Assembly (NCBI GenBank): GCA_947074105.1
Contig: CAMTON010000024.1
Coordinates: forward strand, 1 to 44,252
Length of the DNA stretch: 44,252 nt
DNA from: an uncultured Bacteroidales bacterium
Lineage (GTDB): Bacteria; Bacteroidota; Bacteroidia; Bacteroidales; JAUNSR01
Direction of reading: 5' to 3'
The number at the start of each line of letters is the position of its first letter. Position 1 is the first letter of the stretch. The notes under the pieces were generated by a model. The model searched no databases, was not told where the DNA came from, and saw only the letters and a program-made list of their open reading frames with translations. The translations under genes were made by a program, and so were the position numbers. Below, piece by piece: positions 1 through 44,252 of the stretch.

Positions 1-91
1 ATCCGTTTGGACATATGTTGAATTTTGTGACTGATAATATAAATAATATTAACCGGTACTCAGCATTTTCGTCAAAATGAGACATATATAT

Positions 92-99
92 TAGTTTTG
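92..99 (+). promoter_or_regulatory. Candidate -7 box for the CotH lipoprotein gene
   Basis: TAGTTTTG matches the Bacteroidetes -7 consensus TAnnTTTG and lies about 40 bases before the first gene's ATG. No TTG is seen at the expected -33 distance, so the call rests on the -7 box alone. Confidence 0.3.
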
Positions 100-139
100 T
101 AAACTTTTAATAAATAGCATAACGGTTTAATAAATATCT

Positions 140-2212
140 ATGAGGCAAGTCTTTCTGATTTCCATGTTAATAATTAATCTTCTTACATTATTCACGTCCT
201 GTAATGACGATGTAAGTCAGAGTTTTGAAGTATTTTATAATGGCGATTCTTATTTAACATCAAAAGCAGGAAAAATAAATATATATGTACGAAGCAATTA
301 TGAATATGCGATAAATATACAGAGTGATTCTTCCTGGCTTTCTGTTTCTGAAATATCATCTGAAAGATATGATATATTAACCTTTGCATATGAGCAAAAT
401 AGATCTACAACAGAGAGGGATGCAAAAATTGTTATTACATGCAATGATGGAAACCACAGAAGCCTAAAGTTCAGACAATCCGGACTTGAAGATGTAATTT
501 TTGGAGAAAACAATATGCTCTATTCCGTATCGTCGGAGGGTGATACTCTTGAGTTTTTCGTTAATTCCGATATAGAGTTCGAATATAATATAGATTCAGA
601 AGAAGAGTGGATCATATCTGACAATAGCAGAAAAAAATTTAATTCAGTCAGTTTTATATGTTTGGAAAATCTATCTGCAGAATACAGAAAGTCCGTAATA
701 TATTTCAACACAACCGATTTGTCTCAAAAGGATACTGTTATTATAACTCAGAAACCAAAACCGGTGTCAGCCAAGATGATTAATAGTTTTTGTCTGAAAC
801 AGAAAGATAATCCTGATCAGCTGATAAATGATATCTATTGTGAAATTGATAATGATAACAATTATATCAAAGCTTTTATTCCCTACAGAACGGATAATCT
901 GTCTTTTACACCTCATGTTATATATGAGGGATGCAGTTTGTATGCCCTGACGCGTGATGGTAAAAGAATAAATGTAAATAATGAAGGGATATTCGGACAA
1001 AATATTGATTTTTCAACTTATCCTACATTTATAGTTGAAGATTATCTCGGAGAAAAAAAAGAATATGAAGTTTTTATCACCTGGTATAATAATATTCCTG
1101 TTTTATCTCTGACAACAGAAGGACGTAAAGCCATAACTTCAAAAAAAGATTATTTAAACGGCTTTTTTCGACTTGAAGGCTGTTCTTATATTCCGGAATC
1201 GGAAGGAAGCATGAGGATAAGAGGAAGAGGAAACAGTACCTGGCAACTGCCAAAGAAACCTTACCGGTTAAAACTTGATGCAAAACAGGAAGTGGGAGGT
1301 ATGCCTGCTGATAAGGATTGGGCATTGCTGGCAAACTATACCGATCGTACATCTCTGAGAAATGCTTTAGCTTTTAAAATATCATCGCTGACAGATTTGG
1401 AATACACTCCGCGCATGCAGTTCTGTGATCTATACACTAACGGAGAATATTCCGGGATATATGCCATAACAGAACATCTTAAGGTTTCTCCCGACAGGAT
1501 AAATGTCGGAAAGACAGGATATGTGATTGAGATTACACCATCCGACCGCATTGAATCCGATGAACTTTATTTTTCAACAAAGCGATTGAATTTTACATTC
1601 AAAGATACCGATGTCGATCCGGGTTCAGAGCGTTATGAATGGATAAGCAGGCATATAAATCAAATTGAGAATGTGATATATAGTTCCGGTTTCGCCGATC
1701 CTGATTCCGGATATGCGAAGTATATTGATGCAGAGAGTTTCGCGGACTGGTATATCGTAAATGAACTTTCTAAAAATAATGATGCCAGATTTTTTTCAAG
1801 TTGCTTTATGCACATTATACCCGGTGGCAAACTTAAGATGGGACCGGTATGGGATTTTGATATAGCTTTTGGTAATTGTAATTATAACGGATGTGAATCT
1901 TTTGAAGGTTTCTGGGTAAAACGTTCAGTATGGTTAGAGCGTCTTTTTGAAGATCCTGTTTTTGCCGCGCTTGTGAAAGAGCGTTTCCGGAAGATGAAAA
2001 CTAACAAAAACTATCTTTCTTCATATATTAAAATGCAGTCACTTATTATAGATAAGGCAAGAGAAGAAGATAACAGAAAATGGAATTATCTTGGTGTATC
2101 TGTATGGCCTAATTATGTTGTCTTTGATTCTTTTGAAAAAGAAGTCCAATATCTGCAGGACTGGCTTAACAATCGTTTTGAATGGCTGGATAAGGCTTTA
2201 AGTGATCTATAA
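140..2212 (+). CDS. BACON-domain CotH kinase-family surface lipoprotein
   Basis: The 690-aa product starts with a lipoprotein signal (hydrophobic residues 4-18, lipobox ending at Cys21, LFTSC). Two BACON-like beta-sandwich repeats follow at about 30-113 and 125-207, then a beta-rich linker (about 210-315) and a CotH domain from about 320 to the end. CotH hallmarks are the RIRGRGNSTW motif at 359-368 and GPVWDFDIAFGN near 568-579; in the CotH fold (known from Bacillus spore-coat kinases) such Asp and Asn residues bind metal and ATP. BACON domains in Bacteroidetes usually target carbohydrate or mucin. By inference this is an exported lipid-anchored protein, possibly a secreted kinase; the substrate cannot be read from sequence. 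It is a single-gene unit closed by a hairpin shared with panB. The family call is firm, the activity is not. Confidence 0.88.
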   Translation: MRQVFLISMLIINLLTLFTSCNDDVSQSFEVFYNGDSYLTSKAGKINIYVRSNYEYAINIQSDSSWLSVSEISSERYDILTFAYEQNRSTTERDAKIVITCNDGNHRSLKFRQSGLEDVIFGENNMLYSVSSEGDTLEFFVNSDIEFEYNIDSEEEWIISDNSRKKFNSVSFICLENLSAEYRKSVIYFNTTDLSQKDTVIITQKPKPVSAKMINSFCLKQKDNPDQLINDIYCEIDNDNNYIKAFIPYRTDNLSFTPHVIYEGCSLYALTRDGKRINVNNEGIFGQNIDFSTYPTFIVEDYLGEKKEYEVFITWYNNIPVLSLTTEGRKAITSKKDYLNGFFRLEGCSYIPESEGSMRIRGRGNSTWQLPKKPYRLKLDAKQEVGGMPADKDWALLANYTDRTSLRNALAFKISSLTDLEYTPRMQFCDLYTNGEYSGIYAITEHLKVSPDRINVGKTGYVIEITPSDRIESDELYFSTKRLNFTFKDTDVDPGSERYEWISRHINQIENVIYSSGFADPDSGYAKYIDAESFADWYIVNELSKNNDARFFSSCFMHIIPGGKLKMGPVWDFDIAFGNCNYNGCESFEGFWVKRSVWLERLFEDPVFAALVKERFRKMKTNKNYLSSYIKMQSLIIDKAREEDNRKWNYLGVSVWPNYVVFDSFEKEVQYLQDWLNNRFEWLDKALSDL

Positions 2213-2242
2213 GGATTTGCATTCAAAATAAGTAAATAAAAA

Positions 2243-2284
2243 AACCGGCGGAATTAAATTTTGAGATATTTAATTCCGCCGGTT
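2243..2284. terminator. Bidirectional terminator between the CotH gene and panB
   Basis: A perfect 17-bp stem (2243-2259 with 2268-2284) around an 8-base loop lies between two converging genes. The A-rich sequence before the left arm gives a T-rich tail on the minus strand, so it most clearly ends panB. Its position suggests it also ends the CotH transcript. Confidence 0.85.
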
Positions 2285-2302
2285 GTCGTAAGTATATATG
2301 TA

Positions 2303-3121
2303 TTAATACTGCTCGTTTTCGTTAGGGAAATCGCCGCTCTTAACGTCAGATATATAATGTTTCACAGCATCAGTAATGATAGTGTGAAGATCAGCATATC
2401 TTCTAAGGAATCTTGGAGAGAAACCTTTGTTAAGACCAAGCATATCGTGCATTACAAGCACCTGTCCGTCGCATCCGTTTCCTGCTCCGATACCGATAGT
2501 TGGTATGGAAAGATTTCCTGAAACCTTTTTTGCAAGAGAAGCAGGGATTTTTTCAAGAACAAGAGAGAAACATCCGATTTCCTGAAGCATCATCGCATCT
2601 TCGATAAGTTTGTTTGCTTCAGCTTCCTCTTTTGCCCTTACAGCATAAGTGCCGAACTTATTTATAGACTGAGGAGTAAGACCAAGATGTCCCATAACAG
2701 GAATTCCGGCTGTAAGTATACGCTCTATCGATTCTCTGATTTCAGATCCACCTTCCATCTTAACACAGTCAGCTCCGGTTTCTTTCATTATTCTGATAGC
2801 AGATGAAAGAGCTTCTTTTGAGTTACCCTGATATGTACCGAACGGAAGATCGACTACTACAAGAGCTCTTTTCACACCTTTAACTACAGATTCACCGTGA
2901 TAGATCATCTGATCAAGTGTGATAGGTAATGTAGTGACGTTACCGGCCATAACATTTGAAGCAGAGTCGCCTACAAGAATCACATCCATTCCGGATTCGT
3001 CTATGACCTTAGCCATAGAATAGTCGTAAGCTGTAAGCATTGATATTCTTTCTCCTCTTGCCTTCATTTCTATAAGGCGATGAGTGGTAACTTTTCTGTT
3101 ATCTTCTTTATATGTTGACAT
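2303..3121 (-). CDS. panB: 3-methyl-2-oxobutanoate hydroxymethyltransferase
   Basis: This is the first committed enzyme of pantothenate (vitamin B5, CoA precursor) synthesis: it transfers a hydroxymethyl group from 5,10-methylene-THF to 2-oxoisovalerate, giving ketopantoate, in the cytoplasm. The 272-aa length is normal for PanB. Visible family motifs are VGDS (50-53) and D91 in VVVDLPFG (metal and substrate binding), KMEGG (121-125), GHLGLTPQS (144-152), and the catalytic Glu at about 190 in LVLEKIP, followed by IGIGAG. The gene stands alone; panC and panD are not in the window. A TACCTTTG -7 box lies just upstream, so the leader would be only about 15 bases. Confidence 0.97.
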
Positions 3122-3143
3122 AATAATATGTTTTAAAACAATA

Positions 3144-3151
3144 CAAAGGTA
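3144..3151 (-). promoter_or_regulatory. Candidate -7 box for panB
   Basis: On the minus strand this reads TACCTTTG, a full match to the Bacteroidetes -7 element, ending 23 bases before the panB start codon. No TTG lies 19-21 bases further upstream, so the -33 part is weak or absent. Confidence 0.45.
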
Positions 3152-3297
3152 TAAATTAAATCTTTGTATTCTTTTTTTATTAATAAAAATGCATTTAACT
3201 TGCAGTGCAACAAGCTCTCAGGTAAATGTTTTATATATGATTTTCAAATAAATTAATGTTATAATACGAATTATGTTATAGAACATCAATTAATGTA

Positions 3298-3328
3298 TTG
3301 CAAGCTGAGAATTGTTGCCTTATATTTG
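3298..3328 (+). promoter_or_regulatory. Consensus Bacteroidetes promoter for a small RNA
   Basis: TTG (3298-3300), a 20-base spacer and TATATTTG (3321-3328) match the Bacteroidetes -33/-7 arrangement well. No protein gene follows on this strand; the next plus-strand feature is a hairpin terminator about 130 bases on. Confidence 0.6.
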
Positions 3329-3334
3329 TAGCAC

Positions 3335-3490
3335 CTTAAATAATACAACCATAACACAATACCTTAAATAACACAACCTGAACTTAGGTCTAATACGAAA
3401 ACGAGAAAAACACGAGGTATTTTAAATCATATTCAGTTTATCTGAATTTAAATATATAGGGCTAACTGTGAAGTTAGCCCTTTATTTATA
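3335..3490 (+). ncRNA. Candidate intergenic small RNA, about 155 nt
   Basis: A consensus promoter ends at 3328 and an intrinsic-type terminator lies at 3458-3488. The stretch between them has no ATG, GTG or TTG codon on the plus strand, so it is unlikely to be translated. It is A- and C-rich and holds a near-duplicate, accttaaataatacaacc then accttaaataacacaacc, in its 5' half. Most of it looks unstructured apart from the 3' hairpin. I could not place it in a known RNA family; Bacteroidales-specific ncRNA motifs exist, but I have not matched this to one. Start and end are inferred from promoter and terminator positions. Confidence 0.45.
3458..3488 (+). terminator. Terminator of the candidate small RNA
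   Basis: A 9-bp perfect stem (agggctaac at 3458-3466 with gttagccct at 3473-3481) and 6-base loop are followed by a T-rich run. It fits a plus-strand intrinsic terminator; no coding gene precedes it on that strand. Confidence 0.7.
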
Positions 3491-3510
3491 TATATACATT
3501 TCTTATATGA

Positions 3511-3563
3511 AATAATAATCCTCCGGCTACAAACCTTAAGTCTGTAACCGGAGGATTATTATT
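3511..3563. terminator. Long hairpin, terminator of the 84-aa gene
   Basis: A 16-bp stem (3511-3526 with 3548-3563) extends inward by 4 bp after a single C-A mismatch. It starts 21 bases beyond the stop codon of the 84-aa minus-strand gene. It could also back up the neighbouring small-RNA terminator from the other side. Confidence 0.75.
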
Positions 3564-3583
3564 AATAATATTATCTTAATTGA

Positions 3584-3838
3584 TTATGCTTCGACAACTT
3601 CACTAATTTTAGGAGTAGAATAGAATTTTTCATATTCTTCTACTGACATAATAGTGCCGGGAACACCATAAATCAAATCAGCGCAATAATCTTTGGCAAG
3701 AGCCTGCATAGTTTCAATAACTTTTTCCTGCTCAGGGCCATTAATCATAACTTTTACTTTTTTCCCAAGTAAATCTTTTGCAAGGTCAAGTCCTTTTCCT
3801 CCTATAGAGTCACGAACTAAAATAATTTTATTTTCCAT
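3584..3838 (-). CDS. Conserved-looking 84-aa protein of unknown function
   Basis: I do not recognise the family. The product is small and mixed alpha/beta in pattern: a hydrophobic strand at the N-terminus (KIILVRD), a helix-like lysine-rich segment (about 14-27), KVKVMING (about 28-35), a helix, then the strand-turn YGVPGT followed by MSVEEYEKFY. There is no signal peptide, membrane segment or metal-binding cluster, so it is probably cytoplasmic. A strong terminator directly downstream and ordinary codon use support a real gene. It stands alone, next to the small-RNA candidate and the 29-codon frame. No -7 box of good quality is visible upstream. Confidence 0.7.
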   Translation of the reverse strand: MENKIILVRDSIGGKGLDLAKDLLGKKVKVMINGPEQEKVIETMQALAKDYCADLIYGVPGTIMSVEEYEKFYSTPKISEVVEA

Positions 3839-3950
3839 CTCTAATATATTTTAGATATATTACTCTAACAATGAAAAATATGATATTGTTTATGGTTTTA
3901 ACTTTTAAAACATTTGAGTTAAATAATAATTACAGAGGATATAAGGCAAT

Positions 3951-3982
3951 AAAAAAAGGCTATCTGAAAATCAGATAACCTT
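3951..3982 (-). terminator. Minus-strand hairpin with T7 tail
   Basis: The arms 3958-3967 and 3971-3980 pair over 9 of 10 positions around a 3-base loop, and on the minus strand the hairpin runs into seven T's. It is the last of three hairpin or T-run features downstream of the 29-codon frame and would block read-through into the 84-aa gene. Confidence 0.65.
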
Positions 3983-4039
3983 AATTTGTCCTCTTGAGAA
4001 TAATGAAATATATATAATGGAAAATATTTAAAAATAAAA

Positions 4040-4082
4040 GCCTCTGCCCGAATCTTATGATTCGCGTAGGGGCAAAAAAAAA
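4040..4082. terminator. Hairpin and T9 run behind the 29-codon frame
   Basis: Nine T's (minus strand, 4082-4074) start four bases after the stop codon of the 29-codon frame. They are followed by an imperfect 15-bp hairpin (4040-4054 with 4059-4073, TTAT loop) and another T-rich run. The hairpin pairs better when read on the plus strand (two G-T wobbles, one mismatch) than on the minus strand (three mismatches), which is odd for a minus-strand terminator. Confidence 0.45.
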
Positions 4083-4086
4083 GGTA

Positions 4087-4176
4087 TTATCCTTTATAAG
4101 AATAACCCCATTTTAATAAAATGTTCTGCTTGTTACAAAGCTCATAGAACTTGATCAATTTTAAGATCGCTTTCAT
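4087..4176 (-). CDS. Candidate 29-aa small protein
   Basis: The frame runs from an ATG at 4176 to a TAA at 4087. The peptide begins MKAILKLIKFYELC and ends LKWGYSYKG; it is basic (six Lys, one Glu) and could form an amphipathic helix followed by an aromatic tail. A full-consensus promoter lies about 65 bases upstream and a T9 run follows the stop at once, so a transcript of about 165 nt carrying only this frame is expected. I know no function. It might be a small membrane-associated peptide, a leader peptide, or chance coding inside a regulatory RNA. Translation is unproven. Confidence 0.5.
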   Translation of the reverse strand: MKAILKLIKFYELCNKQNILLKWGYSYKG

Positions 4177-4205
4177 AATAATAAAATTTTAAAATACCTA
4201 AATAA

Positions 4206-4224
4206 TACGCTCTTAACACGCGTA
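4206..4224 (-). promoter_or_regulatory. Small hairpin in the leader of the 29-aa frame
   Basis: Arms TACGC and GCGTA enclose a 9-base loop within the predicted 5' leader, roughly 30-48 bases before the ATG. Only 5 bp, so a weak structural call. Confidence 0.25.
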
Positions 4225-4241
4225 ACCTTAATAACACACTA

Positions 4242-4271
4242 CAAAGGTAAGATAGTTTTTCTGTTTTACAA
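4242..4271 (-). promoter_or_regulatory. Consensus promoter of the 29-aa frame
   Basis: On the minus strand TTG (4271-4269), a 19-base spacer and TACCTTTG (4249-4242) give a textbook Bacteroidetes promoter. The predicted start is near 4236, leaving a 60-base leader before the ATG at 4176. Confidence 0.65.
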
Positions 4272-4355
4272 CATATTTTGAAGAAAAATTCACGAAAAAG
4301 CAAAAAAAAATCTTTTTAAGGCTGGATTGCCTTTTTTAAGGGAAAATAATAAAAA

Positions 4356-4388
4356 AATGACGAATCTTCAGAAACCGGATTCGTCATT
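4356..4388 (-). terminator. Terminator of nadK
   Basis: An 11-bp perfect stem (4356-4366 with 4378-4388) lies 26 bases beyond the nadK stop and runs into seven T's on the minus strand. Confidence 0.85.
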
Positions 4389-4413
4389 ATATAATATGTG
4401 AAAATCAAAATAA

Positions 4414-5286
4414 TCAGATTCTGCGGTCAACGCCCCACATAAGTTTGTCACGAAGTGTGTCATAAAAAGTATGTCCGTTCAGCTTCACCACATTTATTTT
4501 ATAAGGAGCTTTCTTTATAACAATGTAGTTTTCCGGTTTAAGAGAATATGAAATTCCGTCTACCGAAACAAGAAACGACTCAGAGCGGCTTTCAACATCT
4601 ATTCTTAATGTATAATTGTCCGAAATGACAAGAGGCCTGGTAGTAAGCGAATGTGGAGCGACAGGGGAGATAACCATATTGTTGGTTGCCGGTTCTATTA
4701 TTGGACCGCCTACGCTAAGAGAATAAGCAGTAGAGCCGGTAGGAGTAGATACGATAAGACCGTCAGCTTCATAGGTATTGAGATAATATGTATTGATATC
4801 CACTCTTATGGTTATCATCGAAGAATTATTCTGTTTAAGTATTGCGACTTCGTTTAAGCCATATTTTATATAATTCTCACTATAACCATCAATGTACATC
4901 TCTAGAAGCGAACGTTCTTCAATATGATAATCCTCTCTCCATAGTTTTTCAAGAGCAGTTTCTATGCCGTCAAGAGGCACATCAGCCAAAAATCCAAGTC
5001 TCCCGGAATTAATCCCCAGAATAGGGATATTCTTATCGCCTATATATCTTGCAGTGCGAAGGAATGTGCCGTCTCCTCCAATGCTTATAGCGAAATCAGC
5101 TTCAAAATTTTTATCTGTTATTATATCTTCCAGAATATCGATCTGAAATTTATTATACAGATAATCGCAGAAATCTTTTTCAATAAGCACATTAACATTT
5201 TTTTCTTTCAGTAAAGTGAAAAGCTGTTTTATATGTTTAGCACTATTAATTTGATGGCAGCTGCCGAAGATTGCAATTTTTATCAT
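4414..5286 (-). CDS. nadK: NAD kinase
   Basis: This enzyme phosphorylates NAD to NADP in the cytoplasm and sets the NADPH supply. The 290 aa are typical of the bacterial family. The hallmark GGDGT motif (70-74) is followed by FLRTAR; GINSGRLGFLAD matches the family's conserved glycine-rich segment, and PTGSTAYSLSVGGPII is the second NAD-binding signature. SVDG near the C-terminus is also conserved. It is transcribed divergently from pdxJ, across a 386-base spacer, and ends at its own terminator, so it is probably monocistronic. No good -7 box was found on its side of the spacer. Confidence 0.97.
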   Translation of the reverse strand: MIKIAIFGSCHQINSAKHIKQLFTLLKEKNVNVLIEKDFCDYLYNKFQIDILEDIITDKNFEADFAISIGGDGTFLRTARYIGDKNIPILGINSGRLGFLADVPLDGIETALEKLWREDYHIEERSLLEMYIDGYSENYIKYGLNEVAILKQNNSSMITIRVDINTYYLNTYEADGLIVSTPTGSTAYSLSVGGPIIEPATNNMVISPVAPHSLTTRPLVISDNYTLRIDVESRSESFLVSVDGISYSLKPENYIVIKKAPYKINVVKLNGHTFYDTLRDKLMWGVDRRI

Positions 5287-5672
5287 TCTTAAATAACAAA
5301 AAGTATTATACTTAATAAAATAACATTTTGCGGAAACATTCCCCTATACTCTCTTTTAGATATTATATACGGTTTATATAAAGAAATGAGAATACCGCTT
5401 AAGGGTTAAATGTAATAAAGATATGTGATAATATATGTTAAGTTGCATATATGATTTAAAATCAATAAAAATTATTTAGAAAAATGACTAAAATCTTTAT
5501 AGACTTAACACAGATAAATAGACCAAATAACTTATTTTTGCACCTGTCTAAAGCTCCAGGTTTATTAAATAATTACAAGTTTTGTGTTAATATAAAATGC
5601 CGGTAACTATTTAGTCCTGTTTTAGATTGTTAAATAACGATCAATATAAATTCAAACTGATTAATATCACAG
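5287..5672. other. Divergent intergenic region, nadK and pdxJ
   Basis: This 386-base AT-rich spacer holds the promoters of both genes. On the pdxJ side TATTTTTG at 5533-5540 is a full -7 match, but no TTG sits 19-21 bases before it; it implies a leader of about 125 bases. No reading frame, tRNA, repeat or recognisable riboswitch is seen. Confidence 0.5.
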
Positions 5673-6386
5673 ATGACAAAGTTAAGTGTTAATATCAATA
5701 AGATAGCGACTATTCGTAATGCAAGAGGCGGGAATATTCCTGATGTGGTAAAATTTGCAATAGACTGCGAAAAGTTCGGAGCGGAAGGTATAACCGTTCA
5801 TCCACGTCCGGATGAAAGACATATACGTTATAACGATGTATTGGCATTACGTCCTGTTATCAAGACAGAATTCAATATTGAAGGAAATCCCATAAAATCT
5901 TTTAATGAACTTGTTCTAAAGGTTAAGCCGAATCAGGTTACACTTGTTCCGGATGCACACAATGCGATAACGTCGAATGCGGGTTGGAACACAAAAGAAA
6001 ACCTGACTTTTCTTACAGAGATAATAGAAGAGTTTCAGCGTGCAGGAATAAGAACATCTATTTTTGTTGATGCTGATGAGGAGATGGTAACATATGCTGC
6101 CAAGACAGGAACCGACAGAATCGAACTTTATACGGAACCTTATGCCACTCAGTATCCTGAAAATCCGGAAGCAGCAATCGAACCTTTTGTCCGTGCGGCT
6201 CAGCTTGCTCATAAGCTGGGATTGGGTATCAATGCAGGCCATGATCTGAATCTTGAAAACCTGAAATATTTTCATGAGAACATTCCTTTTCTTGATGAAG
6301 TTTCTATAGGACATGCGCTGATTTCCGATGCTTTATATATGGGTATCGAAGAAACAATTATAAAATATAAAGAATGTTTAATGTAA
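5673..6386 (+). CDS. pdxJ: Pyridoxine 5'-phosphate synthase
   Basis: PdxJ condenses 1-deoxyxylulose 5-phosphate with 3-amino-2-oxopropyl phosphate to form pyridoxine 5'-phosphate, the last ring-closing step of the DXP-dependent vitamin B6 pathway. The 237 aa form the expected TIM barrel: N-terminal [16 protein letters not shown], the phosphate and substrate segment [15 protein letters not shown] (41-55, with His43 and His50), Glu near 70, and [11 protein letters not shown] (His190) matching the family's catalytic histidine. It is followed 60 bases on by exbB on the same strand with no terminator visible between them, so co-transcription with the exbB-exbD-tonB set is possible. Confidence 0.97.
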
Positions 6387-6446
6387 CATAGATTAAGATT
6401 AATTTTTATTATCTTGTCAAAATAAACGCAAAGAAACAGTCACATT

Positions 6447-7148
6447 ATGAGATTTTTAAATGTTAGCACAGTAACGGACAGTATGAATGCTCTGCCCGAA
6501 TTTTCAAATATTTCTCAGCCTGAAACAGGATTGTCTTTCTGGAGCCTCGCGGTAGCCGGGGGATGGCTTATGATTCCTCTTATCTTATTGTCAATTCTTT
6601 CAATCTATATATTTGTCGAAAGAATGACTTATATTCATTCGGTAGCTAAAGAAGATACTGATTTTATGAATAAGATAAAAGATTTCATTCACAGTGGTCA
6701 GATAGACTCTGCTCTTTCTCTGTGTAAAAAATCTAAGACTCCTTATTCAAATATGATAGAGAAAGGTATTACCCGTCTGGGCCGTCCTATGCAGGATGTA
6801 CTTGTATCAATAGAGAATGTGGGTAACCTTGAAGTTGCCAAACTTGAAAAAGGATTTTCTCTTCTGGCAACAACTGCGGCCGGAGCACCTATGATCGGTT
6901 TCCTTGGAACTGTAACAGGTATGGTGCGCGCTTTCTATGATATGGCCAGCGCGGGCAATAATGCTGATATTACTCTTCTTTCAGCCGGTATTTATCAGGC
7001 TCTTACCACAACGGTAGCCGGCCTTATCGTAGGTATCATAGCTATGTTTGCCTATAATATCCTGATTTCAAGAGTGGATTCTCTTGTCAATACAATGGAG
7101 TCCAAATCGATGGAATTTATGGATATGTTGAACGAACCAATAAAATAA
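6447..7148 (+). CDS. exbB: ExbB/TolQ-family proton channel subunit
   Basis: An inner-membrane component of the motor that couples proton flow to TonB-dependent outer-membrane transport. The 233-aa product has three predicted membrane helices (about 34-57, 135-160 and 175-205) and the conserved GAPMIGFLGTVTGMVRAF segment in the second. The start at 6447 gives a longer N-terminal tail than the in-frame Met12; neither has a decisive ribosome site. exbD starts 4 bases after this stop. Without TonB-box or Tol-Pal neighbours the ExbB versus TolQ distinction rests on the adjacent TonB-like gene; the lack of pal or tolB favours ExbB. Confidence 0.9.
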   Translation: MRFLNVSTVTDSMNALPEFSNISQPETGLSFWSLAVAGGWLMIPLILLSILSIYIFVERMTYIHSVAKEDTDFMNKIKDFIHSGQIDSALSLCKKSKTPYSNMIEKGITRLGRPMQDVLVSIENVGNLEVAKLEKGFSLLATTAAGAPMIGFLGTVTGMVRAFYDMASAGNNADITLLSAGIYQALTTTVAGLIVGIIAMFAYNILISRVDSLVNTMESKSMEFMDMLNEPIK

Positions 7149-7151
7149 TCT

Positions 7152-7562
7152 ATGGCACTTAAAAGAAGAAATAAGGTAGAGGCGTCTTTCAGTATGTCGT
7201 CGATGACGGATGTCATTTTTCTTTTGTTGATATTCTTCATGGTGACTTCAACCGTGGTCTTTCCAAATGCCATAAAGATACTTTTACCACAAAGCAAAAA
7301 ACAGACTTCAGCCTCTCCTATGACAAGGGTCACAATAGATAAGGATCTTAACTATTATGTGGCTTTCGGAAATCAGAGAGAGAAAATGGTGCTTTTCGAG
7401 CAGATCACTCCTTTTCTTATTGAATGTCAGGATAAAGAACCGGAAATGTATGTGGCTTTATATGCCGATGAATCGGTTCCCTATAAAGAAGTTGTCAGGA
7501 TTTTAAATATTGCGAACGAAAATAAATTCAAGATGGTCATAGCGACCAGACCAGTGAATTAA
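7152..7562 (+). CDS. exbD: ExbD/TolR-family biopolymer transport protein
   Basis: Partner of the upstream ExbB. The 136-aa protein has the standard plan: a short basic cytoplasmic tail (LKRRNKVEASFS), one membrane helix (about 20-38) carrying the conserved protonatable Asp at position 20 (SSMTDVIF, equivalent to ExbD Asp25 in E. coli), and a periplasmic domain of about 95 residues. It starts 4 bases after exbB and lies 70 bases before the tonB-like gene, so the three are most simply one operon. No anomalies were seen. Confidence 0.92.
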   Translation: MALKRRNKVEASFSMSSMTDVIFLLLIFFMVTSTVVFPNAIKILLPQSKKQTSASPMTRVTIDKDLNYYVAFGNQREKMVLFEQITPFLIECQDKEPEMYVALYADESVPYKEVVRILNIANENKFKMVIATRPVN

Positions 7563-7632
7563 CTACGGCCGCACTGACCGATGTTGATCATCACCGAATT
7601 TCTTTTACTGACAATATTTATAAATTAATCTT

Positions 7633-8454
7633 ATGATAAAAAATAAAGGCATAGGTATAATCGGAACCGTCGGGTTTCACCTTGTATTATTATTATTGCT
7701 GTTATATCTGAAATTTCCTTATCAGCCGCCACAGGATGAAGAGGGGATAATGGTCATGATAGGAATAGAGAATGTAGGTGCCGATGTCCCTAATAAATCG
7801 GTTACTTCATCTTCTGTCGTAACTCCGCAAAAGGAGATTATGCCTGTTAAGACTGAGCCTGTAAAAGAGGTGAAGGAACAGCTCCTTTCTCAGAATCTTG
7901 AGGAATCGGTAAATCTCGAGAATGAAGAAAAGAAGAAAAAAGAGGAGGAGGAACGCCAGAAAAGGATAGAAGAAGAGAAAAGAAAGGCTGAAGAGGAAAG
8001 ACTCAGAAAAGAAGCTGAGGAAAGAGAACGAAAGGAACGTGATATCAAAAACCGCGTTACCAATGTTTTTCAGAATTCGGCAACGGAAGCAGGAAGTACG
8101 GGAACTACAGAGGCCGGACAGCATAATCAGGGATCTCCGTCAGGAAACTCCGACCAGGGCGCTCCCAAAGGAAGCGCGGGATACGGAAGTTATGATCTTG
8201 GAGGACGCAGTATAACGGGCGGACTGCCAAAACCTGCATTTTCAGTAAATGAGTCGGGTGTAGTGGTAGTGAACATAACCGTTAATGAAGACGGAAAAGT
8301 GATAAGCGCAATAGTTGGACAGGGAACGACGACTTCATCGGGACAACTGAGAAACAGTGCTTTGGCTGCTGCTAAGAAAGCTTTATTTGAAACAAAGAAA
8401 GGTGTTTCAACACAAAGCGGAACAATAACATACAAATTCGACAGTGATAATTAA
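7633..8454 (+). CDS. TonB/TolA-like energy transducer
   Basis: The 273-aa protein is the third partner of the proton-motor set. It has an N-terminal inner-membrane anchor (about 9-27), a periplasmic spacer, an extended highly charged coiled coil of Lys/Glu/Arg repeats (about 97-140), a Gly/Ser/Gln-rich linker (about 150-185) and a C-terminal TonB-like domain (about 190-273, with LPKPAF, VVVVNITVNEDGKVISA). TonB usually has a Pro-rich spacer; this one instead has a TolA-like helical spacer and only short Pro motifs (KTEPVKEVKE). Function as a TonB that drives outer-membrane transporters is likely from the neighbours, but a TolA-like role in envelope constriction is not excluded. A strong terminator follows. 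Confidence 0.85.
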   Translation: MIKNKGIGIIGTVGFHLVLLLLLLYLKFPYQPPQDEEGIMVMIGIENVGADVPNKSVTSSSVVTPQKEIMPVKTEPVKEVKEQLLSQNLEESVNLENEEKKKKEEEERQKRIEEEKRKAEEERLRKEAEERERKERDIKNRVTNVFQNSATEAGSTGTTEAGQHNQGSPSGNSDQGAPKGSAGYGSYDLGGRSITGGLPKPAFSVNESGVVVVNITVNEDGKVISAIVGQGTTTSSGQLRNSALAAAKKALFETKKGVSTQSGTITYKFDSDN

Positions 8455-8464
8455 TCTATATATG

Positions 8465-8494
8465 AAATTGCAGAGTTCGCTCTGCAATTTTTTT
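8465..8494 (+). terminator. Terminator of the exbB-exbD-tonB unit
   Basis: A perfect 11-bp stem (8465-8475 with 8480-8490) closed by a stable TTCG tetraloop is followed by a T run. It begins 10 bases after the tonB-like stop codon. Confidence 0.92.
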
Positions 8495-8568
8495 GTTTAT
8501 AAGATAAAGAGATAAAAACTGCGTGCTTTATGTTATATTCATATATTTGAGGCAAAGAATCTTTTTAT

Positions 8569-8601
8569 TTGTTTCAGAAAAAAACATATTGCCTACATTT
8601 G
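8569..8601 (+). promoter_or_regulatory. Candidate promoter of manC
   Basis: TTTG ending at 8571, a 22-base spacer and TACATTTG (8594-8601) resemble the Bacteroidetes promoter with a slightly long spacer. A second -7-like box, TATATTTG, lies at 8542-8549 without a -33 partner. Confidence 0.45.
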
Positions 8602-8686
8602 CGCAATACTTCATAATTGATTATTTAGTATTCAGGTCATATATGTAGAGACAAAAACATATTATTAGCTACAATAATTCATTACT

Positions 8687-9739
8687 ATGAATAATAACCA
8701 TTTGATAATAATGGCGGGTGGTATCGGATCACGTTTCTGGCCGATGTCAACGCCTGACCGCCCTAAGCAATTTATCGATATCACGGGGTCGGGAAAGACA
8801 ATGATCCAACAGACTGTCGACAGATTCGGTGACATTGTACCTATAGAGAATGTATGGGTTGTTACTTCGGCAAAATATAAAGAGCATATCAGAACACAGC
8901 TTCCCGGAATACCGCTGTCTAATATACTTCTTGAGCCATGTATGCGTAATACTGCTCCGTGCATAGCTTATGTAAGTTCGAAAATAGCTGCAAAATATCC
9001 TGATGCAAATCTTATAATAACCCCTTCTGATCATATAGTAACAGATGAGGAAGAGTTTCGCAGGGTGATAACCAGAGGTCTTGATTTTGTATCGGGAGGG
9101 AAAAGAATTCTTACACTTGGAATGCATGTTACACGTCCCGAAACAGGATACGGATATATTCAGAGCGGAAAAAGTTCAGAAGACGATAAACAGGTGCTTT
9201 CAGTAGCAGCTTTCCGTGAAAAGCCGGATTCTGAGACCGCTATGAAATATATCAGAGAAGGAAATTATTACTGGAATTCCGGTTTATTTTTATGGAATAT
9301 CAATACAGTGATTGATTCATTGCGTACATACGTACCTGATATAATGTCGGTTTTTGATGAAGTTTCTCCTTTTTATTATACCGAAAAAGAGCAGGATATT
9401 ATTAATGATAAATTTCCCGAATGTCGTGCCATATCGATCGACTATGCCGTAATGGAGAAAGCAGATAACATATATGTCCTTCCTGCTGACTTCGGATGGA
9501 GCGATCTTGGAACATGGGGTTCTCTTCATACTCTTATCGGATCTGATCAGATGCAAAACTCCATTATCGGGGATTCAGTCAGAATGATAGAATCAGACAA
9601 CTGCATGGTCCATCTGCCTTCAGGAAAGAAAGCCGTACTTCAGGGATTGAGCGGATATATAATAGCCGAACATGACGGAGTCCTTATGATATGTAAGCTT
9701 ACAGATGAGCAGAGAATAAAAGAATTTTCAGCAGAATGA
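8687..9739 (+). CDS. manC: Mannose-1-phosphate guanylyltransferase
   Basis: The enzyme makes GDP-mannose from mannose 1-phosphate and GTP, a precursor for surface polysaccharides and, through GDP-fucose, for fucosylated glycans. The nucleotidyltransferase signature GGIGSRFWPMS...PKQF lies at 11-30, with PSDH and FREKP further on. The 350-aa length means the pure guanylyltransferase form, lacking the C-terminal phosphomannose-isomerase domain of bifunctional ManC/AlgA proteins (about 480 aa). It is a single-gene unit that ends at a terminator shared with the converging pyruvyl-transferase gene. Together with the flippase further downstream it suggests envelope glycan assembly, although the genes are not one cluster. 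Confidence 0.93.
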   Translation: MNNNHLIIMAGGIGSRFWPMSTPDRPKQFIDITGSGKTMIQQTVDRFGDIVPIENVWVVTSAKYKEHIRTQLPGIPLSNILLEPCMRNTAPCIAYVSSKIAAKYPDANLIITPSDHIVTDEEEFRRVITRGLDFVSGGKRILTLGMHVTRPETGYGYIQSGKSSEDDKQVLSVAAFREKPDSETAMKYIREGNYYWNSGLFLWNINTVIDSLRTYVPDIMSVFDEVSPFYYTEKEQDIINDKFPECRAISIDYAVMEKADNIYVLPADFGWSDLGTWGSLHTLIGSDQMQNSIIGDSVRMIESDNCMVHLPSGKKAVLQGLSGYIIAEHDGVLMICKLTDEQRIKEFSAE

Positions 9740-9753
9740 AAATGATAAAAAAA

Positions 9754-9790
9754 TAAAGCATAGCCGGATTTTTATTGAGGCTATGCTTTA
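9754..9790. terminator. Bidirectional terminator, manC and pyruvyl-transferase gene
   Basis: A perfect 12-bp stem (9754-9765 with 9779-9790) lies between converging genes, with T-rich tails on both strands (CTTTTTTAT on plus, seven T's on minus). Confidence 0.88.
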
Positions 9791-9805
9791 CTTTTTTATA
9801 TCGAT

Positions 9806-10930
9806 TTATTCTTCCAGAGCGGATTTAAGGAAATCCATTCCTTTATTTCTTAAATTTTCTATTTTAAGATCAATATCTTTCCAGTTGATTTTTGAATTTT
9901 CTATAGCTTTTATTTTTTCAGAATCGAAATCATTCAGTATTCTCTCCTTAAGACCGAAGTTTTCGGCAAGTGTCATTATTCTGTCGTTCATTCCAGACAG
10001 TTTGCCTTCTACAGGAATAAGGATAAAAGGTTTATGAAAAAGCAGAGAAAATACAGCACCGTGAAAGGAATTAGTGACCACAAATTTACTGTTGGCAATA
10101 TGAGCCAGCCATTCTTCGACACCTTCGAAGCGGAAATTAAGTTTTTCGGAGTTTATGACATTTCCTGATGAAAAACTGTTTTTTCTGTCTGAATAATATG
10201 AAGCAACATTTTCGATAAGTTTCTGATTCTGCTGCAGGATATAGAAATAAACGTAATTTCCGGCAATATCTTTGAAACATGGCTCTTTAGTGATAAGTTC
10301 TGATTTTCCTTTTTCTGCCAGATCGGTAAGTATTTTTCTATCAAAAAGAAAAGTAGGATCGGGCATAACTTCGGCATTTTCAATATTATTGTCTGACATG
10401 ATCTTAAGGCCCGATGTCTCGCGAACACTTACTGACGCAAATTTTTTAATTTCATCTCTGACAAGATTCATAGCATCTTTCGGATAGTCAGTGCATGAAA
10501 AGCTTACAGCATATGCTATTCTTCTGATATTTTCGGGAAATTGATTCTGAAAATAAGGTTTTCCCCAGTTTTGTGCCATGTAAGGACTCCATACCTGATC
10601 GCTGCCGCTTATACAGGCATCAAGATTCAGTTCTGAAATATTTTTAAGCAATTGCTTTTCTGTATAAAAACGGGGAGAGAGATTCAGATAGCAGGATCTG
10701 AATCTTCTGAATTCCGGTTCTTTGAAATAATCAAGAAGATATGACCGTATATTGCGCGGTTTTACAGATGTCGTAAAACATTTGTAGAAACGGTCCCGGA
10801 AAGAAAGCGGTGCATAGTTTATTATAACGGCTTCATGTCCGAGGTTTTCAATAGTCTGTTGTGTGGCGAATGCCTGTAGTGTTCCTCCGTAATTGGTACC
10901 GTTGTGAAAAGTCAGAATACCTACTCTCAT
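9806..10930 (-). CDS. Polysaccharide pyruvyl transferase family protein
   Basis: Members of this family (WcaK, CsaB) add ketal-linked pyruvate to sugars of exopolysaccharides or cell-wall polymers. The 374-aa product shows the family pattern: N-terminal GILTFHNGTNYGGTLQAFA (4-22), the ISGSDQVWSP segment in the middle, and FVVTNSFHGAVFSLLFHKPFI towards the C-terminus, where the His is conserved. No signal peptide or membrane segment is seen, so it is likely cytoplasmic. The sugar acceptor cannot be inferred. It lies downstream of the PBP4 gene on the same strand with 122 bases between, and has its own -7 candidate, TACATTTG, at 11019-11026. Confidence 0.88.
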   Translation of the reverse strand: MRVGILTFHNGTNYGGTLQAFATQQTIENLGHEAVIINYAPLSFRDRFYKCFTTSVKPRNIRSYLLDYFKEPEFRRFRSCYLNLSPRFYTEKQLLKNISELNLDACISGSDQVWSPYMAQNWGKPYFQNQFPENIRRIAYAVSFSCTDYPKDAMNLVRDEIKKFASVSVRETSGLKIMSDNNIENAEVMPDPTFLFDRKILTDLAEKGKSELITKEPCFKDIAGNYVYFYILQQNQKLIENVASYYSDRKNSFSSGNVINSEKLNFRFEGVEEWLAHIANSKFVVTNSFHGAVFSLLFHKPFILIPVEGKLSGMNDRIMTLAENFGLKERILNDFDSEKIKAIENSKINWKDIDLKIENLRNKGMDFLKSALEE

Positions 10931-11018
10931 TCTGTATTTATTAAAATTATATTATGATATGATGTAAATATAAAAATAAAATTTATAACGTAAATTCCGG
11001 ATAACAATGCTTAAGCTG

Positions 11019-11026
11019 CAAATGTA
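11019..11026 (-). promoter_or_regulatory. Candidate -7 box for the pyruvyl-transferase gene
   Basis: The minus strand reads TACATTTG, a full -7 match about 90 bases before the start codon. No TTG at -33 was found, so support is partial. Confidence 0.35.
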
Positions 11027-11052
11027 TTTTTCCGTAAGCGAAAAAGAGAGTT

Positions 11053-12471
11053 TTAAAGATCAAGATCTTCAAGAAGTTTTCCTATAAGAATCCGGATGTC
11101 GCCGGGGCCGCAGGAGTAACCGTTGACAAGTACGGTGAAAGCTACGTTCTGTTTTCCGTAGATATATCCGGAATAAGCTCTTACGTTTCTTATCGTACCG
11201 CTTTTGGCTTTTATGTTGCCTTTATGTTTAGAGTCGGACATGAAACTTTTTACGGTCCCTTCCATTCCGGCGCGAGGAAGTGAATTGACAAACTCTTCAT
11301 TGTCTTTCATCAGTATAAGCAGTTGTGTGAGAAAGGATGCTGTAACACGATTTTGAGGTGAAAGCCCACTGCCATCATATATGAAAAGCCCGGATGTGTC
11401 AAGACCTTTGCTTTTCCAGTAATTCAGCGTTTTTTCAACAGACTCATTAATAGTGATATTGTTCTTTTTCCCTGCAGCAAGACGTATAATGGCTTCAGCG
11501 TAGAGATTAATACTTTTAAAATTACATTTTCTTATAAGTTCAGAAAGCTCGGGAGACTGCCAGGTGAACAATTCACTTTCAAGACCCGGAACCATGATAG
11601 ATTCTTCTTTTGCTATTCTTGCGCTTATCGGTTGGCCGCTTATAGATATTCCGGCGTTTTTTATCACATTATTTATATAATCGGCAAACTGAAGTGCCGG
11701 TTCCGGCATATCTCCCTGGATTGAAAATTTCTCACGGTTCTGAGGGATAGCTCCGAATATATATCTTTCGTTTATATAGGGTGCTCCATAAATGAAGGCG
11801 CTGTCATATTTAGCAGCATGAGGAAGAAGATAATTTTTAAGCACAAGAGAAGTCACTTCCGGATTCGTGGAGATGATTTCAGGTTTTTTCCCCTTTTTAG
11901 ACGTGTCGAAAGTGACACTGTAGCTGTTGTCCATGAAGTTTATGCCGTAAATTCCGGAAGCATAATAATTTCCCATATCTTCCCATGTCCATGCCGGATT
12001 TACTCCCTGATTGTCTAGGATCGTTTCGTCACAGATTACGCGTCCCTCAACAGATTTGATACCGGCTTTACGCATTGCTGCGATAAGGCGGCTTCTGAGT
12101 TGCTCTTCATTATTATAGAAATGAACGGAAAGAAGAGACGGATCGGCACTCCCTTTTATTATTATGTCTCCTTTAAGTACACCGTTCTCGATTAAACCTT
12201 TATAACCGAATTGTGTTTCATATTTATACTCGGGGCCGTTGAGCGATAAAGCCGTCGCCGTGGAAATAAGTTTCAGCGTGGAAGCCGGTATAAGAGCCAG
12301 GTTTTGCTGATAATCTAGGATTGTCGTATTGTTGTCGATATTGTGAATTGAGATCCCTATTGAAGCATTTTTCAGACATTTGGATGATAAGAATTTATCA
12401 AGAGCGGGATTGGAAAATATACTGCAGTCTATCGAAAGCAATAATATAATTATAAAAGACAGTTTCTTCAT
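11053..12471 (-). CDS. dacB: PBP4-type D-alanyl-D-alanine carboxypeptidase/endopeptidase
   Basis: A class C penicillin-binding protein (peptidase S13) that trims or cleaves peptide cross-links of peptidoglycan in the periplasm. The 472-aa protein has an N-terminal signal sequence (about 1-20) and the three active-site motifs: S64-TLK67 (PASTLK), S320-I-N322 in CNFKSINLYAE, and K423-S-G425 (KAKSGT). The large insertion between the first two motifs is normal for PBP4. It is divergent from tdk across 98 bases. There is no terminator between it and the pyruvyl-transferase gene, so some read-through is possible. Confidence 0.95.
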   Translation of the reverse strand: MKKLSFIIILLLSIDCSIFSNPALDKFLSSKCLKNASIGISIHNIDNNTTILDYQQNLALIPASTLKLISTATALSLNGPEYKYETQFGYKGLIENGVLKGDIIIKGSADPSLLSVHFYNNEEQLRSRLIAAMRKAGIKSVEGRVICDETILDNQGVNPAWTWEDMGNYYASGIYGINFMDNSYSVTFDTSKKGKKPEIISTNPEVTSLVLKNYLLPHAAKYDSAFIYGAPYINERYIFGAIPQNREKFSIQGDMPEPALQFADYINNVIKNAGISISGQPISARIAKEESIMVPGLESELFTWQSPELSELIRKCNFKSINLYAEAIIRLAAGKKNNITINESVEKTLNYWKSKGLDTSGLFIYDGSGLSPQNRVTASFLTQLLILMKDNEEFVNSLPRAGMEGTVKSFMSDSKHKGNIKAKSGTIRNVRAYSGYIYGKQNVAFTVLVNGYSCGPGDIRILIGKLLEDLDL

Positions 12472-12521
12472 CGTCGAGTAATAATTTACTTAATTAATAC
12501 ACTTAACTACCGTTTTTGGGT

Positions 12522-12529
12522 TATTTTTG
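12522..12529 (+). promoter_or_regulatory. Candidate -7 box for the tdk operon
   Basis: TATTTTTG is a full -7 match 40 bases before the tdk start codon, inside the 98-base spacer to the divergent PBP4 gene. No TTG at the -33 distance is visible. Confidence 0.4.
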
Positions 12530-12569
12530 CCATAAACTTATTAATAAATAATCTAAAAACACATATATA

Positions 12570-13154
12570 ATGTTCTCGGAGAAGATTTTTAAAGAAATGC
12601 ATCGTAAAGGAAGTATTGAAGTAGTATGCGGATCAATGTTTTCAGGTAAGACGGAAGAGCTTATCAGAAGACTGAAAAGAGCGAAAATAGCTAAACTTAA
12701 TGTTGAGATATTTAAGCCGAGCATTGATACGCGTTATTCTGACTGTGAAGTAGTTTCGCATGACAGCAATTCAATACACTCTACGCCGGTCGAAAATTCG
12801 GCAAGCATACTTCTTCTGTCTGAAAATGTTGATGTTGTAGGTATAGATGAAGCGCAGTTTTTTGACAGTGGCATAGTAGATGTATGTCGTAAGCTTGCCA
12901 ATAAAGGGGTAAGGGTAATAGTTGCTGGACTTGATATGGATTTTAAAGGAGAACCTTTCGGACCTATGCCTCACCTTTGCGCAATAGCTGATGATGTGTC
13001 AAAAGTACATGCTATATGTCTTAAATGCGGAAGTCTCGCAAATTACTCTCACAGACTTATACATGAGGATAAACAGGTTCTTCTCGGGGAAAAGAGTGAA
13101 TATCAGCCTCTTTGCAGAGAGTGTTATAATGCCGAGAATAATATAACAGAATAA
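12570..13154 (+). CDS. tdk: Thymidine kinase, type II
   Basis: It phosphorylates thymidine (and deoxyuridine) to the monophosphate for nucleotide salvage. The 194-aa product carries the Walker A loop GSMFSGKT (21-28), the DEAQFF segment (93-98) with the catalytic Glu94, and four zinc-binding cysteines C150, C153, C182 and C185, as in the bacterial/human TK1 fold. A second Met at residue 10 is also possible as start; the first is kept because the -7 box at 12522 leaves room for it. The downstream PerM-family gene begins 4 bases after the stop, so the two are co-transcribed. Confidence 0.96.
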
Positions 13155-13158
13155 AAAC

Positions 13159-14295
13159 ATGAGTTCTTTCTTCAAAAAAGAGTTTACTTTCGATCGTGTA
13201 GCGAGAATATTTTTCATTTCTGTCTGTGTGGCAATATTCGGATTTATATGCTACAGGATAAGAGATGCCCTGATTCCGTTTATCATAGGATGGATTCTGG
13301 CGGCTGCGCTTATGCCGATTGTAAGATTCTTTCAGTACAGACTTCATCTGAAGGTGCGACTGCTTGCTATTCTTGCGACTGTCATACTTATACTGGGAGT
13401 GCTGACGGCATTGTTTTTTCTTTTTGTGCCTCCGACAATAGCAGAGTTTAAGAAAACCGGAGATCTGATTATTAAGTTTGAGGAAAATATAAAGGATGAT
13501 GACTATCTGCCTCCTCAAGTCAGAGATTATATAGGACGCTTTGTGGATTTTAAGGAGTATAAGGAGAAATTCAACTCTAAAGAAGCTTTTGAATATGTAA
13601 AGAGACATATACCACAACTTATAGATATCATTTCAAAAGCGGTATTTAAGGTTTTTACTCTTATAAGCGTTGTGTTCATCTTCCTGTACTGCTTTTTTAT
13701 AATGCTTTATTTTGAGAAGATACAAAATGGATTCTTTGATCTTCTTCCGGAAAGCTGGAAGGGAAGCGTCAGGAAAGTTATAAGCGATCTGGCTAATAGC
13801 ACAGGCCGTTACTTCAGAGGACAGAGTCTTATAGCCTCTATAGTTGGAGTGCTTTTCTGCATAGGATTTTTAATAATAGGAATACCTCTTGCAATCCCTC
13901 TGGGATTATTCATAGGTATGCTTAATATGATCCCTTATGCTCAGTTTATAGGTCTTTTCCCGACGATTCTTTTGTGCGGGCTGCATTCCGCGGATACCGG
14001 AATTCCTTTCTGGAGGCTTATTGTATTCTGTCTTATCTTATTCACCGTAGTACAGGTTACTCAGGATACCATACTGACTCCTAACATAATGAATAAAGTT
14101 ACGGGTCTGAATCCGGCAATAATTTTGCTGTGTCTTACAATAGGCGGTACGCTTTTCGGTGTGCTCGGTATTATAATGGCACTTCCGCTGGCGCCTATGA
14201 TGCTGACATATTATCATACATATATATTGAAAAAACCTATGGAGGTACCGGAATCGGAAAAGAAACCGGATAAAAGGGAAAATAACAAAGAATAA
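13159..14295 (+). CDS. AI-2E/PerM-family membrane transporter
   Basis: The 378-aa integral membrane protein has about eight hydrophobic helices: a pair near the N-terminus, a third around 65-90, a soluble segment at about 90-160, then a helix-rich C-terminal half with the conserved PYAQFIGLFPTI-like and TQDTILTPNIMNKVTGLNP segments typical of the family. Members have been linked to AI-2 export or sodium/proton antiport; the substrate here is unknown. It ends in a charged tail (ESEKKPDKRENN). It sits 4 bases after tdk and 17 before the flippase gene, suggesting a three-gene operon. Confidence 0.9.
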   Translation: MSSFFKKEFTFDRVARIFFISVCVAIFGFICYRIRDALIPFIIGWILAAALMPIVRFFQYRLHLKVRLLAILATVILILGVLTALFFLFVPPTIAEFKKTGDLIIKFEENIKDDDYLPPQVRDYIGRFVDFKEYKEKFNSKEAFEYVKRHIPQLIDIISKAVFKVFTLISVVFIFLYCFFIMLYFEKIQNGFFDLLPESWKGSVRKVISDLANSTGRYFRGQSLIASIVGVLFCIGFLIIGIPLAIPLGLFIGMLNMIPYAQFIGLFPTILLCGLHSADTGIPFWRLIVFCLILFTVVQVTQDTILTPNIMNKVTGLNPAIILLCLTIGGTLFGVLGIIMALPLAPMMLTYYHTYILKKPMEVPESEKKPDKRENNKE

Positions 14296-14312
14296 ATAAT
14301 ACCTATTTTAAA

Positions 14313-15824
14313 GTGAATCAGTTAAAGGCAGGAGCTGCGATATCTTATCTTACTATTCTGATGAGCAACATAATCGGATTGCTTTATACACCGTTTATGT
14401 TGCGTATGATGGGGCAGGAAGAATACGGTCTGTATTCTCTTGTTGCTTCTGTCGTGGCTTATCTGACTGTTCTTGATATGGGATTTGGCAATGCTGTGAT
14501 ACGATATACAGCCAAATACAGGGCTGAAGAAGATTATGAAAGACTTGAAAAAATGTTTGGCATGTTCATTCTTCTTTTTTCTGTAATAGGAATTATAACG
14601 TTTGCAGCGGGTCTGGTATTGACATTCAATGTGTCAGATATTTTTGACCGGAATATTGGAGAAGAAGGATTATGGAAAGTCAGGATTATGATGCTTCTTA
14701 TGACTCTCAACCTTACAGTTACTTTTCCGCTGAGTGTATTCAGCTCCATAATAACGGCATATGAAAGGTTTGTATTCCAGAAAGGTCTTGTACTTGTAAG
14801 AACCATACTTAATCCTGCCGTCATGATTGTCATGCTGATGATAGGATATAAAGCAATCGGAATGGTAGTAATCATCTCATTGTTTAATATTGTCACACTG
14901 CTTATAAATACATGGTATTGCTTTAAGAAAATAAAGATTAAGATATCCTTCGGACAATTTGAAAAAGGATTCTTCAAAGAAGTCAGCATTTATTCTTTCT
15001 GGATATTTCTGAGTGTGGTCATAGATAAGATATACTGGAGTACCGGGCAGTTTGTTCTGGGTATTTATCAGGGAGCAACTCCTATCGCCATATATGCCGT
15101 ATCGATCCAGCTGGTATATATGTATATGAATTTTTCAAAAGCAATTTCAGATCTTTTCCTTCCTAAGGTCACTGCTATTGTAACAAAATCAAATGATCAC
15201 CGACTTGTTTCTGATTTATTTATAAAAGTAGGAAGATTGCAGTATATTGTGATATGTTTCATTCTTATCGGATTTATCATATTTGGAAAAGCATTTATAG
15301 CAATATGGGCAGGAAGGAATTATGCTGATGCTTATCTTATAACTCTTATTCTTTTTATTCCTCTTACGATCCCATTAATACAGAACCTGGGGATAATCAT
15401 ACTTCAGGCGCACAATAAAATGAAATTTCGCTCAGTGTTGTATCTTATCATTGCATTGTTTTCACTTGCCGTATCTGTTCCTCTAGCTAAGGTCTATTCC
15501 GGTCTCGGATGTGCCATAGCTGTAGCACTGGCTTTATTTCTGGGACAGATAGTGGTAATGAATATATATTATATGAAAAGGATAAGAATAGACATTGTCG
15601 GTTTCTGGAGAGAAATTGTAAAAATGTCGATAGCTCCTTCGGTACTTGGTGTGGCTGCATATATTATTCTTATGAGATTTGAACTTACCAAACTTTATAT
15701 GCTTGTCGGCAGTATTGCTATATTTTCGGTAATATATATTCCGGTAGCCTGGTTTTTTGTAATGAATAATTATGAAAGGGGAATGGTGGTGAATGCTGTG
15801 AAGAGAATAATATCCAAAAGTTAA
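14313..15824 (+). CDS. Wzx-like polysaccharide flippase (MOP superfamily)
   Basis: The 503-aa protein has 12 or more predicted membrane helices and the N-terminal pattern of oligosaccharide flippases: AGAAISYLTILMSNIIGLLYTPFMLR, then MGQEEYGLYSL. Such proteins move undecaprenyl-linked oligosaccharides across the inner membrane for O-antigen, capsule or similar glycans. It starts with GTG at 14313; no ATG fits the conserved N-terminus. It follows the PerM-family gene by 17 bases. No glycosyltransferase or polymerase is adjacent, so its substrate may be made by genes elsewhere. No terminator of note follows it. Confidence 0.88.
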   Translation: MNQLKAGAAISYLTILMSNIIGLLYTPFMLRMMGQEEYGLYSLVASVVAYLTVLDMGFGNAVIRYTAKYRAEEDYERLEKMFGMFILLFSVIGIITFAAGLVLTFNVSDIFDRNIGEEGLWKVRIMMLLMTLNLTVTFPLSVFSSIITAYERFVFQKGLVLVRTILNPAVMIVMLMIGYKAIGMVVIISLFNIVTLLINTWYCFKKIKIKISFGQFEKGFFKEVSIYSFWIFLSVVIDKIYWSTGQFVLGIYQGATPIAIYAVSIQLVYMYMNFSKAISDLFLPKVTAIVTKSNDHRLVSDLFIKVGRLQYIVICFILIGFIIFGKAFIAIWAGRNYADAYLITLILFIPLTIPLIQNLGIIILQAHNKMKFRSVLYLIIALFSLAVSVPLAKVYSGLGCAIAVALALFLGQIVVMNIYYMKRIRIDIVGFWREIVKMSIAPSVLGVAAYIILMRFELTKLYMLVGSIAIFSVIYIPVAWFFVMNNYERGMVVNAVKRIISKS

Positions 15825-15926
15825 TTGTAGTTGGATAAAATTCATATAATTAAACAAAAAAATATAAGATTTCGCCTTCAGAACAAACAACTTGCCTTGT
15901 TTAGACATTTTATATAATAAAAAATA

Positions 15927-15934
15927 TAAATTTG
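15927..15934 (+). promoter_or_regulatory. Candidate -7 box for the rsmI operon
   Basis: TAAATTTG is a full -7 match 28 bases before the first gene of the unit. A TTG occurs upstream at 15897-15899, but its 27-base spacing is too long, so only the -7 part is supported. Confidence 0.35.
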
Positions 15935-15962
15935 TTCTCTGTTAAATTCAAATTTCACGGTT

Positions 15963-17036
15963 ATGACGAAAAACGAAAGAGTAGAAGTTTTGAAGAAAGA
16001 ATTATCAGAAATAGACTCATTGCTTAACGCTATTAAAGAGTGTCAGGATGCGCCTAAATCACTGATAAGTTTAGCTGCGGAAAAGGCTTATTATTTCGGC
16101 AGAAATATACTCTTGTTAAGTGAAGAGTTTGATGATCATATTGCGGTAAGGAAATTTTCTGAAGAGGGCGAAAAGAACGGCTCAAATGATTACTTCCTTG
16201 AATCAGAGGTCGAGAATATTATTCTTGAACCGGAAAGGTGTGTTTCCACAAGAGTTTCTACAAATCCTAATGATATGACTCCGTGGATGCCGGATTCACA
16301 AATCTTTGATGATAATAAATCTAAAGTAAAAGAAGATTCTTCGACAGAAGAGATTCTTGAAGTAGATACTTCATCACCGGAATATACAGAGCAACATAAG
16401 CCTGTTGCTGAAGGAACAAAAACAGCGATAAACGGAAATTTTTCAAATGAAACAAAAATGCCGAAACCGATATATGACAATATATCGATAAGCAAACATC
16501 TGGAAAGCTCCGCTCCTCTGGGAGATCAGGCATTGCAGCAGCAAGTGAAGGATGAAGAAGAAAAAAAAGAAACTGTGAAAATAAAGAAGGACAACAGTTC
16601 CGCTGAGGAAGTGAAGAGTTCTGAAAAATCACAGCCTGATAATATTGTTTCTGGGAATAAAAAAGAAGAGACTAAAAAACCTGCAGAGGATAATAAGGCT
16701 GCTTCAAAGAATAATGCGAAAGAGGAAAATCATAATCAAAAGCAGGCCTTTGAGTCATTATTCAAAAAACATCCGGAAACAGCAAAAGTGACATCGGCTC
16801 CTAAAACCGATATCCGCAGACTGTTAACCCTTAATGACAGATTCCTGTTTCAGCGTGAGCTGTTCAGAGGAGATGTCGGGTTAATGAATTTTACATTTGA
16901 TGAAATCAACAAACTTACTACTTTTGAAGAGGCTGTTAAATATATAGAATCTAACTTTAAATGGGATATGGAATTGCCTGAAGTTAAGGATTTCCTAAAT
17001 ATAACAGAACGTCATTTCACTGGTAAAACGTATTAG
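15963..17036 (+). CDS. Hypothetical protein with low-complexity centre
   Basis: I do not recognise a characterised family. The 357-aa product has three parts. An N-terminal helical domain (about 1-60) has KNERVEVLKKELSEIDSLL and AEKAYYFGRNILLLSEEF. A long charged, Lys/Glu/Ser-rich, probably disordered middle runs from about 75 to 270. A compact C-terminal domain (about 275-357) includes TLNDRFLFQRELFRGDVG, FNFTFDEIN-like and HFTGKTY segments. No signal peptide or membrane helix, so cytoplasmic. The C-terminal part looks evolutionarily constrained while the middle looks free. rsmI starts 7 bases after its stop, so the two are co-transcribed. Confidence 0.8.
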   Translation: MTKNERVEVLKKELSEIDSLLNAIKECQDAPKSLISLAAEKAYYFGRNILLLSEEFDDHIAVRKFSEEGEKNGSNDYFLESEVENIILEPERCVSTRVSTNPNDMTPWMPDSQIFDDNKSKVKEDSSTEEILEVDTSSPEYTEQHKPVAEGTKTAINGNFSNETKMPKPIYDNISISKHLESSAPLGDQALQQQVKDEEEKKETVKIKKDNSSAEEVKSSEKSQPDNIVSGNKKEETKKPAEDNKAASKNNAKEENHNQKQAFESLFKKHPETAKVTSAPKTDIRRLLTLNDRFLFQRELFRGDVGLMNFTFDEINKLTTFEEAVKYIESNFKWDMELPEVKDFLNITERHFTGKTY

Positions 17037-17043
17037 AATATTT

Positions 17044-17796
17044 ATGTCAAAACTATATGTAGTGCCTACTCCCGTAGGTAATCTTGAGGATATGACCTTC
17101 AGAGCGATAAAAGTGCTTAAAGAAGCAGATGTCGTTCTGGCGGAAGATACCCGTACAAGCAGTGTTCTTATGAAACACTTCGATATCACGACTCCTCTTA
17201 TTTCTCATCATAAATTTAATGAGCATCAGAGTCTGGGTTCCGTGATAAATAAAATCAAATCAGGTCAGACGGTTGCTCTTATTTCAGATGCCGGAACACC
17301 GGCAATTTCGGATCCGGGATTTCTGATAGTGAGAGAATGCGTAAGAAACGGAATTGTGGTGGAGTGTCTGCCTGGTGCGACAGCATTCGTTCCGGCTCTT
17401 GTCGCATCTGGACTTCCAAATGAAAGATTCTGTTTTGAAGGATTTCTGCCACAGAAGAAAGGTCGCGAGACAAGACTTAGAGAACTGGCACAAGAACAGA
17501 GAACGATGATTATTTACGAATCACCTCACCGTCTTATAAAAACTCTTGAACAGTTTAAGGGATTCTTTGGTGAGGAGCGTCAGATTTCTGTCGCAAGAGA
17601 AATATCGAAGAAATTTGCCGAGAATGTAAGAGGCACCGTTGGGGAGGTCCTTGAACATTTTACGGAAAAAGAACCGAAAGGAGAAATTGTGATAGTTGTT
17701 GAGGGAGCCCCGGCTCCGGTGAAAATAAAAGGTAATAAATATAAAGACAAAAACAGGCTTGAACGTGAAGATGAAAATGCCGGTGACGAAGAATAA
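17044..17796 (+). CDS. rsmI: 16S rRNA (cytidine1402-2'-O)-methyltransferase
   Basis: RsmI methylates the 2'-O of C1402 in the ribosomal decoding centre, using SAM. The 250-aa product shows the family's N-terminal LYVVPTPVGNLEDMTFRAIKVLKEADVVLAEDTRTS, then LISDAGTPAISDPG (SAM binding) and the LPGATAFVPALVASGLP segment, all diagnostic of the tetrapyrrole-methylase-fold RsmI. The C-terminus is slightly long and ends in a charged tail. It is the second gene of a compact unit, 7 bases after the hypothetical and 31 bases before the lipoprotein start. Confidence 0.96.
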   Translation: MSKLYVVPTPVGNLEDMTFRAIKVLKEADVVLAEDTRTSSVLMKHFDITTPLISHHKFNEHQSLGSVINKIKSGQTVALISDAGTPAISDPGFLIVRECVRNGIVVECLPGATAFVPALVASGLPNERFCFEGFLPQKKGRETRLRELAQEQRTMIIYESPHRLIKTLEQFKGFFGEERQISVAREISKKFAENVRGTVGEVLEHFTEKEPKGEIVIVVEGAPAPVKIKGNKYKDKNRLEREDENAGDEE

Positions 17797-17827
17797 AAAC
17801 ATTTTGTCTTATCGAAAATTTAAATAT

Positions 17828-18700
17828 ATGAGAAAAATAATATTTTCAGTACTTGCCATAATTCTGATGGCTTCATGTAGCGGTAACTCGGAAAAAATCA
17901 AACAGCTTCAGTATGAGAACGATTCTCTTACAGCGGTGACAACTCAGACAAAAGAGGAGTTTGATCAGCTTCTTTCTACATTAAATATCATTGAAGACGG
18001 CTTTGATAAAATAAAAGAACAGGAAAATTATCTTGTAATTCAGTCACAGTCAAGTGATATAAATCTGAGTGCGCAGCAAAGATTAAAAGATGATATAGAT
18101 TTTATCAATCAGACTCTTATTAAAAATAAAGAAGAACTTGAGAAATTAAAGAAGCTTTATAATCAGAGCAATCTGAAATCTCAGCAGATGAAAAATAAGA
18201 TTGATAAACTTACTGAAGATCTTGACCAGAAGACGGCAAGGATAAATATGCTTCAGGAGGAGCTTGCGAAAAAAGATGTTGAGATTTCAAAGCTTAATTC
18301 GGCTCTTAAGGAATATACCGGTATGGTAAGCCAGCTTAATGTGGAAAACCAGCAGCAGCGTACCACAATAAAAACTCAGGATAAAGAGTTGAATCGCGGA
18401 TGGTATGTTTTCGGAACAAAGTCCGAATTAAAGGAACAGGGAATTATCAGCGGAGGCGGATTATTCAATAAAAAGAAACTTTTGGAAACAGGATTTAATA
18501 AAGATTATTTCACTCCTGTAGACGTACGTAATTTTAAGGAGTTACCTTTGGAGGCACCAAAAGCAAAGGTCCTTACAAACATGCCTGAAGGTTCGTATGC
18601 TCTTATAAAAGGAGATAATAAGAATCTTACTCTTGTTATTACGGATTACAAAGCTTTCTGGTCGCTTTCTAAATATTTGGTAATTGAAGTTGATCTATAA
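17828..18700 (+). CDS. Coiled-coil lipoprotein of unknown function
   Basis: The chosen ATG at 17828 gives 290 aa starting MRKIIFSVLAIILMASCS, a clear lipoprotein signal with lipobox Cys17; an in-frame upstream ATG at 17759 lies inside rsmI and would bury the signal. After the lipid anchor comes a long coiled coil (about 22-190, heptad-rich Lys/Glu/Leu/Gln), then a C-terminal globular part (about 195-290: WYVFGTKSELKEQGII, FNKKKLLETGF, YALIKGDNKNLTLVI). I do not recognise a named family. It is probably a periplasm-facing spacer or scaffold. Its stop overlaps the next start (TAATG), showing translational coupling. Confidence 0.85.
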   Translation: MRKIIFSVLAIILMASCSGNSEKIKQLQYENDSLTAVTTQTKEEFDQLLSTLNIIEDGFDKIKEQENYLVIQSQSSDINLSAQQRLKDDIDFINQTLIKNKEELEKLKKLYNQSNLKSQQMKNKIDKLTEDLDQKTARINMLQEELAKKDVEISKLNSALKEYTGMVSQLNVENQQQRTTIKTQDKELNRGWYVFGTKSELKEQGIISGGGLFNKKKLLETGFNKDYFTPVDVRNFKELPLEAPKAKVLTNMPEGSYALIKGDNKNLTLVITDYKAFWSLSKYLVIEVDL

Positions 18701-19395
18701 TGTCGTATAAACATATATTTTTAGATTTTGACGATACTATATATGATACCCGTGGAAATGCCGATATAGCTTTAAAAGAGTTGTATCAGCATTTCTCTCT
18801 TTCCGATTATTTTGAATCCTTTGATGTATTTCATGAGAGATACTGGAAACAGAATACGGAGCTCTGGGCTCAATATAGCAGAGGGGAGATAAAAAAAGAG
18901 AAATTAATAGTTGACAGATTTTTAATTCCTCTTAATAGCGTTGGTATAAATGATGCTGCTTTGGCGCTGGAACTGAATAACTGGTTTCTTGACTGCACAT
19001 CTAAGAAAAGTAAACTTATTGAGGGCGCCGTCCCTTTGCTTGATTACCTGAAGTCAAAGTATAAACTTCATATATTAAGCAACGGGTTTGTCGAGGTTCA
19101 GTATAAGAAGCTGAGAAATTCCGGTGTCGAACATTACTTTGAAAGCATAATACTTTCAGAACAGGCGGGCGCAAATAAACCTCATAAGATGTTTTTTGAT
19201 TATGCTATGAAAATATCAGGTGCAAATATTGAAGATTGTATTATGATCGGAGATAACTTTGATACCGATATAATAGGTGCTTATAATTATGAAATAGCCC
19301 AAATATATTATAATCCGAGATCACTGCCGGTTACTGAATTGATAAAACCGACTTTTCAGGTGAAATCGCTTGATGAAATAAAAGAGATTCTTTAG
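18700..19395 (+). CDS. YjjG-family HAD nucleotidase
   Basis: The 231-aa HAD hydrolase fits the YjjG group, which dephosphorylates non-canonical pyrimidine nucleotides and other nucleoside monophosphates. HAD motif I is DFDDTIYD (9-16; nucleophile Asp9, acid/base Asp11), motif II is the ILSNG segment near residue 127, the conserved Lys lies in GANKPHKMFF, and motif III/IV is IGDNFDTDIIGA. The ATG overlaps the lipoprotein stop by one base. It is the last gene of the unit and a terminator follows. YjjG rather than a phosphoglycolate phosphatase is a family-level judgement. Confidence 0.87.
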   Translation: MSYKHIFLDFDDTIYDTRGNADIALKELYQHFSLSDYFESFDVFHERYWKQNTELWAQYSRGEIKKEKLIVDRFLIPLNSVGINDAALALELNNWFLDCTSKKSKLIEGAVPLLDYLKSKYKLHILSNGFVEVQYKKLRNSGVEHYFESIILSEQAGANKPHKMFFDYAMKISGANIEDCIMIGDNFDTDIIGAYNYEIAQIYYNPRSLPVTELIKPTFQVKSLDEIKEIL

Positions 19396-19406
19396 GTTTC
19401 CGGAGA

Positions 19407-19440
19407 AAGAGGCATATTTATTTTTAAATATGTCTTTTAT
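19407..19440 (+). terminator. Terminator of the rsmI-yjjG unit
   Basis: A 14-bp stem with two G-T wobbles (19407-19420 with 19425-19438) and a TTTT loop starts 12 bases after the YjjG-like stop and ends in T's. Confidence 0.7.
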
Positions 19441-19514
19441 AATTTCTGATTCGTTATCATTGACTTAATGATATCGGTCACATATTGGTATTAACTCATT
19501 AAAAACTTACATAT

Positions 19515-20432
19515 ATGCCTTTAAATTTACCTGACAGATTACCGGCTATAGAAGCTTTAAAGGAAGAAAATATTTTTGTCATTGATGAAAAAAGAGCATC
19601 TTCTCAGGATATACGACCGTTGAAAATCGTAATTCTGAATCTCATGCCTGTTAAAATTACGACAGAGACCGATCTTGTTCGTCTTTTGTCAAATACTCCT
19701 TTGCAGGTAGAGATAGAGTTTATGAAAATTAAAGATCATGTAAGTAAGAATACTTCGGAAGATCATATAGAGAAATTTTATAAGAATTTCGATGAGCTGG
19801 AGGATAATAAATATGACGGAATGATCATTACCGGTGCACCTCTTGAACATCTTGAGTATAATGATGTAAGTTACTGGAATGAGATAAAAAAGATCTTTGA
19901 CTGGAGCAGAACGCATGTCACATCGACTCTTTATATATGCTGGGCAGCACAGGCCGGATTATATCATTTTTATGACGTGCCTAAATATCCGCTGGAGGAG
20001 AAGATGTTCGGAGTATTTCCTCATACGCTGAAAGATAAGAAAAATCCGCTTTTCAGAGGATTTGATGATGAATTCTTTGTACCTCAAAGCCGCCACAGCG
20101 AAGTAAGGGGAGAGGATATCGAAAAAGTGAAAGAACTTACGATATTGTCAGACTCTGATGATTCGGGAGTATATATCGTTATGGGAAGAAACGGAAGAGA
20201 GATATTTGTTACGGGACATTCTGAATATTCACCTCTTACTCTTGACGGAGAATACAGAAGAGACCTGTCGAAGAATCTGCCGATTAAAATGCCTAAGAAT
20301 TATTATAAGGATAATGACTTAGAAAAAGGTCCTGTAGTGAAATGGAGAAGTCATGCCAATCTTTTGTTTTCAAACTGGCTTAATTATTTCGTTTATCAGG
20401 AAACTCCTTATGATATAATGGAAATCAAGTAA
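19515..20432 (+). CDS. metA: Homoserine O-acetyltransferase, MetA type
   Basis: MetA activates homoserine for methionine synthesis. The 305-aa protein has the catalytic Cys142 (LYICWAAQ), His235 and Glu237 ([10 protein letters not shown]) in the family's exact numbering. Residue 111 is Glu ([12 protein letters not shown]), where E. coli MetA has Gly; in Bacillus cereus MetA this Glu selects acetyl-CoA rather than succinyl-CoA. So the gene is better called an acetyltransferase despite the common homoserine O-succinyltransferase label. It is monocistronic by context. No SAM riboswitch fold was recognised in the 119-base leader. Confidence 0.95.
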
Positions 20433-20480
20433 GTAAAAGTTATTACGAATATTGTATTTACAGAAAAAAAATTAAATCTG

Positions 20481-20510
20481 TTTGTGAAGTTGATGTTTTG
20501 ACGAACTTTG
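20481..20510 (+). promoter_or_regulatory. Candidate promoter of the U32 gene
   Basis: TTTG (20481-20484), an 18-base spacer and GAACTTTG (20503-20510) resemble the Bacteroidetes promoter with one mismatch in the -7 box. It is placed 27 bases before the ATG. Confidence 0.4.
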
Positions 20511-20537
20511 CAGACAGATTTTTTTATATAGATTATA

Positions 20538-22361
20538 ATGACAAGAAAAATAGAACTTCTTGCTCCTGCTAAGAATGCTCAGACTGGTATTGAGGCTATA
20601 AAGCACGGAGCTGATGCGGTATATATAGGAGCCGATAAATTCAGTGCACGCCAGGCAGCCGGCAATTCGGTTGAAGATATTTCAGAACTGGTTAAATTTG
20701 CTCATCAGTACGGAGCTAAAGTTTATGTAGCGCTTAATACTGTTCTTACAGATGAACAGCTTCCGGAGGCGGAAAAACTGATTTGGGATCTTTATAATAT
20801 TGACGTAGATGCCATAATCGTTCAGGATATGGGAATCATGGAGCTTAATCTTCCTGAAATAGAACTTCATGCAAGTACTCAGACTGACTGCCGCACACCG
20901 GAGAAAGTGAATTTCATGGTTGAAAACGGTTTCTCTCAGGTCGTTCTTCCGCGTGAGTTTACTCTGGATGAAATTGCAGCGGTAAGAAAGACAACAGATG
21001 TTGCACTTGAAATATTTGTACACGGAGCATTATGTGTCAGTTATAGCGGACAATGCTATATTTCTGAAGCATTATGTGGAAGAAGCGCAAACAGAGGAGC
21101 TTGTGCACAGTATTGCCGTCTTCCATATAAACTTTATGATGCTAACGGAAAACTTCTTGTAGAAGATAAGCATCTTCTTTCTCTTAAAGATCTAAATCAG
21201 AGTGACTATCTTGAGAAAATAATAGATGCGGGTGCCACTTCTCTGAAAATAGAGGGACGTCTGAAGGATGTCGATTATGTAAAAAATGTAACGGCATATT
21301 ACAGAAAACGCCTGGACGGGATTTTCAGAAAAAGAAAAGATCTTCAGCCTGCCTCTTCCGGATATTGTGAATTTAGTTTCGAACCTAATCTTAGTAAAAG
21401 TTTTAATCGCGGATTTACAAACTACTTTCTTAACGGCAGAGGAAAAGATGCAATCTATAATCCTGATACGCCTAAATCTACCGGAGAGTATATCGGTACC
21501 GTTAAGGAGATAAAGAAAGGCTATTTTACGGTTGCCGGACTTAAGCAGATTCATAACGGCGACGGTCTGTGCTATAAAGCTCCTGACGGAAGCTTTAAGG
21601 GATTCAGAGTAAATAAGGCTGAGGAAAACAGAATATTTCCGCTTGAAATGCCTCATATAAAACCTAAAACCGAGCTTTACCGTAATTTTGATAATGATTT
21701 CGAAAAAGAACTTTCTAAAGAAAGCGCAGTAAGAAAAATTTATGTTGACATTACTTTGAAAGAAACAGCAAACGGTTTTGAGTTGCTTATCTCTGATATT
21801 GACGGAAATAATGTTTCTTATCTGATTGAACAGAATAAAGACATTGCACGTAACGATCAGACTGAGAATCAGAAAAAACAGCTTTCAAAACTGGGAAATA
21901 CCATTTTTGAAGCACGTGATATAAGAATAGAACTTAATCAGTCTTATTTTATTCCTTCATCAGTTCTGGCTGATGCAAGACGTGAGGCTACGGAAAAACT
22001 GCTTTCATTAAGAATTGAAAAAAACAGAAAAAACGTAAGAGGTAAGAAATCTTCCTGTGAAACGGTGAAATATCCGGAAAAACATATTTCATATCTTGGT
22101 AACGTCACTAATGAAAAGGCAAAACAGTTTTACCTGGACAGAGGCGTGGATAGCGTAGATCCTGGATTTGAACTTAAGAAGTGTGATGATGTTGTATTAA
22201 TGCAGACAAAACATTGTATAAAATATTCACTTGGATGGTGTCCGGTTCATCAAAAATCAACGGTAAGAAATGCAGAACCATTATTTCTGGAATATAAAGA
22301 AGAGAGGCTTAAACTTAGCTTTGATTGTGCAAAATGTCAGATGAAAATTCATAAAGCCTGA
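20538..22361 (+). CDS. U32-family (RlhA/TrhP-like) protein
   Basis: The 607-aa protein belongs to the 'peptidase U32' family, whose characterised members (RlhA, TrhP, UbiU/V) are iron-sulphur RNA or ubiquinone hydroxylation factors rather than proteases. It has the N-terminal LLAPAKNAQTGIEAIKHGADAVYIGA barrel start and the U32 signature EIFVHGALCVSYSGQCYIS with Cys166 and Cys173, plus Cys180, Cys189 and Cys193 in the following segment. A C-terminal extension (about 300-607) carries a second Cys set (KHCIKYSLGWC, and CAKC near the end). A role in prephenate-dependent RNA hydroxylation is an inference from family. Apparently monocistronic. Confidence 0.88.
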   Translation: MTRKIELLAPAKNAQTGIEAIKHGADAVYIGADKFSARQAAGNSVEDISELVKFAHQYGAKVYVALNTVLTDEQLPEAEKLIWDLYNIDVDAIIVQDMGIMELNLPEIELHASTQTDCRTPEKVNFMVENGFSQVVLPREFTLDEIAAVRKTTDVALEIFVHGALCVSYSGQCYISEALCGRSANRGACAQYCRLPYKLYDANGKLLVEDKHLLSLKDLNQSDYLEKIIDAGATSLKIEGRLKDVDYVKNVTAYYRKRLDGIFRKRKDLQPASSGYCEFSFEPNLSKSFNRGFTNYFLNGRGKDAIYNPDTPKSTGEYIGTVKEIKKGYFTVAGLKQIHNGDGLCYKAPDGSFKGFRVNKAEENRIFPLEMPHIKPKTELYRNFDNDFEKELSKESAVRKIYVDITLKETANGFELLISDIDGNNVSYLIEQNKDIARNDQTENQKKQLSKLGNTIFEARDIRIELNQSYFIPSSVLADARREATEKLLSLRIEKNRKNVRGKKSSCETVKYPEKHISYLGNVTNEKAKQFYLDRGVDSVDPGFELKKCDDVVLMQTKHCIKYSLGWCPVHQKSTVRNAEPLFLEYKEERLKLSFDCAKCQMKIHKA

Positions 22362-22407
22362 TTTTGTGATTATTATTTATAAAAAATTGCAGAAATCAAT
22401 ACATTAT

Positions 22408-22439
22408 TTGTGCATAAAATACAATATTTTGTACTTTTG
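22408..22439 (+). promoter_or_regulatory. Promoter of purH
   Basis: TTG (22408-22410, part of TTTG), a 21-base spacer and TACTTTTG (22432-22439) are a full match to the Bacteroidetes -33/-7 pattern. The predicted start is about 20 bases before the purH ATG. No PUR-type operator or riboswitch is recognised. Confidence 0.7.
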
Positions 22440-22466
22440 TCGAACCTTTAAATAAATTCTTTATAT

Positions 22467-23990
22467 ATGTCTGGAAACAAGAGAATTAAAACCGCATTGG
22501 TTTCTGTTTATCACAAAGATGGGTTAGACGAAATTCTAACAAAACTTCACGCAGAAGGTGTACAATTTATTTCAACGGGGGGAACTCAAACGTTTATCGA
22601 GTCATTAGGTATGCCTTGTAAAGCTGTTGAGGACCTGACATCATATCCTTCAATTCTTGGAGGTCGCGTTAAAACTCTTCATCCAAAAGTTTTCGGTGGT
22701 ATCCTATGCCGCAGAGATAACGAAACGGATAATGAGCAGATCGAACAGTATGAAATCCCTGAAATAGATCTTGTCATTGTAGACCTTTACCCTTTCTCGG
22801 ATACAGTAGCTTCAGGTGCAGAGGCGCAGGCTATCATAGAGAAAATCGATATAGGCGGAATTTCTCTTATCAGAGCTGCTGCCAAAAACTTTAAAGATGT
22901 TGTTATTGTAGCTTCAAAATCACAGTATGCTCCTCTTCGCGAACTTCTTAACCGTAATGGTGCAGAAACTACAATCGAAGACCGCAGATGGTTTGCTAAA
23001 GAAGCTTTTGCAGTTTCTTCAGGTTATGATTCAGCAATTTTCAACTGGTTTGATGATAACGAAGGAAGTGCTCTTCGTATAGCAGTAGATAATGCAAAAG
23101 TTCTTCGCTATGGTGAAAATCCTCATCAAAAAGGTATTTTCTACGGAAACTTCGATGAAATTTTCGAACAGCTGCAAGGTAAGGAGATTTCTTACAACAA
23201 TCTTCTTGATATAGAAGCTGCAGTGAATCTTATCTCTGAATTTGATGATCTTACTTTTGCAATCCTTAAACATAATAATGCATGTGGTCTTGCCTCTCGT
23301 CCTACAATGGTTGAAGCATATAAAGCTGCATTTGCTGGAGATCCCGTTTCTGCGTTCGGTGGTGTTCTTATCACTAACGGCATAATCGATAAAGCTACAG
23401 CAGAGCAAATGAATACTCTTTTCTTTGAGATCATCATCGCTAAAGATTACGACGTGGATGCTATCGAGGTATTGTCTTCTAAAAAGAACCGTATCATTCT
23501 TATTCAGAAAAAAGCTGTTGAAGCAAAAAAACAGTGCCGTTCTCTTCTTAACGGTATGCTTGTTCAGGATAAAGATTCTCAGATGGTAAGTGCTGACGAT
23601 CTTAAACAGGTAACAAAGAAAGCTCCGACACAGCAGGAAGTAGAAGATATGATCTTCGCTAACAAAATCGTAAAAAACAGTAAATCAAACGCTATAGTTC
23701 TTGCAAAAGACAAAACTCTTTGCGCAAGTGGCGTTGGTCAGACATCTCGCGTTGACGCGACATTACAGGCAATTGATAAAGCAAAACATTTCGGATTCGA
23801 CCTTAATGGCTCTGTTATGGCTTCTGATGCATTCTTCCCATTCCCTGATTGTGTAGAATATGCAAACAAAGCAGGTATCACAGCTGTTATTCAACCGGGT
23901 GGATCTATAAAAGATAATCTGTCAGTAGAATATTGTGATGAACATGATATAGCTATGGTTATGACCGGTTTTCGTCATTTCAAGCATTAA
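22467..23990 (+). CDS. purH: Bifunctional AICAR transformylase/IMP cyclohydrolase
   Basis: PurH carries out the last two steps of de novo IMP synthesis in the cytoplasm: formyl transfer from 10-formyl-THF to AICAR, then ring closure. The 507-aa product has the N-terminal MGS-like cyclohydrolase domain (about 1-150: TALVSVYHKDGLDEI, STGGT, GGRVKTLHPKVFGGIL) and the C-terminal transformylase domain with KHNNACG (usual KHxNPCG), and the FFPFPDCVEYANKAGI and QPGGSI segments near the end. The Pro to Ala change within KHxNPCG is notable but does not remove the catalytic Lys-His. A consensus promoter precedes it. Confidence 0.97.
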   Translation: MSGNKRIKTALVSVYHKDGLDEILTKLHAEGVQFISTGGTQTFIESLGMPCKAVEDLTSYPSILGGRVKTLHPKVFGGILCRRDNETDNEQIEQYEIPEIDLVIVDLYPFSDTVASGAEAQAIIEKIDIGGISLIRAAAKNFKDVVIVASKSQYAPLRELLNRNGAETTIEDRRWFAKEAFAVSSGYDSAIFNWFDDNEGSALRIAVDNAKVLRYGENPHQKGIFYGNFDEIFEQLQGKEISYNNLLDIEAAVNLISEFDDLTFAILKHNNACGLASRPTMVEAYKAAFAGDPVSAFGGVLITNGIIDKATAEQMNTLFFEIIIAKDYDVDAIEVLSSKKNRIILIQKKAVEAKKQCRSLLNGMLVQDKDSQMVSADDLKQVTKKAPTQQEVEDMIFANKIVKNSKSNAIVLAKDKTLCASGVGQTSRVDATLQAIDKAKHFGFDLNGSVMASDAFFPFPDCVEYANKAGITAVIQPGGSIKDNLSVEYCDEHDIAMVMTGFRHFKH

Positions 23991-24032
23991 TAATTAAAAA
24001 GAGGCTTGGCTATTATTTTATAGAAAAATAAT

Positions 24033-24040
24033 TATGTTTG
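24033..24040 (+). promoter_or_regulatory. Candidate -7 box of mreB
   Basis: TATGTTTG is a full -7 match 60 bases before the chosen mreB ATG. It contains the upstream in-frame ATG at 24034, which argues against that ATG being a start codon. A TTG lies 24 bases before, longer than the usual spacing. Confidence 0.45.
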
Positions 24041-24099
24041 CTCAAGCTGCCTTTTACTTATTCTGCTTGTTTTTGAAACCTTTAAAAACAAAGAAAAAA

Positions 24100-25119
24100 A
24101 TGGGATTATTCTCTTTCACACAAGAAATAGCCATCGATTTGGGCACGGCAAATACCATTATCATTCATAACGATAAGATAGTGGTAAATGCACCTTCTGT
24201 TGTCGCATTAGACGGAAGAAGCGACAAGCTTCTGGCAGTAGGTGAGAAGGCTCAGATGATGATGGGTAGAACTCATGATAATATTCGTACAATCAGACCT
24301 CTTCGTGACGGTGTTATAGCAGACTTCTATGCAGCTGAACAGATGATACGAGGAATGGTGAAGATGACTTTTAAAATGAGTCGTTGGTTCTCTCCTTCGT
24401 TAAGAATGGTAGTATGTATACCTTCGGGAAGTACCGAAGTTGAAATACGTGCCGTTCGTGACTCAAGCGAGCATGCAGGGGGCAGAGATGTTTATATGAT
24501 ATACGAGCCAATGGCTGCAGCTCTTGGTATAGGTCTTGACGTTGAGGCTCCGGAAGGAAATATGATTGTCGATATAGGTGGTGGATCTACCGAAATCGCG
24601 GTTATTTCTCTTGGAGGGATTGTCTCTAACAAATCTATTCGTATAGCGGGTGACGACCTTACTGCCGATATCCAGGAATATATGAGACGTCAGCATAATA
24701 TCAAAGTCGGAGAAAGAACTGCTGAGATCATTAAGATCAATGTAGGTTCTGCTCTTACAGAGCTTGAAAATCCGCCTGAAGATTTCATCGTTCACGGTCC
24801 TAACCAGATGACGGCTTTACCTATGGAGGTTCCCGTATCTTATCAGGAAATCGCACATTGTATTGAAAAATCTATTTCTAAAATTGAAGCGGCCGTGTTG
24901 AGTGCTCTTGAACAGACCCCTCCTGAGCTTTATGCGGATATCGTAAGAAACGGAATTTATCTTGCAGGTGGCGGGGCTCTTCTCCGTGGTCTTGACAAAC
25001 GTCTGAAAGATAAGATCGGTATCAATTTCCATATCGCGGAAGAACCTCTTCTTGCGGTTGCGAAGGGTACTGGTATCGCTCTTAAAAATATTGATAAATT
25101 TTCATTCTTACTTAGATAA
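24100..25119 (+). CDS. mreB: Rod-shape actin homologue MreB
   Basis: MreB polymerises at the inner membrane and steers side-wall peptidoglycan synthesis. From the ATG at 24100 the protein is 339 aa and begins MGLFSFTQEIAIDLGTANT, the standard MreB start; a longer version from 24034 would add 22 unlike residues. Actin-fold motifs visible: phosphate 1 DLGTANT, CIPSG, EPMAAALGIG, phosphate 2 IVDIGGGSTE, and the adenosine motif LAGGGALLRGLD. The short N-terminal amphipathic stretch fits membrane binding. It is followed by its own terminator, so the mreC-mreD-mrdA-rodA genes have a separate promoter. Confidence 0.97.
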   Translation: MGLFSFTQEIAIDLGTANTIIIHNDKIVVNAPSVVALDGRSDKLLAVGEKAQMMMGRTHDNIRTIRPLRDGVIADFYAAEQMIRGMVKMTFKMSRWFSPSLRMVVCIPSGSTEVEIRAVRDSSEHAGGRDVYMIYEPMAAALGIGLDVEAPEGNMIVDIGGGSTEIAVISLGGIVSNKSIRIAGDDLTADIQEYMRRQHNIKVGERTAEIIKINVGSALTELENPPEDFIVHGPNQMTALPMEVPVSYQEIAHCIEKSISKIEAAVLSALEQTPPELYADIVRNGIYLAGGGALLRGLDKRLKDKIGINFHIAEEPLLAVAKGTGIALKNIDKFSFLLR

Positions 25120-25142
25120 GAAGCGAATGTCAATCATATATT

Positions 25143-25190
25143 AAAACCGGTGTTTACTGATCGTAAAGGTCTGTAAACACCGGTTTTTTT
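25143..25190 (+). terminator. Terminator of mreB
   Basis: A perfect 15-bp stem (25143-25157 with 25173-25187) with a T-rich tail starts 23 bases after the mreB stop. Confidence 0.93.
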
Positions 25191-25570
25191 ATCCCTCATG
25201 ATCTTTTTTATAATAAGATTTAAATAAATGAACTACTCTATGGAGTAGGATTGTTTATATACAGACAGTAAGTAAAATATATATTGACTATATCCATATT
25301 CTTTTCTTTTATTATTAAAGAGAGCTTTCGTTTTTTTATGCGGATATTTGTAGTTTTCTGATTTTTAATACTGTAAATATTCGGGAAATAATATTATTAT
25401 TAATTAAATAAGTCGAAACATATGGCTAAAACTATACACTGCTAAAAGTAATCATTGTTTTTGAACATAATTATAGTATAAAATAATTATGAAATTCAAA
25501 ACTATATTGCTGAGATACTGTTAATTCAAAATTGATTTGTAAATTTATACTGATTTTTAGGTAGTCAATT
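25191..25570. other. AT-rich spacer before mreC
   Basis: These 380 bases must hold the promoter of the mreC operon. The nearest -7 look-alike is GATATTTG at 25343-25350, with a mismatch and no -33 partner. Only very short frames occur (7 codons from 25422 and 11 codons from about 25488), too short to call. No RNA gene or repeat is seen. Confidence 0.35.
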
Positions 25571-26551
25571 ATGCGCAAATTACTTCAATTCTTAATAAAA
25601 AGATTTCCCTTCCTTATATTTCTGTTATATGCTGTGATAAGTATAGTTCTGCTTGTCAGAAATAATCCATATCATCAGAGTGTATATTTTTCAAGTTCAA
25701 ACAATTTTGTAGGTTCGATATATTCATTCTCAAGTAATGTATTCGGTTATTTCGGATTAAGAGAGGTCAATCAGACCCTTCTTGCAAGAACCGGCCAGCT
25801 TGAACAACAGTTGCAGGCGTTGAGAGAACAGCTTAGGGCAAATGAATACGAACTTATTGAGACAAAAAACCAAATATACAGAGAGAAAATAAAAAGTAAA
25901 TCGCAGGAAAAAGCCGTAAAACCAAAACCGAATGTAAATATTCTTCAGGGGGCGCTGATAATGGGTGAGACAATGCCAGTTCCCGGAGCCGATAGTCTGG
26001 AAAATAAAGAAAACGAGATTTGGGAAACCCAGTATGAGTTCATAATGGCTCAGGTTATCAATAATAATATTTCTCATTACGAAAATTACATTACTCTTAA
26101 TAAAGGGGAAAGAGATGGTATAAAACCTCTAATGGGTATAATAGGACATAACGGTATCGTAGGCATAGTAACAACGGTAGGACCTAAATATTCGGTAGCG
26201 ATATCTCTTCTGAACACAAAATTAAGACTAAGCGCTAAAATAAAAGAAAGTGAATATTTCGGATCTCTTGTATGGAAAGGTAATGACAGCAGATATGCAG
26301 TTCTTGAAGAACTACCGCTTCATGTGCATTTTGAAATAGGAGACACAATCGTAACCAGCGGTTATTCAGCTGCTTTCCCTCCGGGACTGATGATAGGAAC
26401 GGTAGAAGATGTTGCAGACAATAAAAATGATAACTTTTATGCTTTGAAAATCAGACTTGCCGCTGAATTTGCCCGACTTAGCGATGTTCAGGTAATCGTC
26501 AACAAAGAACAGGAAGAACAACTTGAAATAGAAGGAAAAGCGAAAAAATAA
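25571..26551 (+). CDS. mreC: Rod-shape-determining protein MreC
   Basis: MreC is an inner-membrane scaffold of the elongasome that links MreB and MreD to PBP2. The 326-aa product has one N-terminal membrane helix (about 12-30), a coiled coil (about 65-115: TGQLEQQLQALREQLRANEYEL), and a double beta-barrel periplasmic domain (about 150-310) with the usual NNNISHYENYITLNKGERDGIK, GIIGHNGIVGIV and FPPGLMIGTVEDV segments. The N-terminus is rich in Phe and Leu, as in other MreC. It starts the mreC-mreD-mrdA-rodA unit, 20 bases before mreD. Confidence 0.95.
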   Translation: MRKLLQFLIKRFPFLIFLLYAVISIVLLVRNNPYHQSVYFSSSNNFVGSIYSFSSNVFGYFGLREVNQTLLARTGQLEQQLQALREQLRANEYELIETKNQIYREKIKSKSQEKAVKPKPNVNILQGALIMGETMPVPGADSLENKENEIWETQYEFIMAQVINNNISHYENYITLNKGERDGIKPLMGIIGHNGIVGIVTTVGPKYSVAISLLNTKLRLSAKIKESEYFGSLVWKGNDSRYAVLEELPLHVHFEIGDTIVTSGYSAAFPPGLMIGTVEDVADNKNDNFYALKIRLAAEFARLSDVQVIVNKEQEEQLEIEGKAKK

Positions 26552-26570
26552 TTTTTTAAGAAGGTTTTGA

Positions 26571-27080
26571 ATGAATAATGTAATAAAATATATATTGATA
26601 AGTATTGTAATTCTTCTTTTACAGGTGCTTGTACTTAATAATCTTAACATCAAAGGATACGCTATTCCGTTTCTGTATCTGTGGATTATTCTGAGACTTC
26701 CGGCTTCCATGTCAAGGATACTTACAATTACTATCGGCTTTTTAATAGGTCTTACGGTCGACATCTTCAGCAATACACTTGGGATGCACGCTATGGCCAC
26801 CACACTATTTGCTTATTTAAAAGATCCGGTTACGTTATTATACATCCCGAAAGAGGATATAAAGAACTCCGCAATTTCTATTGCCGGGCTTGGAATAGCA
26901 GTATATCTGAAACTGTTGTTGACAATGGTTCTTATATTCTGTATTTCGATCTATATCATTGAAGCATTTTCATTTGTGAATGTTTTTATTCTTTTGATAA
27001 AGATCTTTACAAGCTTTTTGTCAACATTTATTCTGATATTGGCGTTTGACAAATTAAATTTAGTGAATAAAAATATTTAG
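26571..27080 (+). CDS. mreD: Rod-shape-determining protein MreD
   Basis: The 169-aa integral membrane protein has about five to six predicted helices across its length and the usual MreD pattern, including GLTVDIFSNTLGMHA in the middle. It is an inner-membrane partner of MreC in the elongasome. Sequence conservation in MreD is low, so the call rests on size, topology and position between mreC and mrdA. The gap to mreC is 20 bases and to mrdA is 25. Confidence 0.92.
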   Translation: MNNVIKYILISIVILLLQVLVLNNLNIKGYAIPFLYLWIILRLPASMSRILTITIGFLIGLTVDIFSNTLGMHAMATTLFAYLKDPVTLLYIPKEDIKNSAISIAGLGIAVYLKLLLTMVLIFCISIYIIEAFSFVNVFILLIKIFTSFLSTFILILAFDKLNLVNKNI

Positions 27081-27104
27081 TGATAAAATTTTAGAAATCA
27101 GAAA

Positions 27105-28961
27105 GTGAGAAAAAATTACGAACTGGAAAAAAGAAAATTTATTATTGGCGGTGGAATGTTGCTTGTATGTATAATATACATCATACGGCTTTTCACTCTG
27201 CAGATTCTCAGCAGCGATTATAAAACATTCGCAGACAGTAATGCCTTCCTGAAAAAAACTATATATCCTTCGCGCGGACTTATCTACGACAGAAACGGTG
27301 AACTTCTTGTATATAATCAGCCTGCCTACGACCTTATGATGGTGATGAGAGAGGTTAAGGAGTTTGATACTCTTGATCTCTGCAACACTCTGAACATTAC
27401 AAGAGAACAATTTGATAAAAGAATCCGTGATATCAAAGACAGGCGTCTTAACCCCGGATATTCTTCATATACTCCACAGACATTTATGAATCAGCTTTCC
27501 GGAAAAGACTATGGTCTGTTGATGGAAAAGATGTATCTGTTTCCCGGATTCTATATTCAGAACCGTACTATACGACAATATAAATACCTTACAGCTCCTC
27601 ATATACTTGGAAATATCCGTGAAGTTTCTAAAAAGGAGATGGAAATCGATCCTTTTTATCAGCGAGGAGACTATACAGGGGATTTAGGTGTGGAAAAAAC
27701 ATATGAACAATTTCTTCGCGGAGAAAAAGGTGTTGAGATACTTCTTCGTGATGCTCACGGACGAGTGAAAGGAAAATATGAAAACGGTGACTTTGACGAA
27801 TCTCCTACCCCCGGGATGAATCTTACACTTTCTATAGATATCGAACTTCAGCAATATGCAGAAGCTCTTATGGCAAATAAGGTAGGAGGGCTTGTAGCTA
27901 TACAGCCTGCTACGGGAGAAATTCTTGCTCTTGTTTCCTCTCCGACATTCAATCCTGCAGAACTTGTTGGTCGAGAACGTGGAAAGAACTATCTCGCATT
28001 GACAAAAGATCCTTTTAAACCACTTTATGATCGTGCTATTTCAGCTTCCTATCCTCCCGGATCAACTTTTAAGCTTACACAGGCTTTGATTACCCAGGAA
28101 GAAGATATCATAACACAGAATACTAAATTCAGCTGTAGTCACGGATATGTAGTAGGGGGATTCCGGCTAGGGTGTCACGCTCATGCTTCGCCTTTGCCTC
28201 TTGTTCCGGCAATAGCAACCTCTTGTAACGCTTATTTCTGTGCATCGTTCAGAGCGATGATGGACAGTAAGAAATACGGATCGATCCAAGAATCATTCGA
28301 TAAGTGGAAAGACTATCTGGTTTCTATGGGATACGGTTATAAAACCGGCATAGACCTTCCGAGTGAAGGACGCGGATTTATTCCAAACAGCAACTTCTAT
28401 AATAAAGTCTTCAAGACAGACAGATGGAAATCGCTTAATATCGTATCTATCGCTATCGGTCAGGGAGAAATTCTTGCAACACCGCTACAGATTGCAAATC
28501 TTGCGGCAACGATAGCAAACAGAGGATATTTTCATACTCCGCACGTTGTAAAAGGAATTCAGAATAATGAACTAGATGAAGAATTTACACGTGAAAGGCA
28601 TACGATGGTTGAAAAAAAATACTATGATATAGTTGTTGAAGGTATGGCAATGGCCGTTACAGGCGGAACATGCCGACGTGCAGCGATTCCTGATATCGTA
28701 GTTTGCGGTAAGACCGGAACATCTCAGAATCCGCATGGAAAAGACCACTCGGCATTTATGGGGTTCGCTCCTAAAGACAATCCGGAAATAGCTATCGCAG
28801 TTTATGTCGAGCAGGGAGGTTTCGGAGCTACATATGGTGTACCGATCGGAAGTCTTGTAATGGAGAAATATCTTAAAGGTGAAATTTCACCATCCAGAAA
28901 ATATATGGAAGACGCAATGTTAAATGCTAATTTATTGCCACAATATAATATCAGAAAATAA
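27105..28961 (+). CDS. mrdA: Penicillin-binding protein 2
   Basis: PBP2 is the elongation-specific peptidoglycan transpeptidase in the periplasm, paired with RodA. The 618-aa protein starts with GTG at 27105, has an N-terminal membrane anchor (about 12-34), a dimerisation/pedestal domain (about 50-225) and a transpeptidase domain with S320-TFK323 (YPPGSTFK), S373-C-N375 and K536-T-G538 (CGKTGTS). The motifs are intact, so it should be active and beta-lactam sensitive. It begins 25 bases after mreD; rodA begins 3 bases after its stop. Confidence 0.97.
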   Translation: MRKNYELEKRKFIIGGGMLLVCIIYIIRLFTLQILSSDYKTFADSNAFLKKTIYPSRGLIYDRNGELLVYNQPAYDLMMVMREVKEFDTLDLCNTLNITREQFDKRIRDIKDRRLNPGYSSYTPQTFMNQLSGKDYGLLMEKMYLFPGFYIQNRTIRQYKYLTAPHILGNIREVSKKEMEIDPFYQRGDYTGDLGVEKTYEQFLRGEKGVEILLRDAHGRVKGKYENGDFDESPTPGMNLTLSIDIELQQYAEALMANKVGGLVAIQPATGEILALVSSPTFNPAELVGRERGKNYLALTKDPFKPLYDRAISASYPPGSTFKLTQALITQEEDIITQNTKFSCSHGYVVGGFRLGCHAHASPLPLVPAIATSCNAYFCASFRAMMDSKKYGSIQESFDKWKDYLVSMGYGYKTGIDLPSEGRGFIPNSNFYNKVFKTDRWKSLNIVSIAIGQGEILATPLQIANLAATIANRGYFHTPHVVKGIQNNELDEEFTRERHTMVEKKYYDIVVEGMAMAVTGGTCRRAAIPDIVVCGKTGTSQNPHGKDHSAFMGFAPKDNPEIAIAVYVEQGGFGATYGVPIGSLVMEKYLKGEISPSRKYMEDAMLNANLLPQYNIRK

Positions 28962-28963
28962 TC

Positions 28964-30418
28964 GTGCGAAGCAGAGAAGTAAACATATTAAAATCAATAG
29001 ACTGGTGGATAGTTATTATCTACACTATCCTTGTCTTTGCCGGTTGGGTCAGTATATATGCCGCAAGTTATAATTTTGATGATTCCAGTATTTTCGATAT
29101 GGCCAACAGGTCGGGGAAACAGCTGATGTGGATCGGTCTGGCTTTCCTTCTTGGAGGTATTATAATGCTTGTAGAGACCAGAATCTTTGAATCTTATGCT
29201 CCGCTATTCTATTTTCTCATGATCGGAGTCCTCGCCGTCACGATAGTGATAGCCCCCGATATCAAAGGATCAAGGTCATGGCTCGTACTCGGGCCGGTCA
29301 GTATACAGCCCGCCGAATTCGGGAAATTTGTCACGGCGCTGATGCTCGGATGGCTTTTTAATTCCTATAATTTTAATTTTACAAAACCGCGAAACTTCAT
29401 TAAGGCAGCCGCGATAGTCTTACTTCCTATCGTCCTGATTATTTTGCAGCGTGAAACAGGTTCCGCACTTGTGTATTTCGCTTTTATTTTTGTTTTTTAC
29501 AGAGAAGGGATGAGCGGTCTTGTCATGATTGCGGGTCTTTGTGCCATACTGTTTTTCGTAATAGGCGTAAAATTCGGTAATGAAATGATCGGTTCAACCG
29601 AACTTGGAGCCGCACTTGTGTTACAGCTTATAATGCTTGTAACTATAGGAATGAACTTCTTCTTTACCAAATCAGTCAAATCCGGATGGATTCAGCTTGG
29701 TATAATGCTCCTTCTTGATATCGTTTTTTATATTATCAATAGCTATATAATGGTAGTAAACTTCGTTTTTGTCGGGATGACATTATGTGGAATCGCTGTT
29801 ATATACTGTTATGTAAATTTTCTTAGGACAAGAAGTTTTAAATATCTTACAATTATAATATTTACTGTAGCTTCAATTCTTTTCTCTTTCTCTGTCGACT
29901 ATGCTTTCGACAATATACTTGAGCCTCATCAGCAAACAAGAATCGAGGTTTCTCTTGGTATGAAAGATGATCTAAAGGGAGCCGGTTACAATGTAAATCA
30001 GGCAAAGATCGCTATAGGCTCGGGAGGATTGTTCGGAAAAGGATTTCTCAATGGGACTCAGACAAAACTTAAATATGTACCTGAACAGGATACCGATTTT
30101 ATCTTCTGTACAATCGGAGAAGAGGAAGGCTTCATAGGGACTACACTTGTAATCGTCATGTTCTTCGTTCTTATAGCTCGTCTGATATTCCTTGCCGAAC
30201 GGCAAAGGTCTGTCTTTGTCAGGGTATATGGCTATAGTGTTGCGAGTATATTCTTTTTCCATCTTCTTGTAAACGTGGGAATGGTTATCGGGCTTCTTCC
30301 GGTTATCGGTATTCCGCTTCCTTTCTTTAGCTACGGAGGATCGGGACTATGGTCTTTTTCTATTCTTCTGTTTATTTTTCTGCGTCTCGACGCTTCAAGA
30401 ATGGAAACTTACTCATAA
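28964..30418 (+). CDS. rodA: RodA, SEDS-family peptidoglycan polymerase
   Basis: RodA polymerises glycan strands together with PBP2. It starts with GTG at 28964, 3 bases after mrdA. Conserved parts include the PDIKGSRSWLVLGPVSIQPAEFGK segment and the C-terminal FLNGTQTKLKYVPEQDTDFIFCTIGEEEGF and GIPLPFFSYGGSG segments of the SEDS family. The 484-aa length exceeds the usual 370-420: an extra hydrophobic stretch, about residues 210-310, lies between these parts. Bacteroidetes RodA proteins are often longer, so this may be lineage-typical. Confidence 0.95.
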   Translation: MRSREVNILKSIDWWIVIIYTILVFAGWVSIYAASYNFDDSSIFDMANRSGKQLMWIGLAFLLGGIIMLVETRIFESYAPLFYFLMIGVLAVTIVIAPDIKGSRSWLVLGPVSIQPAEFGKFVTALMLGWLFNSYNFNFTKPRNFIKAAAIVLLPIVLIILQRETGSALVYFAFIFVFYREGMSGLVMIAGLCAILFFVIGVKFGNEMIGSTELGAALVLQLIMLVTIGMNFFFTKSVKSGWIQLGIMLLLDIVFYIINSYIMVVNFVFVGMTLCGIAVIYCYVNFLRTRSFKYLTIIIFTVASILFSFSVDYAFDNILEPHQQTRIEVSLGMKDDLKGAGYNVNQAKIAIGSGGLFGKGFLNGTQTKLKYVPEQDTDFIFCTIGEEEGFIGTTLVIVMFFVLIARLIFLAERQRSVFVRVYGYSVASIFFFHLLVNVGMVIGLLPVIGIPLPFFSYGGSGLWSFSILLFIFLRLDASRMETYS

Positions 30419-30483
30419 AATAATAATACCATATTATTCATAAACGCCATAATGTAGCAATACATAAAAGATATACTCTCTAA

Positions 30484-30861
30484 ATGAATAACGAAAAATT
30501 CACATTTACATCAAGAGCCAGAAGTTTCAGATATGCGCTTAAAGGGCTTAAGACGATGATAACGAATGAGCATAATTTCAGAATACATACCTTTGCCACG
30601 ATAGTTGTAATCATAGCCGGGATATTGCTGAAAGTCTCTTTTGCCGAATGGATAATACTTATTCTTACCATTGCCTTTGTGATGGTCGTTGAAATACTCA
30701 ACACTGCCGTAGAATATCTTTGTGATTATCTCACTGATAAATATGACGAAAGAATAGGAACTATAAAAGATATTGCAGCAGCGGCAGTACTTGTTTCTGC
30801 TATAGGAGCAGCAGCGGTGGGTGTTCTGATATTCGGACGCCGCATTATCGAGCTGTTATGA
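30484..30861 (+). CDS. Diacylglycerol/undecaprenol kinase family protein
   Basis: A small (125-aa) integral membrane kinase of the DgkA family with an N-terminal amphipathic region, three membrane helices, and the signature EILNTAVEYLCD at 70-81 (Glu70, Asn73, Glu77) followed by KDIAAAAVL (95-103). In bacteria outside the Enterobacteria such proteins often phosphorylate undecaprenol rather than diacylglycerol, feeding lipid carrier for wall synthesis; that fits the elongasome neighbours but is inference. It follows rodA by 65 bases with no terminator between, so may be the operon's last gene; a terminator follows it. Confidence 0.92.
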   Translation: MNNEKFTFTSRARSFRYALKGLKTMITNEHNFRIHTFATIVVIIAGILLKVSFAEWIILILTIAFVMVVEILNTAVEYLCDYLTDKYDERIGTIKDIAAAAVLVSAIGAAAVGVLIFGRRIIELL

Positions 30862-30893
30862 TGCCGATAAAATACAACGATATAAGTATAAAG

Positions 30894-30940
30894 AAAATGC
30901 CGGAACAAATGAATCTAAGATTCTCTGTTCCGGCATTTTT
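30894..30940. terminator. Terminator of the mreC-dgkA unit
   Basis: A perfect 14-bp stem (30894-30907 with 30926-30939) contains a second small stem GAATC/GATTC in its loop, giving a compound hairpin, and ends in T's. It lies between convergent genes; the minus-strand end is less T-rich, but malQ also stops 42 bases away. Confidence 0.85.
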
Positions 30941-30981
30941 ATCTTATTCTGTCTATATAAGGTAAAATAACTTTTTCTCTG

Positions 30982-33717
30982 TTATATGACTCCTCTTTCA
31001 TACTTCCTGTTCATATCGAGAATTCTCTGATTGAATCTGTCTGAATTAATAAGATCCTCAAGATTCATATGCATTCTGTATCTCCAGTAATGACGGGGAT
31101 TTGAAGGTACATTAATCCTCTCATTCTTATAATCAGGATTTCTCAACTCTTCGTCCACCGACAACCAGTCCTGTATAGGCAATATTGTCAGAATTGCAGG
31201 AGACTTAAGATGTGATTCCACGATCTGGCTACACAGATCAGGCGTACACTCTTTCGGCGCCTCGCCATAACGGTTAAGTATCGTATTATAATATAGCTGA
31301 CTTTGTTCAGGCGATTCAGTCCACCATTCTCTCAAAGGAGACATATCATGAGTCGACGTAGTACATACCGACAGGTAAGGATAATCTTCAGGATTATCAA
31401 AAGTCACACCCGGAGTCTTCGGCATTCGCTGAATTTCAAGACTTAATATCTTCAGAAAATTCATAACACCTTCAACAGAAGCAGGTATCATGCCCAGATC
31501 CTCTCCACAGGCAAGCATCCTGGTTCCGGAGATCAGTTCCGGCAGTTTCTTCAGTGCTTCCTTGGCCCAGAAGTCGTTATGACGGTGATAGAAAAATTCA
31601 TTATACAGATTATCATAAGCTCTTTTCTGATCATCATTAAGACGACGATAAGCAAAAGTGTTTTGAGCACTTATTCTCGGATGATAATGTCCCGGTTTAT
31701 AAGGATCTTCAATGAAAAGAAGATCGGCTGAAAACTGCCATAATTTATCAACCATTTCCCTCACTTTATGATCGCTCGGGCCTGCCAGAAAATTAGCTAT
31801 CTCCCTCTGAGTGTCAAATTCTTTAATAAGAGAATATGTCCCTGCATCATTAAGTTTCAGAAAATCTGTTTTAAACGTCTCCTTATTATCTTCGAAGATC
31901 ACGTCAAGTTCACCTTCTGTAAAATTGGGAGTCAGATGATTTTCATCAAACACGAAACCGAACCCGGCTATCTCATCGCGCGAATAAGGCAAAGCAGGCT
32001 TGAAATATCCCAGAAGCCCCTGAACCGCAGTGGTAGGGATTTCCCATATTCTGAAAAAACCGAGTATATGATCTATTCTGTATGCCTGGAAATAATCCGA
32101 CATTTTAGCAAAACGCCGTTTCCACCAGCTATAGTTATCCTGAGCCATCACATCCCATCTGTAGGTAGGAAATCCCCAGTTCTGACCGAATACAGAGAAA
32201 TCATCCGGCGGTGCTCCTGCCTGTCCGTCAAGGTTAAACAGCTCAGGATTACTCCACGCCTCTACGCTATTGCGGCTTATTCCGATAGGAATGTCTCCTT
32301 TCAGCACTATACCGAATTTCTTAGCGTAATCGGAAGCTTCCTTCATCTGAATATGCAGATAATACTGAACGAAATAAAAGAATGCCACATCGTCGTAAGT
32401 TTCCGATCCCGGGGCGGTCAGTTTATCTATCTCTTCTTTGTCATATTTGGAATTTTCTTTCCACCAGTTATAGTCAGGAGTCCCGTTTAAATCTCTCAGA
32501 TATGAAAATGCTGCATAAGGGACAAGCCAGTCTTTGTTGTCTCTGAAAAATTCCTTATAACTTTTACTTTTCAGTATTTTCCCTTTTTCCTGATTATAAA
32601 GTTCGCGCATATAGTTCCACTTCATTTTTGTCACGGCTTCATAATCTATCTTGTCAAGAGAGTTAAGTTTCTCTATCTCCTTATCATAAATATCCATTCT
32701 ATCCTTATCCTTCAGCTCACCCGCTTTTTTCAGATTTATATATGCAGGGTGAAGAGCAAAGTTCGACATCGCATTATAAGGATAGGAGTCCTGCCAGTCA
32801 TGATTCATTGTAGTATCATTGATAGGGAGAAGCTGGATTACGTTCATTCCTGTCTTTGCTGCCCAGTCTACAAGTTTCGGGATATCATTAAATTCTCCTA
32901 TTCCGCCACTCTCTTTAGACTTAAGTGAAAATACCGGTGTTGCGACACCGGAACCTTTCCATTCCTGAAGAGGATCGTTAAGGTGGAAACCACGGAAAAT
33001 TATTTCATCGAAACCGTCGGCACCGATCTCATCAATAGTGCGGTTCTCTCCGTTTTCCCAATAATAAATATTATTGTCTTTATTGTCGAAAATTATGAAC
33101 TTAATAAGTGCCGGAAGCTCTCTTTTTTCAAAATCAAAAGAAACGCTCCATAATGAAGCAGATACTTCTTCCATTTTCATGGCGTTTTCTGCTATCCACA
33201 TCCCGAAAATATCTTTGTCTCCGCAGATGCGAAGTTCCTGATTCTGACGGATAGTAGGAGCATAACACTGTATTGTTATCTTTTTACAGCTTTTTTGATC
33301 TGCTGACGTGCTTTTTTTACGCTTCTTTTTTCTTTCACTGTCCTCAAGTATATTTTCTGAAAAAGCAGAGCTGAAAAATATCTTATCATTCAGATTATTC
33401 TGCCATTCATCATAAATATCTTTGGAATGATCGGCGACAATGGAGTGAGAATTAGGTTCCTCCGTAAGATTTTTATCGGTATCCGAAAATACATAACAAT
33501 ACTCAAGCGTGGCATTGTCTTCAACATCCAGTTCGACCTGCCAGTCACCTTTTCCCTCAGCCACAAATTTCATTTCGATCATTGCCGGATCAGCGGGACT
33601 TTCACTCTTTATAAGTTTATTTCTCTGCTTATCATAAAACAAAGAAGGAGACAGGACTCTTAAAAAGAGTCGCTGTCCCCAATCTGTAAAATATTCTATA
33701 TTGAATCTGATTCTCAT
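30982..33717 (-). CDS. malQ: 4-alpha-glucanotransferase with starch-binding domains
   Basis: A GH77 enzyme that disproportionates maltodextrins in glycogen or starch metabolism. The ATG at 33717 (MRIRFNIEYFTDWGQRL) is preferred: the in-frame ATG at 33735 would overlap the end of nrdJ. This gives 911 aa, much longer than E. coli MalQ (about 690). The extra N-terminal part (about 1-255) holds two CBM20-like starch-binding domains, including IQCYAPTIRQNQELRICG and FGMWIAENAMKM-type segments. The catalytic part has YRIDHILGFFRIWE (nucleophile Asp), EDLGMIP (acid/base Glu) and STHDMSPLREWW. This architecture is common in Bacteroidetes and plants (DPE2-like). It trails nrdJ by 10 bases. Confidence 0.94.
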   Translation of the reverse strand: MRIRFNIEYFTDWGQRLFLRVLSPSLFYDKQRNKLIKSESPADPAMIEMKFVAEGKGDWQVELDVEDNATLEYCYVFSDTDKNLTEEPNSHSIVADHSKDIYDEWQNNLNDKIFFSSAFSENILEDSERKKKRKKSTSADQKSCKKITIQCYAPTIRQNQELRICGDKDIFGMWIAENAMKMEEVSASLWSVSFDFEKRELPALIKFIIFDNKDNNIYYWENGENRTIDEIGADGFDEIIFRGFHLNDPLQEWKGSGVATPVFSLKSKESGGIGEFNDIPKLVDWAAKTGMNVIQLLPINDTTMNHDWQDSYPYNAMSNFALHPAYINLKKAGELKDKDRMDIYDKEIEKLNSLDKIDYEAVTKMKWNYMRELYNQEKGKILKSKSYKEFFRDNKDWLVPYAAFSYLRDLNGTPDYNWWKENSKYDKEEIDKLTAPGSETYDDVAFFYFVQYYLHIQMKEASDYAKKFGIVLKGDIPIGISRNSVEAWSNPELFNLDGQAGAPPDDFSVFGQNWGFPTYRWDVMAQDNYSWWKRRFAKMSDYFQAYRIDHILGFFRIWEIPTTAVQGLLGYFKPALPYSRDEIAGFGFVFDENHLTPNFTEGELDVIFEDNKETFKTDFLKLNDAGTYSLIKEFDTQREIANFLAGPSDHKVREMVDKLWQFSADLLFIEDPYKPGHYHPRISAQNTFAYRRLNDDQKRAYDNLYNEFFYHRHNDFWAKEALKKLPELISGTRMLACGEDLGMIPASVEGVMNFLKILSLEIQRMPKTPGVTFDNPEDYPYLSVCTTSTHDMSPLREWWTESPEQSQLYYNTILNRYGEAPKECTPDLCSQIVESHLKSPAILTILPIQDWLSVDEELRNPDYKNERINVPSNPRHYWRYRMHMNLEDLINSDRFNQRILDMNRKYERGVI

Positions 33718-33727
33718 AGTATATAGT

Positions 33728-36265
33728 TTAACCACACTTAGATGTGCCGCAAGAAGTACATATCAGACAACCTTCCTGATAGATAAGAGATTCGTTACCA
33801 CAGTTAGGGCAAGTCTGTCCGCTTACTTTAGTTCCGTTTGGAAGATATTTCTTTAATGCTCTTTCAACACCGTTTTTCCATGTATTGATTGACTCACTGC
33901 TTAATTCAAGGCCTGAAATTAGTTTAATTACCTGATCCATCGGCATTTTATAACGTAAAACTCCGGATATAAGTTTAGCATAATTCCAATATTCAGGATT
34001 AAATTTCTCTGAAAGCCCTTCAATAGTGGTTTTATAGCCCCTTTTGTTCATATACTGGAAGTCATAACGCTTGTTTCCGTCAGAATCCACCTCTTTTATT
34101 ATCTTACCTTTTGTTACGTTTTTAGGTATAAGGATTCCGTCTTCGTCATCTGCAAGACCGGTGAAAATCTCATATGGAGCACCATCTTTAAGACCTATGA
34201 AAGCAATCCATTTTTCCTTGTTATTCTGAAATTTCACAACATCGGCTTCAAGTTCCTTAGGTCTTGAGGCTGCAACAGGAGCAGAAGCATCTTTCTTATC
34301 TTCCTCTTTTTTCTCTTTCTTTGTTGAGATAAGGACACCTGATCTTGATCCGTCACGGTATACCGTACATCCTTTACATCCGCTTCTCCATGCTTCCACG
34401 TAAAGCTGATTTACAAGATCCTCTGATACGTCGTTCGGAAGATTGATAGTCACACTGATAGAGTGGTCAACCCATTTCTGGATTCTTCCCTGCATCTTCA
34501 CCTTCTGAAGCCAGTCGATGTCATTGGCTGTCGCTTTGTTATATGGCGATTTTGCAATAAGTTCGTCTATTTCCTCCTGAGCATAGTTGCTTTTCACTTC
34601 ATAACCGTTGACCTTCATCCACGTTATGAATTTATGATGAAACACTACATATTCTTCAAAAGCATCGCCAAGTTCATCAACGAAGTCTACTCTTACGGCG
34701 GGATCATTAGGATTTACCTTACGTCTTCTTTTATACACAGGCATAAACACTGGTTCTATACCTGATGTTGTTTGTGTCATGATACTTGTCGTTCCGGTAG
34801 GAGCGATAGTAAGACACGCTATATTTCTGCGTCCGTGAGCTACCATTTCATTATACAGAGTCTCGTCAGCATCTTTTATTCTGTTGATAAACGGATTGTT
34901 TATTTCTCGTTCTGAATCATATACTTCAAAAGCACCTCGTTCTTTAGCCATCTCAACGGAAGCTCCGTAAGCTGCAAGAGTAAGAGCTTTATGTACCTCT
35001 TCCGAGAAATCGGTAGCTTTTTCAGTACCGTAACGCAATCCAAGGGCAGCCATCATATCGCCTTCGGCTGTAGTACCGACACCGGTTCTGCGTCCCTGAA
35101 GTGTACGTTCTCTGATTTTCTCCCAAAGATGATATTCTGTATTTTTTACCTCCTGAGTTTCAGGATCCGTAATTATCTTATTCATTATAAGATCGATCTT
35201 TTCTGTCTCAAGATCGATAATATCGTCCATTATTCTCTGTGCATATCCTACATGCTGGCGGAAAAGATCAAAATCGAAATATGCCTTGTCGGTAAAAGGA
35301 TTCACAACATAAGAATAAAGATTGATAGCTATAAGTCGGCAACTGTCGTAAGGACACAAAGGTATCTCACCGCACGGATTTGTAGAAACAGTTCTGAAGC
35401 CAAGGTCAGCGTAGCAGTCAGGCACTGATTCGCGAAGAATAGTATCCCAGAAAAGTACACCCGGCTCAGCTGAGCGCCATGCATTGTAAACTATTTTTTT
35501 CCATAATGCAGCAGCTTCTATTTCTTTTACGGTAGTCGGCTCAGAGCTTATGACAGGATATTGCTGTTTATACATCTGTCCGTTGACTGCGGCATTCATG
35601 AAGTCATCATCGATTTTTACCGATACGTTGGCTCCGGTGATTTTGCCTTCTGTCATCTTCGCGTCTATAAACGCTTCCGAATCGGGATGTTTAATCGAAA
35701 CAGAAAGCATAAGGGCTCCGCGTCTGCCATCCTGTGCAACCTCTCTTGTAGAATTGGAATATCTCTCCATAAACGGAACAAGTCCGGTAGAAGTAAGAGC
35801 GGAATTTTTTACCGGAGAACCTTTTGGGCGGATATGAGAAAGATCATGGCCAACACCGCCACGGCGTTTCATAAGCTGAACCTGTTCTTCGTCTATTTTT
35901 ATGATTCCTCCATATGAGTCGGCATCACCTTCAAGACCGATAACAAAGCAGTTAGAAAGTGAGGCAACCTGATAATCATTGCCAATACCTGTCATCGGTC
36001 CTCCCTGAGGCACGATGTAACGGAAATGATCCATCAGTGAATAAATAGTTTCATAACTAATCGGATTTGGATATTTCTGTTCTATTCTTGCAATTTCGGA
36101 TGCAATTCTTTTATGCATCATTGCAGGAGAATTTTCGAATATATTTCCGAATGAATCTTTAAGGGCATATTTGTTTACCCATACTCTTGCCGCCAGCTCA
36201 TCTCCTTCAAAATATTTAAGAGATTCATCAAATGCTTCGTTATAATTGAATTTTAGATCTTCCAC
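33728..36265 (-). CDS. nrdJ: B12-dependent (class II) ribonucleotide reductase
   Basis: It reduces ribonucleotides to deoxyribonucleotides with adenosylcobalamin as radical source, oxygen-independently. The 845-aa protein has the finger-loop and active-site segments SLSNCFVIG, NPCGEIPLCPYDSCRL and APTGTTSIMTQTTSGIEPVF that identify class II enzymes. The C-terminus has a cysteine-rich tail, CPNCG...CTSCG, fitting a redox-active or zinc-binding end. No ATP-cone domain is obvious at the N-terminus. It heads a minus-strand pair with malQ, an unusual partner. No cobalamin riboswitch was recognised in the 607-base upstream spacer. Confidence 0.96.
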   Translation of the reverse strand: MEDLKFNYNEAFDESLKYFEGDELAARVWVNKYALKDSFGNIFENSPAMMHKRIASEIARIEQKYPNPISYETIYSLMDHFRYIVPQGGPMTGIGNDYQVASLSNCFVIGLEGDADSYGGIIKIDEEQVQLMKRRGGVGHDLSHIRPKGSPVKNSALTSTGLVPFMERYSNSTREVAQDGRRGALMLSVSIKHPDSEAFIDAKMTEGKITGANVSVKIDDDFMNAAVNGQMYKQQYPVISSEPTTVKEIEAAALWKKIVYNAWRSAEPGVLFWDTILRESVPDCYADLGFRTVSTNPCGEIPLCPYDSCRLIAINLYSYVVNPFTDKAYFDFDLFRQHVGYAQRIMDDIIDLETEKIDLIMNKIITDPETQEVKNTEYHLWEKIRERTLQGRRTGVGTTAEGDMMAALGLRYGTEKATDFSEEVHKALTLAAYGASVEMAKERGAFEVYDSEREINNPFINRIKDADETLYNEMVAHGRRNIACLTIAPTGTTSIMTQTTSGIEPVFMPVYKRRRKVNPNDPAVRVDFVDELGDAFEEYVVFHHKFITWMKVNGYEVKSNYAQEEIDELIAKSPYNKATANDIDWLQKVKMQGRIQKWVDHSISVTINLPNDVSEDLVNQLYVEAWRSGCKGCTVYRDGSRSGVLISTKKEKKEEDKKDASAPVAASRPKELEADVVKFQNNKEKWIAFIGLKDGAPYEIFTGLADDEDGILIPKNVTKGKIIKEVDSDGNKRYDFQYMNKRGYKTTIEGLSEKFNPEYWNYAKLISGVLRYKMPMDQVIKLISGLELSSESINTWKNGVERALKKYLPNGTKVSGQTCPNCGNESLIYQEGCLICTSCGTSKCG

Positions 36266-36872
36266 GATTGGTTTATTTACGATAGTTAGATGTGTCTGTT
36301 TTGGTTGTATTAAAGTTAACTCATTTTAAGAAAGATTTTACATTTACTCTTTCACAATACAAGTTTAGACAATTCCGTGGTGTAAACCAAAAAAAATAAG
36401 ATATAAAAAGCTAATTGTTGATAAGTTTTCCTTTTTAAAAATTAAAATACTGATAATTAAGCATGTAACTAAAATTAAGTATTCAAAAGTTTTCCAAAAA
36501 ATAAATTATGTGTTATGTAACATCTTAATTTTTATTTTATTGAGAATAATTTCAATATGAAATGAAGGGCTCAAAATGTTCGTTCAATTTCAATATATTA
36601 ACTTATTTTAGACTAAATATAAACAAATAAAACATCCGTAAATAATTACATTTAAACGAGGTTAATGTTATGTGAAAATTTAAAGAAATAGTAATTGACG
36701 ATGAACAAAAAACAAACTCTTTATTTTTGTCAAATTAATATTAAAACGAAAAATAAGCTGTCATCTTTTCATAAATATTACCCCTATTGCTGTAATTATA
36801 TTGTAATTGAGTAATTTTTTTTGTTTTTTTGCGACAGAATCTCGTTTTTTCAAATAATCAATAAAGTTTAAA
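36266..36872. other. Divergent spacer between nrdJ and the aminotransferase gene
   Basis: This 607-base AT-rich region holds both promoters. On the plus side there are two -7-like boxes: TATTTTTG (36722-36729; TTG 24 bases before) and TTTTTTTG (36824-36831) with TTG 20 bases before (36801-36803). The second has one mismatch but right spacing. On the nrdJ side no good box is seen. No reading frame over 15 codons, no riboswitch and no repeat is evident. Confidence 0.4.
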
Positions 36873-38066
36873 ATGGAACACGTATCAGCGCGTTTGGCAA
36901 GTCTTTCTCCATCAGAGACTCTTGCAATGTCACAGAAAAGCCAGGAGCTGAAAGCTCAGGGGTTTAATGTAATCAATCTTAGTGTCGGGGAACCTGATTT
37001 TTTCACGCCCGAACATATTAAGGAAGCAGGGAAAAAAGCTATCGATGATAATTTCTCTTTCTATTCTCCTGTACCGGGATTTATGGATCTTAGAAAAGCT
37101 ATCAGCGATAAACTAAAAAGAGAGAATGATCTTGACTACACTCCTGAGCAGGTCATTGTTTCAGGTGGTGCTAAACAGTCGGTATGTAACACGCTTCTGT
37201 GTGTTGTGGGTCCCGGCGATGAGGTTATCATTCCTACTCCGGCATGGGTTAGCTATATGGAAATGGTTAAACTTGCCGAAGGAACTAATGTATTGATTAA
37301 CGCAGGCATTGAGCAGAACTTCAAAATCACTCCTGCTCAGCTTGAAGCAGCAATCACAGATAAGACAAAAGCTATCATTCTTTGTACTCCTTCAAATCCT
37401 ACAGGAAGCGTTTACTCAAAAGAAGAGCTTAAAGGTCTTGCTGACGTTCTTGCTAAATATCCTAAAATCACAATCATCTCTGATGAGATCTACGAACATA
37501 TCAACTATGTAGGCAAACACGAAAGCATTGCTCAGTTTGAGAATGTACGCGAGCGCGTTGTTATCGTAAACGGTGTTTCTAAAGCTTACGCGATGACAGG
37601 ATGGCGTATCGGCTTTATCGCTGCTCCTTTATGGATCGCTAAAGCCTGCAACAAACTTCAGGGACAGTATACTTCAGGAGCTTGTTCTATAGCACAGAAA
37701 GCCGCTGTAGCTGCTTACAACGGTCCTCAGGAGTGCGTTGCAGAAATGCGCGAAGCATTCGACCGCCGTCGTAATCTTGTTATCGGTCTTGCTAAAGAAA
37801 TTCCGGGATTCAAAGTGAATGTTCCTGATGGTGCATTCTATCTTTTCCCTGATGTAAGCGAATTGCTTGGCAAATCTTTCGAAGGAAAGGTGATCAAAGA
37901 CGCAAGCGATCTTGCTATGTTCCTTCTTGAGAAAGCTCTTGTAGCTACAGTAGGCGGAAACGCTTTCGGTGCTCCTGAGTGTCTTCGTCTGTCTTACGCT
38001 ACTTCAGATGAAAATCTTGTTGAAGCGATGGCAAGAATCAAAGAAGCAGTATCTTTTTTGAAATAA
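36873..38066 (+). CDS. aspC: Class I PLP-dependent aminotransferase, aspartate type
   Basis: The 397-aa protein has the class I/II fold: N-terminal SPSETLAMSQKSQELKAQG, then INLSVGEPDFFTPEHI, SGGAKQSVCNT, CTPSNPTGSVYS (Asn and Pro around the cofactor), SDEIYEHI, and the Schiff-base Lys in VSKAYAMTGWRIGF. This pattern is that of the thermophile/Bacteroides-type aspartate aminotransferase (subgroup Ib). The exact amino-acid specificity (aspartate versus prephenate) is not readable here. It is monocistronic, ending at a terminator. The codons are more C- and G-ended than most neighbours, which fits high expression. Confidence 0.9.
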   Translation: MEHVSARLASLSPSETLAMSQKSQELKAQGFNVINLSVGEPDFFTPEHIKEAGKKAIDDNFSFYSPVPGFMDLRKAISDKLKRENDLDYTPEQVIVSGGAKQSVCNTLLCVVGPGDEVIIPTPAWVSYMEMVKLAEGTNVLINAGIEQNFKITPAQLEAAITDKTKAIILCTPSNPTGSVYSKEELKGLADVLAKYPKITIISDEIYEHINYVGKHESIAQFENVRERVVIVNGVSKAYAMTGWRIGFIAAPLWIAKACNKLQGQYTSGACSIAQKAAVAAYNGPQECVAEMREAFDRRRNLVIGLAKEIPGFKVNVPDGAFYLFPDVSELLGKSFEGKVIKDASDLAMFLLEKALVATVGGNAFGAPECLRLSYATSDENLVEAMARIKEAVSFLK

Positions 38067-38117
38067 TACTATAACATTTTCTTCCCTCAGGAAAGAAGAT
38101 TATCAGTAATATACTTT

Positions 38118-38160
38118 AATAGCGGATTCATACCTTCGGGTACGGATCCGCTATTTTTTG
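38118..38160 (+). terminator. Terminator of the aminotransferase gene
   Basis: A 10-bp outer stem (38118-38127 with 38146-38155) encloses a second small stem TACC/GGTA with a TTCG loop, and is followed by six T's. Confidence 0.9.
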
Positions 38161-38202
38161 TTTATAACATCTTGTTTTTTTATTTTTTCATCTCTGCTTT
38201 TC

Positions 38203-38289
38203 CTGTCACCGTACAGTTGCAATATGACAACCGTGCACTGTCAATATTGCAACCGTACAGTGTTAATATTGCAACTGTACGGGTGACAG
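38203..38289. repeat. 22-bp tandem repeats inside a large palindrome
   Basis: Three 22-bp units run in tandem from about 38210, each close to CCGTACAGTTGCAATATGACAA, plus a partial fourth copy. The whole array is framed by an inverted repeat: 38203-38225 pairs with 38266-38289 over 23 bases with a single bulged G. Inside, CACTGT (38236-38241) pairs with ACAGTG (38257-38262), so a single strand could fold into a two-tier hairpin. The repeat unit is not a multiple of three, so it is non-coding. The family is unknown to me: an interspersed repeat, protein-binding array or MITE remnant are all possible. Confidence 0.75.
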
Positions 38290-38479
38290 AAAAAGATATC
38301 CTCCGATTTTTTGGAATGTCGATGAAAATGTAGCATTTGTCTATTGTTTTGGTCTCTGTGTCGATACTATAAATAAAATGTATTATTAATATATAATTTT
38401 GAATTGAAGTCATTCACTAACTGACTGATAACGGATTAAAGATGATGGTGATTCCGTTCAAACAAAAAACAATATCTAT

Positions 38480-39370
38480 ATGAAAAAAACAGTATTGACA
38501 TTTTCTCTGGCTTTACTTATTTCTTCTGCAGCTTTCTGTCAGCAAAAGATAGTGAAATCAGAATTCGGCAGTGGATTTGCTAAGGAAATAAAAGTGGAAG
38601 ACTTTGCTCCTTATCACACGATTGAGAAATCAACCAACAGTATAACAATGCTGCATGACGACAATTCGCTTTATATACGTTTTGTCGTTAAGGATAAACA
38701 TGAGCAGATGAAATATCTGATACAGGGTCTGACAGTATATATAGATACTAAAGGTAAACAGAATAAAAAGGCATATGTGAAATTTCCCAATGCCGGTAAA
38801 GAAATGATGAAAGGCGGGGCAGGACCTCAGGGCGGTCAGGATGATATGCCGCAGCGACAGGGAGGCGAGGATATGCAGCCCGGAGAAAGAGGACCGGAAG
38901 TTAATATAAAAGAGATGCTGTTTAAGATGATGCTTGAACCTGCGACATTCTATAAAGATAAAGATGAGATTATCCTCAACAATACGGTAGCGTCTGTTGT
39001 GCCTGTAGGCGATATGCTTGTTTACACTTGTGCAATACCATATTCATATCTGGGAAAAGTAAATAAGAAGAAAAATATTTCTCTTGGAATAGTATCAGAA
39101 TTTTCAATCTCCGGTGATCGTCCGGATAAATCTCAGGGTATGGGTAATCCACCTTCCGGAGGAAATGGAGGAAATCGTCCGGCCGGCGGACCTGGTGGTG
39201 GCGGTCCCGGCGGAATGTCAGGAGGTCCCGGCGGTATGTCGGGAGGACCGGGCGGAATGCAGGGTGGCAGACCAGGTGGAAGTACACCTCCTTCAGGAGG
39301 CCAGGGCCAGCAGGGAGGAAATAATACCTCTCAGGCTACACCGCAATGGGTAGTTTTTACGTTAAGATAA
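38480..39370 (+). CDS. Secreted Gly/Pro/Met-rich protein, unknown function
   Basis: The 296-aa product has a Sec signal peptide (about 1-20, ending SSAAFC then QQ; no proper lipobox). A beta-rich domain follows (about 22-105: SITMLHDDNSLYIRFVVKD, LTVYIDTKGK), then a Gly/Gln/Met-rich insert (about 110-140), a second beta segment (about 142-212), and a low-complexity tail (about 220-285) with three copies of GGPGGM(S/Q) at 241-261. The chain ends PQWVVFTLR. The beta part resembles carbohydrate- or haem-binding DOMON-like folds in pattern, but I cannot assign it. It lacks a sorting domain. It is a single gene closed by a terminator. Confidence 0.85.
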   Translation: MKKTVLTFSLALLISSAAFCQQKIVKSEFGSGFAKEIKVEDFAPYHTIEKSTNSITMLHDDNSLYIRFVVKDKHEQMKYLIQGLTVYIDTKGKQNKKAYVKFPNAGKEMMKGGAGPQGGQDDMPQRQGGEDMQPGERGPEVNIKEMLFKMMLEPATFYKDKDEIILNNTVASVVPVGDMLVYTCAIPYSYLGKVNKKKNISLGIVSEFSISGDRPDKSQGMGNPPSGGNGGNRPAGGPGGGGPGGMSGGPGGMSGGPGGMQGGRPGGSTPPSGGQGQQGGNNTSQATPQWVVFTLR

Positions 39371-39447
39371 AATGATATAATAATATAAATAGTTTTTCTA
39401 TTACAGATATATAAATAGTTGATTTTTGAATAAGTATTGAGGAAAAG

Positions 39448-39490
39448 ATTCCGGAAGCAATGTTGAGACAAAGCTTTCCGGAATTTTTTT
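39448..39490 (+). terminator. Terminator of the Gly-rich protein gene
   Basis: An 11-bp stem with one bulged T (39448-39458 with 39473-39484) is followed by a seven-T run. Confidence 0.85.
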
Positions 39491-39507
39491 ATTTGATTAT
39501 TATTGGT

Positions 39508-39515
39508 TAAATTTG
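39508..39515 (+). promoter_or_regulatory. Candidate -7 box of the outer-membrane protein gene
   Basis: TAAATTTG is a full -7 match 25 bases before the ATG at 39541. The only nearby TTTG is 12 bases upstream, too close to act as -33. Confidence 0.35.
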
Positions 39516-39540
39516 TATTATATTATTTAAATAGACAAAT

Positions 39541-40107
39541 ATGAATAAAAAAACATTATTAGTATCTCTTTTATTATTATCAACAGGTGTAATTACTGCT
39601 CAAAAGGAATTCAAAAGAAATGAATTATCATTTGTTTATGGTTATCATCCTACTTCTGACTGGATCGATCTTTTTTCTGACGGAATATCTTCTATTGTCG
39701 GAATGAATACTAAAAACAACAAATCGTTAGGAGCTGTAAGTGTTATGTATAATTACAGGATAAACAGAATTTTCGGTATCGGTGCCGCTGTTTCATATTC
39801 TAACCACAATAAGGATCTTTTCATAGGTGATGAAGAGGCAGGAAAAAGAAAACTGGATTATTTTACTGTTTTACCAAGAGTAAAAGCTGAATGGTTTCAT
39901 TCGGATGTGGTCACTATGTATTCGTCAGTTGCGATAGGGGCAACCCTTACAGTCGATGACATTGATGGTGATAAAGATGAAAGCACTCGTATAGCATGGC
40001 AGTTTTCTCCGTTCGGCATTGAGATAGGACGTAAAGTAGCTGGGTTTGCCGAAGTCGGAATCGGCCAGTTAGGTATTGCTATGGCAGGTCTTCGTTTCCG
40101 TTTTTAA
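39541..40107 (+). CDS. Outer-membrane beta-barrel-like protein
   Basis: The 188-aa product has a Sec signal peptide (about 1-20, ending ITAQ) and then alternating polar/hydrophobic strands (for example LSFVYGYH, AVSVMYNYRINRIFGIGAAVSYS, VTMYSSVAIGATLT, FAEVGIGQLGIAMAGLRFRF). The C-terminus ends in Phe, as expected for an outer-membrane barrel recognised by BamA. Length and strand number suggest an eight-stranded barrel, similar to small OmpW/OprF-type porin-like proteins of Bacteroidetes. No specific family was recognised. It is a single gene with two terminators after it. Confidence 0.85.
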   Translation: MNKKTLLVSLLLLSTGVITAQKEFKRNELSFVYGYHPTSDWIDLFSDGISSIVGMNTKNNKSLGAVSVMYNYRINRIFGIGAAVSYSNHNKDLFIGDEEAGKRKLDYFTVLPRVKAEWFHSDVVTMYSSVAIGATLTVDDIDGDKDESTRIAWQFSPFGIEIGRKVAGFAEVGIGQLGIAMAGLRFRF

Positions 40108-40129
40108 AAAAAATATCATTATAATAATC

Positions 40130-40168
40130 GGGGTATTTCATATTAAGAAATGAGATACCTCTTTTTTA
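40130..40168 (+). terminator. First terminator after the barrel gene
   Basis: A 12-bp stem with two G-T wobbles (40130-40141 with 40150-40161) runs into a T6 run. Confidence 0.7.
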
Positions 40169-40170
40169 TT

Positions 40171-40207
40171 CTGCCCTGTAGAAAATATTCTGCAGGGCAG
40201 TTTTTTA
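40171..40207 (+). terminator. Second terminator after the barrel gene
   Basis: A 13-bp stem with one wobble (40171-40183 with 40188-40200), a 4-base loop and a T6 run follow directly after the first terminator. Confidence 0.88.
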
Positions 40208-40264
40208 TTGATGAGAAAACTGAAAAAATAAAATTAACCGGATGAAAAAATTAAGATAATATCT

Positions 40265-40330
40265 ATGAATAAACGTTTCAAATATTTCGTTAGACGATTA
40301 TTTACAACAATTATATTTAAAGCTAAATAA
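40265..40330 (+). CDS. Possible 21-aa basic peptide
   Basis: The frame from an ATG at 40265 encodes a very basic peptide (MNKRFKYFVRRLFTTII then FKAK). It could be a leader or small peptide ahead of the fimbrial operon, but there is no clear promoter for it and chance occurrence in AT-rich DNA is quite possible. Confidence 0.2.
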   Translation: MNKRFKYFVRRLFTTIIFKAK

Positions 40331-40394
40331 TATGATTTTTATAGATATTATAAAGGATAATGAAAGAAATGCCCGCTAATTTGACGATTTGATG

Positions 40395-40503
40395 GGTGTT
40401 TTAATCAATTTAATAATCGAAAAACATAGCCGGAATCTAAATTAATTAAGAAAATAAAGATTGTAATTTGGTTAAAACACCATTTAAGAATGAGTAAAAC
40501 ACC
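40395..40503. repeat. Repeated GGTGTTTTA / TAAAACACC motifs
   Basis: GGTGTTTTAATCAATT (40395-40410) has a 14-of-16 inverted partner at 40466-40481. The same TAAAACACC core recurs in the same orientation at 40494-40503, 22 bases further on, and a related GTGTTAAAA follows. Three or four like-sized copies just before a fimbrial operon look like binding sites for a regulator. Confidence 0.45.
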
Positions 40504-40559
40504 GACTAAGTGTTAAAATCAAAGCCTATACTTTTACACTGTGAAAAATATATTAGTAA

Positions 40560-41129
40560 ATGATACGATTGAAATTTAGGTTGGTTCTTTTATTAACCCT
40601 CTTTGTTGTGTTGGACGGGTATGGACAGATTGCAGTGAAGACTAACATATTCATGGATGCTTTCAGGATTCCAAATCTGGCCGTAGAAGTCGGAACGAGT
40701 CAGAAGACTACAATTGAAGTGCCTTTTTATTATAATCAGTGGAAATACTCGGAAATGAAGCAATATAAACTTATGATGATTCAGCCTGAGTTGAGATATT
40801 GGCTTTGTGATAAGTTTAACGGACATTTTTTCGGTATTCATCTGATGGCAGGAGTCTATAATACTATGGGTATAAAACCTCTTGTACCGCTTTGGAGTGA
40901 CATGAAGACTCATCATTATAAAGGCGATTTCTATGGTGCAGGACTTTCTTATGGTTATCATTATATATTAAGCCGCCACTGGAGTGCGGAAGCAACCCTA
41001 GGGTTTGGATATGCTTATGTCAATTATAAGAAATATGAATGTAAGGACTGCCCCAAAAGGATAGAAAAATCGAACAAGAACTATTTGGGACCTTCAAAAG
41101 CTGCACTGAATCTAATTTATATGTTTTAA
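40560..41129 (+). CDS. DUF3575-family protein, fimbrial operon
   Basis: The 189-aa product has a signal peptide (about 1-22, ending GYGQ) and a beta-rich body with the family's features: AVKTNIFMDAFRIPNLAVEVGTSQKTTIEVPFYYNQW, RYWL, and a C-terminus ending IYMF, suggesting an outer-membrane barrel. DUF3575 proteins in Bacteroidales commonly neighbour fimbrillin genes. The role, perhaps in pilus assembly or anchoring, is not established. DUF3868/OmpA gene begins 11 bases after its stop, so the two are co-transcribed. Confidence 0.85.
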   Translation: MIRLKFRLVLLLTLFVVLDGYGQIAVKTNIFMDAFRIPNLAVEVGTSQKTTIEVPFYYNQWKYSEMKQYKLMMIQPELRYWLCDKFNGHFFGIHLMAGVYNTMGIKPLVPLWSDMKTHHYKGDFYGAGLSYGYHYILSRHWSAEATLGFGYAYVNYKKYECKDCPKRIEKSNKNYLGPSKAALNLIYMF

Positions 41130-41140
41130 AGAAAGAAGAG

Positions 41141-42607
41141 ATGAAATACCTTATATATGTCATGTCGTTGTGTTTCTGTCTTATGGCTGTTGATGCCAGG
41201 GCAGAATATACAGATCAGAATCTTTTTAAAATTGCGAAAAAAACCTTTTCACTGAATGCTGACGGAACTCTTGTAATCGGTATGGATGTGGTAGTAGGAG
41301 AGGATGTAAAGCTTTCCTCAGATCGCTATCTTACAATCGTTCCGGTGCTGGAATCTGCTGATAACAAGCATAGTGTGACCTTTCCTTCTGTCTATCTCTT
41401 CGGACGTCGCCGTGAAATATCGCAAAGGCGGACAAATTCGATGCCAAAAGATGCGCATAAGATAGTAAGAAGAAAAAATAAGACTCGTCAGACGATAGAA
41501 TATCTTGTGCGTATACCTTATGAAGAGTGGATGCACGGAGCTGATCTGTCGCTGGCAACAGAAGTCCATGGTTGTGCAAAATGCCGTCTTTCTCAGGATG
41601 ATATGAACCTGATGACATTGCATACCGAACGATATAAAGTGAGTCCGTCGCTGGCATATGTTACTCCACAAGCTGAGGCGGTTAAAAATCGTTCAGAAGA
41701 GGGTAAGGCTTATCTTGATTTTCCTGTAAATCAGATAATAATTGAGCCTGAGTTCCGAAATAACCGTAACGAGCTTGCTAAAATCAGAGCAACGGTGGAT
41801 CTGGTAAGAAATGATAAGAATTCAACTATAACGGGTATAACGATTATCGGTCATGCTTCGCCCGAGGGTGAATATAGCAGAAATGCCTATCTGGCACAGG
41901 GCAGAGCGGAAGCGATGAAGAAATATATCCTTGGTTATTATGATATTGAAAGCCGTCTGATAAAGGTTAGTTCTGTTGCAGAGGATTGGGCAGGGCTTCG
42001 CGATTATGTAAAATCAAGCGATATGGCCTTTCGTAACGATATCCTTAAGATTATTGATTCGGATGACCGTAATTATGATAATAAGGAGATGTGTATCAGA
42101 ATGATTGATGAAGGTAAACCGTATGAATTGCTTTTCAGAAAGATTTATCCTGCTCTTCGCCGTTCAGATTATGTAGTAACCTATGTGGTGCGCGATTTCT
42201 CGGTGGAAGAGGTAAGGGAAATAATAAAACGACGTCCGCAGCTGTTGAGCCTAGAAGAGATGTATCGTCTTGCACAGACCTATGAGAAGGGTAGTGATGA
42301 TTTCAACGATGTCTTCGATATCGCGGTAAGAATGTTTCCTGAAGATGAAACAGCAAATATCAATGCATCATCTATGGAGCTTCAACGCGGAAACCTGAAA
42401 CAGGCCGAGAAGTATCTTGCCAAACTGGGACTTAATAATCATATCGTGATTAATAATATGGGACTTCTTAAGCTTATGCAGGGAAATCTTGATGAGGCTA
42501 AATTATATCTTGAAAAAGCCCGTGATATGGGATCGCAGGAAGCTGCGGCCAATCTTATAGAACTGGAAAAGAAAAGAACCGACAATCTGAAATTCAGTGA
42601 TGAATAA
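41141..42607 (+). CDS. DUF3868/OmpA-like/TPR protein, fimbrial operon
   Basis: The 488-aa product has a signal peptide (about 1-21), a beta-rich N-terminal DUF3868-type domain (about 22-175), an OmpA-like peptidoglycan-binding domain (about 188-265, with TITGITIIGHASPEGEYSRN and LAQGRAEAMKKYI) and TPR-like helical repeats (about 390-475: ANINASSMELQRGNLKQAEKYL, VINNMGLLKLMQGNLDEAKLYLEKA). The plan suggests a periplasmic or outer-membrane protein that ties the pilus machinery to peptidoglycan. The order DUF3575, DUF3868 and then Mfa1 fimbrillin is a recurrent Bacteroidales arrangement. Fimbrillin follows 114 bases after this stop. Confidence 0.85.
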   Translation: MKYLIYVMSLCFCLMAVDARAEYTDQNLFKIAKKTFSLNADGTLVIGMDVVVGEDVKLSSDRYLTIVPVLESADNKHSVTFPSVYLFGRRREISQRRTNSMPKDAHKIVRRKNKTRQTIEYLVRIPYEEWMHGADLSLATEVHGCAKCRLSQDDMNLMTLHTERYKVSPSLAYVTPQAEAVKNRSEEGKAYLDFPVNQIIIEPEFRNNRNELAKIRATVDLVRNDKNSTITGITIIGHASPEGEYSRNAYLAQGRAEAMKKYILGYYDIESRLIKVSSVAEDWAGLRDYVKSSDMAFRNDILKIIDSDDRNYDNKEMCIRMIDEGKPYELLFRKIYPALRRSDYVVTYVVRDFSVEEVREIIKRRPQLLSLEEMYRLAQTYEKGSDDFNDVFDIAVRMFPEDETANINASSMELQRGNLKQAEKYLAKLGLNNHIVINNMGLLKLMQGNLDEAKLYLEKARDMGSQEAAANLIELEKKRTDNLKFSDE

Positions 42608-42721
42608 AGGATAGCCGTATCACATATTTATGCTTAAAAGGCAGGTGCCGAAATGGAAATTGCCGCAATAATTAACAAACAGTATAAGATAATTCAGATT
42701 ACAAATACAATTTTAATTTTT

Positions 42722-44242
42722 ATGAAAACAAGAAATTTATTTCTAAGTACACTTGCGTGTGCGTCATTGCTTGCTTGTTCTAAAGATGATGATTCAAGCA
42801 TTCAGGAAGTGTTGTCGGGAGACAATTATGTAGCTGTTAATATCGTTGCTCCTGCGGGAGGAACAAGAGCTCTTGGTGGTGTTGACCAGGGAACAGCTGC
42901 GGAAAGTGCAGTGAATTCAGCTATTTTCTTTTTCTTCGACAGTAACGGTAATGGATGTGCAAATCCTAATTATATTCCAACTTTTACAATGACCGGAAAT
43001 GAAGAAGGATCTCTATCAGAGGCTGTCCTTGTTCTTGAAAATCCTTCAGCAGTACCTTCCTCAATGGTTGCGATTATGAACCCTACAGAAAAGATAATCG
43101 GGCTTACTGCTTCAGTTTCTCTTTCAGCATTGAAAAATCAGGTTGATGCATATTATACAACTGGAACAACAAATTTCCTGATGTCTAACTCTGTATATGT
43201 AGGAGCAAATAATACAACTGTTAGTTCTACAGCTATTTCACCTTCACAGATCTGTTCAACAAAAGATGAAGCAAAAAACAGCGCTGTAACCATACCTGTA
43301 GAGCGTCTTGTTGCTAAGGTAAATGCGAATCTTGGTTCTGTGTCAGGTAAAGAAACTTATATGGTAAACGGAGAAGAAACTATATTATCAATTAATCTTA
43401 TAGGTTGGAAAGCAACAAACTTAAATCCGAAATCATATCTTATTAAAAATGTAGAAGGCATTTCTGTTGAAACATGGTGGAATGATGTTACTAATCTTCG
43501 TTCTTACTGGGCTAATTCAAGCGCAACAGATTCTTATAAAACTTTTACATACAGCGAAATTGCCGGAAATAAAGCACCTCAGTATTGTCTTGAAAATACG
43601 ACTTCACAGCCTACAAAGCTTATTGTTGCTGCTCAGGTAACAGATCAGGCTGGTAATCCTGTTGACTTAATGGAGTGGAGAGGTGAAAAATATACTTCTG
43701 ACGATATGAAGACTCGCCTTGCCGGATTTATGAAGAATTATTATACAAGAACAAACACAGAAGTAGAAGGAGAATATAAGTATGTATCTCTTTCTTCAAA
43801 CTATATCACATTTACAATTTCTGCTTCAGAAAACACTGCAGAAACAAGCTATAAGGTAGAGGCAGCTCTTACAGAGAATACACCTCAGCTTTATACGTTT
43901 TATGGAGATGTGGCAACTACTGTAACTATAAAAGATGCGAATGATGCTCTTTCTTCATTAGGAGAAATCAAACACTGGAACAATGGTGCGACATATTATT
44001 ATGTTGATATCCAGCACAGAGGAAAAGATAGTGAGGGAGCTGATATAATGGGAACTTACGGAGTTATCCGTAACCATTCTTATGATTTAACTATCAACTC
44101 TGTAAAAGGTCTTGGTACTCCGGTTCCTGATGAGAATGTAGTAATCGTTCCTACAAAACCAACTGATGAAGAAACTTATATAGCTGCTAAGATCGAAGTA
44201 TTAAGCTGGAGAGTAGTATCTCAGACAGTAGATCTTGAATAA
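42722..44242 (+). CDS. Mfa1-family fimbrillin, type V pilus subunit
   Basis: From the ATG at 42722 the protein is 506 aa and begins with a lipoprotein signal (lipobox LLACS, Cys19); the in-frame upstream ATG at 42653 would hide it. After the lipid anchor comes the N-terminal strand NYVAVNIVAPAGGTRALGG, with Arg49-Ala50 in the position where P. gingivalis Mfa1 is matured by an Arg-specific protease. Two beta-sandwich domains follow and the C-terminus (IEVLSWRVVSQTVDLE) matches the donor-strand end of Mfa1-type subunits. It is complete: TAA ends 10 bases before the window edge. Accessory and tip genes would lie beyond. The family call is by sequence pattern. Confidence 0.88.
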   Translation: MKTRNLFLSTLACASLLACSKDDDSSIQEVLSGDNYVAVNIVAPAGGTRALGGVDQGTAAESAVNSAIFFFFDSNGNGCANPNYIPTFTMTGNEEGSLSEAVLVLENPSAVPSSMVAIMNPTEKIIGLTASVSLSALKNQVDAYYTTGTTNFLMSNSVYVGANNTTVSSTAISPSQICSTKDEAKNSAVTIPVERLVAKVNANLGSVSGKETYMVNGEETILSINLIGWKATNLNPKSYLIKNVEGISVETWWNDVTNLRSYWANSSATDSYKTFTYSEIAGNKAPQYCLENTTSQPTKLIVAAQVTDQAGNPVDLMEWRGEKYTSDDMKTRLAGFMKNYYTRTNTEVEGEYKYVSLSSNYITFTISASENTAETSYKVEAALTENTPQLYTFYGDVATTVTIKDANDALSSLGEIKHWNNGATYYYVDIQHRGKDSEGADIMGTYGVIRNHSYDLTINSVKGLGTPVPDENVVIVPTKPTDEETYIAAKIEVLSWRVVSQTVDLE

Positions 44243-44252
44243 TTTTTCTTTC

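Follow-up and report, generated by a model that had tools for sequence, protein, structure and literature searches.

Introduction

The described elements closest to the repeats analysed here include the BrickBuilt minisatellite MITEs of Porphyromonas gingivalis. In an extract of the article that describes them (PMC4596501), they are intergenic tandem repeats of 23 nt without spacers, found in 19 copies in one strain and restricted to the species. They contain 1 to 22.8 repeat copies with up to 6% indels, and have a leader and a tail with IS5-like ends; the same extract mentions 22-nt direct repeats in P. gingivalis W83 from earlier work. REP/BIME elements, with their GTAG and CGTC families, are extragenic high-copy palindromes presented as species-specific and fast in turnover in an extract of PMC3733652. 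Another repeat of P. gingivalis, an inverted repeat of 77 bp, was weighed as kin and discarded, since it is a long two-armed hairpin and the element described below is a phased array. Helically phased or dispersed palindromic sites served by a dedicated protein are familiar from plasmid iterons and partition-site arrays and from the chromosomal sites of SlmA, Noc and MatP.

Results

The window, the whole stretch of DNA that was analysed (44,252 nucleotides), comes from an uncultured Bacteroidales bacterium. TRF reports in it a period-22 array at 38208-38280 with 3.3 copies and 0% indels, and a repeat search found three units spaced exactly 22 nt, at 78% to the reference copy, together with 37-nt inverted arms (76%). 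The three 22-bp units and partial fourth of the original prediction are thus confirmed. As a single strand, 38203-38289 takes the predicted fold, in which an outer stem of 23 bp has one bulge and encloses an inner stem of 6 bp, with z = -7.5 (200 dinucleotide shuffles, 0/200 as stable); this inverted repeat arises because the units are near-palindromes. No ORF of at least 80 aa in the ORF listing of the window overlaps 38203-38289, bearing out the claim that the array is non-coding, and CRISPR, which the prediction had also denied, is ruled out because the units are contiguous at the 22-bp period and lack unique spacers. The coordinates are given in Table 1.

Table 1. Positions of the array, its parts and the neighbouring terminator-like hairpin in the window.
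Feature	Position	Strand	Basis
Full array of period 22, in which four GTAC-type dyads alternate with three ATAT dyads at 11-bp steps	38203..38289		TRF, repeat search, fold
22-bp unit 1	38208..38229	+	repeat search
22-bp unit 2, GTGC instead of GTAC	38230..38251	+	repeat search
22-bp unit 3	38252..38273	+	repeat search
Partial unit 4 with last GTAC dyad	38274..38285	+	repeat search, dyad caller
GTAC dyad 1 (others: 38233, 38255, 38277)	38211..38214		sequence, alignment of arrays
ATAT dyad 1 (others: 38244, 38266)	38222..38225		sequence, alignment of arrays
Outer 23-bp inverted repeat, left arm	38203..38225		fold
Outer inverted repeat, right arm, one bulge	38266..38289		fold
Terminator-like hairpin and T run of upstream aminotransferase gene	38120..38159	+	by eye

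The array sits 3' of the terminator-like hairpin recognized by eye and is distinct from it. Its neighbours are a class I/II aminotransferase gene on one side and a gene for a protein without Pfam match on the other. A 21-bp tandem repeat at 39203-39263 (3.0 copies) lies inside the ORF 38480-39370 and is thus a coding repeat of seven residues. At 40560-44242, DUF3575, DUF3868/OmpA-like and Fimbrillin_C proteins stand in a row, forming a fimbria-type surface locus that adjoins the array.

Searching the own genome with 191 bases around the window array gave 69 matches. The family pattern (two GTAC dyads and one ATAT, at most 3 mismatches) was found 220 times forward and 206 times reverse, compared with 3 and 0 for the reversed-pattern control, which excludes chance. 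A sequence model built from 44 arrays gave 153 matches on both strands, 150 of 1477 first-look candidates having been scored. The genome holds at least 79 distinct arrays, 78 hand-merged from the model matches listed and one from the pattern search only. These dispersed copies rule out a local one-off duplication, as which the original prediction would have regarded a unit found only here.

Among the 51 arrays examined (the window copy and 50 fetched regions, found by similarity to the window copy and hence biased toward the consensus), the dyad caller counted exactly four GTAC-type dyads in 45, five in one and three in five; two of the last group are cut off by contig ends, and in another the fourth dyad is weak. 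GTAC-like and ATAT dyads alternate 11 bp apart, and the half-unit consensus is A-C-R-G-T-K-N-Y-N-A-T (n=298), with its C in 297, its T in 297 and its A in 298. Unit spacing was 22 bp in 148/148 cases (18-26 allowed), and in one array an additional unit stands at 23. The idea that adjacent units alternate did not generalise. A conserved A tract marks the array ends, and the flanks fall into two end types, GTACGGTTGYAC-nn-AAAA and GTACGTCTTTTTT; another A-rich spot lies about 21 bp farther out. The L051 and L044 arrays have unusual GCCC and GGGC centres that are complementary partners within one array, as though one arm were a copy of the other, and two contigs of the assembly end within an array (L081, L082).

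The window sequence matched only its own genome among the 60 searched, and the own-genome family pattern was at background in four congeners. No match was obtained for the own-genome family in plasmids, phages and viral contigs, for the Bacteroides mediterraneensis array described below in plasmids and phages, or for the exact long pattern, which is strict, in genome contigs. A motif-blind detector scoring lag similarity and dyad symmetry gave 25 matches at lag 22 in 1.2 Mb of the congener G001, at least two of which (C14:10066, C17:3876) look by eye like weak repeats or repeats of another type; it gave one match each at lags 17 and 18 and none at 19-21 and 23-27. G001 has three palindrome families of period 22 that differ from the own-genome family, and their neighbouring units (up to 60 bp) are spaced by 22 or 44 in 42/42 cases. 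Single-unit counts were 53 vs 66 in the reversed control for family B and 63 vs 27 for family C, so that only clustered units are informative. Arrays of family A (C1:14176, C2:390, C6:45483, C9:7679 and C14:33702, in the fetched stretches) have outer inverted ends in common around the 22-bp palindromes. The own genome (G000) and G001 both carry an array at 1 of 12 syntenic gaps, no more than estimated chance, and same-site exchange of arrays, considered at L064, was set aside on this ground.

The same geometry is built from another word in Bacteroides. A double AAACGC-N4-GCGTTT unit gave 258 and 209 forward matches in two genomes labelled B. mediterraneensis (control 0), 9 in B. caecigallinarum and 34 in a Phocaeicola MAG. 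A 400-kb stretch was compared between the two B. mediterraneensis-labelled genomes (mean identity 87.5% across HSPs >400 bases). It holds 6 and 5 arrays, whose spacings were 22 in 45/45, with 21, 22, 23 and 44 allowed in chaining; the motif-blind detector found 13 and 6 matches there at lag 22, as well as 3 and 3 at lag 21 that are presumed to be coding repeats. Of 7 array sites, 3 are clearly orthologous, 1 is probably so, 1 is degraded in the partner and 2 are absent there. Identity in the three orthologous arrays was 147/150 in the core, 64/90 at inner and 34/72 at spacer positions, the core being somewhat favoured as units were found by the core pattern with at most 2 mismatches. A kept core with free spacers at orthologous sites is the signature expected of retained, putative binding sites. 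Outside the families discussed, 80 related loci of named genomes (1.32 Mb) gave 6 motif-blind matches at lag 22 (at least one of them, L176, of poor quality), 3 at lag 21, 1 at lag 19 and none at any of the eight remaining lags. Beyond Bacteroides, Phocaeicola and this genus, the class therefore appears patchy.

The second B. mediterraneensis-labelled genome has a 4.03-Mb contig along which 57 array positions, hand-merged among the matches listed, are not evenly distributed (Rayleigh R 0.31, p 0.005; mean position 1850 kb). GC skew along this contig (20 samples of 10 kb), as read, places the origin at about 3.8 Mb and the terminus at about 2.2-2.6 Mb. On this reading the arrays seem scarcer close to the origin, a lead from the matches listed in one genome.

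Dispersed intergenic copies, gained and lost between species, could be explained by a non-autonomous, BrickBuilt-like MITE carrying a minisatellite whose 22-bp units are transposase binding sites, and G001 family A, with its common outer ends, looks the most MITE-like of all families. However, a search of 49 arrays detected no target-site duplication (best z 5.1, against 3.5-5.1 in re-paired controls), nor any end-to-end identity beyond composition. Pairwise identity of 45 own-genome arrays averages 71%; the best pair reaches only 89%, so that near-identical recent copies are lacking among them, and no flank is shared between arrays. In column-shuffled arrays the best pair averaged 83%, and the median best identity was 78%, as against 80% in the real arrays. 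Once the shared consensus is allowed for, these values hardly point to recent copying. The core kept at orthologous Bacteroides-family sites also argues against a MITE, which we regard as possible but doubtful. Of the mobile or regulatory element originally suggested, the dispersed element stands, but its mobility finds no support in the missing target-site duplications and the 89% best pair.

The arrays lie between genes, none of the 51 being inside an ORF of at least 150 aa. With gene calls that are plain ORFs, 45 classified arrays comprise 28 co-directional, 9 convergent and 8 divergent gaps, compared with 26.4, 5.6 and 12.9 expected from the number of other gaps; for divergent gaps the expectation by length is 16.5. 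Since the copies examined occur in all gene arrangements, the significance first attached to a site between housekeeping and surface-protein genes is not supported. Operator arrays of one large regulon would account for dyads that resemble the half-sites of a dimer. Yet only the 8 arrays above occupy divergent gaps, and copies in co-directional gaps (n=29) are closer to the stop of the upstream gene (median 95) than to the start of the next one (167), which makes this explanation improbable.

The stable fold of the window copy and the T run on some array ends are compatible with an RNA or cruciform hairpin acting as terminator, mRNA stabiliser or structured RNA. When 45 real arrays were compared with reassemblies of their own half-units, however, they folded more weakly in all six comparisons: z was +3.0 and +2.6 (slot-permuted) and +3.4 and +1.4 (within array) for RNA, and +1.7 and +2.4 for DNA. 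This shows that selection does not favour the hairpin, which is probably not the functional form. Adjacent half-words are identical in 5 cases vs 14.3 expected across ATAT (n=135) and in 2 vs 9.6 across GTAC (n=90); pairs with 0-1 mismatches over all arm positions number 5 vs 15.5 and 2 vs 9.8, respectively. Considered by themselves, perfect ATAT palindromes show no depletion (3 vs 3.9 expected), and the distant inverted pair formed by half-units 0 and 3 is alike more often than by chance (11 vs 4.6). In Bacteroides arrays, self-complementary inner 4-mers are absent (0/56 vs 14.9 expected). Perfect palindromes are thus avoided in two families, the own-genome and the Bacteroides-type AAACGC one. 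Moreover, the arrays occupy every gene orientation, and Rfam gave no match at 36500-39500 around the window array and only tRNAs in seven further array loci. A functional hairpin is therefore very improbable.

Spread as REP/BIME elements by a REP-associated Y1 transposase (RAYT) is the least probable explanation, with hardly any likelihood left: the copies are extragenic palindromes in high copy and alternating orientation that underuse divergent gaps, but their geometry is a fixed phased array, and PF01797 (Y1_Tnp) has no match in the own genome or in five further genomes with such arrays or the Bacteroides-type pattern (5/14 control genomes are positive), the own genome and G001 being about 95% complete so that a Y1 gene could be missed.

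Discussion

We consider the chances about even that the array is one of many dispersed duplex DNA-binding platforms between transcription units, with a probable role in chromosome or nucleoid architecture or in insulation, a dyad core and a 22-bp phase under selection, and some route of copying. Seven dyads 11 bp apart would place recognition elements on nearly one face of the helix, where a dimeric sequence-specific protein could load side by side and cooperatively; we infer both this protein and its cooperativity. The platforms would lie a little closer to the 3' end of the gene upstream of them, and their role, likewise inferred, would most likely be to shape the chromosome or nucleoid or to insulate neighbouring units rather than to control one gene. 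Copies would be gained and lost over species time, selection keeping the dyad core and the 22-bp phase while a copy persists. The two features looked for in a binding array, a fixed helical phase and a kept dyad core, were both found. A phase without indels despite 29% divergence, a kept core, and inner and spacer bases that vary more freely would be expected of a putative protein-bound duplex.

Several observations weigh against such platforms. Turnover is high, with only 3-4 of 7 sites shared in the B. mediterraneensis pair, and would also fit a neutral or selfish repeat; array positions are not common to G000 and G001; and the avoidance of perfect palindromes fails in G001 family C, in which many are seen by eye.

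Arrays of the same spacing but different words within the same order point to an undescribed kind of candidate protein-binding platform, and a literature search, mainly of open papers, returned no description of 22-bp phased palindrome arrays. More tentatively, and against our leaning, the arrays may belong to a chromosome-organising system of the Bacteroidales. Its geometry would be kept (dyads at 11-bp intervals, a period of 22, roughly one array in 50-70 kb and fewer arrays close to the replication origin) and its word swapped wholesale between relatives as a putative protein and its arrays co-evolve fast, like centromere or PRDM9 drive in eukaryotes. Similarity searches can barely see a non-coding class set by spacing and not by sequence; this would account for how easily it is missed. 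If a protein were shown to bind, the arrays would open nucleoid organisation to study in abundant gut bacteria, with tens of sites per genome, and the series of motif swaps would allow the co-evolution of a protein and its DNA sites to be followed.

Among known systems, plasmid iterons and partition sites serve one origin or centromere, whereas the arrays described here number in the tens on the chromosome; their motif also changes between congeners, in contrast to these sites and to those of SlmA, Noc and MatP. As far as the extract of PMC3733652 goes, REP/BIME elements share with the arrays their extragenic palindromes, high copy number, species specificity and fast turnover. They form one or two hairpins, whereas the arrays are phased, have no GTAG/CGTC tag by eye and come with no Y1 transposase that we found. 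BrickBuilt, as portrayed in the extract of PMC4596501, is similar in being a spacerless intergenic repeat of about two helical turns in the Bacteroidales. The arrays described here differ from it: most have four dyads, indels are absent, no target duplication was detected, and the 22-bp phase is strict and common to several unrelated motif families.
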